64,000 bases of DNA from contig CAMZGS010000002.1 in the NCBI GenBank assembly GCA_947306475.1, positions 1-64,000 of the forward strand, written 5' to 3'. Below the pieces are notes generated by a model. The model had not been told where the DNA came from. It saw only the letters and a list, made by a program, of their open reading frames with translations, and did not search any database. This stretch comes from an uncultured Comamonas sp. GTDB lineage: Bacteria > Pseudomonadota > Gammaproteobacteria > Burkholderiales > Burkholderiaceae_C. Within the stretch, counting starts at the first letter, position 1. Each line of letters starts with the position of its first letter. This document shows, in pieces, positions 1 through 64,000 of the stretch. The position numbers and the translations under genes were made by a program.

Positions 1-55
1 CGGGTGCCGGGTGCCGGGTGCCGGGTGCCGGGTGCCGGGTGCCGGGTGCCGGGTG
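1..55. repeat. Tandem heptamer repeat (cgggtgc, 7 full copies plus 6 bases)
   Basis: Seven exact copies of cgggtgc and a partial eighth run from the window edge to base 55, so the array may extend further left. The unit length is not a multiple of three within any gene I can see. It looks like a slippage-prone intergenic microsatellite. No function is visible. Confidence 0.9.
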
Positions 56-286
56 GTGGTGCTTCTGGCGAGGGATAGGGCGCGGGTCCTTCCCAGGGGA
101 GACCAAGGCGGGTAATTCGAGCCGCCCCGCCGCGCTGTTCTACGGGTTCCTATAGGGGGCTAAGTGAAGGCGCTGTGTGCGGCTGTTTTGGGCAATCTGC
201 TGGGCGCGGTTTGTGCTGCCACCGTAGAACAGGGGGCAGGCTTTCTGGGGCATGTGTCATGCCTGCAAACATGGGGTAGCAAAAAA
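56..286. other. Gene-free stretch upstream of the tRNA-Arg terminator
   Basis: No open frame here has a plausible start, ribosome-binding site or recognisable product on either strand. The sequence is GC-rich and ends in an AT-rich run near 280. I see nothing in it beyond the neighbouring repeats. Confidence 0.5.
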
Positions 287-312
287 TTTGTTTACCCCTT
301 TGTTTACCCCTT
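287..312. repeat. Two tandem copies of a 12-bp unit (ttgtttacccct)
   Basis: The 12-bp unit begins at 288 and again at 300 without interruption. It lies on the 3' side of the minus-strand tRNA-Arg gene, just past its terminator. Tandem 12-mers beside a tRNA can be regulator sites or leftovers of an integration event, but no integrase gene is visible in the window, so this is only a possibility. Confidence 0.6.
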
Positions 313-328
313 GGCAAAAGCAAACACA

Positions 329-360
329 AACGGGCTGCATGAAAAATCATGCAACCCGTT
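329..360 (-). terminator. Hairpin terminator of tRNA-Arg
   Basis: The arms aacgggctgcatga and tcatgcaacccgtt pair over 14 bp with one G-T pair around an A-rich loop. The hairpin lies 8 bases past the CCA end of the tRNA. T-rich sequence follows on the minus strand (tgtgtttgctttt), and a T run follows on the plus strand as well, so it may act in both directions. Confidence 0.75.
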
Positions 361-368
361 GTTTTTAT

Positions 369-445
369 TGGCCCGCCTGGCTGGGCTCGAACCAGCTACC
401 TATTGCTTAGAAGGCAATTGCTCTATCCAGATGAGCTACAGGCGG
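369..445 (-). tRNA. tRNA-Arg (anticodon TCT)
   Basis: The minus strand folds as a full cloverleaf. The 7-bp acceptor is CCGCCTG/CAGGCGG, the D stem GCTC/GAGC, the anticodon stem ATTGC/GCAAT with loop CTTCTAA (anticodon TCT), and the T arm GCTGG-TTCGAGC-CCAGC. Discriminator G and an encoded CCA complete it. It decodes AGA, a rare codon in this GC-rich genome. A rho-independent hairpin follows immediately. Confidence 0.96.
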
Positions 446-510
446 AACAGGGGGGCGATGATACCGCGATCAGAGGGCACCATCGCCGTCTTGCGCCTGG
501 TGTGGCGGCC

Positions 511-2250
511 TTACTCGTCGTCGGCAAACACCAGCGGTGCCGGGGTGATGACGCGCACCAGGTGCGACAGGTCACGCAGGATGCCCTGCTGGTAGCTGCT
601 GTAGGCAGTGTCGGGCTCCAGCACGGCGCTGGCCAGGTAGGCGTGCGGTTGGTTCATGCTGACGTAGTAGCTGCCGGGTGTGGCATCCACCAGGGCACGC
701 TGGGGGCTGAACTGCCCGTTGCCGGTCGTGTTGGTGGTCTGGTAGCTGTCGGCCACCAGCGGGGTGATTTCAGCGACGCGCTGCACGTTCAGGCCCAGTT
801 GGCTCAGCTGTGCGGCGGTGTCGCGTGCTTCGGGCGAGAGCCAGTAGCCACAGGGGCGGGCACGCAGCTGTGGCTGGCTCAGCTCCACGGAGGATTGCCA
901 GGCCACGGTTTTTTCGGTCAGCTGGGCGCTGGCTTCATCGATCAGCGTGACCTGGCGTTGCTGCGCGGAGGGCTGCACCTGTACCACCAGGCTGCCCTGG
1001 CAGGCCTGGGAGGCGGTGTCGCGCGCGACAAAGCTCTGGATCTTGTGCAGGTCGGCAGCGCGCAGGCTGGCGCTGTCCAGCACCGAGAGCATGCCCTGCA
1101 CCAGGCTGTGCACGCGGCGCTGGGCGTGGGTGGTGCCCAGGTCGCTGCCACGGCTGTCGATCATCAGGCCCAGGGCGTTCTTCAGGGTGGCGATGTTGGT
1201 CAGCGTGGTGGGCTGTGGGGTGTCCATGGCAAAGCCGGCGCTGGCGTCGTCGCCCGTGGGGTTGGCCAGCAGATCGACGCGCAGGCCGGCCTGCGTCAGG
1301 CGGCTGACCATGGGCTGGAAGAACCATTCGCGTGTGGCCTTGGTGATGAATTCGTGCGTGTTGCTGGTCTGGGCGTACTGCACGCCCACGTCGTTGGCGC
1401 GCACGGCCGCAAAGCGCTGCAAGGTGGGCTCCAGGGCAGGAAATTCACCAGCATCGATCACGATGGCGGGGCTGTAGCGGTTCATCAGCTGCGCCAGGGC
1501 GCGTGCTTCCGGGGTGTTGAGTTGCAGGTGGTCGTGGCGCAGGTCGGTGCCGTTGGCGGTGCTGCTGCGGTTAGCGTCAAAGCCGTCGGGGTTGGCGCGG
1601 GGCACCAGCAGCAGGTTGATTCTGGCGAGCATGGGTTGCAGCAGGCCGCCATTGTCCAGCTCTTGCAGCAGGGCCAGCACGGCTTCGGTGCTGGCCGGGG
1701 CATTGCCCTGTTGCCCGGCCACGATCATCACTGTGGGGCGCCCGTTGTTGACCAGTGTTGCGGGCGTGAGGTCGCCGCCCTGTGCCGCCAGCACGGCGTA
1801 GATGGGCTGGCCGTTCTGCGAGCTACCCGCTTCCAGCACGGCCAGTTGCTGGCCGCCGTCCGTGTGCTGCGGCAGCTGGCGCAGCAGCCTGGTCAGCTCG
1901 GCGTTGGTGGTGAACTGGTTGCGCCCGCCACTCAGCCCCGGGGTGTTGTAGCGCTGGCCGGGCTCGGGAAAGAGGCTGGCGATGGCGTTGCTGTAGGGCA
2001 GGGGCTCCACCCGGGTCTGTACGACGGGGCTGGTGCTGGCCGTTGCGGGGGGGCTGGCCGTCGCGGGGGCTGGCGCAGGTGCGCGGCTGGTGGTGGTGGC
2101 GCCGCTGCCACGGTGTGGCCATTCAGGCAGGGGGACGGAGGTACATGCGGCCAGGGCCAGAGCACTGCCAGCCAGCAGCCAACGCAGCGGAAGCGCACGC
2201 CGGTGGCCGGATGCATTGGGGGGGACAACAAGGGCAATGGGTTTTGTCAT
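511..2250 (-). CDS. M14-family carboxypeptidase-like lipoprotein, probably catalytically dead
   Basis: A 579-aa protein whose N-terminus is a lipoprotein signal: a hydrophobic stretch ending in the lipobox LAAC, with Cys36 as the lipidation site. A Pro/Ala/Thr-rich linker (about 45-75) leads to an M14 zinc carboxypeptidase fold, recognised from VPRANPDG (about 217-223) and the RHDHLQL segment (238-244). M14 enzymes bind zinc through an HxxE motif and a later His. Here the matching places read GQQGNAPAS (179-187), with neither His nor Glu, and IDAGEF (265-270), where a His is expected before EF. I infer a pseudoenzyme, perhaps a peptidoglycan- or peptide-binding lipoprotein. It starts at the ATG with a GAGG about 10 bases upstream. 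It lies downstream of rhlE on the same strand, 92 bases apart. Confidence 0.75.
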   Translation of the reverse strand: MTKPIALVVPPNASGHRRALPLRWLLAGSALALAACTSVPLPEWPHRGSGATTTSRAPAPAPATASPPATASTSPVVQTRVEPLPYSNAIASLFPEPGQRYNTPGLSGGRNQFTTNAELTRLLRQLPQHTDGGQQLAVLEAGSSQNGQPIYAVLAAQGGDLTPATLVNNGRPTVMIVAGQQGNAPASTEAVLALLQELDNGGLLQPMLARINLLLVPRANPDGFDANRSSTANGTDLRHDHLQLNTPEARALAQLMNRYSPAIVIDAGEFPALEPTLQRFAAVRANDVGVQYAQTSNTHEFITKATREWFFQPMVSRLTQAGLRVDLLANPTGDDASAGFAMDTPQPTTLTNIATLKNALGLMIDSRGSDLGTTHAQRRVHSLVQGMLSVLDSASLRAADLHKIQSFVARDTASQACQGSLVVQVQPSAQQRQVTLIDEASAQLTEKTVAWQSSVELSQPQLRARPCGYWLSPEARDTAAQLSQLGLNVQRVAEITPLVADSYQTTNTTGNGQFSPQRALVDATPGSYYVSMNQPHAYLASAVLEPDTAYSSYQQGILRDLSHLVRVITPAPLVFADDE

Positions 2251-2342
2251 ATGTGGTCAACCTCAAGTGGAGTGGGGCAGCCGCCATGATAGGCAACAGC
2301 CCAGGCGAAGGGGCTCGACCTGGGCTGAAGAAGGGGCGGGGA

Positions 2343-4064
2343 TCAGCGGTTGAAGTTGCCGCCGCTGCGTCTGCGGTTGCCCGCAAAGCCACCGCCGCCG
2401 CCGCGGCGTGGGCGCTCTACCAGCAGATCGATGCTGGTGCGTGTCGGGTCGGGCTGGCCGCTGGTGCCGGAGCGCGGGCTCTTGTGAATCGGGCGGCCCA
2501 GCTGGGTGCCCAGGTGGGCGTTGCTGGGGGGCTGGTATTCAAAGCGGCTGACATCGTCGTGCTGGCCAGCGGTGTTGCGCGGTGCGCGCGCCTCGCCGCC
2601 GCGCGGGTTGTTGCGCGAGGGGCGCTGGCGCGAGCGGTTGTAGCCCTGGCCACTGCGACGGGGCGGGTTGGCAGGCTGGGCTGCCGGGGTGGCTGCTGTG
2701 TCTGCGTTGGCGGCTTCCTCGCCCTGGCCGCTGACCTGGGCCGCTGCTGCGGCCACCGGGCGGCGGTTGCCACGTCCGCCCTGGGTGTTCTTGTTGGCGC
2801 GGATGCGTTCCATCATTTCCTGGCGGGCAGCGCGGGCTGCGGCCTGCATCACCTCGCGGCTGGGCGGCTTGCCGGCGCCGCCCCAGATGGTCTGGCGGCC
2901 CATGGCAATGGGTTCGGCCTTTTCGCCTTCCTCGGGGCCAAAGCCTTCGAGCACCTGCACCGGGATTTCCTGCTTGGTGAAGCGCTCGATTTCCATCATG
3001 AAGCCTTCCTCGTCCATGCACACCAGGCTGACGGCATGGCCTTCGCGCCCGGCGCGGCCCGTGCGGCCGATGCGGTGCACGTAGTCTTCGGGCACGTTGG
3101 GGATTTCGTAGTTGACGACGTGGGGCAGCTCATCGATGTCGATGCCGCGCGCGGCAATGTCGGTGGCCACCAGGGCGCGCAGCTCGCCGGTCTTGAAGCC
3201 CAGCAGCGCCTGGGTGCGGGCGCTCTGGCTCTTGTTGCCGTGCAGGGCCATGGCGGTCACGCCGTGCTTGGTCAGGTACTCGGCCACGTGGTTGGCGCCG
3301 AACTTGGTGCGGGTGAAGACCAGCACCTGGCTCCAGTTGTGTTCCTGGATGATGTGCAGCAGCGCTTCCTTCTTCTTGTTGCGGCCCACCGGGTGGATGA
3401 CCTGGGTGATGCGCTGCACCGTGGTGTTGCGCGGCGTGACCTGGATGCTTTGCGGGTTCTTCAGCAGGCCGTTGGCCAGCTCGCGGATTTCGTCGCTGAA
3501 GGTGGCGGAGAACAGCAGGCTCTGCTTGTCCTTGGGCACCAGGGCCAGCACTTTCTTGACGTCGTGGATGAAGCCCATGTCCAGCATGCGGTCGGCTTCG
3601 TCAAGCACCAGCACTTCCACGTTGGACAGGTCCATGAAGCCTTGCTGCTCCAGGTCCAGCAGGCGCCCGGGCGTGGCCACCAGTACGTCAATGCCCTTGT
3701 TGATGCGGTCGATCTGAGGCTTCATGCCCACGCCGCCGAAGATGACGGTGGTCTTGATGGGCAGGTATTTGGCGTAGGCGCGCAGGTTTTCCTCGATCTG
3801 GGCGGCCAGTTCGCGCGTCGGGCTCAGGATCAGGGCGCGGATGCCGCCAGCGGGCTTTTGAGTGCCGCCTTGCGTGAGGCGGTGCAGGATGGGCAGCGAG
3901 AAGGCTGCCGTCTTACCGGTACCCGTCTGGGCGCCTGCCAGCAGATCGTGACCAGCAAGCACGGCGGGAATGGCCTGCGCCTGAATGGGAGTGGGGCTGG
4001 TGTAGCCCTGCTCATGCACGGCTTGGACGATGGCAGGGGCCAGGTTCAGTTCTTCAAATGTCAT
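2343..4064 (-). CDS. rhlE: DEAD-box ATP-dependent RNA helicase RhlE
   Basis: A 573-aa DEAD-box helicase that unwinds RNA duplexes in ribosome assembly and RNA decay. Conserved motifs appear in order: the Q motif near residues 22-28 (YTSPTPIQ), Walker A AQTGTGKT (45-52), PTREL, DEAD (155-158), SAT (186-188), and [13 protein letters not shown] in the second RecA domain. The tail beyond about residue 390 is a low-complexity basic extension rich in Arg, Gly, Gln and Asn that ends in RGG-like repeats, typical of RhlE. The frame is open 71 codons further upstream, but that stretch has no family similarity, so I place the start at the ATG of MTFEELNL. It is divergent from ettA; the 287-base gap must hold both promoters. 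Confidence 0.93.
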
Positions 4065-4351
4065 TGTTGTTGCAATACGCCCGACCGGGGCGCTGGGTAG
4101 TACTTGGGTATCAGCCTTGCAGGGCCACCCCTTGCGGGTGGCCGGGCCAGTCGGTAGGCAGATGAGGTTCACATAAAGGCGGGAGCGTCTGGCCGCGTGG
4201 GTGGGCGGTCGATCGTCCCCAGCAAAAGTGCTGATGCCAAGGGCAACTGGAGCCATTGGCGGCGCGTATTGTCGCATGCGTTGATAATCGCGGGCTGGCT
4301 GCTGTGCAAAGACAGCGACATGACTGCAAAAAAATCTGATCTGAAAGACAC

Positions 4352-6013
4352 ATGGCTCAATACGTTTTCTCGATGAACCATCTGACCAAGACGGTGCCGC
4401 CCAAGCGCCAGATCTTGAAAGATATCTCCCTGTCCTTCTTCCCCGGCGCCAAGATCGGCGTGCTGGGCCTCAACGGCTCGGGCAAGTCCTCGCTGCTGAA
4501 GATCATGGCCGGGGTGGACAAGGATTTTGAAGGGGAAGCCATCGCCATGCCGGGCCTGTCGATCGGCTACCTGCCCCAGGAGCCGCAGCTCAACCCGGAA
4601 AACACCGTGCGTCAGGAAGTGGAAGAGGCGCTGGCCGAGGTGAACCAGGCCCGTGCCCGCCTGGAAGAGGTGTATGCCGCCTACGCCGAGCCCGATGCCG
4701 ACTTCGATGCCCTGGCTGCCGAGCAGGCCAAGCTGGAAGCCATCATTGCCGCCGCCGGCACCGATTCCGAGCACCAGCTGGAAATTGCCGCCGACGCGCT
4801 GCGCCTGCCGCCCTGGGAGGCCATTGTCGGCAAGCTCTCCGGTGGTGAAAAGCGCCGCGTGGCGCTGTGCAAGCTGCTGCTGTCCAAGCCCGACATGCTG
4901 CTGCTGGACGAGCCCACCAACCACCTGGACGCTGAATCGGTGGAATGGCTGGAGCACTATCTGCACCGCTTCCCCGGCACCGTGGTGGCCATCACCCACG
5001 ACCGCTACTTCCTCGACAACGCGGCCGAGTGGATTCTGGAGCTGGACCGCGGCCACGGCATTCCCTACAAGGGCAACTACTCCGAGTGGCTGCTGCAAAA
5101 GCAGAACCGCCTGGAACAGGAGCAAAAGGGTGAGGAAGCCCGCGCCAAGGCCCTGAAAAAGGAACTGGAATGGGTGCGCCAGAATGCCAAGGGCCGCCAG
5201 GCCAAGTCCAAGGCGCGTATCGCGCGCTTTGAGGAGCTGAGCGATTACGAATACCAGAAGCGCAACGAAACCCAGGAAATCTTCATTCCCGTGGCCGAGC
5301 GTCTGGGGACCCAGGTCATTGAGTTCAAGAACGTCTCCAAGGCCTTTGGCGACCGTTTGCTGATCGACAACCTGTCGATGAACATCCCCGCTGGCGCCAT
5401 CGTCGGCATCATTGGCCCGAACGGGGCCGGTAAATCGACGCTGTTCAAGCTGATTGCCGGCAAGGAGCAGCCCGATTCGGGCGAGGTGATCATCGGCCAG
5501 ACCGTCAAGCTCGCCTATGTGGACCAGTCGCGCGACAGTCTGTCGGACGAAAAGACCGTGTGGGAAGACATCTCGGGCGGCCTGGACATCCTGAACATCG
5601 GCAAATTCCAGATGGCCAGCCGCGCTTACTGTGGGCGCTTCAACTTCGGCGGTCAGGATCAGCAAAAGAAGGTCGGCAACCTCTCCGGTGGTGAGCGTGG
5701 CCGTCTGCACCTGGCCAAGACGCTGATTCAGGGCGGCAACGTGCTGCTGCTGGACGAACCCTCGAACGACCTGGACGTGGAAACCCTGCGCGCGCTGGAA
5801 GACGCGCTGCTGGAATACGCCGGCACGGTGCTGGTGATCTCCCACGACCGCTGGTTCCTGGACCGTATCGCCACCCACATTCTGGCTGCCGAAGGCGACT
5901 CGCAGTGGGTGTTCTTCGACGGTAACTACCAGGAATACGAAGCTGACAAGAAGCGTCGCCTGGGCGAAGAGGGCGCACAGCCCAAGCGCTTCCGCTACAA
6001 GGCATTGAAATGA
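4352..6013 (+). CDS. ettA: Energy-dependent translational throttle protein EttA (ABC-F ATPase)
   Basis: A 553-aa soluble ABC-F protein with two ATPase domains and no membrane segments. Walker A motifs are GLNGSGKS (39-46) and GPNGAGKS (354-361). Signature motifs are LSGGEKRR (from 162) and a second LSGGERGR, each followed by a LLLDEP Walker B. The linker between the domains (about 240-300) is charged, as expected for the ABC-F arm that contacts tRNA. EttA binds the ribosomal E site and gates the first peptide bond according to the ADP/ATP ratio. Length matches the E. coli protein (555 aa). Its 3' end faces the flavoreductase gene with a shared terminator between them. Confidence 0.96.
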
Positions 6014-6091
6014 TCACGGCGCTGCCTGGGTCGGTCGGTATATAGGTAAATTGCCCGATTGCCCAGGCCCAGCGCGCGAAAGTTGCTGCAT

Positions 6092-6129
6092 AAAAAAGAG
6101 CATGTCCCAGTTGGCATGCTCTTTTTTTT
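6092..6129. terminator. Bidirectional rho-independent terminator
   Basis: The arms aaaaaagagcatg and catgctctttttt form a stem of about 13 bp around a 10-base loop, with an A tract on one side and a T tract on the other. It lies between the convergent ettA and flavoreductase genes and can serve both. Confidence 0.9.
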
Positions 6130-6152
6130 CATGGGTCAGGGAGTGTTGCCGG

Positions 6153-7190
6153 CTATTGATCTGCGGCGCTGGTGAAGGCATCGGCAAAGAAGTCTTCAGC
6201 CGCCAGATGGCGTGTGCCGGTGAAGCTGGTACGTGCGGCCTCGACCATGGCCGGGGTGCCACAGGCATAGACCTGATGGGTGGACAGGTCGGCAAAATCG
6301 TCCAGCACGGCCTGGTGGACCAGGCCGGTGCGGCCCTGCCATTGGTCTTCCGGCTGGGCGTCCGAGACGACGGGCACAAACCGCAGGCCACCGGGCAGGG
6401 TGTGCTGGTTCAGCCAGTCGCCCATGTAGATGTCCTGCGGGCGGCGGCCACCCCAGTACAGCGTCACCGGGCGTGTGCTGCCGATGTGTTGCAGGTGCTC
6501 CAGCAGCGCCTTGGCCGGGGCAAAGCCGGTGCCGGAGACGATGAACAGCAGGGGCTTGTCGCTGTCCTCGCGCAGGGTGCAGGAGCCAAAGGGCCCCTCA
6601 ATGCGCAGGATGTCCTTTTCCTTCATGCCGCTAAAGACGTGGTCCGTGAACAGGCCGCCGGGCATGTGGCGGATGTGCAGCTCCAGCCCCGGGGCGCTTT
6701 CCTGGGTATGGGGGGCATTGGCCAGGGAGTAGGAGCGGCGCGAGCCATCACGCAGCAGAAAGTCGATGTACTGCCCGGCGTCGTAGGCGAACTTTTCGGA
6801 GGCAGGCAGCTGCAACTCCACGCGCATCACGTCGGGGCGCAGGACCTCCAGACGGCGCACGCGCACGGGCAGCTTTTTGACGGGGTGGCTGCCTGCATCG
6901 GTCACCTGGCGCGATTCGAGCACCACGTCGGAGAGCGCCTGCGCGCGGCAGGTCAGGATCACGCCGCTTGCCTCTTCTTCCTGCGACAGGGCGTTGCGGG
7001 AGTAGTTGCCGTGCTCCACCTCGCCACTGATTTTCCGGCACTTGCATGAACCGCAGGCGCCATCCTTGCAGCCGTAGGGCAGGTTCACGCCCGCCGCAAT
7101 GGCCGCTGCCAGGATGGTCTGCCCCTGGGGCACGGAAAAGCTGCGACCGCTGGGCTCCACGGTGATGTTGTGGCTCTGGTTGGTGCTCAT
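6153..7190 (-). CDS. 2Fe-2S/FAD oxidoreductase, CDP-6-deoxy-delta-3,4-glucoseen reductase type
   Basis: A 345-aa electron-transfer protein. Residues 1-95 are a plant-type [2Fe-2S] ferredoxin domain with Cys41, Cys46, Cys49 and Cys81 (CKDGACGSC). An FAD-binding ferredoxin-reductase domain with the flavin motif RSYSLAN follows, then an NAD(P)H-binding domain (IVSGTGFAPAKALLEHL). This architecture is shared by AscD/RfbI sugar reductases and by aromatic oxygenase reductases. Betaproteobacterial genomes usually label this stand-alone gene CDP-6-deoxyglucoseen reductase without any sugar-pathway genes nearby, and none are seen here. I infer a general NAD(P)H-dependent reductase whose partner oxygenase or electron acceptor is unknown. 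Confidence 0.85.
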   Translation of the reverse strand: MSTNQSHNITVEPSGRSFSVPQGQTILAAAIAAGVNLPYGCKDGACGSCKCRKISGEVEHGNYSRNALSQEEEASGVILTCRAQALSDVVLESRQVTDAGSHPVKKLPVRVRRLEVLRPDVMRVELQLPASEKFAYDAGQYIDFLLRDGSRRSYSLANAPHTQESAPGLELHIRHMPGGLFTDHVFSGMKEKDILRIEGPFGSCTLREDSDKPLLFIVSGTGFAPAKALLEHLQHIGSTRPVTLYWGGRRPQDIYMGDWLNQHTLPGGLRFVPVVSDAQPEDQWQGRTGLVHQAVLDDFADLSTHQVYACGTPAMVEAARTSFTGTRHLAAEDFFADAFTSAADQ

Positions 7191-7268
7191 ATTCTGTGGT
7201 TATCCTCCTGGATTTTCCTGATGCAGGCACCCACAGCGCCTGCGGCGAAAGGTCGGATTGTGCCCAGA

Positions 7269-8246
7269 ATGTCAAACCCGTATGCGCAAGGCGTGCGCCC
7301 CACCATGTTTGCCCAGGCGCGCAAGGGCGCCCGCTTTCGGCGGGCACGTCTGCTCATCATCGGCTGCGGCGATGTGGGGCAGCGTGTGCTGCAACTGCTG
7401 CCGGTGCGCACGCGTGCGGTGCAGGTGCTGGCGTTGACCTCGACGCCGCACAAGGCACCGATGTTGCGCGCCCTGGGGGCGCAGCCCCTGGTGGGGGATC
7501 TGGATGAGGCGGCCAGCCTGCGCCGCCTGGCCGGTGTGGCGCAGTACGTGCTGCATCTGGCGCCGCCTCCCGGGCAGGGAACGGTGGACACGCGCACCCA
7601 GGCCTTGCTGCGCGCCCTGGGGCGCGGGCGGGCGCCCAGGGCGCTGGTGTATGTCTCCACCACCGGGGTGTATGGCGATGCCGCTGGCGCGTGGGTGGAT
7701 GAAAACCGCCCCCTGGCGCCACGCAGTGCGCGTGCGCTGCGGCGGGTGGATGCCGAGCGGCAGGTGCGGCGCTTTGGCTTGCGCCGGGGCACGCGCACGG
7801 CCCTGTTGCGCGCGCCGGGCATCTATGCGCCCGACCGTGTGGGCGGCACGCCGCGTGCGCGTCTGGAAAAAGGGCAGCCCGTGCTGCGCGCGCAGGACGA
7901 TGTCTTTACCAACCACATCCATGCCGACGATCTGGCCCGTGCCTGCTGGCTGGCGCTGTGGCGCGCCAGGCCGCAGCGTGCCCTGAACGTGTGCGACGAC
8001 AGCGCGCTGCGCATGGGGGATTACTTCGATCAGGCCGCCGACCTGTATGGCCTGCCACGACCTTTGCGTGTGTCGTGGGCGCAGGCCGAGGCGATGTTGA
8101 CCCCAATGCAACTGAGCTTCATGCGCGAATCGCGCCGGCTGCGCAATGCGCGGCTGAAGCACGAGCTGCGCCTGCGCCTGCGCTGGCCCGATGTGCTGCA
8201 AGGTCTGGCCGCTGGCGTGGGCACGGCCTCGGCACCGCAGGGCTGA
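7269..8246 (+). CDS. NAD(P)-dependent epimerase/dehydratase-like SDR protein
   Basis: A 325-aa extended-SDR-like protein. The N-terminal Rossmann motif is IIGCGDVGQR, a GxGxxG variant. VYVSTTGVYGD carries the Ser and Tyr usual in this fold, but the Tyr-x3-Lys pair of classical SDRs is not obvious. The protein resembles the YeeZ-type group of unknown substrate. The Met at 7269 (MSNPYAQG) is the likeliest start, with Met at 7305 as an alternative; no strong ribosome-binding site decides between them. It is divergent from the flavoreductase gene and convergent with the DUF4124 gene, whose stop lies 10 bases beyond. Confidence 0.75.
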   Translation: MSNPYAQGVRPTMFAQARKGARFRRARLLIIGCGDVGQRVLQLLPVRTRAVQVLALTSTPHKAPMLRALGAQPLVGDLDEAASLRRLAGVAQYVLHLAPPPGQGTVDTRTQALLRALGRGRAPRALVYVSTTGVYGDAAGAWVDENRPLAPRSARALRRVDAERQVRRFGLRRGTRTALLRAPGIYAPDRVGGTPRARLEKGQPVLRAQDDVFTNHIHADDLARACWLALWRARPQRALNVCDDSALRMGDYFDQAADLYGLPRPLRVSWAQAEAMLTPMQLSFMRESRRLRNARLKHELRLRLRWPDVLQGLAAGVGTASAPQG

Positions 8247-8256
8247 GCGGCAGCGC

Positions 8257-8847
8257 TCAAGGGCGGGGAATGACGTTGCCCTTGCCGTCCGAGCAGCGGA
8301 ACACATTGCAGTGCCAGCCCGGGCCAGGCTGCTGCGGTGGCAGCGGCTTGCCGTGGGGCGGGCGTGGTGGATGCGGCGGGCGTGGCGGGGGCGCGGGGCG
8401 GCCCACGTACACCGGATAAGGCACGGCATAGGGCTGTGGGTCGGGCATGGGCACCACCACCGGCGCTGGTGGTTGCATGGCTGCCCGGGCAGCGGCTTGC
8501 GCAGCTTCCGCCTCGGCCTGGGCCTGGCGCGCTGCCTGGCTGCGTGCCAGCTCGGCCTGCAGGCGCTCCTGGGCCTGTTCGTATTGCCGCTGTTGGGCGG
8601 CTTGCTCTTCAGGGCTCAGGGCGGGCACGACCACGGTGCTGTGCTGCCCGGCAGCGCAGGGGCCATCGGTGTAGGTGACCTGACCTGTGCGCGCATCGGT
8701 GCAGCGCTGCACCTGGGCGTGGGCAGGGCTCAACATGGTCAGGGTCAGAAGCAGCAGGGCGGCAGGGTATGTCACGGCAGGGCGGAGAAGGTGGTGGCAA
8801 TGGCTGGCACCGTACGCCAGCCTGGCCCCGCTTGGCAAGTACTGCAC
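8257..8847 (-). CDS. DUF4124-domain secreted protein
   Basis: A 196-aa exported protein. A hydrophobic segment ending in SPAHAQ is a type I signal peptide. The DUF4124 core that follows (RCTDARTGQVTYTDGPC) is a short extracytoplasmic domain of unknown function common in beta- and gammaproteobacteria. Beyond it comes an Ala/Gln/Glu-rich, probably helical stretch (about 80-125), then a Pro-rich segment (PPPRPPHPPRPPHG) and a final Cys pair (WHCNVFRC). Both candidate starts, at 8847 and 8775, are GTG; the longer form gives a better charged n-region for the signal peptide, but neither has a clear ribosome-binding site. Confidence 0.75.
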   Translation of the reverse strand: MQYLPSGARLAYGASHCHHLLRPAVTYPAALLLLTLTMLSPAHAQVQRCTDARTGQVTYTDGPCAAGQHSTVVVPALSPEEQAAQQRQYEQAQERLQAELARSQAARQAQAEAEAAQAAARAAMQPPAPVVVPMPDPQPYAVPYPVYVGRPAPPPRPPHPPRPPHGKPLPPQQPGPGWHCNVFRCSDGKGNVIPRP

Positions 8848-8885
8848 GGGGTGTGCTGCGTGCCGTGGTTGTGCGCGCTCTTGAA

Positions 8886-8973
8886 AAGAGAGTTTCTTCC
8901 ACTTACTGCGTGTGGATTTCAGACAGTTTTTTGCCTGAAATCCAATCCAGGCAAGCGCAAGAAGCTATGAAAT
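8886..8973. repeat. Dispersed intergenic palindromic repeat, copy 1
   Basis: The right arm gcaagcgcaagaagctatg (8951-8969) matches the family consensus caagcgccagaagctatg. An internal hairpin, ggatttcag...ctgaaatcc, lies within it. The element lies directly beyond the yhhQ stop codon. The left arm is degenerate. Confidence 0.65.
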
Positions 8974-9642
8974 TCAGATCTGCGCTGGTTGCTGCACGGC
9001 CGCAGGCTGCCGGGCGATCCAGCGCAGCAGCGCCTGCAGCGTGGCGCCGTACAGGGGCAGGAACACGATGGTGCTCACCAGCAGCTTGATGACGTAGTCC
9101 ACCCAGGCAATCTCCAGCCAGTGCTCGGCCATGAAGGGGTTGGAGCTGCGCCAGAACGCCACGCTGAAGAATACCAGCGTATCGGCTGCCTGCCCCACGA
9201 TGCCCGAGGCCAGGGGCGCCACCCACCACTGGCGCATGCGGCGCATGCGGTCAAACACCTGCACGTCCAGCAGCTGCCCGAGCACATAGGCCAGAAAGCT
9301 ACCTAGCGAGATGCGGAACACCAGCGTGTTGAACTCGGCCAGACTCTGCCAGCCAGTGAAAGCGCCATCGTGGAACAGCACCGAGACGATGTACGACGCC
9401 ACCAGCGCCGGCACCATGACGCGTGCAATCACCGCCCGGGCGGCCTGCTTGCCGATCAGGCGCACGGTCAGATCCGTTGCCAGGAAGATGAAGGGGAAGC
9501 TGAACGCTCCCCAGGTGGTATGCCAGCCCCACAGCATGATGGGCAGTTGCACCAGGTAGTTGCTGGCGATGATGAGGGAGACGTGCAGGGCGACCAGAGC
9601 CATCAGCGCGTTGCGCTGGGCCGTCTGCGAGAGCAGAAGCAT
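8974..9642 (-). CDS. yhhQ: Queuosine precursor transporter YhhQ
   Basis: A 222-aa integral membrane protein of the YhhQ/COG1738 family (vitamin-uptake-like fold, about six transmembrane helices), which imports queuosine precursors such as preQ0/preQ1 for tRNA wobble modification. Recognisable segments are the N-terminal SLIIASNYLVQLP, FPFIFLATDLTVRLIG, and the acidic VDYVIKLLVS near the C-terminus. I choose the second Met (9642) as start because AAGGA lies 8 bases before it; the Met at 9651 would lie inside that ribosome-binding site. Upstream lies a preQ1-type riboswitch, which fits the substrate. Confidence 0.9.
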   Translation of the reverse strand: MLLLSQTAQRNALMALVALHVSLIIASNYLVQLPIMLWGWHTTWGAFSFPFIFLATDLTVRLIGKQAARAVIARVMVPALVASYIVSVLFHDGAFTGWQSLAEFNTLVFRISLGSFLAYVLGQLLDVQVFDRMRRMRQWWVAPLASGIVGQAADTLVFFSVAFWRSSNPFMAEHWLEIAWVDYVIKLLVSTIVFLPLYGATLQALLRWIARQPAAVQQPAQI

Positions 9643-9650
9643 GAGAGACA

Positions 9651-9689
9651 TCCTTTTTTTACAAGTGCATGGGGGCGAGGGAACCCATG
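9651..9689 (-). promoter_or_regulatory. preQ1-I-type riboswitch upstream of yhhQ
   Basis: Read on the minus strand, stem P1 is CATGGG/CCCATG, enclosing a loop that begins TTCCCT. It is followed by an A-rich tail TAAAAAAAGGA. This matches the preQ1-I pseudoknot plan: a GG-TTC start of the loop, a three-base loop segment (CCT) that pairs with the tail (AGG), and a run of As filling the P1 groove. The tail AGGA is also the ribosome-binding site of yhhQ, so ligand binding should hide it and lower translation. preQ1-I aptamers are known upstream of COG1738 transporters. Assignment is by eye, without a covariance-model score. Confidence 0.8.
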
Positions 9690-9767
9690 GCGCCGGCCCA
9701 CGGCGGGCCAGCACAGAAAGGGGCGCATTCTAGCGGCGCCCGACAGGCACTGCGCGCAGGTGGTGTT

Positions 9768-10601
9768 TCAGCCGTTCAGGTTCACACCCAGGCGCTGGGG
9801 CAGCACGTGTTGCAGCACGGTGGTGGAGATCTCCTCAATCGACTTGTGCGTGCTCGACAGCCACTTCACCCCGGCGCGGCGCATCATGGCCTCAGCCTCG
9901 GCCACTTCGTAGCGGCAGTTCTCCAGGCTGGCGTAGTGCGAGTTGGGGCGGCGCTCGTTGCGGATCTCGGACAGGCGCTGTGGGTCGATGGTCAGGCCAA
10001 ACAGCTTCTTGCGGATGGGCTCCAGCGCCGGCGGCAGCTGCTTGCGCACAAAGTCTTCGGGGATGAGCGGGTAATTGGCCACCTTCAGGCCAAACTGCAT
10101 CGCCAGGTACAGGCTGGTGGGGGTCTTGCCGGAGCGGCTGACGCCAATCAGCACCACATCGGCACCGGACAGGTCGCGGTTGGTCTGCCCGTCGTCGTGC
10201 GCCAGCGTGTAGTTGATGGCTTCCATGCGGTTCAGGTAGTCCTTGCTCTGGCTGATGTCGGAGAAGCGCCCCACGCGGTGCTGGCTCTTCATGCCCAGCT
10301 CGTCTTCCAGCGGCTGCACAAAGGTGCCGAACATGTCCATCAGCAAACCTTTGCAATGCGTGTTGACAACTTGCAACACTTCCTGATTGACGAGGGTGGT
10401 GAACACGATCGGCCGCTTGCCCTCCACTTCGCCCGTGTGGTTGACCTGGCGGACCGCCTGGTGCGCCTTGTCCGCGGTATCCACAAAGGGAATGCGCACG
10501 ATGCGCGGCGTGATGTCGAACTGCGCCATCAAGGCAGTGCCAAAGGTTTCGGCGGTGATGCCGGTGCCGTCGGAGATTACGAAAACGGTGCGTGTATGCA
10601 T
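9768..10601 (-). CDS. ppsR: Phosphoenolpyruvate synthase regulatory protein (kinase/pyrophosphorylase)
   Basis: A 277-aa bifunctional regulator of the DUF299 family. It inactivates PEP synthase by ADP-dependent phosphorylation of a Thr beside the catalytic His and reactivates it by phosphate-dependent pyrophosphorolysis. The N-terminus [14 protein letters not shown] and the P-loop GVSRSGKT (153-160) are diagnostic. Length equals the E. coli homologue. It is transcribed divergently from ppsA across 228 bases, so the regulator and its target enzyme share one intergenic control region. Confidence 0.96.
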
Positions 10602-10829
10602 GGGCGCGTCAAGAGGCTTGGTCAGAAACAGCCGGGTTTTGTCTGGGTTTTGGCATCCCGGCCCTACAATCGCCCATTATTTGCCAGATTTCTCCGCGCG
10701 CCAGTGCAAGTCCGATCACAAGTACACCAAGAGACAAGCGCACAGCGGGCGGTTTTTTTGCTCCCTGTAGGAGTGGCGGGTTGCCGTGGCGCAGGGGCAG
10801 GACAGATTTTTTAACTTTGGAGCTTTTTT

Positions 10830-13220
10830 ATGTCCGAACGCTTTGCAGCGAACGCTTTGGTAGTGCCCTTCGAGCAGCTACGCATGGAAGACGTCGAGGT
10901 CGTGGGGGGCAAGAACGCCTCGCTCGGCGAGATGATCTCCCAATTGCCCCAGGGCGTGCGCGTGCCCACCGGCTTTGCCACTACCGCCTACGCCTTCCGC
11001 CAGTTCCTGGCATTCGAGGGCCTGGCCGACAAGATCTCGGCCAAGCTGGCCGCGCTGAACGTCGATGATGTGCGCGCCCTGGCCCAGGTGGGTGCCGAAA
11101 TTCGCGCCATGGTGGAAGCCCAGCCCTTCCCCGCCGACCTGGAAAAGGCCATCCGCGAGGAGTTTGCCCGCCTGCAAGGCGGCAACGAGTCGGCCTCCTT
11201 TGCCGTGCGTTCTTCCGCCACCGCAGAAGACCTGCCCGACGCATCGTTTGCCGGTCAGCAGGAAACCTTCCTGAACGTGGTCGGCATCGACGACGTGCTG
11301 CACAAGATGAAGGAAGTGTTCGCTTCCCTGTACAACGACCGCGCCATCTCCTACCGCGTGCACAAGGGCTTTGCCCACGACGTGGTGGCCCTGTCCGCAG
11401 GCGTGCAGCGCATGGTGCGCTCCGACCTGGGCGCTGCTGGCGTGATGTTCACCATCGACACCGAGTCCGGCTTTGAAGACGTGGTTTTCATCACTTCGAG
11501 CTACGGTCTGGGCGAAACCGTGGTGCAGGGCGCTGTGAACCCTGACGAGTTCTACGTGCACAAGCCCATGCTCAAGGCGGGCAAGAGCGCGCTGATCCGC
11601 CGCAATCTGGGCTCCAAGCTGATCCAGATGGTGTTCTCGACCCCTGAAGAAAAGGCTGCTTCGGGCAAGCTGGTCAAGACCACGGATGTGGCACCTGAAC
11701 TGCGCAACCGTTACTCCCTGACCGATGCCGAAGTGCAGGAACTGGCCCAGTACGCACTGGTGATCGAGCAGCACTATGGCCGCCCCATGGACATCGAGTG
11801 GGGCAAGGACGGCACCGACGGCAAGCTGTACATCCTGCAGGCACGTCCTGAAACCGTGAAGAGCCAGTCCAAGGGCCAGGCCGAGCTGCGCTACAAGCTC
11901 AAGGGCACGGGCAATGTGCTGGCCGAAGGCCGTGCGATTGGCCAGAAGATCGGCACCGGCCCTGTGCGTCTGGTGTCTGATATTTCGCAGATGGACCAGG
12001 TGCAGGCCGGCGACGTGCTGGTGACCGACATGACCGACCCCAACTGGGAACCCGTCATGAAGAAGGCCTCGGCCATCGTGACCAACCGTGGCGGCCGTAC
12101 CTGCCACGCCGCGATCATCGCGCGTGAACTGGGCATCCCTGCCGTGGTGGGCTGCGGCGACGCCACTTCCCGTCTGAAGGACGGCACGCTGGTGACCGTG
12201 TCCTGCGCCGAAGGCGACACCGGCAAGATCTATGACGGCCTGATCGAGACCGAAGTGACCGAGGTCAAGCGCGGCGAAATGCCCGAGATCAAGACCAAGA
12301 TCATGATGAACGTGGGCAACCCCCAGCTGGCCTTTGACTTTGCCCAGCTGCCCAATGCTGGCGTGGGTCTGGCCCGTCTGGAGTTCATCATCAACAACAA
12401 CATCGGCGTGCACCCCAAAGCCATCCTGGACTACCCCGCCGTTGATCCCGACCTGAAGAAGGCCGTGGAATCCGTGGCCCGCGGTCACGCATCGCCCCGT
12501 GCGTTCTACGTGGACAAGGTCGCCGAAGGCGTGGCAACCATTGCTGCTGCGTTCTGGCCCAAGCCCGTGATCGTGCGCATGTCGGACTTCAAGTCCAATG
12601 AATACCGCAAGCTGATCGGCGGCAGCCGCTACGAGCCCGAGGAAGAGAACCCCATGCTGGGCTTCCGCGGCGCCGCACGCTACATCTCCGAAGACTTCGG
12701 CGAAGCCTTCAAGATGGAATGCGAAGCCCTGCGCCGCGTGCGTGAGGACATGGGTCTGACCAACGTCGAGATCATGATCCCCTTCGTGCGCACCCTGAAG
12801 CAGGCCGAGCGCGTGACCGAGCTGCTGGCGGAAAACGGCCTCAAGCGTGGTGAGAATGGCCTGCGTCTGATCATGATGTGCGAAGTGCCCTCGAACGCCA
12901 TCCTGGCCGACGAGTTCCTCGAGTACTTCGACGGCTTCTCCATCGGCTCCAACGACCTGACCCAGCTGACCCTGGGCCTGGACCGCGACTCCGGTCTGGA
13001 GCTGCTGGCGGCCGACTTTGACGAGCGCGATCCTGCTGTGCAGAAGATGCTGGAGCGCGCCATCTCGGCCTGCCTGGCCAAGGGCAAGTACGTCGGCATC
13101 TGCGGTCAGGGCCCTTCGGACCACCCCGACTTTGCCAAGTGGCTGGCCGACAAGGGCATCGTGTCGATCTCGCTCAACCCCGACACCGTGATCGACACCT
13201 GGCAGAACCTGGCCGGTTAA
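10830..13220 (+). CDS. ppsA: Phosphoenolpyruvate synthase
   Basis: A 796-aa cytosolic enzyme making PEP, AMP and phosphate from pyruvate, ATP and water for gluconeogenesis. The N-terminal ATP-grasp domain starts near [11 protein letters not shown]. The central swivelling domain carries the phosphohistidine His426 in GGRTCHAA, preceded by the Thr that PpsR targets. The C-terminal TIM-barrel domain ends with the catalytic Cys758 in [15 protein letters not shown] lies 9 bases before the ATG. Codon use is strongly biased towards preferred codons, as in highly expressed genes. The symporter pair downstream begins 18 bases after the stop, suggesting co-transcription. Confidence 0.97.
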
Positions 13221-13238
13221 GGCCTTTCAAGGCTCGCC

Positions 13239-13610
13239 ATGCCCGCGCAAACTCCTGCCCAGCATGACGAGTCCGCTGCGGACGGGGGCATCTTCGCCCC
13301 TGATCTGCACGACACCCACCACCTTTGGCTGAAGGCAGTATTGCTGGCAGTCTGGGTGGTGGCTTCGTTTGGCGTGACGTTTTATGCCCGTGAGTTGCAG
13401 GCCCTGGTGGAGGGCCGGCAACTGGGCTACTGGATGGCCGCGCAGGGCGCCGTGTTGATCTTCATCGTGCTGGTGCTGGTGTACTGCGTTGCCATGGACT
13501 ATTTCGAGCGCCAGGACCAGCGGCATCAGGCCGGCAGCGTCCCCTCTGAAGCATCTTCTCCCACATACCGTCACGGTGGCGCAGACCATGGCGCAGGACA
13601 GGGCCGGTAG
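13239..13610 (+). CDS. DUF4212 small subunit of a sodium:solute symporter
   Basis: A 123-aa membrane protein with two transmembrane helices (LKAVLLAVWVVASFGVTFYA and VLIFIVLVLVYCVAMDYF) after a short cytosolic tail. DUF4212 proteins are the small partners of VC_2705-type sodium:solute symporters and are almost always encoded directly upstream of them, as here. The last 23 bases overlap the symporter start at 13588, which points to translational coupling. Location after ppsA suggests uptake of an organic acid such as acetate, lactate or pyruvate; the substrate is not shown by sequence. Confidence 0.88.
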   Translation: MPAQTPAQHDESAADGGIFAPDLHDTHHLWLKAVLLAVWVVASFGVTFYARELQALVEGRQLGYWMAAQGAVLIFIVLVLVYCVAMDYFERQDQRHQAGSVPSEASSPTYRHGGADHGAGQGR

Positions 13611-15687
13611 CAGCGGCGGCAGGCGGCGCTTTGGCGTGCTGCGTGCGGCGCGTTATCGCTGGCGCTGGCACCGTTTCGTGGGCCTGTACACGCTGGGCTT
13701 TCTGGGGCTGCTGTGCCTGATGATCTGGGCCGAGGCCATGGGGCTGTCGCGCCACTGGATCGGGCCGGTGTTCCTGTTTGTCACCGTCATGGTGTATGCC
13801 CTGATCGGGGTGTTCGGGCGCACGGGATCGGCCGAAGAGTATTACGTTGCCGGGCGTCGCATTCCGCCCGTGTACAACGGCATGGCAGCAGCGGCCGACT
13901 GGATGAGTGCTGCTTCCTTCATCAGTCTGGCTGGCGCCCTGTATCTGCAAGGCTTCAGCGGCACCCCCGACCAGCCCGGCGGGCTGGCCTACCTGCTGGG
14001 GTGGACAGGCGGTTTTGTGCTGGTGGCCATGCTGGTGGCGCCCCACCTGCGCGCCATGCGGCTGTACACCCTGCCGGATTTTTTCCAGCAGCGCTTTGGC
14101 GGCACCTGGCCGCGTGTCATCGCGGCGCTGGCGACGGTGCTGTGCTCGTTCACCTACGTGGTGGCGCAGATCTATGGTGTGGGGCTGATTGCCTCGCGCC
14201 TGACCGGGGTGCAGTTCGAGATCGGCATCATGCTCGGCCTGGGCGGGGTGCTGGTGTGTTCCTTCCTGGGTGGCATGCGCGCCATCACCTGGACGCAGGT
14301 GTCGCAGTACATCGTGCTGCTACTGGCATTTCTGATCCCCGTCTCGTGGCTGGCGTACAAGCAGTTCGGCAACCCGGTGGCCGCGCTGGCCTACGGCAGC
14401 CATTTGCAGGCCATTGCCGAGCGCGAGGCGCAGCTGCTCGCTTCGCCCGAAGAGCAGCAGGTGAGCCAGGAGTTCGCGCGCCGCGCCGAAGAGCTTGAGC
14501 ACAAGTTGCAGAACGTAGAGCTGGCGCTGGAGCAGGAGCGCCAGGCCTTGCAGGAGCGCGTGCGCCGTCTGCGTGCTATGGGCAGCGACATCGCCACCAT
14601 CGTGCAGGCCAACCGGGAGCTGGCCAACATGCCGCGCAGCGAGAGCGAAGCGCGCCAGCTGTGGCAGGCGCAGCGTCAGGAATACCTCCACCGCGCCCAG
14701 CCTCTGGGCGGCGTGCCTCTGCATACCCAGCCGTTTGCCGGCGATCCCCAGGGCACGCCGCAAGAGCAGGCGCTGTTTGAGCGCTCACGGCGCAACTTTC
14801 TGGCCCTGATGTTTTGCCTGATGGTGGGCACAGCCGGCCTGCCGCACCTGCTCACGCGTTTTTACACCGCGCCATCGGTGGCGGGGGCGCGTACTTCGGT
14901 GGCATGGTCGCTGTTTTTCATTGCCCTGCTGTATCTGAGTGCGCCCGCGCTGGCGGCGATGGTGAAGTTTGAGGTCATGCACAAGCTGGTGGGCGTGCGC
15001 TTCGATGAGCTGCCGACGTGGATTGCACAGTGGATGCGCATGGATGCTTCGCTCTTGGCGGTGGAGGACGTCAACGGCGACGGGCGCCTGCAATGGGGCG
15101 AGATGCGCCTGGGGGCCGACCTGATCATGCTGGCCACGCCGGAGATTGCGGGCCTGCCCTACGTCATCTCGGGGCTGGTGGCCGCTGGCGGTCTGGCGGC
15201 GGCGCTTTCCACGGCCGATGGCCTGCTGCTGACCATCAGCAATGCGCTGGTGCGCGATTTGTATTTCGAGTCGCGCAAGATCAAGCCCAGTGCGGAGCAG
15301 CGCGTCATCGTCTCCAAGTTCATGCTTATGGCCGTGGCCCTGGCGGCGGCCTTTGTTGCCGGGCAGCGCCCCTCGGACATCCTGCCGATGGTGACGGCGG
15401 CGTTCTCGCTGGCGGCCTCGGCGTTCGTGCCGGCCATGGTGCTGGGCATTTTCTGGCGCGGCACCAACCGTCAGGGGGCAGTAGCGGGCATGTTGTGCGG
15501 ACTGGGGATCACGCTGTACTACATGCTCTCGCACGCTGCCTCGGTGCGCGCCGTGGTGCCGACCGGCTGGCTGGCCGACGGACTGTGGTGGGAGATCCAG
15601 CCCATATCGGCAGCCGTCTTTGGCGTGCCGGTGGGGCTGGCCGTCACGGTCCTGGTCAGCTGGCTGGGAAAATCAAAAAAAGCATAG
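13588..15687 (+). CDS. Sodium:solute symporter (VC_2705 family) with coiled-coil insert and EF-hand-like loop
   Basis: A 699-aa SSS-family permease. N-terminal core helices include EEYYVAGRRIPPVYNGMAAAADWMSAASFI and the later LATPEIAGLPYVISGLVAAGGLAAALSTADG, with the sodium-site Ser/Thr residues of this family. Two insertions stand out. One, about residues 270-410, is a charged, Glu/Arg/Gln-rich predicted coiled coil. The other is a canonical EF-hand loop at 494-505 (DVNGDGRLQWGE), with acidic or oxygen ligands at positions 1, 3, 5 and 12. I recall such a loop in related symporters, but calcium control is inference. The stop codon TAG falls inside a dispersed repeat. The Met at 13588 is chosen because the frame upstream lacks family similarity. 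Confidence 0.88.
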   Translation: MAQDRAGSSGGRRRFGVLRAARYRWRWHRFVGLYTLGFLGLLCLMIWAEAMGLSRHWIGPVFLFVTVMVYALIGVFGRTGSAEEYYVAGRRIPPVYNGMAAAADWMSAASFISLAGALYLQGFSGTPDQPGGLAYLLGWTGGFVLVAMLVAPHLRAMRLYTLPDFFQQRFGGTWPRVIAALATVLCSFTYVVAQIYGVGLIASRLTGVQFEIGIMLGLGGVLVCSFLGGMRAITWTQVSQYIVLLLAFLIPVSWLAYKQFGNPVAALAYGSHLQAIAEREAQLLASPEEQQVSQEFARRAEELEHKLQNVELALEQERQALQERVRRLRAMGSDIATIVQANRELANMPRSESEARQLWQAQRQEYLHRAQPLGGVPLHTQPFAGDPQGTPQEQALFERSRRNFLALMFCLMVGTAGLPHLLTRFYTAPSVAGARTSVAWSLFFIALLYLSAPALAAMVKFEVMHKLVGVRFDELPTWIAQWMRMDASLLAVEDVNGDGRLQWGEMRLGADLIMLATPEIAGLPYVISGLVAAGGLAAALSTADGLLLTISNALVRDLYFESRKIKPSAEQRVIVSKFMLMAVALAAAFVAGQRPSDILPMVTAAFSLAASAFVPAMVLGIFWRGTNRQGAVAGMLCGLGITLYYMLSHAASVRAVVPTGWLADGLWWEIQPISAAVFGVPVGLAVTVLVSWLGKSKKA

Positions 15688-15782
15688 CTGGCTGCGCCTG
15701 TTTTTATTGGGTTTCAATATAAAAATGCCTTGAAATCCAGAATACAAAGGCGATGGAAGCTATTGTTTTTGATTTTTCCAGG
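15675..15782. repeat. Dispersed intergenic palindromic repeat, copy 2
   Basis: The left arm aaaaagcatagctggctgcgcctg and right arm aaaggcgatggaagctattgttttt enclose about 55 bases holding a smaller ggtttcaat/ttgaaatcc hairpin. The TAG within cATAGct is the stop codon of the symporter gene. Confidence 0.75.
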
Positions 15783-15844
15783 TTAATCCCAATGGTTTTT
15801 CGTTGTCGTGCTCATGACACTCGGATGTAACAGGGTGACGAGCT

Positions 15845-16309
15845 ATGAAACAGATATTGCGAAAGACCCCATTGGGGCAACAAGCCTTCAAGGAGCGCAG
15901 CGCCGTTCTGGCTGGCGGGCGGCGTTCGGCCTTTCTTCTGTGCGATGGCGTGCGCACCGCCGCTGAGGTGCTGGACAGCACGAAGGGGCTGGGCGTGCAG
16001 CAGGCGGATATCGATGCCCTGCTGGAGCTGGGGCTGCTGGAGCCCATCGCCGCATCGCCCATTGAACTGAGTCCCTCCCCGGCTGCGGCGCAGGCCGCAC
16101 CCGGCGAGCGTCTGCCTCAGGAGCGCTATGCCGAGGGCTACACCATCGCCACGGAGCTCACGGGCAAGCTGGGGCTCAAGGGCTTTCACCTGAATCTGGC
16201 GGTCGAGGCCACCACCTGCTACGACGATCTGGTGGCGGTGGCACCCAGGATCCGCGATGCCGTGGGGCTGGAGCGTTACGCCCCGCTGGAGCATGCCCTG
16301 TTTGGCTAG
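15845..16309 (+). CDS. Hypothetical protein (154 aa), possible winged-helix-like N-terminus
   Basis: I do not recognise a family with a known function. Residues 1-75 alternate helix-forming segments (FKERSAVLAGGRRSAFLLCDG, then DIDALLELGLLEP), in the manner of short domains seen in twitching or response-regulator-associated betaproteobacterial proteins. A Pro/Ala linker (about 75-90) leads to a second helical part (YTIATELTGKLGLKGFHLNLAVE). There is no signal peptide or membrane helix, so it is probably cytosolic. The start has a run of sequence without a strong ribosome-binding site (gacgagct before the ATG). The gene stands alone, followed by a convergent terminator. Confidence 0.7.
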   Translation: MKQILRKTPLGQQAFKERSAVLAGGRRSAFLLCDGVRTAAEVLDSTKGLGVQQADIDALLELGLLEPIAASPIELSPSPAAAQAAPGERLPQERYAEGYTIATELTGKLGLKGFHLNLAVEATTCYDDLVAVAPRIRDAVGLERYAPLEHALFG

Positions 16310-16367
16310 CCTGCAGCCAACGGCGCGTGAATGGGTGGAACATCAGGCGCCCTGGCAGAAAGCACAA

Positions 16368-16394
16368 CGGCCTGCAATTGCAGGCCGTCTTTCG
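16368..16394. terminator. Palindromic terminator between convergent genes
   Basis: The perfect 20-bp palindrome cggcctgcaattgcaggccg is followed by tctttcg on the plus strand and gttgtgctttc on the minus strand. It separates the hypothetical gene from the convergent FKBP gene. Confidence 0.7.
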
Positions 16395-16428
16395 TTTGTG
16401 ATGCGTGGGCCGCTGGGGCCCTGGTGCA

Positions 16429-16782
16429 TTACACGTTCAGCAGTTCCACGTCGAACTTGAGCGTGGCATTGGGAGGAATGACCCCGCCTGCACCGCGTGC
16501 ACCGTAGCCCAGCTCGGGGGGAATGATCAGGGTGCGCTTGCCGCCCACCTGCATGCCTTGCACGCCTTCATCCCAGCCACGGATCACCATGCCGGCCCCC
16601 AGAGGGAAGACGAAGGGATCGTTGCGGTCCTTGCTGGAGTCGAACTTGGCGCCTTGCTGGCCGTCCTGGTACAGCCAGCCGGTGTAGTGCACGGTCACGT
16701 ACTTGCCGGCCACAGCGGTGGCGCCACTGCCCACAACGGTATCTTCGTACTGCAGGCCAGAGGCGGTGGTGGTCATTGCCAT
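16429..16782 (-). CDS. FKBP-type peptidyl-prolyl cis-trans isomerase
   Basis: A compact 117-aa single-domain FKBP that catalyses cis-trans isomerisation of X-Pro bonds. Typical segments are VTVHYTGWLYQDGQQGAKFDSS, FPLGAGMVIRGWDEGVQGM and RTLIIPPELGYGARGAGGVIPPNATLKFDVELL, containing the drug- and substrate-pocket aromatic residues. There is no signal peptide, so it acts in the cytosol. It lies 30 bases downstream of the HxlR-type regulator gene on the same strand, probably in one transcript. Confidence 0.95.
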   Translation of the reverse strand: MAMTTTASGLQYEDTVVGSGATAVAGKYVTVHYTGWLYQDGQQGAKFDSSKDRNDPFVFPLGAGMVIRGWDEGVQGMQVGGKRTLIIPPELGYGARGAGGVIPPNATLKFDVELLNV

Positions 16783-16812
16783 GGAAATTCCTTGAGTGAT
16801 GCGGGTGGGGGA

Positions 16813-17115
16813 TCAGGCCTTGCTCTTGCCGGCCCAGCGGTTGGCGAAGGCCTGCAGGTCGCTCAGACGCTTGAGCAGGTCCTGGCCCTGAAGCGTGACG
16901 GTGTAGCCATCGCTGCCGTGCTCCATGAAGCCGGCTTCACGCAGCTCCTTGATGCGCGTGTTCAGGGTGTTGGGGGTGATGCCTCCCACGCTGTCCTGCA
17001 GCAGGCGGAAGGTTTGCGGATGACCATCGCGCAGTGCCCACAGGACGCGCAGGGCATAACGGCGTTCCAACTGTTCAAGCAGCAGATTGATGGCGACATT
17101 TTCTTTTGAGCTCAT
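16813..17115 (-). CDS. HxlR-like winged-helix transcriptional regulator
   Basis: A 100-aa protein that is little more than a winged helix-turn-helix of the HxlR type: a helical start (LLEQLERRYALRVLWALRDG), a recognition region (GGITPNTLNTRIKELREAGF) and a wing (HGSDGYTVTLQGQDLL). HxlR/YodB regulators normally carry an N-terminal redox-sensing Cys (CPV motif). This protein has no cysteine at all, so a thiol switch is excluded. It is followed by the FKBP gene. Its targets cannot be read from the sequence. Confidence 0.8.
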   Translation of the reverse strand: MSSKENVAINLLLEQLERRYALRVLWALRDGHPQTFRLLQDSVGGITPNTLNTRIKELREAGFMEHGSDGYTVTLQGQDLLKRLSDLQAFANRWAGKSKA

Positions 17116-17282
17116 GGACGCTTCTCCTCTTGTGCTGCGCCTGACCGGCGCTTCAATTTGCTACAAGTTTAGTAGCTTCAAATAAGCACTGACAAGGCAG
17201 GTATCCCGGTTTTTACATAAAACAACGCAAAATGTTGCGCAACTGCTACGTTTTTCTTGGATGCTGCGCTTTTTTTAATCCA

Positions 17283-17324
17283 GAAAAACAGCGCCCGGCA
17301 CTGATGCATTCAGTGCCGGGCGCT
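17283..17324 (-). terminator. Strong rho-independent terminator
   Basis: Arms agcgcccggcactga and tcagtgccgggcgct pair perfectly over 15 bp around a 5-base loop. On the minus strand they are followed by gtttttctg. The hairpin lies 20 bases past the stop of the DUF5610 gene. Confidence 0.9.
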
Positions 17325-17343
17325 ATAGGTTTATGGAGCAGGT

Positions 17344-17982
17344 TCAGGCGGTTTTGGCGTCCGTTCCAGCTTCCGGGGTGGTCTCAGGAGCGGTGGTTGC
17401 CGGGGCGCGCAGCGCTTCCAGCTTTCGGGCCAGGAAATCGTCATAACCCTGCTGCACCAGGGCATAGGTCTTCTGGATGCCCTCGGCCACCGGGCTGCCT
17501 TCACCCAGGACGCCCAGGCCGTTGAGGATGTCCTCGGCCTCGCGGTAGCCCTGCTCGAAACCGCCACGGATCAGCTCGACGAAGTTGCGCACCACGGTCT
17601 CGGGATCTTCATCGGCGTGCTGTGCGGCATAGGCTTCGAAGAAGGCGGTGGACATGCTCAGGATGCGCCCGGCCGTGGCTTCGGGGCTGTTGTCCTGGCC
17701 CATGGCCTGGCCGATGGCATCGGGCCCCAGCTCGGGCTCCAGGTAGGCGTTGATGCTGTCGATGGCGCTGCGGTACAGCAGCGCCAGGCCATTGTTGCCG
17801 GCCTGCACGGAAACCTGCAGGGAGGCTTCCAGAATCTGGGCGTTCAGGGTGTTGCGCTGCCCTTCGGGGCGGGCCTGAGCAGTCTTCTGGGCCTCGGTGA
17901 TGGGGTCCTTGGCCGAAGCAGCCGCGTTCAGGCTGTGGGCGCTGTTCGGGGTTTGGGACAGGGCGGTGGTGGAAGCAACCAT
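17344..17982 (-). CDS. DUF5610-domain protein
   Basis: A 212-aa, largely helical, soluble protein. The DUF5610 core spans about residues 45-175 and includes the landmarks NAQILEASLQVSVQAGN, LLYRSAIDSINAYLEPELG, NSPEATAGRILSMS and RGGFEQGYREAEDILNGLG. The family occurs mostly in flagellated proteobacteria and its function is not known to me. The start is the ATG preceded by GGAGGA at 8 bases, which is a strong ribosome-binding site. The tail is Ala/Thr/Pro-rich. It is followed by a strong terminator and lies downstream of the ParB-like gene, 130 bases away on the same strand. Confidence 0.85.
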   Translation of the reverse strand: MVASTTALSQTPNSAHSLNAAASAKDPITEAQKTAQARPEGQRNTLNAQILEASLQVSVQAGNNGLALLYRSAIDSINAYLEPELGPDAIGQAMGQDNSPEATAGRILSMSTAFFEAYAAQHADEDPETVVRNFVELIRGGFEQGYREAEDILNGLGVLGEGSPVAEGIQKTYALVQQGYDDFLARKLEALRAPATTAPETTPEAGTDAKTA

Positions 17983-18112
17983 GATGTATTCCTCCAAAAG
18001 GGTAAGGGGGGCGTACGCCTTTATCGGCAGCGCCGGGCACAACTTGAGGGTGGGTTGCAAACCGTCGCTTCCGTCCTGTCCCGGCACGGGGCCGCCGCTG
18101 GTGCTGCGTGCT

Positions 18113-19042
18113 TCAACCCTGCTCGGCCAGCAGTTCCTGCAAGGTTTGTACCTGCAGGCGCAGGCGCTGGTTTTCCTCCTCCAGCTGGGCGATGCGTGCC
18201 TGCAGTGCCTGCACGTCGGGTGCGGCGCTGTCGGGGCCTTCGGCGTTGACGTCGGGGGAGGGCGCTGCGCAGCCTGCAGCGTGCTGGCCTTTTTCCGCAC
18301 GGGCGGCCTTGTGTGCCTGGCGCACGCGTTTTGCTGCTTCCTTGAGGCCCTGGGCGCCCTGATGGGCGGCTTCCTGTTGCTCGGTCAGCGGCAGGCTGGC
18401 CAGCGTGGCGGCGGCGCTGAGCGACAGCTCGCCGGCCTTGACGGCTGCGACCACTTCAGGAGCAGCCTGCTGCTGGATGGTTTCAATCTGCTTGATCTGG
18501 CCGGGGGAGAGGCGCGCAGCGCGTGCCAGGGCTTCGCGCGTGTCCAGGGCCTGTTCGGGCACCTTGGGCAGCTGCGCCAGGGTCTGGGCCACGATGGGAT
18601 CGGCCTCGCCCTCCCAGGGGGCGTTGCTGTCCGTGGGGGCATCGGTGGTTTCATCAGCGGCGGTGTTGCCCTGGGCCTGCGCAGCCTGCACGGCGGCAGC
18701 AGCCGCAGCGCGGCGCTGGGTGATGATTTCGCGCTTGCGCAGGGCCAGCACGCCGCGCTGAAAGTCGGAGACGCTGCGCCGCCCCAGGTGCTGATCGATC
18801 ATCCACAGATGCACATCCTCCAGGTTCTGGAAGTGCGTGTTCTGCACGGTGCGAAATGGCAGCCCGTGCTCCTGACAGATGCGGTAGCGGTTGTGCCCAT
18901 CGACCAGGATGTTGCCCCACAGCACCAGTGCATCGCGGCAGCCTTCGGCCAGGATGCTGCGCTCCAGCGCTTCGTATTCGTCGGGGGTCAGGGGGTCGAT
19001 GTAGGCTTGCAGCTCGGGCAAAACGGTGATTTCGGCAGTCAT
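18113..19042 (-). CDS. ParB/Spo0J-like N-terminal domain protein
   Basis: A 309-aa soluble protein. The N-terminal 90 residues match the ParB/sulfiredoxin-type nuclease fold, with the nucleotide-binding box VDGHNRYRIC in place of the GxRRxxA box of true ParB. A middle helical part containing LSPGQIKQIETIQQQ could be a helix-turn-helix. The C-terminus, about 255-309, is a heptad-patterned coiled coil (RIAQLEEENQRLRLQVQTLQELL) fit for dimerisation. The gene is not next to parA, so it is not the chromosome-segregation ParB. The start is the ATG of MTAEITV; an upstream TTG is possible. The function is unknown, with a DNA-binding or nucleotide-dependent role likely. Confidence 0.75.
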   Translation of the reverse strand: MTAEITVLPELQAYIDPLTPDEYEALERSILAEGCRDALVLWGNILVDGHNRYRICQEHGLPFRTVQNTHFQNLEDVHLWMIDQHLGRRSVSDFQRGVLALRKREIITQRRAAAAAAVQAAQAQGNTAADETTDAPTDSNAPWEGEADPIVAQTLAQLPKVPEQALDTREALARAARLSPGQIKQIETIQQQAAPEVVAAVKAGELSLSAAATLASLPLTEQQEAAHQGAQGLKEAAKRVRQAHKAARAEKGQHAAGCAAPSPDVNAEGPDSAAPDVQALQARIAQLEEENQRLRLQVQTLQELLAEQG

Positions 19043-19175
19043 GAGACAGGTCAACAAACAATACCCCGCGATTGTCGGCAAGAGTGGCCTGTTGGCGCGT
19101 GCGCAAGGTTGGCGATTTCCTGCTAGAGGTGCTGTCTGGTGGATGTACCCGTGGCTGGGGTATGTCTGGCGGATT

Positions 19176-19273
19176 TATTAAAAAAGTGAGCTGCTGGCGC
19201 TTGTTTTACTTGAAACTCACAATGTTTTTGCGTTAAAACACTGTTGTACCAAGCGCAAGCTACTACGTTTTTT
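19176..19273. repeat. Dispersed intergenic palindromic repeat, copy 3
   Basis: The left arm aaaaaagtgagctgctggcgcttg and right arm caagcgcaagctactacgtttttt lie about 50 bases apart. The right arm ends only 5 bases before the start of the DUF72 gene, so the element occupies that gene's leader. Confidence 0.8.
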
Positions 19274-19278
19274 GAAGA

Positions 19279-20316
19279 ATGGGCACTGGCATGCAAGGCA
19301 GTCTCTTTGATGCAGCAGCGGATCCGTCAGCGGCGCAGATCGTGCGGCTGGCACCAGCGGCGTTGCAGTGGCAGGCACTGGCAGAACGCCTGCCGCCGGG
19401 CTTGCGCCTGGGGGTCTCCACGTGGTCGTACCCGGGGTGGGAGGGTCTGGTGTGGGATGGCTTGTACGACGCCAACGTGCTGTCCCGCCACGGCTTGCAG
19501 GCCTATGGACGGCACCCCTTGATGCGCACGGTGAGCGTGGATCGCACCTTCTGGCGGCCCTTGACGGCACAGCAGTACGCGCAGATGGCGGCGCAGGTGC
19601 CGGAGGATTTTCGCTTCCTGGTCAAGTGCCCCAATCTGGTGACCGATGCCCTGCTGCGCGGCGAGGATGGTCTGGGGCAGACGGACAACCCGGGGTTTCT
19701 TTCCACCACGCTGGCACTGCAGCACTTTGTGCAGCCGGTGCTCGACGGCATGGGCAGCAAGCTGGGCGTGCTGTTGTTTCAGCTCAGCCCCTTGCCGCAG
19801 CAGCTGTTGCTGCAATCGGGCGTGCTGCTGGCGCAATTGGCGCAGCTGTTGCAGGTGGTGCGCACAGCGGTGCAGGAGCGCCAGCTGCCCGAGTCACCCA
19901 TCGTGGCGCTGGAGGTGCGCGATCCCCAGCTGCTCACGCCCGCGCTGGCCCGGGTGCTGCGCGCCGGGGGCGCCACCTACTGCCTGGGGCTGCACGGCAA
20001 GATGCCGCCGATTGAAGCGCAGCTGCCCCTGTTGCGTGCACTGTGGCCCGGCCCGTTGGTGTGCCGCTGGAGCCTGAACCGCCGCTTTGGCCCGTTCGGC
20101 TACCGTGCAGCGCAAGAGCAGCATGCGCCGTTCAACGAGATTCTCAGCCCCGATCCGCACACGCGCGCCGTGCTGGCGCGCACCATCGCTGGCATCACCG
20201 GTGCGGGGCAGCCAGTGTTTGTCACCATCAGCAACGATGCCGAGGGCTGCGCGCCACGCTCGATTGCCTTGCTGGCGCAGGCGGTGGTGGCGGCGCAAAC
20301 CAAACAGCCCGGCTAG
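19279..20316 (+). CDS. DUF72 (YecE-like) protein
   Basis: A 345-aa protein of the DUF72 family, which adopts a TIM-barrel-like fold. Landmarks are LRLGVSTWSYPGWEGLVWDG, the histidine-bearing LSRHGLQAYGRHPLMRTVSVDRTFWRP, FRFLVKCP, VLLFQLSPLP and a C-terminal VFVTISNDAEGCAP. Family members are conserved across bacteria, but their reaction is not known; links to nucleic-acid or Fe-S metabolism are proposed from neighbourhoods only. The start sits just after a dispersed repeat with no good ribosome-binding site (tttgaaga). A stable hairpin overlaps the stop codon and separates it from the convergent trhP gene. Confidence 0.85.
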   Translation: MGTGMQGSLFDAAADPSAAQIVRLAPAALQWQALAERLPPGLRLGVSTWSYPGWEGLVWDGLYDANVLSRHGLQAYGRHPLMRTVSVDRTFWRPLTAQQYAQMAAQVPEDFRFLVKCPNLVTDALLRGEDGLGQTDNPGFLSTTLALQHFVQPVLDGMGSKLGVLLFQLSPLPQQLLLQSGVLLAQLAQLLQVVRTAVQERQLPESPIVALEVRDPQLLTPALARVLRAGGATYCLGLHGKMPPIEAQLPLLRALWPGPLVCRWSLNRRFGPFGYRAAQEQHAPFNEILSPDPHTRAVLARTIAGITGAGQPVFVTISNDAEGCAPRSIALLAQAVVAAQTKQPG

Positions 20317-20334
20317 CGTGGGCCAGCCGGGCTG
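20305..20334. terminator. Hairpin between convergent DUF72 and trhP genes
   Basis: Arms cagcccggct and agccgggctg pair perfectly over 10 bp. A T-poor cttgtcg follows, so termination may be weak. The left arm overlaps the DUF72 stop codon. Confidence 0.55.
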
Positions 20335-20367
20335 CTTGTCGAAGGCAGTGCTTGCGGGTATCGGGAA

Positions 20368-21738
20368 TTACAGCAGGCGTGCGATCAAGGCCCCTTCCAT
20401 CGGCCCTTCGACCGGAATGCGCACGCGGATCGGGTTGCCCTGGGCCACTTGCACGGGCTCGCCTTCCAGGTTGAACATCTGCTCCAGCTTCATGGTGCGG
20501 TTGCCCGTGGGGTGGATGATTTCGATGGTGTCGCCCACGGCAAAGCGGTTCATGGTCTCGATCTCGGCCAGGCCGTTTGCGTAACCGCGCACCTGGCCCA
20601 CAAAGTGGCTGCGCTGCAGCACGGAGGTGCCGGTTTCGTAGTTCTGGTAATCATTGGCCGGGCGGCGCTCCAGCAGACCGCCGGTGTAGCCACGGTTGGC
20701 CAGGCCTTCGAGTTCGGTGATCAGGTGCGGGTTGAACGGGCGGCCGGCCGCGGCGTCGTCGATGGCGCGGCGATAGACCTGGGCGGTGCGGGCCACGTAG
20801 TACAGGCTCTTGGTGCGGCCTTCGATCTTGAGCGAATCGACGCCGATTTTCACCAGACGCTCCACATGCTCCACGGCGCGCAGGTCCTTGGAGTTGAGGA
20901 TGTAGGTGCCGTGCTCGTCTTCCATGATGGGCATGTATTCGCCGGGGCGGCCCTTTTCTTCGAGCAGGTAGATGGCGTCGGCCCTGGGGTGGCGCTTCTG
21001 GTCGCCGCAGGTGCTGGTGAACTGGTTGTCCAGATCGTTCCTGGCGTCCTCGAAGCTGAAGCTCTTGTCCATGGGCAGGCCCAGCGCTTCACCTGTGTTG
21101 GGATCGACGGTGGCATCGTGCGTCTTGTATTCCCAGCGGCAGGCGTTGGTGCAGGTGCCCTGGTTGGGGTCGCGGCGGTTGAAGTAGCCCGACAGCAGGC
21201 AGCGGCCCGAGTAGGCGATGCACAGCGCGCCGTGCACGAAGACTTCGATCTCCATGTCGGGGCACTCGTTGCGGATTTTCTCGATCTCATCCAAGCTCAG
21301 CTCGCGCGAGAGGATGATGCGCGAGACCCCGGCCTTCTGCCAGAACTTCACTGTGGCGTAGTTGGTGGTGTTGGCCTGTACCGAGAGGTGAATTTCCGTC
21401 TCGGGCCACTTTTCCTTGACCATCATGATCAGGCCGGGGTCGGCCATGATCAGCGCATCGGGCTTGCATTCGATGACGGGTTCAATGTCGCGCAGGTAGG
21501 TGCGCACTTTGTCGTTGTGCGCAATCAGGTTGCTGGTGACGAAGAATTTCTTGCCACGGGCATGCGCTTCTTCAATGCCCTGGGCAATTTGTTCCAGGCG
21601 AAATTCATTGTTGCGTGCGCGCAGCGAATAGCGTGGCTGGCCGGCATAGATGGCATCGGCACCGAAATCGTAGGCGGCACGCATCTTTTCCAGCGAGCCA
21701 GCGGGCAGGAGCAGTTCAGGAGCTTTGAGGAGTGTCAT
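20368..21738 (-). CDS. trhP: U32-family tRNA 5-hydroxyuridine synthesis protein TrhP (YegQ)
   Basis: A 456-aa member of the U32 'peptidase' family, which in E. coli acts with prephenate-derived cofactor in hydroxylating U34 of tRNAs (ho5U) rather than as a protease. Landmarks are ELLLPAGSLEKMRAAYDFGADAIYAG at the start, VFVHGALCIAYSGRCLLSGYFNRRDPNQGTC with the conserved cysteines for the Fe-S cluster, and KIEGRTKSLYYVA. The start is the ATG of MTLLKAPE; an upstream in-frame extension has no family match. Divergent from the zinc-ribbon protein gene across 82 bases. Confidence 0.9.
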   Translation of the reverse strand: MTLLKAPELLLPAGSLEKMRAAYDFGADAIYAGQPRYSLRARNNEFRLEQIAQGIEEAHARGKKFFVTSNLIAHNDKVRTYLRDIEPVIECKPDALIMADPGLIMMVKEKWPETEIHLSVQANTTNYATVKFWQKAGVSRIILSRELSLDEIEKIRNECPDMEIEVFVHGALCIAYSGRCLLSGYFNRRDPNQGTCTNACRWEYKTHDATVDPNTGEALGLPMDKSFSFEDARNDLDNQFTSTCGDQKRHPRADAIYLLEEKGRPGEYMPIMEDEHGTYILNSKDLRAVEHVERLVKIGVDSLKIEGRTKSLYYVARTAQVYRRAIDDAAAGRPFNPHLITELEGLANRGYTGGLLERRPANDYQNYETGTSVLQRSHFVGQVRGYANGLAEIETMNRFAVGDTIEIIHPTGNRTMKLEQMFNLEGEPVQVAQGNPIRVRIPVEGPMEGALIARLL

Positions 21739-21820
21739 GATGCGCGCGATTGTCAGATAAACGTAGAAACCACGCTGTACCATTGACCGCCTTGTTATAA
21801 CTTTTATAAGAGTCGTCCCC

Positions 21821-22648
21821 GTGCAATGTGCCAATTGTCAAACGCCTCAGAAGGAGGGCGCCAAGTACTGCCATCAGTGCGGCCACAAGGTGGAGCAGGA
21901 GCCGCAAGCGTCAGCGGCTGTAAATCGTCCACCGCCCACGCCTTGTCCCAAGTGTGGACAGCTGCCCAGACCGGGGCTGAAGTTCTGTAACCACTGCGGC
22001 AGCTCCCTGATGGCCCCCCCGGTGGTGGAAGAGCCCAAGCGCAAGAAGCGCCGCAGGAGGTCGTCTTCGGGCCGCTCCGGTGTCGGCGGCGGTCGCAAGG
22101 GCTGGGCCATCGCTGTCGTGGTGGCCCTGTTTCTGCTGGCTGGTGCAGGCATTTATTACTTCCTGTCCATGGGCAAGAGCAAGCCCGTGGCAGCCAGGGG
22201 GCCGCTGACTACCGAGCAGGCCATGGCCGGGGTGGACAAAAAACCGGTGCAGCCACGGGAAGAAATCATTGAGGAAAGTACGCCGGCTCAGGTGCCGGTG
22301 TTGCCCCTGCCGCCGCAGCCAGCAGCTGCGCCGCCGGTGCCCCCTCTGCCGGAGCCGGTTGCTGAGCCGGAAGAACCAGCGTCCAAGCCGCAGCCCCAGC
22401 CCCAGCCCCGACGTGTACCCGCACCCAAAACCAAACCGGTGGAGCCCCCCCCGACCCCTGCGGTGGAAGCGCCAGCACCTGCTCCGGCACCTGCGCCCGT
22501 GGCCCGCGTCAGGCCTTGCAGCGAAGCCGGCCTGCTCATGCGTCCGGTGTGTGCGGTCGAGGGGCCACAGACCTTCTGGCGCTGTGCGCCCGATGGCAAG
22601 CGTTGGGACAACAACATCCCGGGGTGCCGGCGCAGCGACAGCAATTGA
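21821..22648 (+). CDS. Double zinc-ribbon membrane protein with Pro-rich C-terminus
   Basis: A 275-aa protein starting at GTG. Two rubredoxin-like zinc ribbons, CANC...CHQC (residues 3-20) and CPKC...CNHC (about 43-60), lie at the N-terminus. A basic patch (KRKKRRRR) follows, then one transmembrane helix (WAIAVVVALFLLAGAGIYYFL, about 92-112). The rest is a long Pro/Glu/Ala/Lys-rich stretch ending in a compact Cys-containing tail (VRPCSEAGLLMRPVCAVEG...FWRCAPDG). The positive-inside rule puts the ribbons in the cytosol and the tail in the periplasm. I know no function. The Pro-rich part could span the periplasm, as in TonB-like proteins. Confidence 0.75.
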   Translation: MQCANCQTPQKEGAKYCHQCGHKVEQEPQASAAVNRPPPTPCPKCGQLPRPGLKFCNHCGSSLMAPPVVEEPKRKKRRRRSSSGRSGVGGGRKGWAIAVVVALFLLAGAGIYYFLSMGKSKPVAARGPLTTEQAMAGVDKKPVQPREEIIEESTPAQVPVLPLPPQPAAAPPVPPLPEPVAEPEEPASKPQPQPQPRRVPAPKTKPVEPPPTPAVEAPAPAPAPAPVARVRPCSEAGLLMRPVCAVEGPQTFWRCAPDGKRWDNNIPGCRRSDSN

Positions 22649-22756
22649 TCGCTCTCGGGCCCTTGCAGTGATGGGGGCAATGCCTGCGATGGGGGTATCC
22701 GCCCCGCCACCCCGCCAAGTGCGGGGTGGTCTATACAATTTGGCGCCATCTGTTGC

Positions 22757-22786
22757 TGTGCCCCGCATCGGGGCACAGGTCTTTTT
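22757..22786 (+). terminator. Hairpin with T tract just upstream of lipA
   Basis: Arms tgtgccccg and cggggcaca (9 bp, loop cat) are followed by ggtcttttt. The structure ends 14 bases before the lipA start. It is either the terminator of the zinc-ribbon gene or, given its closeness to lipA, an attenuator-like leader element. Confidence 0.6.
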
Positions 22787-22800
22787 GAGAGACTGAGCGC

Positions 22801-23865
22801 ATGAGCGAGACCCCCAACCCCATCACCATTCACCGTCAACGCACGGTATCGGGCAGCAAGATCATCACCCCGCAGGGCACCAGTGCCGTGCTCGATGGCA
22901 TGAAGCACAACCCGCTGGCGGAAGTGCCCGACGTCTCCGGCAAGCCGGACTGGCTGCGTGTGCGTGTGCCCAATGGCGCCAGGTACCAGGAGGTGATGGA
23001 CATCGTGCGTGGCCACAAGCTGCACACGGTGTGTTCCGAGTCCAAATGCCCCAACATCGCCGAGTGCTGGGGGCGTGGCACGGCCACGCTGATGCTGATG
23101 GGCTCGGTGTGCACGCGCGCCTGCAAGTTCTGTTCGGTCAACACTGGCAACCCGCGCGGCTGGCTGGATCCGCAGGAGCCTGCCAATGTGGCCGAAGCAG
23201 TGGCGCTGATGGGGCTGAAGTACGTGGTGCTCACCTCGGTGGACCGCGACGATCTGCCCGACTTTGGTGCAGGTCACTACGCAGCGTGCATCCGCGCCAT
23301 TCACGAGCGCATGCCCGAGACGGCGGTGGAGGCGCTCACGCCCGACTTTCAGGGGCGGCACGATCTGGTGGCCCAGGTGCTGGATGCAGGCCTGGCAACC
23401 TATGCGCAGAATCTGGAGACGGTACGCCGTCTCACCCACCCGGTGCGTGACCCGCGTGCCGGTTACGAGCGCACGCTGGATGTGCTCAAGTTCGCCAAGC
23501 GCCACGCTCCCCAGGTGATCAGCAAGACCAGCCTGATGTTGGGGCTGGGCGAGACCGACGATGAAATCGAGCAGGCCATGGACGACATGCGCGCTGCCGA
23601 TGTGGACGTGGTCACGCTGGGCCAGTACATGCGCCCCACCAGGAACCACCTGCCTGTGCAGCGCTTCATCTCTCCCGACGAGTTTGCCCGCTACCGCGAG
23701 ATGGCCCTGGCCAAGGGCTTTGTGGAAGTGGTCTCCGGCCCGCTGGTGCGCTCCAGCTATCGCGCTGAACAGGTGCTGGAGGGCAACAACGTGGGGCTTG
23801 ATCCCGCCAATCCGGCGGTGCTGCAAAGCCTGCGCGAGGCCGCGACCACAGCCATGCGTTGTTGA
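22801..23865 (+). CDS. lipA: Lipoyl synthase (radical SAM)
   Basis: A 354-aa radical-SAM enzyme that inserts two sulfurs into octanoyl groups on E2 and GcvH proteins to form lipoyl cofactors. The auxiliary [4Fe-4S] cluster ligands are Cys78, Cys83 and Cys89 ([12 protein letters not shown]), and the radical-SAM cluster ligands are Cys104, Cys108 and Cys111 (CTRACKFC). The C-terminal RSSYRAEQ supplies the conserved Ser ligand. The length is a little above the E. coli protein because of an N-terminal extension typical of Burkholderiales. lipB, often adjacent in betaproteobacteria, is not in this window. A strong terminator follows. Confidence 0.96.
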
Positions 23866-23886
23866 GCGTGGTTCGATCCGACACAC

Positions 23887-23922
23887 AAAAAAGCCTGCTG
23901 GCGTGGTGCCAGCAGGCTTTTC
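23887..23922. terminator. Rho-independent terminator between lipA and azoR
   Basis: Arms aaaagcctgctggc and gccagcaggctttt pair over 14 bp around a five-base loop. A tract and T tract flank the stem, so it can stop transcription of both convergent genes. Confidence 0.92.
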
Positions 23923-23959
23923 TACTTTGTACGTCAGGTGACTAGCGCCATGGGGATGC

Positions 23960-24583
23960 TCAGGCAGTCTGGCCGGAAACGACGCGTTGCAGCGTATCCT
24001 GTGCCTGCCGCATGGCCTGCTCCTTGGCGGCTTCACCCATGGCCACCCCCTCGGCGCGGACGAATTGCACGTCGGTGATGCCGAAGAAGCCCATCACGGT
24101 CTGCAGATAGCTTTCCTGGTGCTCCATGGCCTGGCCCTGGGCGCTGGTGGAGTACACGCCGCCACGCGAGGAGGCCACGATCACCTTCTTGCCACCGGCC
24201 AGCCCTTCGGGACCGTTGGCGGTGTAGCGGAAGGTGCGGCCCGGCTGGGCAATGCGGTCGATCCAGGCCTTGAGCTGGCTGGGGATGCCGAAGTTGTAGA
24301 ACGGGGCGCCGATCACGACTACATCGGCGGCCAGGAACTGGCTGACCAGCTGTTCGGAGACCGCGTTTTCGGCGATCTGGGTGGGGGTCAGCCCTTCGGT
24401 CTGGCCGGTGCGCGGGCACATGGCATCCATGGTGAAATGGCCGGGAGCGTTGACGGCCAGGTCCAGGTACTGGACTTCGGTGCCGGGGTGGGCATCCTGC
24501 CAGGCAGCAACAATCTTGGCGGTCAGGGCGCGCGACACAGAGTTTTGGCCGTTGATGGACGAGTCGATATGCAACAGTTTCAA
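23960..24583 (-). CDS. azoR: FMN-dependent NADH-azoreductase, TTG start
   Basis: A 207-aa flavodoxin-like quinone/azo reductase that uses FMN and NADH for two-electron reduction of quinones and azo bonds. The N-terminal [17 protein letters not shown] is the phosphate-binding loop for [22 protein letters not shown] and ASSRGGVYS complete the flavin site. Family proteins begin MKLLHIDSS; here the codon is TTG, preceded by GGAG at 8 bases. The longer in-frame ATG start at 24691 would add 36 unrelated residues, so I choose the TTG. Convergent with lipA. Confidence 0.9.
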
Positions 24584-24865
24584 GATCAATCTCCAGAAAG
24601 TGGATGGATGGGTACTACCCAGGGTTAACGCGATGGGGTAGATTGTCCGACCTTGAAGCTCGGTTGATAAGACGGCATTTCCGGGATGCATTGTTGCAAA
24701 AATGAAAACAGTTCATGGGGCTGGCAGTCCATCAGGAATGGCGCGTGCCTTACCACAGACTGCTCCGGTATGCGGGTTCTTCCCAGTCATTTTTTTTGTT
24801 TTTGGGTGGGTCCGCCCGAGCTTGCCCCTATGATGCTGCTGGTTGTTGGATTGTGAAGAATTGCC

Positions 24866-25546
24866 ATGAATCTGGATCTTGCTGCGCATACCCTGAAGCA
24901 AAAACTGACCCTGGGCGCAATGCTCATGGTGCTGTGCCTGCCCGGTGTCGTGTCTGCACAGGCGACGACAGCGGTGGGGACGGGGCCGATACATGATCGT
25001 ATGCGCGAGGCACAAACCAGGCCGGAGCTGGAAAAGCAGCTGCTGAGCAAGGGCCGGCGGGTGGCCGCCGTGTGCGCCAACTGCCACGGCGATCGGGGCA
25101 ACAACAGCAGCGAGGACACGCCGGTACTGGCAGGACAAAACCCCAACTACCTGGTGGAGCAGGCGCGCAAGTACGTCGATGGCCGGCGGCGCAACATGTT
25201 CATGGAGGGCATGCTCAAGGCTCTGAGCGTGGATGAGACGGCCGGCATGGCCATGTTCTACGCTGCACAAAAGGCCGAACCGCAACCCAATCAGCCGGCC
25301 CAGCTGGTGGAGAAGGGCCGCGCCTACTACGGTAAGGTGTGTGTGGCGTGCCACGGCCCTGATGCGCGCGGCGCGGCGCACATGCCACGTCTGGCCGGGC
25401 AGCACCCCGGGTATGTGCTGACCTCGCTCAAGCACTTTGCCAAGCGTGACGGCATCCGCTCCAGCCCGGAGATGGAAATGGTGGTGAGCCAGATGAGCGA
25501 GGCCGAGATGCGCGCCGTGGCCGCCTACGTCGCCTCCCTGCCTTGA
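24866..25546 (+). CDS. Periplasmic di-heme cytochrome c (c4 type)
   Basis: A 226-aa exported cytochrome. A signal peptide (hydrophobic core LTLGAMLMVLCLPGVVS, cleavage near SAQA) leads to two class I heme domains: CANCH (Cys70, Cys73, His74) and CVACH (Cys159, Cys162, His163). Methionine ligands are expected in the later Met-rich segments of each half. The two-domain plan with a linker of about 85 residues matches cytochrome c4, a donor to cbb3- or aa3-type oxidases or to nitrogen-oxide reductases. The gene stands alone upstream of murI. The 282-base gap before it carries no recognisable gene. Confidence 0.88.
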   Translation: MNLDLAAHTLKQKLTLGAMLMVLCLPGVVSAQATTAVGTGPIHDRMREAQTRPELEKQLLSKGRRVAAVCANCHGDRGNNSSEDTPVLAGQNPNYLVEQARKYVDGRRRNMFMEGMLKALSVDETAGMAMFYAAQKAEPQPNQPAQLVEKGRAYYGKVCVACHGPDARGAAHMPRLAGQHPGYVLTSLKHFAKRDGIRSSPEMEMVVSQMSEAEMRAVAAYVASLP

Positions 25547-25638
25547 GACCTGGGGCAGGGTGAGCAAGGGCAGGGCCAGCAGCGTGGTGGCGCCTGCCCT
25601 GGGGGTTTTTCGATACATCCATCATTTTTTTCGGTTCT

Positions 25639-26490
25639 ATGCCCGACAGCTCGGCCCCGATCGGGGTGTTTGACAGTGGCGTTGGGGGCTTGAGCGTGTT
25701 GCAGGCACTGCGCCGGGCTTTGCCCCAGGCGCAGTTTGTCTATGTGGCCGACAGTGCCCATGCTCCCTATGGTGAAAAGACGGCTGCCTTCGTGCAGGAG
25801 CGCAGCCACGCCATTGCCCGCTTCCTGCATGAACGCCACGGCATTGCTGCCCTGGTGGTGGCGTGCAATACGGCCACCGCTGCAGCGGCAGAAAGTTTGC
25901 GCCAGGCATGGGCCGACATGCCCCTGGTGGGGGTGGAGCCGGCCATCAAGCCCGCTGCCCGGCTCAGCCGCACCGGCCATATCGGCGTGATGGCCACCCG
26001 TGGCACCGTTGGCAGCGCGCGTTTTGCACGCCTGCTGCACGACTTTGGTCAGGGTGCCCACTGGCATGTGCGCGCCTGCGATGGTCTGGCCAGCGCCATC
26101 GAGAACAGCACCGCTGCCAGTTTGCTTGAGGATGAAAAAATCAGAGCACTGTGCGCTCACCACACCAGCGCTTTGGGGCAATTTGGTACCGAAGCAGGGC
26201 AGATCGATACCCTGGTGCTGGGCTGCACCCACTACGTGTTTGTGCGCGATACCTTGCAGGCCCTGCTGGGCCCAAAGGTGCAACTGGTGGACACCGGTGC
26301 TGCTGTGGCCAGGCAAACCCAGCGCCTGCTGGGTTGGGCGCCGGCTGCTTCGGCGGCAGGGGGCGATGCCCTTGCTCCAGTGGCGCAGATTCAGCTGCTG
26401 ACCACCGGCAGCCTGAATGCCTTGCAGATGGCTGCGCAGCGCTGGCTGGGGCTACCCTTGCAGTGCTGCGCCCAGGTGCAGGTGCCATGA
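25639..26490 (+). CDS. murI: Glutamate racemase
   Basis: A 283-aa cofactor-independent racemase that makes D-glutamate for peptidoglycan. Two catalytic cysteines are present: Cys76 in VACNTAT and Cys196 in LGCTHYVF. The substrate-binding FDSGVGGLSVL (11-21) and the ADSAHAPYGEK loop are intact. The length is typical. It ends 41 bases before the convergent hslR stop. Confidence 0.95.
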   Translation: MPDSSAPIGVFDSGVGGLSVLQALRRALPQAQFVYVADSAHAPYGEKTAAFVQERSHAIARFLHERHGIAALVVACNTATAAAAESLRQAWADMPLVGVEPAIKPAARLSRTGHIGVMATRGTVGSARFARLLHDFGQGAHWHVRACDGLASAIENSTAASLLEDEKIRALCAHHTSALGQFGTEAGQIDTLVLGCTHYVFVRDTLQALLGPKVQLVDTGAAVARQTQRLLGWAPAASAAGGDALAPVAQIQLLTTGSLNALQMAAQRWLGLPLQCCAQVQVP

Positions 26491-26531
26491 CGGTGTAAGA
26501 GGGCCAGCGGGCTGTGCTGACCCAGGGACGT

Positions 26532-26984
26532 CTAATAGTCGGCCAGGCTGCTGCTCCAGCGCTCGCCCCAGGGCTGGCGTACCTGATCCAGGGCGCGGCG
26601 CTGGCGCTTGGTGGGGCGCCCCTGGCGCTGCTGGGTAATGGCAGCGGCGGGCTCGGGGGCCAGGCGGCGCTGCTCCTGCTGTTGCTGGCGCTGGGCGATG
26701 CTTTCCGCCGTTTCGGCATACAGCAGCTGCGCCACGGGCGCCGGGCCACGCACGGCACTGAGTGCCAGCACCTGTACCGTCTTTTGCACATGGCCCTGGC
26801 GCAGCGCGATGGTGTCGCCCACGCGCACTTCGCGCGCCGGTTTGGCCGTGGTGGTGTTGACGCTGACGTGCCCCTTGTGGATGGCTTCGGCGGCAATGCT
26901 GCGCGTCTTGTAAAAGCGCGCAGCCCACAGCCATTTGTCCAGGCGCATGCCGTTGTTGTCTTGGATTGGCTTGGTATTGCTCAT
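26532..26984 (-). CDS. hslR: Heat-shock protein Hsp15-like S4 RNA-binding protein
   Basis: A 150-aa protein with an N-terminal S4 domain (MRLDKWLWAARFYKTRSIAAEAIHKGHVSVN). It is followed by a basic C-terminal tail rich in Gln and Arg (QGRPTKRQRRALD). Hsp15 rescues stalled 50S subunits that carry peptidyl-tRNA by binding 23S rRNA. The ATG overlaps the stop of the P1 peptidase gene by four bases (ATGA), implying translational coupling. Confidence 0.92.
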   Translation of the reverse strand: MSNTKPIQDNNGMRLDKWLWAARFYKTRSIAAEAIHKGHVSVNTTTAKPAREVRVGDTIALRQGHVQKTVQVLALSAVRGPAPVAQLLYAETAESIAQRQQQQEQRRLAPEPAAAITQQRQGRPTKRQRRALDQVRQPWGERWSSSLADY

Positions 26985-27994
26985 GATTGGAGTGGCTGCA
27001 AATCGGCCCAGCTGGGCAAGCGTTCCTGTCCGGGGACGTCCACGCTGCTGGCCAGCAGAACGGCGCGGGCGGTGGCGATGGCCACGGCTTCAGCGGCCAG
27101 GGTGAACAATGTCATCAGGCCCAGGGTCTTGTCCGCCTGGCCGGTGGCCAGGGCAAACAGGGTGTCACCATCGCTCATGGTATGTGCCGGATTAATGGCG
27201 CGGGCCAGACCATCGTGGCCGATGGTGGCCAGGCGCTGCGCCTGGGGCTTGGTCAGGGCGGCATCCGTGGCAATCACGCCAATGGTGGTATTGCTGCCCG
27301 AAAGCACGGGGCTGGCTGGGGTACCTGCCAGCAAGGCATCGCGCGCGCCCCGCAGCTCAGAGCCATCGGCGCTGCGGCATCCGGCCAGCAGGGCGCCGGT
27401 GCGCGGGTGGTACACATCGCCCAGCGCATTGCAGGCCACGATGGCGCCCACGGTAACGCCATCGACCGTGAAGCTGGCGGTGCCAATACCGCCCTTCATG
27501 GCGCGCTCCTGACCAAAGATCTTGCCCACCGAGGCACCAGCGCCAGCCCCCACACTGCCTTCTGCCGGACGAGTACGGCTGGCAGCAGCGCAGGCAGCGT
27601 AGCCCGCTGCGGCATCCGGGCGTACGCGCGCATCGCCCAGTCCCAGGTCAAACAGTACGGCAGCGGGCACCAGTGGGATGCGTGCCACGCCCACATCCAG
27701 GCCGATGCCTTGCTCCTCCAGCCAGCGCGCAGTGCCGCTGGCGGCATCCAGCCCCCAGGCGCTGCCGCCCGAAAGGGTGATGCCATGCACCTGCTGCACC
27801 AGGTGGCTGGGGTGCAGCAGATCGGTCTCGCGCGTGCCGGGCGCTGCGCCACGCACATCCACCCCGGCGGTGGCACCCTGCGGGCACAGTACCACGGTGC
27901 AGCCGGTGGGGCGTTGTGTCAGGGTGTGGTGGCCGACCAGCAGGCCCTGCACTTGGGCGATATGGCCGCTGTGGCTCAGAAGGTCGTGGGGCAT
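26981..27994 (-). CDS. P1-family peptidase/amidohydrolase (DmpA/NylC-like)
   Basis: A 337-aa member of the P1 (S58) family of self-processing Ntn-type hydrolases, which includes the aminopeptidase DmpA and the nylon-oligomer hydrolase NylC. Landmarks are VHGITLSGGSAWGLDAASGTARWLEE, the Gly/Ala-rich EGSVGAGAGASVGKI, GGIGTASFTVDGVTVGAIVACNALGD, and VLSGSNTTIGVIATDAALTK; the last holds the Asn-Thr junction where NylC-type enzymes cleave themselves (SNTT). It is probably processed into two chains. The substrate is unknown. First gene of a two-gene unit with hslR. Confidence 0.85.
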   Translation of the reverse strand: MPHDLLSHSGHIAQVQGLLVGHHTLTQRPTGCTVVLCPQGATAGVDVRGAAPGTRETDLLHPSHLVQQVHGITLSGGSAWGLDAASGTARWLEEQGIGLDVGVARIPLVPAAVLFDLGLGDARVRPDAAAGYAACAAASRTRPAEGSVGAGAGASVGKIFGQERAMKGGIGTASFTVDGVTVGAIVACNALGDVYHPRTGALLAGCRSADGSELRGARDALLAGTPASPVLSGSNTTIGVIATDAALTKPQAQRLATIGHDGLARAINPAHTMSDGDTLFALATGQADKTLGLMTLFTLAAEAVAIATARAVLLASSVDVPGQERLPSWADLQPLQS

Positions 27995-27999
27995 TGGAT

Positions 28000-28066
28000 T
28001 TTTTGAAAAGAATAGCTATCAGCGCTTTTTGGACAAGCGTTTTAGGCCGTTTTTATATAAATTTTC
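28000..28066. repeat. Dispersed intergenic palindromic repeat, copy 4
   Basis: Left part tttttgaaaagaatagctatcagcgctttttgg followed by acaagcgttttaggc and a T/A-rich end. This is a shorter, more decayed family member. It lies between the P1 peptidase start and the DUF411 gene stop. Confidence 0.7.
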
Positions 28067-28075
28067 AAGGCGTAC

Positions 28076-28588
28076 TCAGCCACGGTGGTAGCTGCTGAAG
28101 ACGCGGGTGCTGACGCCACCACCCAGCAGGTCTTTGGTGACCAGCAGCACGTCGTAAGGGTCCTGGCGGCCTTCGTACACCGGGCCGTCCATACCGGGGC
28201 TGCCCACGGGCATGCCGGGGGCCGTCAGCCCCAGGGCGCGTGGCTTTTCGGCCAGCAGCCTGCGCACATCGCCGGCGGGTACATGGCCTTCAATCAGATA
28301 GCCGCCGACCAGTGCGGTGTGGCACGAGCCCAGCTGCGGCGGCAGGCCCAGCCTGGCGCGTACGGCTGCATTGCCGCTGTTGTGTGCCGTCACGCGAAAG
28401 CCGTTGGCCTGCATGTGGTCGATCCAGTCCTGGCAGCAGCCGCATTGCGGATCTTTCCAGACTTCCACCTCCACGGCGGCGGAGTCGGCTGCTGCAGCCC
28501 AGGCAAAGGGCATGGCGCAGGCACCAGCCAGCGCAGACAGGCGCAGCAGGGCGTGGCGGCGGGGAAGGTGGTGGTGGGTGGAGGGCAT
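28076..28588 (-). CDS. DUF411 metal-binding periplasmic protein
   Basis: A 170-aa exported protein. The N-terminus has a basic pair before a hydrophobic run (RRHALLRLSALAGACAMPFAWAAAA), possibly a twin-arginine signal. The DUF411 domain is marked by VWKDPQCGCCQDWIDHM, whose CGCC motif is a metal or redox site, and by LGSCHTALVGGYLIEGHVP with a further Cys-x-His pair, then DVLLV. Family members occur in copper and other metal-resistance loci. The ATG at 28588 is chosen because AAGGA lies 7 bases upstream. The P-type metal ATPase gene lies two genes upstream, consistent with a metal-handling role. Confidence 0.88.
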   Translation of the reverse strand: MPSTHHHLPRRHALLRLSALAGACAMPFAWAAAADSAAVEVEVWKDPQCGCCQDWIDHMQANGFRVTAHNSGNAAVRARLGLPPQLGSCHTALVGGYLIEGHVPAGDVRRLLAEKPRALGLTAPGMPVGSPGMDGPVYEGRQDPYDVLLVTKDLLGGGVSTRVFSSYHRG

Positions 28589-28684
28589 GGGCAATCCTTT
28601 TGCTGCAAAGTGGACGGGGACAGTGGCGATGGTGTGCCGCGCAAAGGGCAAAGTTCCTTGTGGACCGGCTCTGGCAGCGGATTG

Positions 28685-29335
28685 CTACACCACCACATAC
28701 CGCCCCGGGCGGTGGTTCATGGACAGCACCTGATTGAGCACTACAGCCGCCAGCACCGACCACAGGGCGCGATCCGGCTCCAGCAGCACAAAGGCGCTGG
28801 CCAGAATCAGGCAGTCCAGGGCCATCAGCACATGTCCGGCGCGCCAGCCGTAGCGCTCCTGCACATACAGGGCTGCAATGCCAAAGCCGCCCAGACTGCA
28901 GCGGTGGCGAAACAGAATCAGCATGCCCACACCCACCAGCACCCCGGCGGTGATGGCGGCGTAGGCGGGGTGCAGATGGTCAAGGGTAAACCAGTGCGCC
29001 TGCAACTCCGTGAGCAGCGATAGCGCTCCCACGGCGCAGAACGTCTTGATGGTGAAGGCCCAGCCCAGCTTGCGCAGCGCCAGCCAGTAGAACGGCAGGT
29101 TGAGCACAAACAGCCACAGCCCCAGACTCAACCCCGTGGCGTAGTGCAGCACAAAGGCCAGGCCGGTGATGCCCCCTGTCAGCAGCCCGGCCTGCTGAAA
29201 CAGCGCCACGCCCAGGCCTATCAGCAGCACGGCGGTGGCGATGGCAGCACTGTCTTCCTGCGGGGTGTGGGGTGGAGCTTCGGGTGCGGAGGTGATGATG
29301 GGGCGGGAGGCGCCAGAGGGGGAGGAGGTGGGCAT
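28685..29335 (-). CDS. Short YitT-family (DUF161) membrane protein
   Basis: A 216-aa integral membrane protein with about five or six transmembrane helices, including AIATAVLLIGLGVALFQQAGLLTGGITGLAFVL, LGLWLFVLNLPFYWLALRKLGWAFTIKTFCAVGALSLL and AAITAGVLVGVGMLILFRHRCSLGG. These are the two duplicated DUF161 halves. The cytosolic DUF2179 domain at the C-terminus of full-length YitT proteins is absent, so this is the short form. The function is unknown. The start at 29335 (MPTSSPSG) is the first Met with family-like sequence behind it; the frame is open for another 79 codons without similarity. It lies 59 bases downstream of the metal ATPase gene. Confidence 0.82.
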   Translation of the reverse strand: MPTSSPSGASRPIITSAPEAPPHTPQEDSAAIATAVLLIGLGVALFQQAGLLTGGITGLAFVLHYATGLSLGLWLFVLNLPFYWLALRKLGWAFTIKTFCAVGALSLLTELQAHWFTLDHLHPAYAAITAGVLVGVGMLILFRHRCSLGGFGIAALYVQERYGWRAGHVLMALDCLILASAFVLLEPDRALWSVLAAVVLNQVLSMNHRPGRYVVV

Positions 29336-29394
29336 GGCAAGGCACAAAATTTGTGTCGATTTTAAGTTTTGCCCCTTGCCCTTGCCGGCGTGCG

Positions 29395-31422
29395 TCAGAC
29401 AGAGCCCTGGGCAGGCGTGCCGCGCCAGCGGCGCAGGCGCAGGCCATTGGCCACAACCAGCAGGCTCACGCCCATATCGGCCAGCACCGCCAGCCACATG
29501 CTGGCATGCCCGCTGAGCGCCAGTGCAAGGAACACCAGCTTGATGCCCAGCGCCAGGGCGATGTTCTGCCACAGCACCGCGTAGGTGGCACGCGCGAGCT
29601 GGATGGTGTCGCCAATGCGGCGCAGATCGTCGTGCACCAGCACCACGTCCGCCGTTTCCATGGCCATGCCGGTGCTGTGGGCGCCGCCCATGGCAAAGCC
29701 CAGGTCGGCCTGGGCCAGGGCCGGGGCGTCGTTGATGCCATCGCCCACCATGGCCGTGGGGCCGTTGCCCTGCAACTGTTGCAGGTGGCGCAGTTTGTCC
29801 TCGGGCAACAGCCCGCCCTGGGCCTGGGCGATGCCGGCCTGCCGGGCGATGGCCTGGGCGGCGCTGGGATGGTCACCGCTGAGCATGTGCACCTGCACGC
29901 CCAGGTCCTGCAGCCGCTGCACGGCCACGGTGGCCTGGGGGCGCAGGGTATCGGCCACGGCAAACCAGGCCAGCACCTGCCGCCCATCGGCCAGCAGACT
30001 GACGCTGCGTCCCTGGTCTGCCTGCGTCTGCACGGCAGCTTCCACTGCGGCAGTGACCAGCTGGTTTTCCTGCGCCCAGCGCAGATTGACCAGATACAGC
30101 GTTTGCTGCGCTGTGGTCTGTGCCTGCACGCCCCGGCCGGGCAGTGCGTGGACCTCAGCGATTTGTACGGCGTTGCCATTCGGGGGCGGGCTATCGGCCA
30201 GCCCCTGGGCAATGGCCTGGGAGACAGGGTGGTCCGAGCGCGCCGCCAGTTGGGCGGCCAGCTGGGCCAGGGCCAGTGGTTGTTCACCATCCAGGGCTTG
30301 CCAGTCCACCAGTGCCGGGCGCCCGGTGGTCAGCGTGCCGGTCTTGTCGAGCGCAACATGGCGCAGGTGGCGCGCCGCTTCCAGCACCGCGCCGCCTTTG
30401 AGCAGCACCCCCTGGCGGGCCGCTGCCGTCAGGGCGCTGACCACAGTCACCGGCGTGGAGAGCACCAGCGCGCAGGGGCAGGCAATCACCAGCAGCGCCA
30501 GCGCCTGGTAGATGGCATCCAGCACCGGCCAGCCCAGCAGCCAGGGTGCCAGCGCGGCCAGGGCCAGGGCCAGCAGCATGACGGTAGGGGTATATACGGC
30601 GGCAAACCGATCGACCAGACGTTGCACTGGCGCCTTGTTGCGCTGTGCCTGTTCCACGGCCCGTGCCATGCGTGCCAGCAGGCTTTCGCTGCTGGTGCGG
30701 GTGACCAGGATGTGCAGCTCGCCCTGCTGGTTCACGCTGCCGGCCCAGACGCTGTCGCCCGGTGCCTTGTCCACGGGCACGCTCTCGCCGGTGATGGGGG
30801 ACTGATCCACACTGCTGTGGCCCTGGGTGATGTCACCATCCAGCGGAATGTGTGCACCCGGTGGCACGCGCACTGTGGCGTGCAGGGCCACGGCGCTGGT
30901 GGGCTGCGTGTGGTAGCTGCCATCGGCCTGCTGTACCAGGGCAGTATCCGGGGTCAGGGCCAGCAGCTGGCCGATGGCCTGGCGTGCCCGGTCTGCGGCC
31001 TGGTCCTCCAGGCGCTCGGCGGCGGTGTACAGGGCCATCACCATCGCGGCTTCGGGCCATTGGCCGATCAGGAAGGCGCCCGTCACCGCCACCGCCATCA
31101 AGGCATGGATGCCCAGGCGCAGCTGGCGCACGTCGGCCAGACCCTGCCGGTAGATGCCCAGGCCGGTCAGGCCAATGGCCAGCACCGCCAGGGCCATGCC
31201 GACATAGCTCAGCGCGGGGTGTTGCGCCTGCCACCAATGTGCGGCCTCGGCCAGCAAGGCCAGCAGCAGGGCCGTGCCGATGCGCCCCCAGGAGGGCAGG
31301 GCGCTGTGCGTATGGCCGTGGTGTTCGCCCGCATCGGGGTGTTCGTTGTCATGATCGTGCGGCTGTGGCGTGCAGCAGCTGCAGGCCAGGGCCGGGGTGG
31401 GATGTGGCTTTTTCTGTTCCAT
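29395..31422 (-). CDS. Cd/Zn/Pb-transporting P1B-type ATPase
   Basis: A 675-aa heavy-metal export ATPase. The N-terminus has no full HMA domain, only a short Cys/His-rich tail (CSCC, then HDHDNEHPDAGEHHGHTH) that probably binds metal. Conserved elements follow in order: TGES in the actuator domain, the membrane metal site CPC in VIACPCAL, the phosphorylation motif DKTGT, the SDHPVSQAI motif of the nucleotide domain and GDGINDAPAL. CPC together with the MerR partner of Cd/Pb type points to Zn2+, Cd2+ or Pb2+ rather than copper. The ATG at 31422 coincides with the predicted transcription start, so the message may be leaderless. Confidence 0.93.
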   Translation of the reverse strand: MEQKKPHPTPALACSCCTPQPHDHDNEHPDAGEHHGHTHSALPSWGRIGTALLLALLAEAAHWWQAQHPALSYVGMALAVLAIGLTGLGIYRQGLADVRQLRLGIHALMAVAVTGAFLIGQWPEAAMVMALYTAAERLEDQAADRARQAIGQLLALTPDTALVQQADGSYHTQPTSAVALHATVRVPPGAHIPLDGDITQGHSSVDQSPITGESVPVDKAPGDSVWAGSVNQQGELHILVTRTSSESLLARMARAVEQAQRNKAPVQRLVDRFAAVYTPTVMLLALALAALAPWLLGWPVLDAIYQALALLVIACPCALVLSTPVTVVSALTAAARQGVLLKGGAVLEAARHLRHVALDKTGTLTTGRPALVDWQALDGEQPLALAQLAAQLAARSDHPVSQAIAQGLADSPPPNGNAVQIAEVHALPGRGVQAQTTAQQTLYLVNLRWAQENQLVTAAVEAAVQTQADQGRSVSLLADGRQVLAWFAVADTLRPQATVAVQRLQDLGVQVHMLSGDHPSAAQAIARQAGIAQAQGGLLPEDKLRHLQQLQGNGPTAMVGDGINDAPALAQADLGFAMGGAHSTGMAMETADVVLVHDDLRRIGDTIQLARATYAVLWQNIALALGIKLVFLALALSGHASMWLAVLADMGVSLLVVANGLRLRRWRGTPAQGSV

Positions 31423-31428
31423 GGCAGA

Positions 31429-31459
31429 ATTGAAAACCTGCAAGCAACTTCAAGGTCAA
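31429..31459 (-). promoter_or_regulatory. MerR-type operator/promoter of the metal ATPase gene
   Basis: On the minus strand a -35 box TTGACC (31459-31454) and a -10 box TTCAAT (31434-31429) are separated by 19 bases. This is the overlong spacer that MerR activators correct by twisting DNA. Within it lies the dyad ACCTTGAAG-TTG-CTTGCAGGT (31436-31456), matching the Cd/Pb-type operator with two mismatches between arms. It sits exactly between the divergent ATPase and regulator genes. Confidence 0.88.
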
Positions 31460-31463
31460 GCCC

Positions 31464-31934
31464 ATGTCGGAAATTCCCCTGCTGCGTATCGGCGAAGCCG
31501 CCCGGCGCAGCGGCGTCAGTGCGGCCAACATCCGCTTTTATGAAAAACAGGGCCTGCTGCCGGCTGCGCGGCGTCAGGACAACGCCTATCGCTGCTACAG
31601 CGACGCCGATGTGCACCGGCTGCGCTTCATTCGCATGTGCCGGGCGATGGATATGTCGCTGGAGGAGGTGGCCACGCTGCTGTCCCTGAACTGGGACGAC
31701 CCCGAGGACTGCCGCGCGGCCACGCAGACGGTGGCTGCCCACCTGGGCCATGTGCGCCAGCGTCTGGCCGAATTGCAGGCCCTGGAGCAGGAGTTGCAAG
31801 CCCTGCACCAGCGGTGCAACGGCGATTGGCATGCGGCGGGGCGCTGTGCCCTGCTGGAGACGCTGCATGAGCAGGCCGACCGCAGCCACTGGCAGGTTTT
31901 AGAGGCAGAAAGTGGCGCCAAGCGGCATGTATGA
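31464..31934 (+). CDS. MerR-family Cd(II)/Pb(II)-responsive regulator (CadR/PbrR type)
   Basis: A 156-aa MerR regulator. The N-terminal winged helix (LRIGEAARRSGVSAANIRFYEKQGLLP) is followed by a long dimerisation helix (about 85-115). Metal ligands are Cys83 (PEDCR), Cys118 (HQRCNGDW) and Cys128 (AGRCAL), the three-Cys set of the Cd/Pb branch; ZntR and CueR differ here. The C-terminal His-bearing HEQADRSHW may add ligands. Transcribed divergently from the P1B ATPase across a 41-base gap that contains the operator, so it should activate the exporter upon metal binding and limit its own expression. Confidence 0.92.
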   Translation: MSEIPLLRIGEAARRSGVSAANIRFYEKQGLLPAARRQDNAYRCYSDADVHRLRFIRMCRAMDMSLEEVATLLSLNWDDPEDCRAATQTVAAHLGHVRQRLAELQALEQELQALHQRCNGDWHAAGRCALLETLHEQADRSHWQVLEAESGAKRHV

Positions 31935-31955
31935 AGCGCAGGCAGCCGTGGGTTT

Positions 31956-32735
31956 TCAGTCCTTGAGCGTCAGCACCACCGGGGCGTGGTCGCTGGGCTG
32001 CTTGTTCTTGCGCGGTGCGCGGTCGATGTGGCAGGCGCTGGCCAGGGGCTTCAGGGCATCGCTGATCAGAATGTGGTCGATGCGCATGCCCCGGTTCTTC
32101 TGGAAGCCCAGCATGCGGTAGTCCCACCAGGAAAAACTTTTTTCCGGCTGCTCGAACAGCCGAAAGCTGTCGTGCAGGCCCAGGCCGAGCAGCTCCTGAA
32201 AATGCGCGCGCTCTTCGGGCGTGTGGTGGATGGTGCCGGCCAGCCCCACCGGGTCGAAGGTGTCGCGGTCGTCCGGCGTGACGTTGAAGTCGCCCATCAG
32301 CACCAGGCGTGGGTGCTGCTGCAGCTGCTCGCGCACCCATTGGCTCAGCGCTGCCAGCCAGCGCAGCTTGTAGGCGAACTTGTCGGTGCCTGGCGCCTGG
32401 CCGTTGACGAAGTAGGCATTGATCACGCGCAGCGGCCCCTGCGGGGTGTCCAGCGTGGCGCTGATGACGCGCGCCTGTTCATCGGCAAAGTGCGGCAGGT
32501 TGCGCACCACGTCGCGCATCGGGTGGCGCGAGAGCAGGGCCACGCCGTTGTAGGTTTTCTGGCCGAAGGCGGCGCTGTGGTAGCCGGCCGATTCAATCTC
32601 CAGCTGCGGGAATTTGTCGTCGGTGAGCTTGAGCTCTTGCAGGCCCAGCACATCGACGGGGTTGGCGGCCAGCCAGTCCAGCACCTGGGGCAGGCGCACG
32701 GACAGGGAGTTGACGTTCCAGGTGGCCAAAAGCAT
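31956..32735 (-). CDS. xthA: Exodeoxyribonuclease III
   Basis: A 259-aa AP endonuclease/3' exonuclease of the ExoIII/APE1 (EEP) fold. Catalytic residues lie in TWNVNSL, LQELKL (metal-binding Glu), LMGDFNVTPDDRD (Asp and Asn) and the final QPSDHAPV (Asp-His pair). FSWWDYR is also conserved. The ATG at 32735 is chosen over a GTG seven codons upstream because GGAGA lies at an ideal 7-8 bases before it. Convergent with the MerR gene, 21 bases apart. Acts in base-excision repair. Confidence 0.93.
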   Translation of the reverse strand: MLLATWNVNSLSVRLPQVLDWLAANPVDVLGLQELKLTDDKFPQLEIESAGYHSAAFGQKTYNGVALLSRHPMRDVVRNLPHFADEQARVISATLDTPQGPLRVINAYFVNGQAPGTDKFAYKLRWLAALSQWVREQLQQHPRLVLMGDFNVTPDDRDTFDPVGLAGTIHHTPEERAHFQELLGLGLHDSFRLFEQPEKSFSWWDYRMLGFQKNRGMRIDHILISDALKPLASACHIDRAPRKNKQPSDHAPVVLTLKD

Positions 32736-32803
32736 GGGGCATTTCTCCGTATTCACATGGGTGCCGACGGGCGGCAGGGCAAGGCGGCGATTGTGGCCGA
32801 TGC

Positions 32804-32837
32804 AAAAAGCCCCTGGGCCGGGGCTGCTCCAGGGGCG
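32804..32837 (-). terminator. Rho-independent terminator of nhaA
   Basis: On the minus strand cgcccctgg and ccaggggc form a GC-rich stem around a GC-rich loop, followed by ttttt. It lies 24 bases past the nhaA stop. Confidence 0.85.
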
Positions 32838-32860
32838 ACGGGTGTGCGCGGTGGCGCTGC

Positions 32861-34285
32861 TTAGGCCGCTGTTTGGGCCAGTTTGTCCCGCACCACAAAA
32901 CCGTAGGCCAGACCCACGATGGCTGCCGTGGCCGAGGCGCCCAGGATGCCCAGCTTGGCCGCGCCCAGCAAGGCTGCGTCGCCAAAGGCCAGGCCGCCGA
33001 CAAAGATGGCCATGGTAAAGCCGATGCCCGCCAGCAGACCCACCAGCACCACGCCGCGCCAGTTCACGCCCGCAGGCAAGGTGCAGGCGCCGCTTTTGAC
33101 GGCCAGGAAGGTGGCGGCGAATACGCCAATGGGCTTGCCCAGCACCAGCGCCAGCAGCACGCCCAGCGCCACGGTCTGCGGCCCGCTGGCCGACAGGTCC
33201 ATGCCGTCAAACTGCACGCCGGCGTTGGCCAGGGCAAAAATGGGCATCACGCCAAACGCCACCCAGGGGTGCAGCTGTATGGGCAGGCGAAAGACGGGCG
33301 GCAGCAGATCGCGCTGGGCGCTGTTGGCAATGCGCAGCTCGTGGTGCAGCACTTCGGCTTCGAACTGGCCCTGCTGGGCCTGCAGGCGGATGCGGGTGAG
33401 TGCCTGCTGCGCCACATCCAGATGGTGCTGCTGCGCCGGGCGCATGGCCACCGGCGTCATCAGGCCCAGCACCACGCCCGCCAGCGTGGGGTGGGCGCCG
33501 GTCTGCAGCAGCCCCAGCCACAGGATGGCGCCGGGCAGCACATAGGCCCAGGCCGAGGCCACGCCCATGCGGTTGAGCAGCAGCACCAGCAGCAAGCCCA
33601 CCAGGGCCACACCAAAGCCGCTGTAGTCCAGTCCGCCCGAGTAGAAAAACGCAATGATCAGCACAGCCACGATGTCGTCGATGATGGCCAGCGCCAGCAG
33701 GAAGATGCGCAACGCGCCGGGAATGGATTTACCCAGCAGCGCCAGCACACCCACGGCAAAGGCAATGTCGGTGGCGGTGGGAATGGCCCAGCCGTTGAGC
33801 AAGATCTTGTCGCTACCGGCCATGGCCACATAGATCAGCGCGGGCACGACCACACCGCCCAGGGCGGCAATGATGGGCAGTAGCGCCTGGCGCACATCGG
33901 CCAGGGCGCCGTTGTGCATCTCGCGGCGAATTTCCATGCCCACGACCAGGAAGAAGATGGTCATCAGCACGTCGTTGACGAAGAAGTGCAGGTCCGTGCT
34001 CCAGTTCCACGGCCCCAGGGTGAGCGCCAGCGGCGCATGCCAGGTGGCAAAGTAGCTCTCGGCCCAGGGCGAGTTGGCCCAGGTCAGCGCAATGGCGGCG
34101 GCAATGAGCAGCACGATGCCGCTCATCGACTCAATGTGCAGCATGCGCGCAAAGGCGCCGGAGGCCCTGTCCGTGGCCTGCTGCAGCGGCGGAATGTGTG
34201 TGCTGGGGGCAGGAAACTGCGGATGTACCGAGGTGCCTGCCAGTGGCTCGGGAAGGTTGGAAGTGTTGTTGCCGTGCGTGGGCAT
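32861..34285 (-). CDS. nhaA: Na+/H+ antiporter NhaA
   Basis: A 474-aa inner-membrane sodium/proton exchanger with about 12 helices. The N-terminal part of about 50 residues is a Pro/Thr-rich extension not found in E. coli NhaA. Signature segments are FFLVVGMEIRREMHNGAL, ALIYVAMAG, the ion-binding pair in TDIAFAVGVLALLG and FLLALAIIDDIVAVLIIAFFYS (adjacent Asp residues), and IGFTMAIFVGGLAFGDAALL. It moves two protons in per sodium out and protects against salt and alkali. Has its own terminator. Confidence 0.94.
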   Translation of the reverse strand: MPTHGNNTSNLPEPLAGTSVHPQFPAPSTHIPPLQQATDRASGAFARMLHIESMSGIVLLIAAAIALTWANSPWAESYFATWHAPLALTLGPWNWSTDLHFFVNDVLMTIFFLVVGMEIRREMHNGALADVRQALLPIIAALGGVVVPALIYVAMAGSDKILLNGWAIPTATDIAFAVGVLALLGKSIPGALRIFLLALAIIDDIVAVLIIAFFYSGGLDYSGFGVALVGLLLVLLLNRMGVASAWAYVLPGAILWLGLLQTGAHPTLAGVVLGLMTPVAMRPAQQHHLDVAQQALTRIRLQAQQGQFEAEVLHHELRIANSAQRDLLPPVFRLPIQLHPWVAFGVMPIFALANAGVQFDGMDLSASGPQTVALGVLLALVLGKPIGVFAATFLAVKSGACTLPAGVNWRGVVLVGLLAGIGFTMAIFVGGLAFGDAALLGAAKLGILGASATAAIVGLAYGFVVRDKLAQTAA

Positions 34286-34565
34286 AGTGCTCCTTGTTGT
34301 TCAAGACAGCACCGTGCGCTGCCAGCCCATGCCGTGCTGTGCGCAGATGCAAGCCACGCGCGCCAGCGCTGGCGCGTGGTATGCGAGGTGCACAAGGGGG
34401 GCGGGCAGGGCGCACGCGTGCCGTGCGGTGCAGGCGGCCCGACCTGCACCAAAAATCACCTGCCATCGCCACCGCATGTGGCGGGCACCCGGGGCGCAGT
34501 GTACCCAACTGTGCGCAACATGCAGCCATTTCCGTGCATGTGGCGTACATCGTGCTTTCATATAC
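34286..34565. other. Gene-free region upstream of nhaA
   Basis: About 280 bases with several short open frames but no recognisable product or ribosome-binding site. The region is rich in CpG and GCAT-type motifs, and gcacgcg/cgcgtgc-like words recur. It presumably holds the nhaA promoter, which I cannot place with confidence. Confidence 0.5.
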
Positions 34566-34657
34566 AAAACATAGCTGCTGGCGCTTGTCCTGCAATGGTT
34601 TTACTTTCAATAAATAGTGGAATCCTTATGTAGCAAGCGCCAGAAGCTATGTTTTTT
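34566..34657. repeat. Dispersed intergenic palindromic repeat, copy 5 (best-preserved)
   Basis: The left arm aaaacatagctgctggcgcttg (34566-34587) and the right arm caagcgccagaagctatgtttt (34634-34655) are reverse complements with a single mismatch over 22 bp. A 46-base AT-rich loop separates them. This copy defines the family consensus used for the others. Confidence 0.92.
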
Positions 34658-34682
34658 ATATCTGTACTGTGCAGACAGATAC

Positions 34683-34712
34683 AAAAAAGCCCCTGGGCTG
34701 TGCCAGGGGCTT
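34683..34712 (-). terminator. Rho-independent terminator of the TRAP operon
   Basis: On the minus strand aagcccctgg and ccaggggctt pair over 10 bp with a 6-base loop, followed by tttt. It lies 30 bases after the stop of the large permease gene. Confidence 0.88.
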
Positions 34713-34741
34713 GGGGTGCGGCGATGTGCCCTGGAGTGCGA

Positions 34742-36493
34742 TCAGTTGCTTTCCAGTGCGTCCTGCATGGCCTTGAGGGGATCGTCCTTGTCGGCAGCAG
34801 CTTCGCCGCCTTCGTCCATGAACGGATCGTTGAAGTCCACCACATCGGGCATGCTGGCTTCCATCTGCTCGCGGATGGCGTCCATGTCGTACTCGATCTT
34901 TTCATCCAGGCCGCTGGAGACGATGCCAGGGAAGCCGATGATCAGGCCCACCATCAACAGCTGGATGAACAGGAACGGGATGGCGCCCATGTAGATCTGC
35001 TCGGTGGTCACAGGCGCAACGCGTTGCCTGGTGACCTTGTCGGTGTACTCCTTGTCGGGGGCGACCGAGCGCAGGAAGAACAGCGCAAAGCCAAACGGCG
35101 GGTGCATGAACGAGGTCTGCATGTTCACCGCCAGCAGCACACCAAACCAGATCAGGTCAATGCCCAGCTTCTCGGCCACGGGCGCCAGCAGCGGCACCAC
35201 GATGAAGGACAGCTCAAAGAAGTCCAGGAAGAACGCCAGGAAGAACACCATCACGTTCACCAGGATCAGGAAGCCCAGTTGACCGCCGGGCAGGTCGGCC
35301 AGCAGGTGTTCCACCCACAGCGGGCCGTCCACGCCCTGGAAGGTCAGGCCGAAGATGGTGGCGCCGATCAGGATGAACATCACAAAGCACGACAGCTTGG
35401 TGGTGCCCAGCAGCGCCTGGCGCAGCAGCTGGTAGCTCAGGCGACGGCGGCTGATGGCCAGAATCATGGCACCGATGGCACCCATGGCGCCGCCCTCGGT
35501 CGGGGTGGCAATGCCCAGGAAGATGGTGCCCAGCACCAGGAAGATCAGCAGCAGTGGCGGAATCAGCACAAAGGTGACTTTTTCAGCCACTTGCGACAGC
35601 AGGCCCATGCCGGTGATGCGGTTGATGGAAGCCGCCACAAAGGCCAGCGCCACGCCAAAGCACATGGCAAAGACGATGGTTTCGTCCTTGGCCACTTGTT
35701 CCACCACTTCACCGGTGAACCAGGCGTGGATGGTGGTCATGTTGTGGGCGGCGTACACCGAAATGCCCACGCACAGCGCGGTCAGCACCAGCAGCGAGGT
35801 CAGGCCGCTGGAGCCATCCTTTTCCTTGAGGCTGCGTGCCTCGGGCGGCAGGGCCGGCACCATGGAGGGCTTGAAGATCGCCAGCGTGAAGATCAGCAGC
35901 ATGTAAAAGCTCACCAGCATGAAGCCGGGGACAAAGGCGCCCTTGTACAGGTCACCCACGCTGCGGCCCAGCTGGTCGGCCAGAATGATCAGCACCAGCG
36001 ATGGCGGGATGATCTGTGCCAGCGTGCCCGAGGCGGCAATCACCCCGGAGGCAATGCGCCGGTCGTAGCCGTAGCGCAGCATGATGGGCAGCGAGATCAG
36101 GCCCATCGAGATCACCGAGGCTGCCACCACGCCGGTTGTGGCTGCCAGCATGGCGCCCACCAGAATCACGGCAATGGCCACGCCACCGCGGATGGGGCCG
36201 AACAGCTGGCCGATGGTGTCGAGCAAGTCCTCGGCCATGCCGCTGCGCTCCAGGATCAGGCCCATGAGCGTGAAGAACGGAATGGCCAGCATGGTCTCGT
36301 TCTGCATGATGCCGTAGATGCGCAGGGGCAGCGCCTGCATCAGCGCTTCGGGCAGCACCCCCAGCTCCATGCCGATGACGGCAAAGAACAGGCCGCAGGC
36401 GCCCAGACTGAAGGCCACCGGAAAGCCCAGCAGCAAAAAGCAGATCAGGCCCGCGAACATGATCGGGGCCATATTGTTGGCAATGAATTCCAT
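34742..36493 (-). CDS. dctM: TRAP transporter large permease (DctM)
   Basis: A 583-aa membrane protein, longer than the usual 425-450 aa of DctM. The extra length is an insertion between helices, about residues 225-300, containing a charged segment and two additional hydrophobic stretches. A polar, acidic C-terminal tail (DDPLKAMQDALESN) adds to it. Conserved TRAP landmarks include GFPVAFSLG, IPFFTLMGLILERSGMAEDLLDTIG, GVVAASVISMGLISLPIMLRYGYDRRIASGVIAASGTLAQIIPPS and TPTEGGAMGAIGA. It forms the sodium-driven transport channel with DctQ for dicarboxylates or other organic acids. The encoded substrate-binding protein is missing from the neighbourhood. Confidence 0.92.
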   Translation of the reverse strand: MEFIANNMAPIMFAGLICFLLLGFPVAFSLGACGLFFAVIGMELGVLPEALMQALPLRIYGIMQNETMLAIPFFTLMGLILERSGMAEDLLDTIGQLFGPIRGGVAIAVILVGAMLAATTGVVAASVISMGLISLPIMLRYGYDRRIASGVIAASGTLAQIIPPSLVLIILADQLGRSVGDLYKGAFVPGFMLVSFYMLLIFTLAIFKPSMVPALPPEARSLKEKDGSSGLTSLLVLTALCVGISVYAAHNMTTIHAWFTGEVVEQVAKDETIVFAMCFGVALAFVAASINRITGMGLLSQVAEKVTFVLIPPLLLIFLVLGTIFLGIATPTEGGAMGAIGAMILAISRRRLSYQLLRQALLGTTKLSCFVMFILIGATIFGLTFQGVDGPLWVEHLLADLPGGQLGFLILVNVMVFFLAFFLDFFELSFIVVPLLAPVAEKLGIDLIWFGVLLAVNMQTSFMHPPFGFALFFLRSVAPDKEYTDKVTRQRVAPVTTEQIYMGAIPFLFIQLLMVGLIIGFPGIVSSGLDEKIEYDMDAIREQMEASMPDVVDFNDPFMDEGGEAAADKDDPLKAMQDALESN

Positions 36494-36513
36494 AGCGATG
36501 TTCCCCTTGATGC

Positions 36514-37125
36514 TCAGGCGCCTTTGGCGGCGTTGCGGGCGGCTTCTTCTTCGGCCTTGCGGATGGCTTCGGCCAGCTCTTCTTCGGCGGACTTTTCCAG
36601 GTTCTTGACGGTGGGGTCATCGATCAGGCCGCGCAAAAAGGCGATGCGCTTGATGAACTCCGAGATGCCCTGCACCAGCAGCAGGCCAAAGCCCAGGGGC
36701 ATCATCAGGTACACCGGCCAGCGAATCAGCCCGCCGGCGTTGCTGGACATCTCGCCCGATTCCAGCGCCTGCAGGAAGAAGGGCACGCCGTAGTACAGCA
36801 CCAGCAGGCACACCGGCGTCAGGAAGAAGGCAAAGCCGAACACGTCGATCCACACACGCGTGCGCAGCGACAGCTTGGCGTTGATCACGTCCACCTTGAC
36901 GTGCTCCTTTTCCAGCAGGGTGTAGCCTGCGGCCAGCAGGAAGGAGGCGGCAAAGAAGTACCACTGCACTTCCAGGAAAGCGTTGGAGCTGTAATTGAAG
37001 GCTTTGCGTATCACGGCATTGACGCCGCTGATGACCGTGGCCGCGAGAATGAGCCAGATGACGTACCGGCCCACAAAGGCGTTCAGGGCGTCGATAGCCC
37101 TTGAGAGTTTGAGCAGTGCCTGCAT
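36514..37125 (-). CDS. dctQ: TRAP transporter small permease (DctQ)
   Basis: A 203-aa protein with four transmembrane helices: GRYVIWLILAATVISGVNAVIRK, VQWYFFAASFLLAAGYTLLEKEHVKVDV, FGFAFFLTPVCLLVLYYGV and WPVYLMMPLGFGLLLVQGISEFIK. The VQWYFFAASFLLAAGYTLL...HVKVDV segment is the DctQ signature. The last 35 residues are a Glu/Ala/Lys-rich helix exposed to the cytosol. It sits 20 bases upstream of dctM and must be co-transcribed with it. Together they form the membrane part of a tripartite TRAP importer. Confidence 0.93.
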   Translation of the reverse strand: MQALLKLSRAIDALNAFVGRYVIWLILAATVISGVNAVIRKAFNYSSNAFLEVQWYFFAASFLLAAGYTLLEKEHVKVDVINAKLSLRTRVWIDVFGFAFFLTPVCLLVLYYGVPFFLQALESGEMSSNAGGLIRWPVYLMMPLGFGLLLVQGISEFIKRIAFLRGLIDDPTVKNLEKSAEEELAEAIRKAEEEAARNAAKGA

Positions 37126-37565
37126 GGTGTCTCCAAAAAAGGCGTAAAGGCTGGTAAGAAGACCTAAAAAAGGGGTGAATTATGGTCCCGCATCCCCCTA
37201 GGGATAACCCGGAGGCAAGGAAAAATTCTACGGAGAGCCATCTTCTGGCCTAGGAGGCAAACACCCGGAAGGGCCAAAAATCAGTCAAAACGAAGGGTTT
37301 TACCTAATTTTTTTTCAATTTTTCCGCTGGATTTTTAAGCAGATTTCAACTAAAGCGTTAAAAATTTTCGTTACATCAGGGCCCTTGCAGCACGCTGACA
37401 GAGGTGCTCCAACGGCCTGCGGTAGGTGCCCGAGGGGCTGGCCGCAAGGCACCAGCCCCCACACCCCAGGAAGCAGGGTGTGGGGGCATGCACTACAGAA
37501 ATGGCACCAGGCAACAGGCGGCGGGCGGCGCCTGGGGGGCTCGCACGGTATGGGTGCTCAGCTGC
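37126..37565. other. Gene-free region upstream of the TRAP operon with an AT-rich patch
   Basis: No gene is supported here. Bases 37260-37375 are far AT-richer than the surroundings (ttttacctaattttttttcaatttttcc) and probably hold the dctQM promoter or old foreign DNA. At 37455-37487 a hairpin with arms cccccacaccc and gggtgtggggg lies beyond the stop of the truncated oxygenase fragment and may be its old terminator, although no T tract follows. Confidence 0.5.
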
Positions 37566-37832
37566 TCAATACGCGCTGCTGACCAGGCCGCCGGGCTGGC
37601 TCAGGCGCAGCTGCTCCAGTTGTTCGGGGTAGAACCTGGCGGCCACTTCCAGGTGCGAACGCACGCGGCCCTTGAGTGCATTGGTGCCAATGTGGGTGAA
37701 CAGGGGGTTGAGCGGGTCGCTCTCCGGCCCGCGCGCCTGCGCTGCCAGGTGCGGCGGCAGTTGCAGCAGGGGGATTTCCTGCGCATGCAGGCTGGGGGAG
37801 TAGAAGTAGGCGATGGAGTAGCGGCTCACGCC
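37566..37832 (-). pseudogene. 3' fragment of an isopenicillin-N-synthase-like Fe/2OG dioxygenase
   Basis: The last 80 or so codons of a non-heme iron dioxygenase remain on the minus strand. RYSIAYFYSPS is the substrate/2-oxoglutarate Arg-x-Ser motif region of the isopenicillin N synthase family. PLNPLFTHIGTNALKGRVRSHLEVAARFYPEQLEQL follows to a stop at 37566. There is no start codon or iron-binding His-x-Asp motif: the gene is cut off at about 37832, exactly where the oppositely oriented nrtD fragment begins. Confidence 0.75.
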
Positions 37833-38057
37833 TTGAAGCTGTGGCAGCAGTCGGGCTTTACGGTGCTGATGGTCACCCACGATGTGGAGGAGGCCCTGTT
37901 CCTGGCCGACCGCGTGGTGGTCTTCTTCCCGCGCCCGGCCCAGGTGGTGGCAGAGGTGGATGTGAAGCTGCCCTATCCGCGCCACCGTGGGCAGAGCGAG
38001 TTTGTCCAGCTGCGCCAGAAGTTGCTCAGTCACCTGGGCCTGCCCGACTCGCTGTAA
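37833..38057 (+). pseudogene. 3' fragment of a nitrate/sulfonate-type ABC transporter ATPase (nrtD-like)
   Basis: About 74 codons remain, starting abruptly at LKLWQQSGFTVLMVTHDVEEALFLADRV. This is the H-loop region (VTHDVEEAL) of an NrtD/SsuB-type ATPase and its C-terminal tail up to the stop. Walker A, signature and Walker B motifs are gone, so it cannot work. It ends 32 bases before the cytochrome gene, which was probably its operon partner. The break coincides with the end of the dioxygenase fragment on the other strand, the mark of a single deletion. Confidence 0.8.
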
Positions 38058-38089
38058 GCGCTGCCCTCGCTGCCAGCCACTGCTTGCCC

Positions 38090-39286
38090 ATGCCCGATCG
38101 CGTCGTCCAGGCCCCCTGGTTGCAACATCTGCTGGAGGCCATTTACCGGGGCCAGTGGCAGCTGCTGCAGTGGCTGCATCGCCTGGGCCTGGTCGGCACG
38201 CACGATGGGCAAGCGGCCTGGCCGTGGGGCAGGCGCCTCTCGGGCGAAAACCTGCTCATCGACCTGGGCCAGGCACGTGCGCTGCTGATCAGCCTGGGCG
38301 CTCTGTTGTTCGTGGTCCTGTTGTTGTTGGCTGCGTGGCGCTGGCGGCGGCTGCGCTGGCCGGCAGGTATCAGCGCGCTGCTGGCGCTGTGGGCCACGCC
38401 CTGGCCAGCAGCGCATGTGCTGCTGGTGCCTGCGCAGGCCAGCAGCTTTCACCAGCCCACTGTGCCCTGGAGCGATCAGGCCATCCAGGCTGGCGCCCAG
38501 TACTACGCCCAGCACTGCGTGCAGTGCCACGGCGTGCGCGGCGATGGCCACGGGCCGCTGGCCGCGCAGCAACGCGTGTGGCCGCCCAACTTTGCCGGGC
38601 CATTGCTCTGGCAGCGCGGCGATGGCGATCTGTTCGCCCATGTGCGCCACGGCATGCACGACCGCCAGGGCCAGCCCACCATGCCTGGTTTTGCCCAGCA
38701 GCTATCGGTGCCTGAGACGTGGCAGCTGCTGCACTACCTGCGCGCCCTGGCCGCCGGGCAAGTGCTGCGCGCCACCGGCGAATGGGCACAGGCCGTGGCC
38801 CTGCCCGATATGCAGCTGCGCTGCAGCGCCAGCAACAAGACATCGGTGCGCGACTGGCAAGGTCAGCATCTGCGCTGGGTGGTGGGTGCGGTGCAGGAGG
38901 TGCTGCCCGATCCGCGGGTGGTGACGATCTGGCTGCCTGCCGATGGCCACAACGCCCCGCAGCAGCTGCCGCCAGCGGTCGATTGCCTGGTCACCTCGCA
39001 ACAGTCTGCGCGTCAGGTGCTGGGCATTTTGCTGGGGCAGGAACGCACGTCTGACGCTCCCGCCTTGGGCAATGTGCAGTTGCTGGCCGACCGCCACGGC
39101 TGGCTGCGCGCGCGCAATGGCGCCGGTAGCAGCGCCTGGAGTGAGGACGATCTGATCTGCCGCACCCAGCCCAGCGCAGCGCTTGAGGGCGCCAGCGCCG
39201 CGCTGGCAGAAGATGGGCTGGGTCGCCTGCTGCGCCTGATGGATGCCACGCCGGTGCGCTTTGTCAAAGGCGGGCGCCTGCACTAG
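38090..39286 (+). CDS. Membrane-anchored c-type cytochrome with unknown C-terminal domain
   Basis: A 398-aa protein. After a short amphipathic N-terminus come two transmembrane helices (about 63-82, ARALLISLGALLFVVLLLLA, and 92-110). They are followed by a class I cytochrome c domain with CVQCH (Cys143, Cys146, His147) and a Met-containing MPGFAQQLSVPETWQLLHYLRAL near residue 205. The remaining 170 residues (from about 225) are not a cytochrome; the segment carries scattered Cys but no motif I recognise. The heme domain must be periplasmic. It follows the nrtD remnant closely. It might receive or deliver electrons in nitrate or copper metabolism, but this is only inference. Confidence 0.72.
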   Translation: MPDRVVQAPWLQHLLEAIYRGQWQLLQWLHRLGLVGTHDGQAAWPWGRRLSGENLLIDLGQARALLISLGALLFVVLLLLAAWRWRRLRWPAGISALLALWATPWPAAHVLLVPAQASSFHQPTVPWSDQAIQAGAQYYAQHCVQCHGVRGDGHGPLAAQQRVWPPNFAGPLLWQRGDGDLFAHVRHGMHDRQGQPTMPGFAQQLSVPETWQLLHYLRALAAGQVLRATGEWAQAVALPDMQLRCSASNKTSVRDWQGQHLRWVVGAVQEVLPDPRVVTIWLPADGHNAPQQLPPAVDCLVTSQQSARQVLGILLGQERTSDAPALGNVQLLADRHGWLRARNGAGSSAWSEDDLICRTQPSAALEGASAALAEDGLGRLLRLMDATPVRFVKGGRLH

Positions 39287-39316
39287 TGCTGCCAGCACCA
39301 GCCTGGCGCTGAACGC

Positions 39317-39712
39317 TCAATAGTCGTCGTCTTGGCGCAGCTGCCAGTGCGCTTGCAGGGCGTCGCTGAAGCTGGTACTGGCGCTCAAGGTCAGCGCCAG
39401 GGTGATGGGCTGGCTGCTTTGCTGCAGCGCCTGGGGCAGTGGCTGCGCACCGTGCAGTTGGTCGTCTTGCCAGTACACAGCGATGGGGGTGTTGCCCGGC
39501 CCTTCGCTGTGCGCTTGCAGTTCCACATCCCATAGGCCGCCGTCTTCCAGCGGGGAGGGGGCGCCCTGGCGCTGGCACCAGCGCAGCAACTGCTCCACTT
39601 CAGCGATCAAGGCGGGCCAGCGCTGCGGCGGCACGCAGGCCAGCGCGTCCCAGCAGGCGTTGCCGTCTTCGTCTTCGCTGTAGTCAAAGTCCAGATAGTC
39701 CAAGGTGGGCAT
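39317..39712 (-). CDS. Hypothetical small acidic protein
   Basis: A 131-aa acidic protein beginning with a dense acidic stretch (LDFDYSEDEDGN) and ending QLRQDDDY. I see no signal peptide, membrane helix or known motif. WDALACVPPQRWPALIAEVEQLLRWCQRQ is predicted helical, and the rest looks like beta strands (WDVELQAH, IAVYWQDDQ, ITLALTLS). Codon use resembles its neighbours, so it is likely a real native gene. It is convergent with the cytochrome gene, 30 bases apart. The function is unknown. Confidence 0.7.
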   Translation of the reverse strand: MPTLDYLDFDYSEDEDGNACWDALACVPPQRWPALIAEVEQLLRWCQRQGAPSPLEDGGLWDVELQAHSEGPGNTPIAVYWQDDQLHGAQPLPQALQQSSQPITLALTLSASTSFSDALQAHWQLRQDDDY

Positions 39713-39745
39713 GGCACGGCTCCTGTGCTGAAAGGCGTGGATTTT

Positions 39746-39838
39746 GCAAAAAAAGGAGCTTCAACCGCTGGTGTACCGTGATTTTCAGGGGTAAAACGAT
39801 CTGAAAACCTTGTCTGTTCAGCGGTGACAGCTTCTTTT
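39746..39838. repeat. Dispersed intergenic palindromic repeat, copy 6 (variant)
   Basis: The left arm aaaaaaaggagcttcaaccgctg and right arm cagcggtgacagcttcttttt pair with several mismatches around a loop that contains gattttcag/ctgaaaacc. It is placed between two minus-strand genes. The element begins right after the stop of the alpha/beta hydrolase gene. Confidence 0.65.
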
Positions 39839-40702
39839 TCAGGATTTTTTGGGGTGACCCCCGGCTGTCGGGCGTGCGGTGTGGCTGCTGCTGACCACTG
39901 CCTGCAGATTGAGCAGGCTGGCCTCGATTGCGGCGGCGGTGACCAGGGGCTGCTCCATGGGGAACAGGTGGCTGCCATCGAGCAGCATGATGCGCCCGCG
40001 CGTGACGCGCTCGGTCATGTCCATGCCAACCTGGCGCATTTCGCGCGAATGGCGCCCGCCGATGAAGGCCACCGGGCAGCGCAGCGGGTGCTGACGCAGC
40101 AGGCTGCTCAGGTTGTGCGGCAGGCTGTTGTAGATGGCGGTTTCTTCCTCGCGCGTGAACCACAGCGTCAGCTGCCCCTGGCCGTCGTCGTGCAGGCCGT
40201 GGCGCACGTAGTCCTGCAGCACCTGCGGGTGCCAGCGGGCAAAGCTGGGCTTGTGCTGAAAGTGCTCCAGTGCCTCCTGCGCGCTGGCCCAGCGTGTGCG
40301 CCGCTTGCGGCTGATCTTGCCGGGGGAGAAGGCATCGACCAGGCGCGCATGCTTGGCTGCCAGCACCGATTTGGCGCGCCAGCCGCCCAGCAGGGGCGAA
40401 TCCAGCAGCAGCACGCCCCGGGCCAGTTCGGGATGTTGGGCCGCGGCCATCAGGCTGACAAAGCCGCCCAGCGAGTGCCCGACCAGGAACGCCGGCTCGC
40501 CCCAGCGCTGCACCAGGGGCTGGGCAAAGTCGCGCAGCTGCGTGACCAGATGCGGCCAGTTGTCCGTGACCGGGTAGGCCGGATCGTGACCAAAGCGCGG
40601 CAGGGCCTGCACATCAAAGCCGCGTGCGCGCAGTTGCTCGAACAACAGGGAGTAGGTGCCAGCCGGAAAGCTGTTGGCGTGGGCAAAGATCAGGGGAAGC
40701 AT
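39839..40702 (-). CDS. Alpha/beta hydrolase
   Basis: A 287-aa soluble alpha/beta hydrolase. The oxyanion-hole region is LIFAHANSF near the start, the nucleophile elbow is VGHSLGG with Ser77, and the probable catalytic His is in LDGSHLFPMEQP near the C-terminus. The acid is probably in the VAFIGGRHSREM strand region, where an Asp is not obvious. No signal peptide. Substrate unknown; the family includes esterases and C-C hydrolases. It lies 54 bases downstream of the PilZ gene on the same strand. Confidence 0.85.
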   Translation of the reverse strand: MLPLIFAHANSFPAGTYSLLFEQLRARGFDVQALPRFGHDPAYPVTDNWPHLVTQLRDFAQPLVQRWGEPAFLVGHSLGGFVSLMAAAQHPELARGVLLLDSPLLGGWRAKSVLAAKHARLVDAFSPGKISRKRRTRWASAQEALEHFQHKPSFARWHPQVLQDYVRHGLHDDGQGQLTLWFTREEETAIYNSLPHNLSSLLRQHPLRCPVAFIGGRHSREMRQVGMDMTERVTRGRIMLLDGSHLFPMEQPLVTAAAIEASLLNLQAVVSSSHTARPTAGGHPKKS

Positions 40703-40756
40703 GTCAGCAGGGCAAAAGGCAGTGCCTGGCAGGAAGAGGGGAAGGCCAGCGGACCG

Positions 40757-41155
40757 TCAATGCGGCATGCACAGCTGGCCCAGGTCGCGCTCCAGCAGGG
40801 CGGCATCGCCCAGTTGCAGCTCCAGCAGGCGGCGCAGGTGGGTGATGCTGTCCAGATCAATGCTGCGGCAACGCAGGCCCAGCAGCACGTCCTGCGGTGC
40901 GGATTCATCGGCTTCGGTCGGGGCGCTGCTGCGGTGCGCCACTTCCACAGCCATGGCGATGTGGCAGCCGTCGCCCAGGGGAACAATCAGCTGGCAGTGC
41001 GCCTCGCGCGGCAGCTGCACGGCTGGGGCACAGCGCACCAGTGCGCCTTGCAAGGACAGATCCAGCACCTGGGACGACAGCGCCTGACCGGCGCACACCA
41101 GTTGGGCGGGGGCATCGAAGTGCAGGCGTTGAAAGTGGCGTCTTTCCTGGGACAT
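40757..41155 (-). CDS. PilZ-domain c-di-GMP-binding protein
   Basis: A 132-aa single-domain PilZ protein. The c-di-GMP-binding signature is present: RRHFQR (a RxxxR box, residues 5-10) and DLSLQGA (a D/NxSxxG box, about 37-43). The rest is the expected six-stranded beta barrel followed by a C-terminal helix (LDSITHLRRLLELQLGD). It is probably a c-di-GMP receptor controlling motility or surface growth through an unknown partner. A GGDEF cyclase with I-site is encoded 3 kb away, past mutS. Confidence 0.88.
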   Translation of the reverse strand: MSQERRHFQRLHFDAPAQLVCAGQALSSQVLDLSLQGALVRCAPAVQLPREAHCQLIVPLGDGCHIAMAVEVAHRSSAPTEADESAPQDVLLGLRCRSIDLDSITHLRRLLELQLGDAALLERDLGQLCMPH

Positions 41156-41233
41156 GGTGGGTGGTTTGCGTGAGGGATGGGAAGGTGTCGAGTATCCCCG
41201 CAAGCGTGGGTCTTGCGCAGGCTGGGGACGCCT

Positions 41234-43936
41234 TCAACCGTCCTGCGCAGGGCTAGGGATTTCCTTGAGGGCGACGGTCTTGAGCTGGTACAGCGCCTCC
41301 AGCGCTTCACGCGGGCTGAGGGCGTCGGGGTTGATTTGTGCCAGCAGTGCCTCGACGGCGCTGGGCGCCGGGATGTCGGCTGCTGGTGGCGGGGCAAACA
41401 GATCCACCTGGGTGTTGCCGGCGCTGGCGCGCTCTTCCAGCGCTGCCAGGGCGTGGCGCGCATGGTGCAGCACGCTGGCTGGAATGCCCGCCAGCTTGGC
41501 CACCTGCACGCCGTAGCTGCGGCTGGCCGGGCCAGGCTGGATTTCGTGCAGGAAGACGATGTCCTGCCCGTTTTCGGCGGCAGCCACGTGCATGTTGATG
41601 GCCGCGCGCGCCTGGGCGGGCAGTTCGGTCAGTTCAAAGTAGTGCGTGGCAAACAGCGTGAAGGCCTGCACCTTGTCGTGCAGGTGGCGCGCAATGCCGC
41701 TGGCCAGCGCCAAGCCGTCAAAGGTGGAAGTGCCCCGACCAATTTCGTCCATCAGCACCAGGCTGTGTGCGGTGGCGCTGTGCAGGATGTTGGCGGCCTC
41801 CACCATCTCCAGCATGAAGGTCGATTGCGCGTTGGCCAGATCGTCGGCGGCGCCAATGCGTGTGTGGATGGCATCGATCGGCCCCAGGCGGCAGCGGCTG
41901 GCGGGCACATAGCTGCCCATGCTGGCCAGCAGCACAATCAGCGCCACCTGGCGCATGTAGGTGGATTTGCCGCCCATGTTGGGGCCGGTGATGATGTGCA
42001 GCCGCTGGCGCGGGTTCAGGTCGGTGCTGTTGGGGATAAAGGTAGCGTTGGCGGTTTGCGCCAGGCGCTCTTCCACCACCGGGTGGCGGCCTTGCTCAAT
42101 CTCAATACACGGCTGGCTGGTGAAGCTGGGCGCGCACCAGTTGAGGGTGAGCGAGCGCTCAGCCAGGCAGCACAGCACATCCAGTGCCGCCATGGCCTGG
42201 GCCACGCGCGTCAGCTGCGGGATAAAGGCCTGCAGCTGGTCGAGCAGCTGCTCGTAGAGGAATTTCTCGCGCTGCAAGGCGCGCTCTTGGGCCGAGAGGG
42301 CTTTGTCCTCAAAGGCTTTCAGCTCCGGCGTGATGTAGCGCTCGGCGTTCTTCAGCGTCTGGCGGCGCTGGTAGCGCGTGGGCACCATGTCACGATAGCT
42401 GTTGGTGATCTCGATGTAGAAGCCATGCACCTTGTTGAACTGCACGCGCAGGTTGGGGATGTTGGTGCGCAGCTTTTCCTTGGCTTCCAGCTCCAGCAGG
42501 AAGTCGTCGCAGTTGTTCTGGATGGCGCGCAGCTCGTCGAGCTGTTCGTCGAACCCATCGGCAATCACCCCGCCATCGCGCACCAGCGCCGCAGGCTCGG
42601 GCAGCAGCGCGCGTTGCAGCAGCTCGGCACAGCCTTCGGGTGGTTGCAGGTCGCTGAAGATCTGCGTCAGATAGGCCGCCGGGGCAGGCTGGGTCTGCGC
42701 CAGTAGCTGTGCTTTTTGTAGCGTCTGCGCCAGCGCCACCAACTCGCGCGGGCGTACCTGGCGCAAGGCGGTGCGCGCGGTGATGCGCTCCACATCGCTG
42801 ATGCCCTTGAGGTGCTGCTGCAAAGTCTGCCACGGCGCGCTGCTGGCAGCGGTGGGGTCGCCGCGCAGCACGGTGATGGCTTCCAGCCGCGCCTGCGCAG
42901 GTGCGCGGTCGCGCGGCGGCTCCAGCAGCCAGGTCTTGAGCAGGCGGCTGCCCATGCCGCTCATGCAGGTATCGAGCAGGGAAAACAGCGTCGGGCTGTC
43001 CTCGCCGCGCAGCGTCTGCACCAGCTCCAGGTTGCGCCGTGTGCTGCTGGGCAGGCGAATCAGCGCCTCGCTTTGCTGCACCTGCAGGCTGTGGATATGC
43101 GGCAGCTGGCTGCCCTGGGTGTGTTCGGCGTAGCTCAGCAGCGCCGCGCTGGCGGCATGCGCCAGGGGCAGGTTTTCGGCCTCCCAGGCGTGCAGGCTGC
43201 TGCTGCCCAAGAGTTCGAGCAGCTTGCTGCGCCCCAGGCCGCTGTCGAACTGCCAATCGGGCCGGGGGGTGAGGGGGCACGTGATCTGGCCGCTGTGGCG
43301 CACCTCTTGCAAGGTTTGCTCAAAGCGCTGCGTTACGCCAGCGCTGTAAAGCAGCTCGCTGGGGGCAATGCGTGCCAGGGTCTCGGCCAGCTCGGCCTGG
43401 TTGCATTCGGCCAGATGGATGCGCCCTTGCGTGACGCTCATCCACGCCAGGCCCACACGCTGGCGCCCGCCGCTGTGCAGCGCCAGCAGCATGGCCTCGC
43501 TCTTGTCGGAAAGCAGCGCCGTATCGGTGAGCGTGCCGGGCGTGACCACCCGCACCACCTTGCGCTCCACCGGCCCCTTGCTGGCGCCCACTTCGCCCAC
43601 CTGCTCGCAAATGGCCACCGATTCGCCCAGCTTGATCAGGCGCGCCAGATAGCTTTCCAGTGCATGAAACGGCACCCCGGCCATGCTCACCGGAAAACCC
43701 GCCGACTGCCCGCGCGTGGTCAGCGTGATGTCCAGCAGGCGCACGGCTTTTTCGGCATCGTCCCAGAACAGCTCGTAGAAATCGCCCATGCGGTAGAGCA
43801 CCAAAGTGTCGGAATACTCTTTTTTGATAGCAAGGTATTGCGCCATCATGGGCGTGTGCTGCTCCAGCGGCACGGTGTACGGCGTGGCGGTGGCTGGAGC
43901 TGTGGCGGAGGCGACAGGGGAAGCGGGAACGGTCAA
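41234..43936 (-). CDS. mutS: DNA mismatch repair protein MutS
   Basis: A 900-aa MutS ATPase that recognises mismatches and starts repair with MutL. The N-terminal mismatch-reading motif is GDFYELF (about residues 50-57, F-x-E). The C-terminal ATPase has Walker [27 protein letters not shown] (Walker B and signature), and [10 protein letters not shown]. The last 60 residues hold the tetramerisation-type tail. It carries an Ala/Thr/Pro-rich N-terminal extension of about 25 residues. No neighbour is functionally linked. Confidence 0.97.
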
Positions 43937-44185
43937 GGCAGGCTCTTCCAGGCAGGATGCAAAGCCGTGTAGTGTAAGAAAGCCACAAGCGGTACGGATA
44001 CTTGTGGCTTGGGGGGAGCGGGGTCAGTCTCGGACTACGCCGCCCGCATGGATGAGCAAAGGCGCAGGTTGAGCAGGAGTGAAATAAAAAACCAATCCGC
44101 TGGATGAAATTTTCACTCCGGTACAGCGCATTTGTTTTTGCTTGTATTCCCTCTGCAGGGAATTTCACTTTTCAGGAAAGATTCC

Positions 44186-45118
44186 TCAGACAAATACCAG
44201 GCGGTTTCTTCCCTGGTCTTTTGCCTGGTACAACGCCGAATCGACGCGCCGCATGGCGGTAGGGACAGTATCGTCAGGGCCAAGCAGGGTAACGCCGGCA
44301 GAGCTGGTGTAGAAAAAGTCGGGAAAATCCTCCAGCGGCCGATGCAGCGGCAGTATGTCGATCAAACGCTGTACGCAATTGCACAGGCTGGCTGCGGTGA
44401 CGTTGGGCAGCAATAGCAGAAACTCTTCGCCACCCATGCGACCATGGCAGTCTTCACGGCGCAGTACTTGGGGGAGCAATTGGGCAAAGTGGCGCAACAC
44501 CGTATCCCCGGCCTCGTGCCCATAGTTGTCGTTGACGCGCTTGAAATGGTCCAGATCCAGCAGCACCAGTCCGCAGGTATGGGGGCTTTGCTGAACCAGC
44601 TGGATGTGCTTTTCCAGCAGCGACGTGATGTGCCCTCGGTTACTCAGGCCTGTGAGGGGATCGGTCAGCGCTGCACGCATGGCCTGGTCGCGTTCCTGGC
44701 GCAGCAGGCGTTCGTCGTGGCGCAGGTGGGTGATGTCGCTGCCAATGCACAGCATGGAGCCGTCCGGGCAGACGGTTTCGGTCATGTAGATCCAGCGCCC
44801 ATCGTGCAAATCCCCCTCGATGCCCCGGTAAGGGAGCTTGCCGCGGCGAGAGAGGGCGGAAGTGAGCCAGCGCTCGATCTCGTCGCTCTGGATGGCGGTG
44901 CCTATCCCCTGACGCTGGGACTGCACCATCATGTCGTACCAGGTGGGGTAGTCGTTTTCTCCCAGGCCAAAGGACTTCCTGAAGGAGGGGTTGGCCCAGA
45001 GCAGTTGGTCGTTGCTGTCGAATAGAGCGATCAGTACGGGGGTGAGATGCTGTGCCTGTAATAATTTCTTTGTGGCTTCATCCAGCTCGGGAAGCGGTAC
45101 GGGAATGGTACTGTGCAT
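44186..45118 (-). CDS. PAS-GGDEF diguanylate cyclase
   Basis: A 310-aa cytosolic cyclase. Residues about 20-135 form a PAS-like sensor (LIALFDSNDQLLWANPSFRKSFG). A short coiled linker leads to the GGDEF domain (LTDPLTGLSNR from about 151). The active site is GGEEF (229-233), and the product-inhibition I-site RxxD is present as RRED (220-223), so it should make c-di-GMP under feedback control. No membrane segment is evident. The start at MHSTIPVP is chosen over an upstream frame without similarity. A 34-bp palindrome lies 97 bases before the start. Confidence 0.92.
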   Translation of the reverse strand: MHSTIPVPLPELDEATKKLLQAQHLTPVLIALFDSNDQLLWANPSFRKSFGLGENDYPTWYDMMVQSQRQGIGTAIQSDEIERWLTSALSRRGKLPYRGIEGDLHDGRWIYMTETVCPDGSMLCIGSDITHLRHDERLLRQERDQAMRAALTDPLTGLSNRGHITSLLEKHIQLVQQSPHTCGLVLLDLDHFKRVNDNYGHEAGDTVLRHFAQLLPQVLRREDCHGRMGGEEFLLLLPNVTAASLCNCVQRLIDILPLHRPLEDFPDFFYTSSAGVTLLGPDDTVPTAMRRVDSALYQAKDQGRNRLVFV

Positions 45119-45214
45119 GACAATAAATCCACAAAAGGACGAAAAAATTGTAATTAAACGCACATCGTACCAAGGAAGATGTTCAGAGCTCTCCAGGGAA
45201 ATTGTTAAAAAATA

Positions 45215-45248
45215 CGAATCATCTGTCACGGCCGTGACAGATGATTCG
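45215..45248. terminator. 34-bp perfect palindrome (terminator or operator)
   Basis: The 17-base arm cgaatcatctgtcacgg is followed directly by its exact reverse complement, with no loop bases. Both sides are flanked by T or A runs (attttttaac on the minus strand, cgtttttata on the plus strand). It could act as a bidirectional terminator between selC and the cyclase gene, or as a binding site for a dimeric regulator of the cyclase gene. Confidence 0.85.
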
Positions 45249-45314
45249 CGTTTTTATATTGGCATTTGATAATGCGTTGCATCAGCATTTGCGAACGGCT
45301 GCTGTTTGCAATGC

Positions 45315-45350
45315 AAAAAGCCGCAAGGCTTGTGGGCGCATGCGGCGGCT
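45315..45350 (-). terminator. Terminator of selC
   Basis: On the minus strand agccgccgcatg...gccttgcggct forms a stem whose outer six base pairs are perfect (agccgc/gcggct), followed by ttttg. It is 21 bases past the CCA end of tRNA-Sec. Confidence 0.7.
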
Positions 45351-45371
45351 GGATGTCTGTTGGGTAGGGGG

Positions 45372-45467
45372 TGGCGGAAGGCAGCTGGAGTCGAACCAAC
45401 CCGGGAGCGGCTGACGCCCCCCACCGGGTTTGAAGCCCGGCCACGCCACCGGGCGTGATTGCCTTCC
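45372..45467 (-). tRNA. selC: Selenocysteine tRNA (tRNA-Sec, anticodon TCA)
   Basis: A 96-nt tRNA with features unique to tRNA-Sec. The acceptor stem has 8 bp (GGAAGGCA/TGCCTTCC), the anticodon is TCA in loop CTTCAAA, the D arm is extended, and the variable arm is long and base-paired. CCA is encoded. It is charged with Ser by SerRS, converted to Sec by SelA and delivered at UGA by SelB, both of which are encoded further along the same strand. It reads the in-frame UGA of fdnG at 55297-55299. Confidence 0.96.
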
Positions 45468-45731
45468 TTTGTGTGTTGTGCAAGGAAGGGGCGATTGTAG
45501 TGGTTGCTACATGCCCGACCTGGAAGGCCTAGGAAAGGTCTGCAAACCCCGCTCAGCAGACTAGTGCAGTCCGGTGGCGTGCTCGGGCGTGCCTGATGCC
45601 TGAGTAGTCCGCCCAGAATAAACCATACTCCCTTGATCTGGCTTGCAATTCTTCGCCTTGATAGGCGCAGAACTTGCAGGGTATGGTTTTGCCACTGCCT
45701 GTTTTCTTGCAAATTTCTTCGAGGATTTCGA

Positions 45732-45947
45732 TGGGGCCGAAGCCTTCGTGGCCACAATCGGACGATCTGTTTCGCCCCGGCTGGACGAACAAATCAACAT
45801 GCAGTACCCGCTGGTGCGGCTGGCCGCCCTGATCGACCGGGCCGAGATTGAGCGCACGTTCATGGTGTCGTTTACCTGCGGGCGTGGCCGCCCCGCCTTG
45901 TCCCCACGTCTGGTGGCTGGGCTGCTGTACCTGCAGCACACCTGGAA
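45732..45947 (+). pseudogene. 5' fragment of an IS5-family transposase, frameshifted
   Basis: The gene starts MGPKPSWPQSDDLF, a typical IS5-group transposase beginning. It then changes frame: loss of one C in a C run near 45778 moves the reading to PRLDEQINMQYPLVRLAALID. The reading continues to GRPALSPRLVAGLLYLQHT and then loses similarity near 45947, so only the first 70 or so residues of a roughly 320-aa enzyme remain, without the DDE catalytic residues. The inverted words aaaccatact and gggtatggttt at 45617-45687 may be part of the element's left end. It lies between selC and the Rhs remnant. Confidence 0.75.
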
Positions 45948-46050
45948 AGAGAACGAGGGGGTAAATCTCTGCAATCAGCATAACATTTGCCATGCTTTTC
46001 GCAGGCTGCATCAAGCAAAATTACTGGTGATTGATAATATCCAATATCAT

Positions 46051-46596
46051 TTAATTTTCGTAGAGATGCCAGTATCCATCAACCCATCCAGGCCCACACC
46101 AAGTGCCATGATATTTAAAATCAAATAATCCAACTGAATCAATTTCATTTAAAGGCTTGGTATCGGTATATCTGTATAGGTTTAATCCGCCAAGGACGCC
46201 AATCGGATCCTGGTTAATATACCTGCCCAGCTTTGGCTCGTAATATCGATGGCGGAGCCAGTATCCTGGTCTTGGTGCTGCCCCGGCAGGCGGATAGGCT
46301 GGTAGAGGCTGTGGGGGGTGTATTCCTTGACCACTTGCCCCCACGCATCCAGCTGCGTTGCCCATGCAATGTCTCCGCGTTGGTTGATGAGGGCATTGAG
46401 GGTGCCCAGGTGGTCGCACAGGTAAAACCGCACTTCGGTTTCCTGATTGCGCTCCTGGGGCCGTGCAGCGACTGCCCGGCGGGTAGGGCTTCGAAGGTGA
46501 TGGTGCGCCGCCGGCTTGCCGTTCATTGCTTCGACCTCCTGAGAAAACCACACCACAGACCGGGAAAACCCAGCCCTGGATGCTAGGTGTGCTATT
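46051..46596 (-). pseudogene. 3' remnant of an Rhs protein with truncated phospholipase A2-like tip
   Basis: Minus-strand frames together give an Rhs core end: [33 protein letters not shown], then a one-base frameshift near 46253, then [29 protein letters not shown]. The core ends at the usual junction SVGL. The tip reads [24 protein letters not shown] and stops. HGxWCGPGW resembles the calcium loop of phospholipase A2, but the catalytic His-Asp helix that should follow is absent. There is no N-terminal Rhs part, as the remnant runs straight into selB's end. It is a dead toxin remnant. Confidence 0.75.
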
Positions 46597-48546
<1,950 letters not shown>

Positions 48547-48584
48547 GGTCTGAGGTGGGGGAAGGTCTTGAGAAATGCAGTCGC

Positions 48585-48680
48585 TAAATACGATAGCTGC
48601 TTGCGCTTGAAAATAAAGGATTTCCGGTATAAAACTATCGGAAAACTATGTATATCAAGCGGATGCAGCTATGGTTTTAG
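48585..48680. repeat. Dispersed intergenic palindromic repeat, copy 7, overlapping the selA 3' end
   Basis: The left arm cgatagctgcttgcgcttga (48591-48610) and right arm tcaagcggatgcagctatgg (48655-48674) are near reverse complements. An inner hairpin, atttccgg/ccgatagt-like, lies between. Read on the minus strand, the right arm encodes the last residues of SelA (TIAASA) and provides its TGA stop. Confidence 0.8.
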
Positions 48681-50070
48681 TAGGCGTCCATTGTTCGGTG
48701 AAGGCCGCTTGCTCAGCCTCTTCGAGGCAGCGCAAATCCAGCCACAGCGCGCCATCTTGGGCGCGGCCAATGACTGGGCGCGGCAGCTGGCGCAGGCGCT
48801 CTTGCAACTGGGCCACGCTGGCGGTTTTGCTGTTGGGGCGCAGCACCAGGCCGTAGCTGGGCAGGCTGTCCACGGGCAGGGCGCCGCTGCCAATTTGGCT
48901 GCTCATGGGGCAGGGGGTGACGCTCCAGTCGGCGCCCAGCGCTGCCTGTAGGATGGGCGCCAGCGTTTGCGCCTGGGCCTGCATGGCGCTGGCTGGGCGG
49001 GTGAACAGGCGCAGCGTGGTCAGGCGCTGGGCCAGGGTTTCGGGGTGTTGGTACAGGCGCAGCGTCGCTTCCAGCGCCGCCAGGGTGAGCTTGCCCACGC
49101 GCAGCGCGCGCTTCAAAGGGTGGCGCTTGATGCGGGCGATCAAGTCCTTGCGGCCCACGATGATGCCCGCCTGCGGGCCGCCGAGCAGCTTGTCGCCGCT
49201 GAAGGTGACGACATCGGCGCCGCTGGCAATGGTTTGCGCTACGGTGACTTCGTGCGGCAGGCCCCAGGCCTGCATGTCGATGAGGGTGCCGCTGCCCAAA
49301 TCCACCACCATGGGCAGCTGCGCTTGGTGCGCCAGATCGGCCACCTGGGCATCGGGCACGCTGCGCGTAAAGCCCTGGATGGCGTAGTTGCTGGTGTGCA
49401 CCTTCATCAGGAGGGCGGTGTGCTCGCCGATGGCGCGCTCGTAGTCGTGCGGGTGGGTGCGGTTGGTGGTGCCCACCTCGACCAGGCGGCAGCCGGCCTG
49501 GCTCATGATGTCGGGGATACGGAAAGCGCCGCCAATTTCCACCAGCTCACCGCGCGAGACCACCACCTCGCGCCCCACGGCCAGGGTGCTCAAGGTGAGC
49601 AGCACGGCAGCGGCGTTGTTGTTGACGATGGTGGCCGCTTCGGCGCCCGTGAGCTGGCAGATCAGGTCGTTGACCAGATCGTCGCGGTCACCGCGGCCAC
49701 CGTCTTCCAGGTCGTACTCCAGGTTCATCGGGCTGGTCATGGCCTGCGCGACGCGATCGACCACCTCCTGCGGCAGCAGTGCGCGCCCCAAATTGGTGTG
49801 CAGCACGGTGCCGGTGAGGTTGAACACGGGCTTGAGGCGCGAGGCATGGGTCTGCTGGAGTACCTGCCGCACCTGGGCGACCAGGGCGTCGGCCCGCACC
49901 TGTTCTGCCTGCAGCGTGCCGGCGCGCAGGTGCTGGCGCAGTGCGTCCAGCGTCTGGCGCACGGCGCTGGTGGTGCTGCTGCGGCCGTATTGCGCCAGCA
50001 GCGGCGCCAGGGCCGCATCGCGCAGCAGCGCATCAACAGAAGGAAGGCGTGGAGGTGGGGCAGCGGTCAT
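48655..50070 (-). CDS. selA: L-seryl-tRNA(Sec) selenium transferase SelA
   Basis: A 471-aa PLP enzyme that turns Ser-tRNA-Sec into Sec-tRNA-Sec using selenophosphate. The PLP lysine is Lys294 in FSGDKLLGGPQAG. The N-terminal tRNA-binding region starts RLPSVDALLRD, and NLTGTVLHTNLGRALL is the family signature. Its last few residues and stop codon lie inside a dispersed repeat, so the C-terminus is slightly altered from the ancestral form. It requires SelD (not in this window) for selenophosphate. fdhE ends 51 bases upstream on the same strand. Confidence 0.95.
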   Translation of the reverse strand: MTAAPPPRLPSVDALLRDAALAPLLAQYGRSSTTSAVRQTLDALRQHLRAGTLQAEQVRADALVAQVRQVLQQTHASRLKPVFNLTGTVLHTNLGRALLPQEVVDRVAQAMTSPMNLEYDLEDGGRGDRDDLVNDLICQLTGAEAATIVNNNAAAVLLTLSTLAVGREVVVSRGELVEIGGAFRIPDIMSQAGCRLVEVGTTNRTHPHDYERAIGEHTALLMKVHTSNYAIQGFTRSVPDAQVADLAHQAQLPMVVDLGSGTLIDMQAWGLPHEVTVAQTIASGADVVTFSGDKLLGGPQAGIIVGRKDLIARIKRHPLKRALRVGKLTLAALEATLRLYQHPETLAQRLTTLRLFTRPASAMQAQAQTLAPILQAALGADWSVTPCPMSSQIGSGALPVDSLPSYGLVLRPNSKTASVAQLQERLRQLPRPVIGRAQDGALWLDLRCLEEAEQAAFTEQWTPTKTIAASA

Positions 50071-50120
50071 GGTGGGCCGGGGTGGGGATTACGGGGGGGT
50101 AGGTGCGGGTTTCCGTTCTG

Positions 50121-51143
50121 TCAGTGGCTGGAAGAAGAGGGGGCAGCTGGGGCCAGCGGGTCGATGAGGGCATCGGCGCCTTCTGCAGCCTGCTCCGGCT
50201 GTTCCTCGGCCACGGCGACATACAGCAGCGGGTTGGCACTGGCGCGCTGAAAGCGGGTTTCGCTCATGAGCAGATCCAGCATCAGGCTGGCCAGATCGTC
50301 GGCCAGGGGCTCGGCCAGCGGGTCTTTTTCCTGGTTGACGATTTTGCGGTAACTGCCGCAGGCAGCGCAGGTTTCGGCCTGCACCACGCCCTGGTCGCCT
50401 TCGATGGCCTGGTAATTGATGCCCTTGGTGCTTGCGCAGTGCGAGCATTTGACGCGCACCATGTGCCACTCGGTGGCACAGCAGCCGCAGTGCAGGTAGC
50501 GGTGGCCGCTGGCTTTGCCGCCAATGCGGATGACGCTGGCCACGGGCTCGCTGGCGCACACGGGGCAGACGGTGGCCGGCTCGGCCTGCGGCATGTCGGC
50601 TTCCGTCAGGGTGGCGGCCAGTTGGGCAAAGCGCACTTGCAGTGCGGCCATGACAAAGGGTGCCATGCCGATGTAGCGCGCAGCCAGATCCTTGCCGAGC
50701 AGCTGGCGGGCAATGGTGTCGCGCTCCTGGCCGGGCAGCTGGCGCAACTCGGCAATCAGCGGCTGCAGCGCTTCGGGCAGGCGGCTTTCGGTCTGAGTGC
50801 TCAGGGTGTCCAGGATGTGTTCCAGCGCTTGCTGCCAGTCCTGCAGCTGGGTGTCGAGCAGCTCGGCGGCCGGAAACAGTGGCATGCCGTGGGTTTGGGC
50901 GCGCTCCATGGTGCTGCGGTCCACCGCCGGGGCGGCCAGGGCCTGCGCGGCCAGATGTTGGGCGTTGGCGATGTGGGCGGCAAATTCCAGGTAATCGGCA
51001 ATCGGGTTGTCTGCCGCCAGTTGGCGCAGCCGTGCGGCGCGTTCGGTGAACAGGCTACCCACCTGGGGCGGCAGCACGCGCGGGAACGAGGTGTGGTGGT
51101 CCAGCGCTTCAATCTCGCCGGGTTGGAGGATGCGTCGTGACAT
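50121..51143 (-). CDS. fdhE: Formate dehydrogenase accessory protein FdhE
   Basis: A 340-aa cytosolic maturation protein needed for active formate dehydrogenase. Its C-terminal half has the paired zinc or iron (rubredoxin-like) sites CPVC, CGCCATEW, CSHC and CAACG, separated as in FdhE. The N-terminal part is helical with FPRVLPPQVGSLFTERAARLRQLA. Separated from fdnI by a hairpin, so it may be read through weakly or start its own transcript with selAB. Confidence 0.93.
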   Translation of the reverse strand: MSRRILQPGEIEALDHHTSFPRVLPPQVGSLFTERAARLRQLAADNPIADYLEFAAHIANAQHLAAQALAAPAVDRSTMERAQTHGMPLFPAAELLDTQLQDWQQALEHILDTLSTQTESRLPEALQPLIAELRQLPGQERDTIARQLLGKDLAARYIGMAPFVMAALQVRFAQLAATLTEADMPQAEPATVCPVCASEPVASVIRIGGKASGHRYLHCGCCATEWHMVRVKCSHCASTKGINYQAIEGDQGVVQAETCAACGSYRKIVNQEKDPLAEPLADDLASLMLDLLMSETRFQRASANPLLYVAVAEEQPEQAAEGADALIDPLAPAAPSSSSH

Positions 51144-51167
51144 AGAAACAGTATTCCAGAAAAAGGA

Positions 51168-51203
51168 CCGCCGACTCGCTCCTGTATCAAGAGCTGTCGG
51201 CGG
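51168..51203 (-). terminator. Terminator between fdnI and fdhE
   Basis: On the minus strand ccgccgac and gtcggcgg pair over 8 bp around a 20-base loop, followed by tcctttttc. A second small hairpin (atcagcctgaaaggctgat) lies next to it, nearer the fdnI stop. Confidence 0.75.
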
Positions 51204-51236
51204 TTGTGGGATCAGCCTGAAAGGCTGATTTGATGC

Positions 51237-51863
51237 TTAGTCATTGTCGCCGGTCACCTTGCGGTACCAGCCACGATGGTGCTGCTTGGCCCAGGCACGG
51301 GTGACGGTGCCGTAGAGCATGGCACGGATGGTGCCACGCGTCCAAATGGCAGCATAGACGTGCATGATGATCAGGCCAATCATCCACACCGCAGCAATGG
51401 CGTGCACGACTGAGGCCAGGCGCACGGCGTCCACCGGGGGTGTCCACCAGGCGCGCCACATGAAGACGCCGCTGACGGTGATGGCCAGCATGCCCAGCAC
51501 CAGACCCCAGAACAGCAGCTTCTGGCCGCCGTTGTACTTGCCTTGCTCAGGCATGTTGTGGTCGTCGCCGTCGATCATCTTGTTGACGTTCTTCAGCCAC
51601 TCGTAGTCGCGCGCCTCCATGACGTTGAGCCTGGCAAAGCGCAGCGCCATGACCAGGAAGGACAGGGCCATCACCACACCGATATAGGGGTGCAGTATGC
51701 GCGTCCAGGTGCCACCGCCAAACAGCTGCGTCAGCGGAAAGAACGCCGGGTGGAAGAACGCCAGGCCCGACAGTGCCAGCAGGATGAAGCAAATGCCCAC
51801 CACCCAGTGGTTGGCCCGTTCCGATGCGTTGTAGCGCACCAGGTCACGTGGATTGCGGATCAT
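51237..51863 (-). CDS. fdnI: Formate dehydrogenase gamma subunit (cytochrome b556)
   Basis: A 208-aa membrane subunit with four helices. It takes electrons from the beta subunit and passes them through two b hemes to quinone. Heme-ligand histidines lie in [49 protein letters not shown] and nearby. The start overlaps the stop of fdnH by four bases (ATGA), so the two are translationally coupled. It follows the usual fdnGHI gene order and ends the operon. Confidence 0.95.
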
Positions 51864-52813
51864 GACTTTGCCTCCTTCTTCGATGTGGCGGACGACTTGC
51901 GGCTGGCAGCTTCCTGGTCCTTGCGCTCCATTTCATCTTCCAGCTCCTTGGACACCTCGTTGGGGCCCTTGGTGATGTAGTGAAACAGGCTGCCGACAGC
52001 GGCTGCGCCCAAAGCTGCCATGGCCAGTGGCTTGGCCACGCCCTTCCACAGACCCACCATGGGGCTGATCTTGGGATCGTCGGGCAATCCCTTGTACAGC
52101 GATGGCTTGTCGGCATGGTGCAGCACGTACATGACGTGCGTGCCGCCCACGCCTTGCGGGTCATAGAGACCGGCGTTGGCGTAGCCACGGTTCTTCAGGT
52201 CGTCCACACGGCGCTCGGCCTGTTCGTGCATGGCCTGCTTGGTGCCAAACATGATGGCGCCGGTGGGGCAGGTCTTGACGCACGCAGGCTCGCGGCCCAC
52301 GGCCACGCGGTCCGAACACAAGGTGCACTTGTAGGCCTTGTTGTCCTTCTTGGAAATGCGCGGCACGTTGAACGGGCAGCCGGTGACGCAGTAGCCGCAG
52401 CCCACGCACTGGTCCTGCTGGAAGTCCACGATGCCGTTGGCGTACTGCACGATGGCGCCGGGCGAGGGACAGGCCTTCAGGCACCCCGGGTCTTCGCAGT
52501 GCATGCAGCCATCCTTGCGGATGAGCCACTCCAGGTTGCCGGTGGCCTCGTTCTCGTACTCGGCAAAGCGCATCACCGTCCAGGACTGGGCGGTCAGGTC
52601 GGTGGGGTTGTCGTACACGCCAGCGGCCAGGGTGCCGATGTCGTCGCGCAGATCGTTCCACTCCATGCAGGCCGTCTGGCAGGCCTTGCAGCCGATGCAC
52701 TTGGAGACGTCGATCAGCTTGGCAACTTCGCCACCGTGCGCCCCACGCGCGCTGGGCGCGGGGGTGGTGGTGGCCGAACGGCGCTTGATATCTAAAGACA
52801 TGGTCGAAGACAT
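51860..52813 (-). CDS. fdnH: Formate dehydrogenase iron-sulfur (beta) subunit
   Basis: A 317-aa periplasm-facing four-cluster ferredoxin subunit. The cluster ligands are visible as [35 protein letters not shown] and CTLCSDRV...CVKTC. The C-terminus has a transmembrane anchor ([21 protein letters not shown]) and a charged cytosolic tail longer than in E. coli ([18 protein letters not shown]). It relays electrons from the molybdenum/tungsten subunit to the b-heme subunit. It starts 14 bases after the fdnG stop. The first ATG is followed by a second one four codons on; either may serve. Confidence 0.95.
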
Positions 52814-52827
52814 TGCTTGTTACTCCT

Positions 52828-55800
52828 TTACACCTTCTCCACCTTCACGAGGAAGGTCTTGGATTCAGGGGTGAAGCTGTTGCCATCGCCCACAGACGCC
52901 GTCAGGTTGTTGGCCATGTAGCCCTTGCGACCTTGCGAGGTGAAGCCCCAGTGAATGGGTATGCCCACGTGGTGCACGGTCTTGCCGTCGATCTGCATCG
53001 GCTTGATGCGCTTGGTCACCACCGCCGCTGCCTTGACAAAGCCACGCTTGGAGCTGACCTTGACCCGCTGGCCGGTCTCGATGCCCAGTTCCCTGGCCAG
53101 GGCCTCGCCGATTTCCACGAACTGCTCGGGCTGAGTGATGTTGTTCAGCTGCACGTGCTTGGTCCAGTAGTGGAAGTGCTCGGTCAGGCGGTAGGTCGTG
53201 CCCACGTGCGGGAACTCCTTCGGATCGCCTGCCGAGTCCTTGGCCGATTCGAAGATGCGCGCTGCCGGGTTGATCACCGCCAGCGGGTTCTTCGGGTACA
53301 TCGGGTTGTAGCCCAGCGGGTTGTCGAAGGCCTCGTAGTGGGTCGGGAACGGTCCTTCGTTCATGCCCTTGCGCGAGAAGAAGCGTGCCACGCCCTCGGG
53401 GTTCATGATGAAGGGGTTGATGACCTCGGGGTCCAGCGTCGGGCCCACGTCCGGCACGTCGGCGCCCACCCAGCGGCTGCCGTTCCACTGGATCAGCACG
53501 CGCTCGGGGTTGAACGGCTTGCCCTGGCGGTCGCAGGATGCGCGGTTGTAGAGCACGCGGCGGTTGGCCGGCCAGGCCCAGGCCCAGTTGAGCGTGTTGC
53601 CGATGCCCGTGGGGTCGCTGTTGTCGCGGCGGGCCATCTGGTTGCCTGAAGAGGTCCAGCAGCCCGACCAGATCCAGCAGCCGCACGAGGTGGTGCCGTC
53701 GGCGCGCAGCTCGCCGAAACCGGCCAGCTGCTCGCCCGCCTTGCGGATGACCTTGCCTTCGGCATCCTTCAGATCGACCAGCGCACGACCGTTGTACTCC
53801 TTGGCGATTTCCTCGGGCGTGGGGTGCGCCGCCTGTGCGTAGGGCCAGTGCAGGTTGACGATGGGGTCGGGGAATGCGCCGCCTTCCTGCTCGTACAGCT
53901 TTTTCAGACGCAGGTGCAGGCCCGACATGATGGCAATGTCGGTCCTGGCCTCACCCGGTGCATCCGCAGCCTGCCAGTGCCACTGCAGCACGCGCGAGGA
54001 GCTGACGACGGCGCCTTCCTCTTCGGCAAAGCAGGTGGTGGGCAGACGGAACACCTCGGTCTGGATGCTGGCCGAATCCACGTCGTTGAACTCGCCGTGG
54101 TTCTTCCAGAACTCGGACGTTTCGGTGATCAGCGGATCCATCACCACGAGGAACTTGAGCTTCTTCAGGCCCTCGCGCACGTTGTTGGAGTTGGCCAGTG
54201 CCGCAATCGGGTTGAAGCCCTGGGCGATGTAGCCGTTGACCTTGCCCTGGTTCATCAGATCGACGATCTTGAGCATGTCGTAGGTCTGATCCAGCTTGGG
54301 CAGATAGTCGTAGGCCCAGTTGTTTTCCTCGGTGGCAGCCGGTCCCCACCAGGCCTTCATCAGGCTGACGTGGAACTTGGGATAGTTGGACCAGTAGTTC
54401 ATCTGGCCGGGACGCAGTGGCTTGGGCGTGCGTGTGGCGATGTACTGCTGGTAGTCCTGTTCCTTCTCGTTGGGCAGGCTCAGGTAGCCCGGCAGCGAGG
54501 CCGACAGGATGCCCAGGTCGGTCAGGCCCTGGATGTTGGAGTGACCGCGCAAGGCGTTCATGCCGCCACCGGCCACACCGATGTTGCCGCACAGCAGCTG
54601 CACCAGGGCACCTGTGCGCAGGATTTGCGCGCCGGTGGTGTGCTGGGTCCAGCCCAGGGCGTACATGATGGTGGCCACGCGCCCGGCCTGAGCGGTGGAA
54701 GCGAACTTCTCGCACACGTGCAGGAATTTTTCCTTGGGCGTGCCGCAGATGCTTTCCACCTTCTCCGGGGTGTAGCTGGCGTAGTGGCGCTTGAGCCACT
54801 GGTACACGCAGCGTGGGTGCTGCAGGGTGGGATCGACCTTGACAAAGCCGTCCTCGCCCAGCTCGTAGTCCCAGCTGGTCTTGTCGTAGGTGCGGGTCTC
54901 GGGGTTGTAGCCCGAGAAGATGCCCTCGTCGAAAGCGAAGTCCTCGCGCACGATGAAGGTGAAGTCCGTGTAGTTCTTCACGTACTCGTGGTGAATCTTG
55001 TCGTGCGTGAGCAGGTAATTGATGATGCCGCCCAGGAACACGATGTCCGAGCCCGAGCGAATCGGTGCATAGAAATCGGCTACTGCAGCAGAGCGGTTGA
55101 AGCGAGGATCGACCACCATGAAGTAGGCGCCGTTGTGCTCCTTGGCCTCGGTCACCCATTTGAAGCCGCACGGGTGCGCTTCAGCGGCATTGCCGCCCAT
55201 GATGAGGATGACATCCGCGTTCTTGATGTCCACCCAATGGTTTGTCATGGCTCCACGGCCAAACGTCGGGGCAAGACCTGCCACCGTCGGGCCGTGTCAG
55301 ACACGTGCTTGGTTATCGAGCGCCAGCAGACCCCAAGAGCGGGCCACCTTGTGCGTGACGTAACCGGCTTCGTTGCTGGAGGCCGAAGCGGCCAGCATGC
55401 CGGTGGTCAGCCAGCGGTTGACCGTCTGGCCTGCGGCGTTTTGCGCCTGGAAGTTGGCGTCACGGTCGTCCTTGAGCAGACGGGCGATGCGGTCCAGCGC
55501 CTCATCCCAGCTCATGCGCTTCCACTCGCTGGAGCCGGGAGCGCGGTACTCGGGGTACTTCAGGCGGTTGGGACTGTTGACAAAGTCCATCAGCGCCGCA
55601 CCCTTGGGGCACAGCGTGCCACGGTTGACGGGATGGTCCGGGTCACCTTCGACGTGCATCACGCTCAATTTGGCGTTGCGCACCCCATCGCTGTGGGAGT
55701 ACATCAGCAGGCCACAGCCCACCGAGCAGTACGTACAGGTCTGACGTGTGACCTTGGCCGCAGTAAGTTTGAACTGGCGAACCTCCGCGAGCGCAGCACT

Positions 55801-55887
55801 GGGCGAGAAGCCCAATACCGCCAGGCTGGATGCCGCCAGACTTGAGCCAGTCACTTGCATGAACTGGCGTCTGGAGAATTGCACCAT
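52828..55887 (-). CDS. fdnG: Formate dehydrogenase alpha subunit, selenoprotein with UGA-encoded Sec
   Basis: A 1019-aa periplasmic molybdo- or tungstopterin enzyme oxidising formate to CO2. An N-terminal twin-arginine signal (FSRRQFMQ then a hydrophobic run) exports it folded. A [4Fe-4S] site follows (CTYCSVGC...CPKG). Translation must pass an in-frame UGA at 55297-55299: the frame reads ALDNQARV-Sec-HGPTVAGLAPTFGRGAMTNHWVD, exactly the Sec context of E. coli FdnG, making Sec residue 197. The rest has the pterin-binding domains (QGFNPIAALANSNNVREGL, YNRASCDRQGKPFNPER). It would be misread as two genes if the UGA were taken as stop. It is first in the fdnGHI operon. Confidence 0.96.
55256..55299 (-). 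promoter_or_regulatory. SECIS element of fdnG
   Basis: Immediately after the UGA the minus strand has GGTGGCA-GGTCT-TGCCCC, a stem with apical loop GGTCT. The same loop sequence is found in the SECIS hairpins of E. coli fdhF and fdnG, where SelB contacts it. It lies about 18 bases after the UGA, within the usual distance. The flanking CGACG/CGACG words may add a lower stem. Identified by eye. Confidence 0.8.
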
Positions 55888-56131
55888 GGTGTTACCTCTT
55901 GTTGAAATAGCAGGCTTGAACGCTGGATGCGAGAGAGCCTGACACGACTATCCACCTCTTGCAAAAGCACAGTGCTGGGTGGTGACAAATATTCACGTGG
56001 TGTGTGAAATATTTAAAAATCCCTTGCAGACAAAGCGCCAAGTGCTCCATTAATTATAGTTTTCAGGATGCATGCAGGGACTGGGGGTTACGCGAACCTG
56101 ATAGCAACCACCGCGTGCCTGCAGGCACCAT
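55888..56131. other. Intergenic region upstream of fdnG
   Basis: About 240 bases without a gene. It is AT-rich around 55985-56065 (caaatattcacgtgg, atatttaaaaatccc, attaattatag) and should contain the fdnG promoter. The segment caaagcgccaagtgctcc...tatagtttt at 56030-56067 resembles half of the dispersed repeat. I see no convincing FNR or Nar box. Confidence 0.55.
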
Positions 56132-56158
56132 AAAAAAACCCGCAGCGCGCTGCGGGTG
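56132..56158 (-). terminator. Terminator of fabI
   Basis: On the minus strand acccgcagcg and cgctgcgggt form a perfect 10-bp stem, with a short loop of the palindrome's centre, followed by ttttttta. It lies 25 bases past the fabI stop. Confidence 0.92.
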
Positions 56159-56182
56159 TGGATCAAGGGACGAGGGGGATTG

Positions 56183-56983
56183 TCACACTTGATCGCTGCT
56201 CAGTCCCGCAGTCTGGCTGAAGCCGCCATCCACATAGGTGATTTCGGCGGTCACGCCTGCTGCCAGGTCGGAGAGCAGGAAGGCAGCGACGTTGCCCACG
56301 TCCTCAATGGTGACGTTGCGGCGCAGCGGCGCAGCATCGGCAATGCGCGAGAGCAGCTTGCCAAAGTCCTTGATGCCGCTGGCAGCCAGCGTCTTGATGG
56401 GGCCGGCAGAGATGCCGTTGACGCGGATGCTGCGGCCATCTTCGGTGCGGCCCACGGCTTCTGCCAGGTAGCGCACGGAGGCTTCCAGCGATGCCTTGGC
56501 CAGGCCCATGGTGTTGTAGTTGGGGATGGCGCGCAGCGCACCCAGGTAGGACAGGGTCAGCAGTGCCGAGCGGTCGTTCAGGTAGGGCAGGGCCGCCTTG
56601 GCCATGGCCGGGAAGCTGTAGGCGCTGATGTCGTGCGCGATGCGGAAGTTCTCGCGCGTCATGCCGTCCAGGAAGTTGCCCGCAATGGCATCGCGCGGCG
56701 CAAAGCCGATGCTGTGCACAAAACCGTCGAACTTGCCCCAGGCAGCGCCCAGGTCGGTGAACAGTTTTTCGATCTGGGCATCGTCGGCCACGTCGCAGTC
56801 GAAGACCAGTTTGGAGTCGAACTCGGCAGCAAACTCGGTGATGCGGTCTTTGAAGCGCTCACCCACGTAGCTGAAGGCCAGTTCAGCGCCTTGCTGGCGG
56901 CAGGCCTTGGCAATGCCGTAGGCAATCGAGCGGTTGGACAGTACGCCGGTGATCAAGAGTTTTTTGCCGGTCAGAAAACCCAT
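56183..56983 (-). CDS. fabI: Enoyl-[acyl-carrier-protein] reductase (NADH) FabI
   Basis: A 266-aa SDR-fold enzyme for the last step of fatty-acid elongation, reducing enoyl-ACP with NADH. The N-terminal [21 protein letters not shown] is the FabI nucleotide-binding motif. [10 protein letters not shown] and [10 protein letters not shown] hold the catalytic Tyr and Lys (Y-x6-K). [15 protein letters not shown] follows. GAGGAG lies 8 bases before the ATG, an optimal site that settles the start. Divergent from the yejA-like gene across 87 bases. Has its own strong terminator. Confidence 0.96.
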
Positions 56984-57070
56984 GGTGCATCTCCTCAAGG
57001 GGCTGGAAAACAGGAAAGCCGGGCGCTGGCAACAAGCGGCCACGCCCGGGTGCTGGGGCAGAATTGTCGC

Positions 57071-58879
57071 ATGCGCACCCAACTGAAAATCTGGCCCCTG
57101 GTGGCCGCCTGTTGCCTGGCCGTGGCTCCTTCGGTCTGGGCCGATGCCGCCTATGCCCTGTGGGGCACGCCCAAATACCCTGCAGGTTTTGCCCATTTTG
57201 ACTACGTCAATCCGCAGGCCCCCAAAGGCGGCACGCTGCGCCTGGTGAGCAGCTTTCGCACCTCGACGTTCGACAAATACAACCCCTTTACCGTCAAGGG
57301 CAGCGCACCGGCGTATCTGGCAACGCTGATGTTCGACAGTCTGCTGGCGGGCAGCATGGATGAGACGGCCACAGGCTACGGTCTGCTGGCCGAGGATGTG
57401 CAGGTGGCACCCGATCGTCTCTCGGTCACCTTCCGGCTGCGGCCCCAGGCGCGCTTTCACAACGGCGATCCGGTGCTGGCCGAGGATGTGAAGCACAGCT
57501 TTGACACGCTGGTCGGGCCGCACACCGCGCCGGGCTACAAGACCCTGCTCATTGATGTGGCCGGGGTGGACGTGCTGGATGCCCGCACGGTGCGCTTTCG
57601 CTTCAAGGTACCCAACCGGGAGTTACCTCTGACGGTGGGCAGCCTGCCCATCTTCAGCCGTGCCTGGGGGGCAGGCCTGCCATTCGATCAGGTGGTGATG
57701 CAGGAGCCCATTGGCAGCGGGCCGTATCGCATTGGCTCGGTGCGTTTTGGCAAGGACATCACCTATGTGCGCGATCCCAACTACTGGGCCAGGGACTTGC
57801 CGGTGCGCGTGGGGACGTACAACTTCGAGCGCATCGAAGTCAGGATTTACCAGGACAACACAGCCAGGTTGGAAGCACTCAAGGCAGGTGAATTTGATGT
57901 GATGCGTTTTTTCAGTGCCGGAGACTGGGCGCGGCGCCTGTTTGGCAAGAAATTCACCACGGGTGAGTTGGTCAAGGGGGAGTTTGAACACCAGTTGCCT
58001 ACCGGCTTTCAAAGCTACGTGCTCAATACGCGCCGCCCGTTTCTGCAGGACGTGCGCGTGCGTCAGGCGCTGGGTCTGGCGCTGGACTATGAATGGATGA
58101 ATCGCCAGATGTTCTATGGCGCCTACCGGCGCGTGAACGGCATCTTCGGGCACACCCCGTGTGAGACCACGGGCCTGCCCAGCGCCCAGGAGCGCGCCCT
58201 GCTGGCGCCGTACGCTCAGGATCTGCCGCCCGGCACGCTCGGGCCGATGACGGTGCCGCCCAGCACCCAGCCACCATCGAGCCTGCGTGACAACCTGCGC
58301 CAGGCACGTGCCCTGCTGGAGGAAGCCGGCTGGATGGTGCAGGACGGGGTGTTGCGCAATGCCCAGGGGCAGGCGCTGGAGCTGGAGTATCTGGATAGTG
58401 GCAGTGCGGGCCAGCGGGTGGTGGCGCCCTGGCAGCGCAATCTGCAAAAACTGGGCATCACCCTGCGCTTTCGTGCAGTGGACTTTGCCCTGTACCAGCA
58501 GCGTCTGCAGAAGTTCGACTTTGACATCACCAGCATCGCCTACCAGGGCAGCAACAACCCTGGGCAGGAGCTGGCCGATCTGTTTGGCAGCCAGGCCGCC
58601 GATCAGGAGGATTCCGGCAACTTCCCAGGCGTGAAAAATCCGGCGGTCGATGCCATGATTGAGCGCATCGTCTCGGCCAACACCCAGCAGGAGCTGCTGC
58701 CGGCCTGTCACGCGCTGGAGCGCGTCATTGCGCACGGGCACTACCTCATTCCCCAGTGGTACTCCAGCACACACCGCATGGCCTACAACGCCTGGAACCT
58801 GGCCGTGCCCAGCGTGCTGCCACCGTATGCCCCGGGGGAGGAATGGGTGATGCAGACTTGGTGGTCTAAAAAACCATAG
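57071..58879 (+). CDS. YejA-like ABC-transporter peptide-binding protein (family 5)
   Basis: A 602-aa exported solute-binding protein. A signal peptide ([26 protein letters not shown]) precedes the mature protein. SBP family 5 landmarks are [33 protein letters not shown] and [31 protein letters not shown]. Later [20 protein letters not shown] is typical of YejA, which binds oligopeptides including microcin C in enterobacteria. The permease and ATPase genes (yejBEF) are not next to it in this window. The stop TAG falls within the dispersed repeat. Confidence 0.9.
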
Positions 58880-58972
58880 CTGGAGGCGCTTTATCCATGC
58901 GGTCTAGAGCCTAAATACCTATAAAACATAGGTAAAAAAATACGGCTTCTTTGGACCAAGCGCCTAGCAGCA
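58866..58972. repeat. Dispersed intergenic palindromic repeat, copy 8
   Basis: The left arm aaaaaaccatagctggaggcgct and right arm accaagcgcctagcagcaggg enclose about 50 bases with the hairpin aatacctataaaacataggta. The TAG in cATAGct is the stop of the peptide-binding protein gene, as in copy 2. The SWIM gene begins 46 bases beyond. Confidence 0.8.
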
Positions 58973-59018
58973 GGGGGTAGAGTGGAGCGAGGGATGAACT
59001 ATCAAACTCCAATTTCCC

Positions 59019-60389
59019 ATGCAAATTACTGCTGAATCCGTGCTTGCTTTGGCACCCGATGCTGCTTCGGCCAAGGCAGCCAATGGATTGACCAAACTGA
59101 GCAATTGGCCTGTGTTGGGCGCCAACGAGGCGGCAGTATGGGGCGAGTGCGAAGGCAGCAGCCGCTATCGCACGCAGGTGGATTTGTCGGGACCTTCGTT
59201 CAAGTGCTCTTGTCCCAGTCGCAAATTTCCCTGCAAGCATGGTCTTGCTTTGCTGATGCTGTGGGCCAAAGACCCCGGACAGTTTCAGCAAGGCGAGGCG
59301 CCCCGTTGGGTCAGTGAATGGCTGCAGTCGCGTATGCAGCGCAGCCAGGAAAAAGAAGCCAAGCAGCGCGAGAAGGCCGAGCAAAAGGCAGCACAAAAGG
59401 CCGCCAATCCCCAATCTGAAGAAAGTGCCCAAAAGAGTGAGCAAAAGCGCTGGGCACGCATTGAAAAAGGCGTCTTGGAGCTGCAGCAGTGGCTCACAGA
59501 CCAGATCGCCCAGGGTTTGGGGCATCTGGGCGAGGGCAGCCGCGCTGCTTGGGAGAGCATGGCGGCGCGTTTGGTGGATGCCCAGGCGCCGGGCTTGGCA
59601 GCGCGCCTGCGCTACGCCGCTGAGGCTGTGCTCGATGGCCCCAATTGGCCTGAAAACGTGCTGCGCCGCCTAGGTCTGCTGCAGCTGGTCTGCGATGCCG
59701 TGGCCCAGCGAGCTGCCTTGGATGCCCGCGCTCAGGCCGATTTGCGCGCACTGCTGGGCTGGCCCTTGGACAAAGACAGCGTTTTGGCCCAAGCGCCACC
59801 AATCAGCGATGAGTGGTTGGTGTTGGGCGTGATACAGGAAGAGCGCGAGAACCGCTTGCTCGAGCGACGTGTGTGGCTGCATGGCCGCCATACCGGACTG
59901 CGCGCCTTTTTACTCGACCACACTTTTGCCGGGCGCTTGTTTGAGAGCAATTGGGTGGCACTCAGTACGGTGCAAGCGAACTTGGTCTTTTACCCCAGCG
60001 CAGCACCACTGCGTGCGCTGGTGGTGCACAGCCAAATTGGTGCTTCGCCTTCGCAAGTCCAGCAGCACTGGCCAGACAGCACCACCGCAGAGCACGAATG
60101 GCAGCAGATTGCACAACGTGTTGCCGCCAATCCATGGAGCCACTTGCACCCTGTGCGCTGCTGCGATGCCACGCTGCTGTGCGACGCGCAGGCTGGGGGC
60201 GTGGCTTTTCGCCTGCAATGGGACGACATGGTTTTACCGCTGCAATTGCACCCCAGCGACGGCTGGGCGTTGCTGGCGTTAAGCGGCGGCCAGCCCTTGC
60301 ATATTCAGGGTGAATGGGATGGCAATAGCTTGCGCCCACTGACTGCTATGGGTGCTGAAGGTATTTGGATTTGGACCCCCCGCGTATGA
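59019..60389 (+). CDS. SWIM zinc-finger protein, first gene of the AAA/DUF5682 cluster
   Basis: A 456-aa protein. The N-terminal 80 residues carry a SWIM domain with its zinc ligands Cys63, Cys65, Cys72 and His74 (CSCPSRKFPCKH). SWIM fingers bind nucleic acid or protein. A Lys/Glu/Ala-rich charged helix (about 110-150) follows. The C-terminal two thirds look helical, then beta-rich (WLVLGVIQEERENRLLERRVWL, LRALVVHSQIG), without a known motif. Use of non-preferred codons such as TTG is higher than in the AAA gene downstream. Its stop overlaps the next start (ATGA). I infer a substrate- or DNA-recognition role in the cluster. Confidence 0.8.
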   Translation: MQITAESVLALAPDAASAKAANGLTKLSNWPVLGANEAAVWGECEGSSRYRTQVDLSGPSFKCSCPSRKFPCKHGLALLMLWAKDPGQFQQGEAPRWVSEWLQSRMQRSQEKEAKQREKAEQKAAQKAANPQSEESAQKSEQKRWARIEKGVLELQQWLTDQIAQGLGHLGEGSRAAWESMAARLVDAQAPGLAARLRYAAEAVLDGPNWPENVLRRLGLLQLVCDAVAQRAALDARAQADLRALLGWPLDKDSVLAQAPPISDEWLVLGVIQEERENRLLERRVWLHGRHTGLRAFLLDHTFAGRLFESNWVALSTVQANLVFYPSAAPLRALVVHSQIGASPSQVQQHWPDSTTAEHEWQQIAQRVAANPWSHLHPVRCCDATLLCDAQAGGVAFRLQWDDMVLPLQLHPSDGWALLALSGGQPLHIQGEWDGNSLRPLTAMGAEGIWIWTPRV

Positions 60390-61984
60390 GTATTTTGCAC
60401 GCCCATACTCTTTGGAAAAGCCTACTGCCTGCCGCCATGGTGGGTACCGACAAAAAACCGTTGGAGCTGCCTGCCTGCGCAGGTGCGGTAGGCGACTTGT
60501 TGGCACAGTTGCCAGCGCGCGCCAGCACTCCGGCGCAGGCACTGCTGCAGGCAGCGGGTGTGCTCACGGTGTGTGAGCGCGCAGGCCAACGCCCTGTTGG
60601 TCAAATAGGTAGCAGTGCGCACGGCACAGCCCCTGCCGAGAGCAGCCAAGTGGTGCTGCAGCACAGCGCGTTGATCGATACCTTGCGCTGGCTGCTCAGT
60701 GATGCGCCGCTGCGCTTGCAAATCGAAGGCTTGCAGCAGGTGGCGGCGCGTGGCTGGTGTTTGCCCAATAGTTTGCTGCCCTTGGCTTTGGACAGCGGCG
60801 CGCGCTCTAGCATGCTGCGCCCTGCTGTCGTGGCGGTGCTGGGCGAGCGCGGCCGCTGGCTGGCGCGCCACCACAGTGCTTGGCGCTATGCCGTCGCCTC
60901 GGCAGAGACGGTGTCTGTGGAGCAGCGCTGGCAGGAGGGCTCTTTGGCTCAACGTGTACAAATCCTGCGCGAGGAGCGCAGGATTGCCCCGGCAGCGGCA
61001 CGAGAGCGTTTGCAGGCGGCCTTACCGGACTTGCCAGCCAAAGAGCGGCTTGAACTACTGGCCGAGCTGAAAGCAGGCCTGTCGGACGACGATGAGCCAT
61101 TGCTCGCTGCTCTGGCGCAGAAGGACAGGGGGCAGGAAGTACGTGATTTGGCGCGTAGTCTGTTGGTGCAGTTGCCACAAAGTGCCGCGACCCAAGCGGC
61201 TGTGGCGCGCCTGCAAGCCTGTCTGCATGTATCAGGGACACCAAGTCGCTGGCAGATTGAACCGCCACAGGCCGTGGACCCAGGTTGGGAAGAGCGCGGC
61301 ACCGAAAGCTCGCGTACCAAGCAGGAAGGCCTGGGTGAGCGCGCCATATGGCTGTACCGGGTGGTGCGCAGCGTGCCTTTGGCGTGGTGGCAGCAGTACA
61401 CCGGCATGGACCCTAAGGCCTTGTTGGAGTGGGCACGCCAGGGCGATTGGCAGGAGGCGCTGGTGCGTGCCTGGTGGGCTGTGCTGCGCGTGGCCCCTGA
61501 TGCTCAGTGGTGCCATGCGCTGCTGCAGCACTGGCCGGGCAGGGCTTTGCCCGACCAACCGGCAGCGGTGCTGGCGCTGCTGCCCACAGCACAGCGCGAG
61601 CCGTATTGGATGCAGACCCTGCAGCACATCGATGCAGCCAAAGCGCGCAGTTTCAATGATGTGGCCCAGCAGGTGCTGCACGCCTGTGCGCCGGGTGAGC
61701 ATGTCTCACCCGCTTTGTCGCAACTGCTGCTGCAAAAGCTGCTGCTGGCGCATCGCCGCGGATACTTGCTTTTCTCTGTCGATGAGCTGTGCTGTGTGCT
61801 GCATCCGACGTTGCTGCCGCTGCTGCGTGATGCAGAGGCACTGGATCGCCTGGTGCCGCCGCTGTCGGTGCCGGAGGCGGTATCGGACAAGCCTTTGATC
61901 TACTCGCTGGACAAGGTGCTGGGCCGTAGCCAGCAAGTCATTGCTGCCCGCTGTGTCTTGGAGCAGTTGCCCGCGGCCAGATAG
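60386..61984 (+). CDS. DUF5691-family protein
   Basis: A 532-aa soluble protein of the DUF5691 family, which is built from helical repeats. Landmarks are WKSLLPAAMVGTDKKPLELP at the start, LPNSLLPLALDSGARSSMLRPAVVAVLGERGRWLARH in the first third, and ALLEWARQGDWQEALVRAWWAVLRVAPDAQW in the second half, followed by many short helices. HEAT-like repeats suggest a scaffold or adaptor. The start at 60386 overlaps the SWIM gene's stop by four bases, which means coupled translation. Homologues are known to me only from neighbourhoods with a MoxR ATPase and DUF5682. No catalytic residues can be named. Confidence 0.75.
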   Translation: MSILHAHTLWKSLLPAAMVGTDKKPLELPACAGAVGDLLAQLPARASTPAQALLQAAGVLTVCERAGQRPVGQIGSSAHGTAPAESSQVVLQHSALIDTLRWLLSDAPLRLQIEGLQQVAARGWCLPNSLLPLALDSGARSSMLRPAVVAVLGERGRWLARHHSAWRYAVASAETVSVEQRWQEGSLAQRVQILREERRIAPAAARERLQAALPDLPAKERLELLAELKAGLSDDDEPLLAALAQKDRGQEVRDLARSLLVQLPQSAATQAAVARLQACLHVSGTPSRWQIEPPQAVDPGWEERGTESSRTKQEGLGERAIWLYRVVRSVPLAWWQQYTGMDPKALLEWARQGDWQEALVRAWWAVLRVAPDAQWCHALLQHWPGRALPDQPAAVLALLPTAQREPYWMQTLQHIDAAKARSFNDVAQQVLHACAPGEHVSPALSQLLLQKLLLAHRRGYLLFSVDELCCVLHPTLLPLLRDAEALDRLVPPLSVPEAVSDKPLIYSLDKVLGRSQQVIAARCVLEQLPAAR

Positions 61985-62052
61985 GTACGCATGCCGCATT
62001 TCCCCATTTTTTTTTCTTGCCCCTTGGAATTTGTCGCTTCCGAAAGATTGTC

Positions 62053-63138
62053 ATGAGCACCACCGAAGCCTTGCGCCAACACGCCGAACACCAATTTGCC
62101 CAAGAGCTCGATGAGCTGCAAAAGGCCGACACCCATGCCCGCCCAGCCAATTGGCGGCTCTCGCCCTGGGCAGTGGTCACTTACCTGATGGGCGGCAAGC
62201 TCGACAACGGTTTTGAGGTCAGCGCCAAATACATTGGCAGTCGGCGTTTGATGGAAATTGCCGTGGCCACTTTGGCCACCGACCGCGCCCTGCTGCTGTA
62301 CGGCGTGCCCGGCACGGCCAAGTCCTGGGTGTCGGAGCACCTGGCAGCGGCCATCAGCGGCGACTCCACCTTGCTGATCCAGGGCACGGCCGGCACCAGT
62401 GAGGAGCAGCTGCGCTACGGCTGGAACTACGCCCAGCTGCTGGCGCATGGCCCCTCAGAAAAAGCCCTGGTGCCCAGCCCGCTGATGCATGCCATGAAGA
62501 ACGGCAGGATCGCCCGCGTCGAAGAGCTCACGCGCATCCCGGCCGACGTGCAGGACACCCTGATTACCGTGCTCTCGGAAAAATCGTTGCCCATTCCCGA
62601 ACTGGGCACACAGGTGCAGGCCACGCGTGGCTTCAGCGTGATTGCCACGGCCAACAACCGCGACAAGGGCGTCAACGAACTCTCCGCTGCGCTCAAGCGC
62701 CGCTTCAACACCGTGGTGCTGCCCGTGCCTGCCACCGAGGAGGAGGAAGTGGCCATCGTCGTCAAGCGCGTCAGCGAGATGGGCCGGGCGTTGCAACTGC
62801 CCGCCGAGCCGCCTGCGCTCAAGGAAGTGCGCCGCATCGTGCAGATCTTCCGCGAGCTGCGCAGTGGCCGCACCGTGGATGGCAAGACCCAGCTCAAGAC
62901 GCCCAGCTCCTCGCTGTCCACCGCCGAGGCGATTTCCGTCATCAACAACGGCATGGCACTGGCCGGGCACTTTGGCGATGGCGTGCTGCACCCGCACGAC
63001 GTGGCCGCTGGCCTGATTGGCGCCGTGGTCAAGGACCCGGTGCAGGACGCCGTGGTCTGGAAGGAGTACCTGGACATCGTGGTCAAGGAGCGCGAGGACT
63101 GGAAGAGCCTGTACCGCGCCTGCAAGGAACTCGAATAA
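62053..63138 (+). CDS. MoxR-type AAA+ ATPase
   Basis: A 361-aa AAA+ protein. Walker A is GVPGTAKS (84-91), the MoxR form with AKS/T. The Walker B position reads RIARVEEL, in which the usual Asp before the Glu is replaced, though the catalytic Glu remains. Sensor 1 is IATANNRDKGVNELS and the arginine-finger/sensor 2 region is ALKRRFNTVVLP. MoxR ATPases act as chaperones, often together with a von Willebrand factor A protein that binds metal; such a partner would be expected past the window end. Codon use is strongly biased to preferred codons, unlike the two genes before it. It starts at 62053; the frame is open a further 12 codons upstream. Confidence 0.88.
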   Translation: MSTTEALRQHAEHQFAQELDELQKADTHARPANWRLSPWAVVTYLMGGKLDNGFEVSAKYIGSRRLMEIAVATLATDRALLLYGVPGTAKSWVSEHLAAAISGDSTLLIQGTAGTSEEQLRYGWNYAQLLAHGPSEKALVPSPLMHAMKNGRIARVEELTRIPADVQDTLITVLSEKSLPIPELGTQVQATRGFSVIATANNRDKGVNELSAALKRRFNTVVLPVPATEEEEVAIVVKRVSEMGRALQLPAEPPALKEVRRIVQIFRELRSGRTVDGKTQLKTPSSSLSTAEAISVINNGMALAGHFGDGVLHPHDVAAGLIGAVVKDPVQDAVVWKEYLDIVVKEREDWKSLYRACKELE

Positions 63139-63150
63139 CGGGCCGCTGCC

Positions 63151-64000
63151 GTGAGCAAAGTCCCCGAAGCCCCCAAAGTCCACTACTTCGGCATTCGCCA
63201 CCACGGGCCGGGCTGTGCGCGCAGCCTGGTGCGTGCCTTTGAGCAGTTGCAGCCAGACTGCGTGTTGGTCGAAGGCCCGCCCGAGGCCGAAGGCGTGCTG
63301 CCGGCCCTGCTGTCCGAGCAGATGCAGCCGCCGGTGGCGCTGCTGAGCTACTGCCCCGATGAGCCCAAGTGGGCGGTGTACCACCCGTTTGCTGTGTTCT
63401 CGCCCGAGTGGCAGGCGTTGCGCTGGGCGCTGATGCAGCAGGTGCCGGTGTTCTTCATCGACCTGCCACTGATCCACCAGCTGGCGCAGGCCAAGGCGCG
63501 TGAGGAGGAACAGGCCCAGGCAGAAGCCCAGGATGGCGATGCGGATGCCGAGGCCAGTGCCTCCACCGAGCAGGCCGGGGACACCCCTGCCGAGCCCGGC
63601 TACCGCAGCGATCCCCTGAACTGGCTGGCCCAGGCTGCCGGCTACGCCGACGGCGAAAGCTGGTGGAACCACACCGTGGAAGAGCGTGGCGATGGCGAGG
63701 CGCTGTTTGCCGCCATTGCCGAAGCCATGACCACCCTGCGTGCCGATCTGGGCGAGCAGGCGCAGGAGCCCTGCCCCTACCGTGCCCGCCGCGAGCAGCT
63801 GCGCGAGGCCTACATGCGCCAGCGCATCCGCGAGGCCGTGAAAAAAGGCTACGAGCGCATTGCCGTGGTCTGTGGTGCCTGGCACCTGGGTGGTCTGCAA
63901 GCCAAGGTCAAGGCCAGCGCCGACAGCGCCTTGCTCAAGGGCCTGCCCAAGCTCAAGGTGCAATCGACGTGGGTGCCCTGGACCTACCGCCACCTCACGC
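63151..64000 (+). CDS. DUF5682-family protein, truncated by the window end
   Basis: A GTG start 12 bases after the AAA gene opens a frame that continues past base 64000 (283 codons visible). Landmarks of the DUF5682 family are YFGIRHHGPGCARSLVRAFEQLQPDCVLVEGPPEAE at the N-terminus, an Asp/Glu-rich insertion near residue 125-150, NWLAQAAGYADGESWWNHTVEE and CGAWHLGGLQAK. The conserved HHGPG and EGPPE motifs suggest a metal-binding or hydrolytic core like the ChaN/TraB/EreA superfamily, whose members share the EG-x-H arrangement; this is inference. Only the 3' part is missing. Confidence 0.85.
   Translation, partial: MSKVPEAPKVHYFGIRHHGPGCARSLVRAFEQLQPDCVLVEGPPEAEGVLPALLSEQMQPPVALLSYCPDEPKWAVYHPFAVFSPEWQALRWALMQQVPVFFIDLPLIHQLAQAKAREEEQAQAEAQDGDADAEASASTEQAGDTPAEPGYRSDPLNWLAQAAGYADGESWWNHTVEERGDGEALFAAIAEAMTTLRADLGEQAQEPCPYRARREQLREAYMRQRIREAVKKGYERIAVVCGAWHLGGLQAKVKASADSALLKGLPKLKVQSTWVPWTYRHLT

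Follow-up and report, generated by a model that had tools for sequence, protein, structure and literature searches.

The cluster of SWIM, DUF5691, MoxR and DUF5682 genes at the end of the window (the whole 64,000-nucleotide stretch of DNA analysed) raises the question of what these proteins do together. A reading made from the letters alone (the sequence-only reading) had put them forward as the leading candidate for a new defence or quality-control system. All four genes were found in place on the + strand. The SWIM zinc-finger protein (456 residues; 59019..60389) scored 24.3 bits against Pfam SWIM, for which the cut-off is 19.6, and its gene overlaps that of the 532-residue DUF5691 protein (60386..61984; Pfam, 373 bits) by the ATGA at 60386-60389. 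The gene for the MoxR AAA+ ATPase (62053..63138; Pfam AAA_5, 131.8 bits), a relative of YehL, is likely to start at ATG 62053, the open reading frame itself opening at TTG 62017. Its stop at 63138 lies 12 bases from the GTG start of the DUF5682 gene at 63151. DUF5682 is a 787-residue protein (Pfam, 884 bits for the whole protein), of which 283 residues are encoded inside the window (63151..64000), the 3′ part extending beyond it to a stop at G000:C2:65514. Both tight junctions are as originally described, and the VWA gene that had been expected beyond 64000 is indeed the next gene: it encodes a 415-residue VWA_CoxE protein (180.8 bits), lies wholly outside the window on the + strand (G000:C2:65511-66758) and overlaps the DUF5682 stop by ATGA at its own ATG (C2:65511). 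A molybdopterin oxidoreductase gene was also seen close to the five-gene set within the window.

Eighty related loci were fetched, 70 of which had enough flanking sequence for the gene set to be judged. SWIM, DUF5691, MoxR, DUF5682 and VWA were all present in 69 of these 70, with the same order on one strand in 67, and the members were found to diverge together. The association is thus beyond chance, and the genes belong together as supposed. No VWA gene was seen downstream in L016, L043 and L054, and L088 has DUF5682 by itself. Additions to the set are few: chaperone genes were embedded in two and upstream in one of 93 loci examined, HSP90-like and TPR proteins are added in two relatives, and the TPR protein was found in one of 120 family genomes, that one being its source. 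DUF5716/5717 was observed near the set in one gut contig.

It had also been claimed that no member has an assigned reaction. No reaction was found; the set does, on the other hand, have known relatives, since E. coli yehL, yehM and yehP are homologous to three of its five genes (phmmer, E = 6e-70 for MoxR, 5e-32 for DUF5682 and 5e-71 for VWA) and stand in the same order in yehL-yehM-yehP-yehQ. The E. coli operon also encodes a SWIM protein, YehQ, but this is placed last and has only the zinc-finger stretch in common with the SWIM protein of the window (hhalign probability, 9.8%). In place of DUF5691, the E. coli type has DUF4132 proteins upstream (yehI/yehF), and a search of control genomes gave no DUF5691 match in E. 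coli. Of 5426 E. coli genomes, 5162 cover 80% or more of the yehL-yehQ query, and relatives of the core are spread over many phyla. The constant core is MoxR–DUF5682–VWA, and its partners are exchangeable. A literature search that reached few subscription papers found none on DUF5682 or DUF5691, and no functional study of YehL, YehM, YehP or YehQ was among the matches listed, many of which seem to be author-name matches.

By sequence, the MoxR protein is closer to YehL (39.7% identity over 353 residues, E = 1e-76) than to the other groups compared, namely RavA (E = 1.1) and the host's own AAA_3 MoxR (E = 1.2 or worse); its placement in a tree was weak because the branches are long. Walker B, sensor 1 and the arginine finger were present in all 89 MoxR open reading frames and the Walker A pattern in 83, the six without it being L065, L084, L094, L098, L104 and L109. 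Conservation of MoxR exceeded that of RecA in 240 of 253 pairs. None of the five proteins scored over the cut-off of any NCBIfam family; MoxR came closest to MadB_ATPase, with 54.8 bits where the cut-off is 475, and the Pfam bpMoxR score of 21.9 bits fell below the cut-off of 27. The VWA proteins carry the MIDAS pattern D.S.S[MI] in 87 of 88 open reading frames, and Pfam revealed no additional effector domain in the VWA protein.

DUF5682 probably comprises an N-terminal TIKI/TraB-type hydrolase domain and, beyond the window, a helical C-terminal domain, as judged from its motifs and a structure model. The first GxxH motif, G14-I-R-H17, together with H18, is encoded at 63190..63204 on the + strand. 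His17 was found in 93 of 93 proteins and H18 in 92 (L in L056); three E. coli-type members, L022-L024, have P in place of G14. Glu41, in an E-G-P motif (63271..63279, + strand), was likewise found in 93 of 93. Its spacing could be measured in 89 of 100 rows, and in these it lies 24 residues after H17. The motif R218-E-x-x-M222 follows at 63802..63816 (+ strand), with R218 in all 95 aligned open reading frames and E219 and M222 in 93, the two exceptions being fragments of split genes (L038 and L063). The second GxxH motif, G242-A-W-H245 (63874..63885, + strand), has its histidine in 93 of 93 proteins, 27 residues after the arginine in 75 of the 89 measured. All four residues were thus found in each of the 93 proteins, E. 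coli YehM among them, and the arrangement is that of the superfamily: two GxxH-type motifs, a glutamate after strand 2 and an arginine before the second motif.

The structure model, made for the protein of a close relative (pLDDT 87.8), showed an alpha/beta core, and its best alpha/beta fold matches pointed to TraB proteins, which the N-terminal domain appears to resemble. Foldseek gave no match for the model at E = 0.001, the window protein matched DUF5682 alone in Pfam at E = 1, with no family of TIKI type, and no TraB, ChaN or Ere family was among the 25 of 39 Pfam families listed for 54 DUF5682 relatives. Profile comparisons with TraB and ChaN (probabilities of 0.5 and 3.3%; 0.7 and 1.3% at a first try) were not significant. 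The assignment of a putative TIKI/TraB-type domain is made because of the invariant His17, Glu41, Arg218 and His245, their TraB/ChaN order and spacing and the matches to the model; the comparison with TraB/EreA folds that had been proposed turned up TIKI-like features in both fold matches and motifs. DUF5682 is probably a hydrolase that had gone unrecognised.

The zinc ligands of the SWIM protein sit in CSCPSRKFPCKH (residues 63-74 of the protein), a placement supported by a 17-row alignment. The pattern C.CPSRKFPC.H was present in 71 of 77 SWIM open reading frames and the looser C.C..C.H in 76. An AlphaFold2 model of DUF5691 (pLDDT 88.0) is a nearly all-helical repeat, for which a comparison with the PDB gave no clear match. 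Of the five members, SWIM and DUF5691 show the lowest conservation, as adaptors might, the role suggested for them in the sequence-only reading.

The reading preferred here, held tentatively and with somewhat less than even confidence, is that of a MoxR–VWA remodelling machine with a constant third part, DUF5682, that is probably an enzyme; remodelling or quality control would be coupled to hydrolysis. The MoxR protein would form the ATPase ring, the metal site of the VWA protein would capture a client peptide, and DUF5682 would contribute its putative hydrolase domain, with a helical-repeat arm behind it. Clients would be chosen by SWIM and DUF5691; in the E. coli type this task would fall to DUF4132 and YehQ. 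ATP turnover would either bring the client to the hydrolase or set the hydrolase free to act, and the machine would therefore be akin to an ATP-driven processing or quality-control protease.

Upstream regulation was looked at because DUF4132 and WGR genes are induced after DdrO loss in Deinococcus (PMC8533742). Across 71 upstream stretches, two kinds of LexA pattern gave no occurrences (0.05 and 0.25 in simple shuffles), an RDRM-like box occurred once (1.2 in simple shuffles), and Fnr, CIRCE and heat-shock promoter patterns gave none, as in the shuffles. SOS or heat control of the set was rejected, the counts being no higher than in simple shuffles.

An alternative is an anti-phage or conflict system, in which a MoxR–VWA switch would free DUF5682 as a toxic hydrolase when SWIM and DUF5691 sense an invader. 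Occurrence is patchy: 12 of 100 family genomes have DUF5682, and in the phylum 6 of 299 genomes have DUF5691 over its cut-off. Matches were seen in 35 of 72,556 plasmid records, several of which are as large as chromosomes, and insertion sites vary, a flank gene being common to 13 of 253 pairs among 23 Burkholderiales loci. An Iodobacter plasmid copy adjoins a type I restriction system; MoxR–VWA ternary conflict systems are on record (PMC7159879), some of them with links to CRISPR loci (PMC10910872). A PADLOC scan of flanks (113 proteins from 27 loci, out of 175 candidates from 31 loci; E = 1e-10) matched 41 families. Those listed, 25 in all and including Cas7f, Cas5f, Cas6f, AbiEii, mad3/mad8, AriA, DrmC and DndA/SspA, had one matching member apiece; the scan had no control set, so these matches give no measure of enrichment, and the flank families were mainly ordinary among 25 of 145 listed. 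The set itself fitted no PADLOC 2.0 family, the sole match being to IetA over 34 residues around Walker A (E = 0.0009); the scan of viral contigs confirmed no relative; and the published third components (VMAP, iSTAND, FtsH or beta-propeller) were absent by Pfam from the five proteins. Because yehLMPQ occurs in nearly all of the E. coli genomes and MoxR is conserved above RecA, defence is not favoured and appears rather unlikely. The sequence-only reading's leading candidate for a new defence system is thus not supported, and the quality-control half of its proposal fits better.

Doubtful to a greater degree is a dedicated maturation factor for cofactor insertion or the assembly of one enzyme complex, on the pattern of CoxD–CoxE or RavA–ViaA, with DUF5682 trimming or scaffolding. 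Maturation factors often adjoin their target genes, and this counts against such a role here: no target enzyme recurs, flank clusters being found in at most 5 of 80 loci, with the exception of a single broad one seen in 12. In its favour, the VWA protein falls in VWA_CoxE, a molybdopterin oxidoreductase gene lies nearby, and enzyme maturation is a role of known MoxR–VWA pairs (PMC3893208 and PMC7159879). The proximity of the oxidoreductase gene is probably due to chance, because no target recurs in the flanks. That DUF5682 is a catalytically dead, purely structural scaffold of a chaperone is improbable: its catalysis is putative and a TIKI-fold protein lacking catalytic residues is described (PMC6254334), but all four residues are kept in 93 of 93 proteins, including YehM.

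The function is a matter of some weight for a core so widespread, with an ATPase so conserved and no assigned reaction found in the literature searched. With the probable catalytic residues of DUF5682/YehM named, the question is open to point-mutant testing. With greater reserve, a widespread, unnamed class of ATP-driven processing machine may be envisaged, in which a MoxR–VWA motor and a TIKI-fold hydrolase, DUF5682/YehM, form a constant core set apart from exchangeable recognition modules; these may be SWIM with DUF5691, DUF4132 with YehQ and perhaps DUF5716/5717, or the HSP90-like and TPR pair. Such a class would add another type to the AAA+-coupled hydrolases and supply a function for E. 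coli yehLMPQ.

Like the MoxR–vWA ternary conflict systems, the set combines MoxR, VWA, a constant third protein and variable partners; the third protein differs, being DUF5682 here, and the system, given its E. coli form, is not confined to multicellular bacteria. With CoxD–CoxE and RavA–ViaA it has the MoxR/VWA pair in common, including a VWA_CoxE domain, whereas DUF5682, SWIM and DUF5691 are extras and the match of MoxR to RavA is negligible. In DUF5682, GxxH, E, R and GxxH are ordered and spaced as in the TIKI/TraB/ChaN/Ere proteins, and the alpha/beta core of the model may be akin to theirs; DUF5682 differs from them in having no Pfam match to them, an added helical C-terminal domain, a first motif that runs on as HH.P and a tie to a MoxR ATPase. 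These comparisons suggest that the system is a further variant of the MoxR–VWA systems, with a putative function in quality control.

When the contig was read beyond the window (G000:C2:1-64000), a VWA_CoxE gene was found at 65511-66758 (+), as the sequence-only reading had predicted for the DNA past 64000. This gene overlaps by ATGA the DUF5682 gene, which begins at 63151 (+), runs past the window end and stops at 65514. Upstream on the same strand lie the SWIM (59019-60389), DUF5691 (60386-61984) and MoxR ATPase (62053-63138) genes. Because genes for a chemotaxis receptor and a GGDEF protein come next downstream, the cassette comprises five genes. An inverted repeat (TACCTAT-AAAAC-ATAGGTA, window 58916-58934), located between a solute-binding protein gene and the SWIM gene, is a possible operator or a chance occurrence; none was seen by eye upstream of the cassette of one relative (L032).

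Relatives were collected by a scan with one genome per species (573 confirmed, from 592 pattern matches), of which the best 80 were analyzed; the first row of the query was the window protein, so this sample leans to the window type. Among the 70 of these loci with at least 4.2 kb before and at least 1 kb after DUF5682, all five families were present in 69, the sole exception being L088 (Calothrix), which carries DUF5682 only. SWIM and DUF5691 form a single fused ORF in four of the 69 (L047, L064, L084, and L093). Ten loci were left out as truncated (L043, L054, L055, L065, L069, L083, L095, L105, L107, and L111); the VWA gene was not found in nearly 10 kb downstream in the cyanobacterial L043 and L054 and lies upstream in L095. 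The order SWIM, DUF5691, MoxR, DUF5682, VWA on one strand was kept in 67 of the 69 complete loci and, counting the families that each locus holds, was broken in three of the 80: L095 and, in Streptomycetaceae, L104 and L109, where SWIM-DUF5691 has the opposite orientation. Neither pattern named earlier as counting against the cluster, homologues usually apart or unrelated housekeeping genes next, was found. Hosts, assigned from organism names in record titles, include Pseudomonadota, Cyanobacteriota, Bacteroidota, Verrucomicrobiota, Planctomycetota, Chloroflexota, Actinomycetota, and Acidobacteriota. The same gene order appears in the annotation of plasmid records of Deinococcus (where a small hypothetical gene precedes DUF5682), Rhizobium, and Methylosinus, the last with no VWA gene in its possibly incomplete gene table.

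DUF5682 was present in 26 of 41 genomes searched at the genus level and in 12 of 100 at the family level, the latter being six of window type and six of E. coli type. All five genes occur in four of the six window-type family loci (L002, L017, L018, and L020); of the remaining two, L016 gave no VWA hit and the L019 contig is short. Across 23 Burkholderiales loci, 13 of 253 pairs have any nearest-flank gene in common (four nearest genes per side; ≥45% identity over 60%), and the cassette therefore occupies many different sites. Plasmid records with a match numbered 35 of 72,556, several of them chromosome-sized. The sole phage-record match was an “UNVERIFIED” 14-kb fecal scaffold (L175, MT835988.1), named bacteriophage but probably bacterial, in which MoxR, DUF5682, and VWA adjoin DUF5717, DUF5716, and an MgsA-type ATPase; these neighbours may represent a third type of partner set. 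Viral contigs gave 40 stretches with a pattern match, none of them a confirmed relative.

Around the cassette, a family-5 solute-binding protein gene (window about 57100-58879) stops 139 bases before it. Genes for two permeases and a double ATPase of this kind of transporter follow some 12 kb farther along (G000:C2 70862-74566); a single transport operon may have been divided by the cassette. At window 52828-55887 (-), a molybdopterin oxidoreductase gene, which we take to be formate dehydrogenase-like, is in two ORFs with an in-frame TGA between them, at ...NQARV*HGPTVAGLAPTFGRG.... Formate dehydrogenase-like enzymes carry selenocysteine at the matching place, and this protein is probably a selenoprotein.

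The cassette is best read, tentatively for the whole mechanism, as a machine for ATP-driven remodelling or quality control that includes a hydrolase part. Same-strand genes for HSP90-like and TPR-like proteins separate MoxR from DUF5682 at L017:11569-15797 (-) and L036:5670-9947 (+), and an HSP90 gene (438.8 bits) lies upstream of SWIM in L035; these neighbours, found in three of 93 loci, point to protein folding or turnover. The L036 HSP90-like protein scores 35.5 bits against Pfam HSP90 and 35.9 bits against HATPase_c_3. The TPR match of the second embedded protein was below threshold, and this protein was found in one of 120 family genomes, its source genome. Neither the hydrolase assignment nor the five-gene cassette was found in the literature searched, whose coverage leaves out most subscription journals.

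Mean pairwise identity in 23 genomes was 72.1% for MoxR, 62.3% for VWA, 47.4% for DUF5682, 38.1% for SWIM, and 26.4% for DUF5691, and 62.3% for RecA from these genomes. MoxR identity was above that of RecA in 240 of the 253 pairs; the corresponding counts were 124 for VWA, seven for DUF5682, and zero for SWIM and DUF5691. Because a common history links all five genes (r 0.77-0.94, 66 loci), the differences among them cannot be put down to recent transfer alone and reflect constraint: a rigid motor beside putative recognition parts that change fast. Coverage of yehL-yehQ reached 80% or more in 5162 of 5426 E. coli genomes. Conservation of MoxR above RecA and near-general presence in E. coli are unlike most defence genes, and a conflict system is an unlikely alternative to the remodelling machine. 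Dedicated enzyme maturation is somewhat less probable again, and a scaffold without catalysis is the least probable.

The E. coli and Bacteroidota loci show that helical and SWIM partners are exchanged around a constant core of MoxR, DUF5682, and VWA. A YehI-kind protein is added in five window-type Bacteroidota loci (L061, L074, L075, L097, and L100); that of L061, the sole one scanned, is DUF4132 by Pfam. In plasmid copies of Iodobacter, Sinorhizobium, and Streptomyces, the core is adjoined by DUF4132 proteins, the gene after DUF5682 in the Streptomyces record being annotated as hypothetical. In a Fusobacterium cassette (L178:4515-12476, +), a 637-amino acid protein with no Pfam match replaces DUF5691, and an upstream ORF resembles, by eye, a DNA methylase. 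An E. coli-type cassette carries an SMI1/KNR4 (SUKH) gene between MoxR and DUF5682 (L026:8133-8567, +). PMC3893208 already describes both MoxR–VWA pairs and the YehL group. The order in E. coli K-12 is yehI (DUF4132), yehL (MoxR), yehM (DUF5682), yehP (VWA), and yehQ (SWIM); phmmer pairs the window MoxR with YehL, DUF5682 with YehM, and VWA with YehP, whereas the likeness of YehQ to the window SWIM protein is confined to the finger region.
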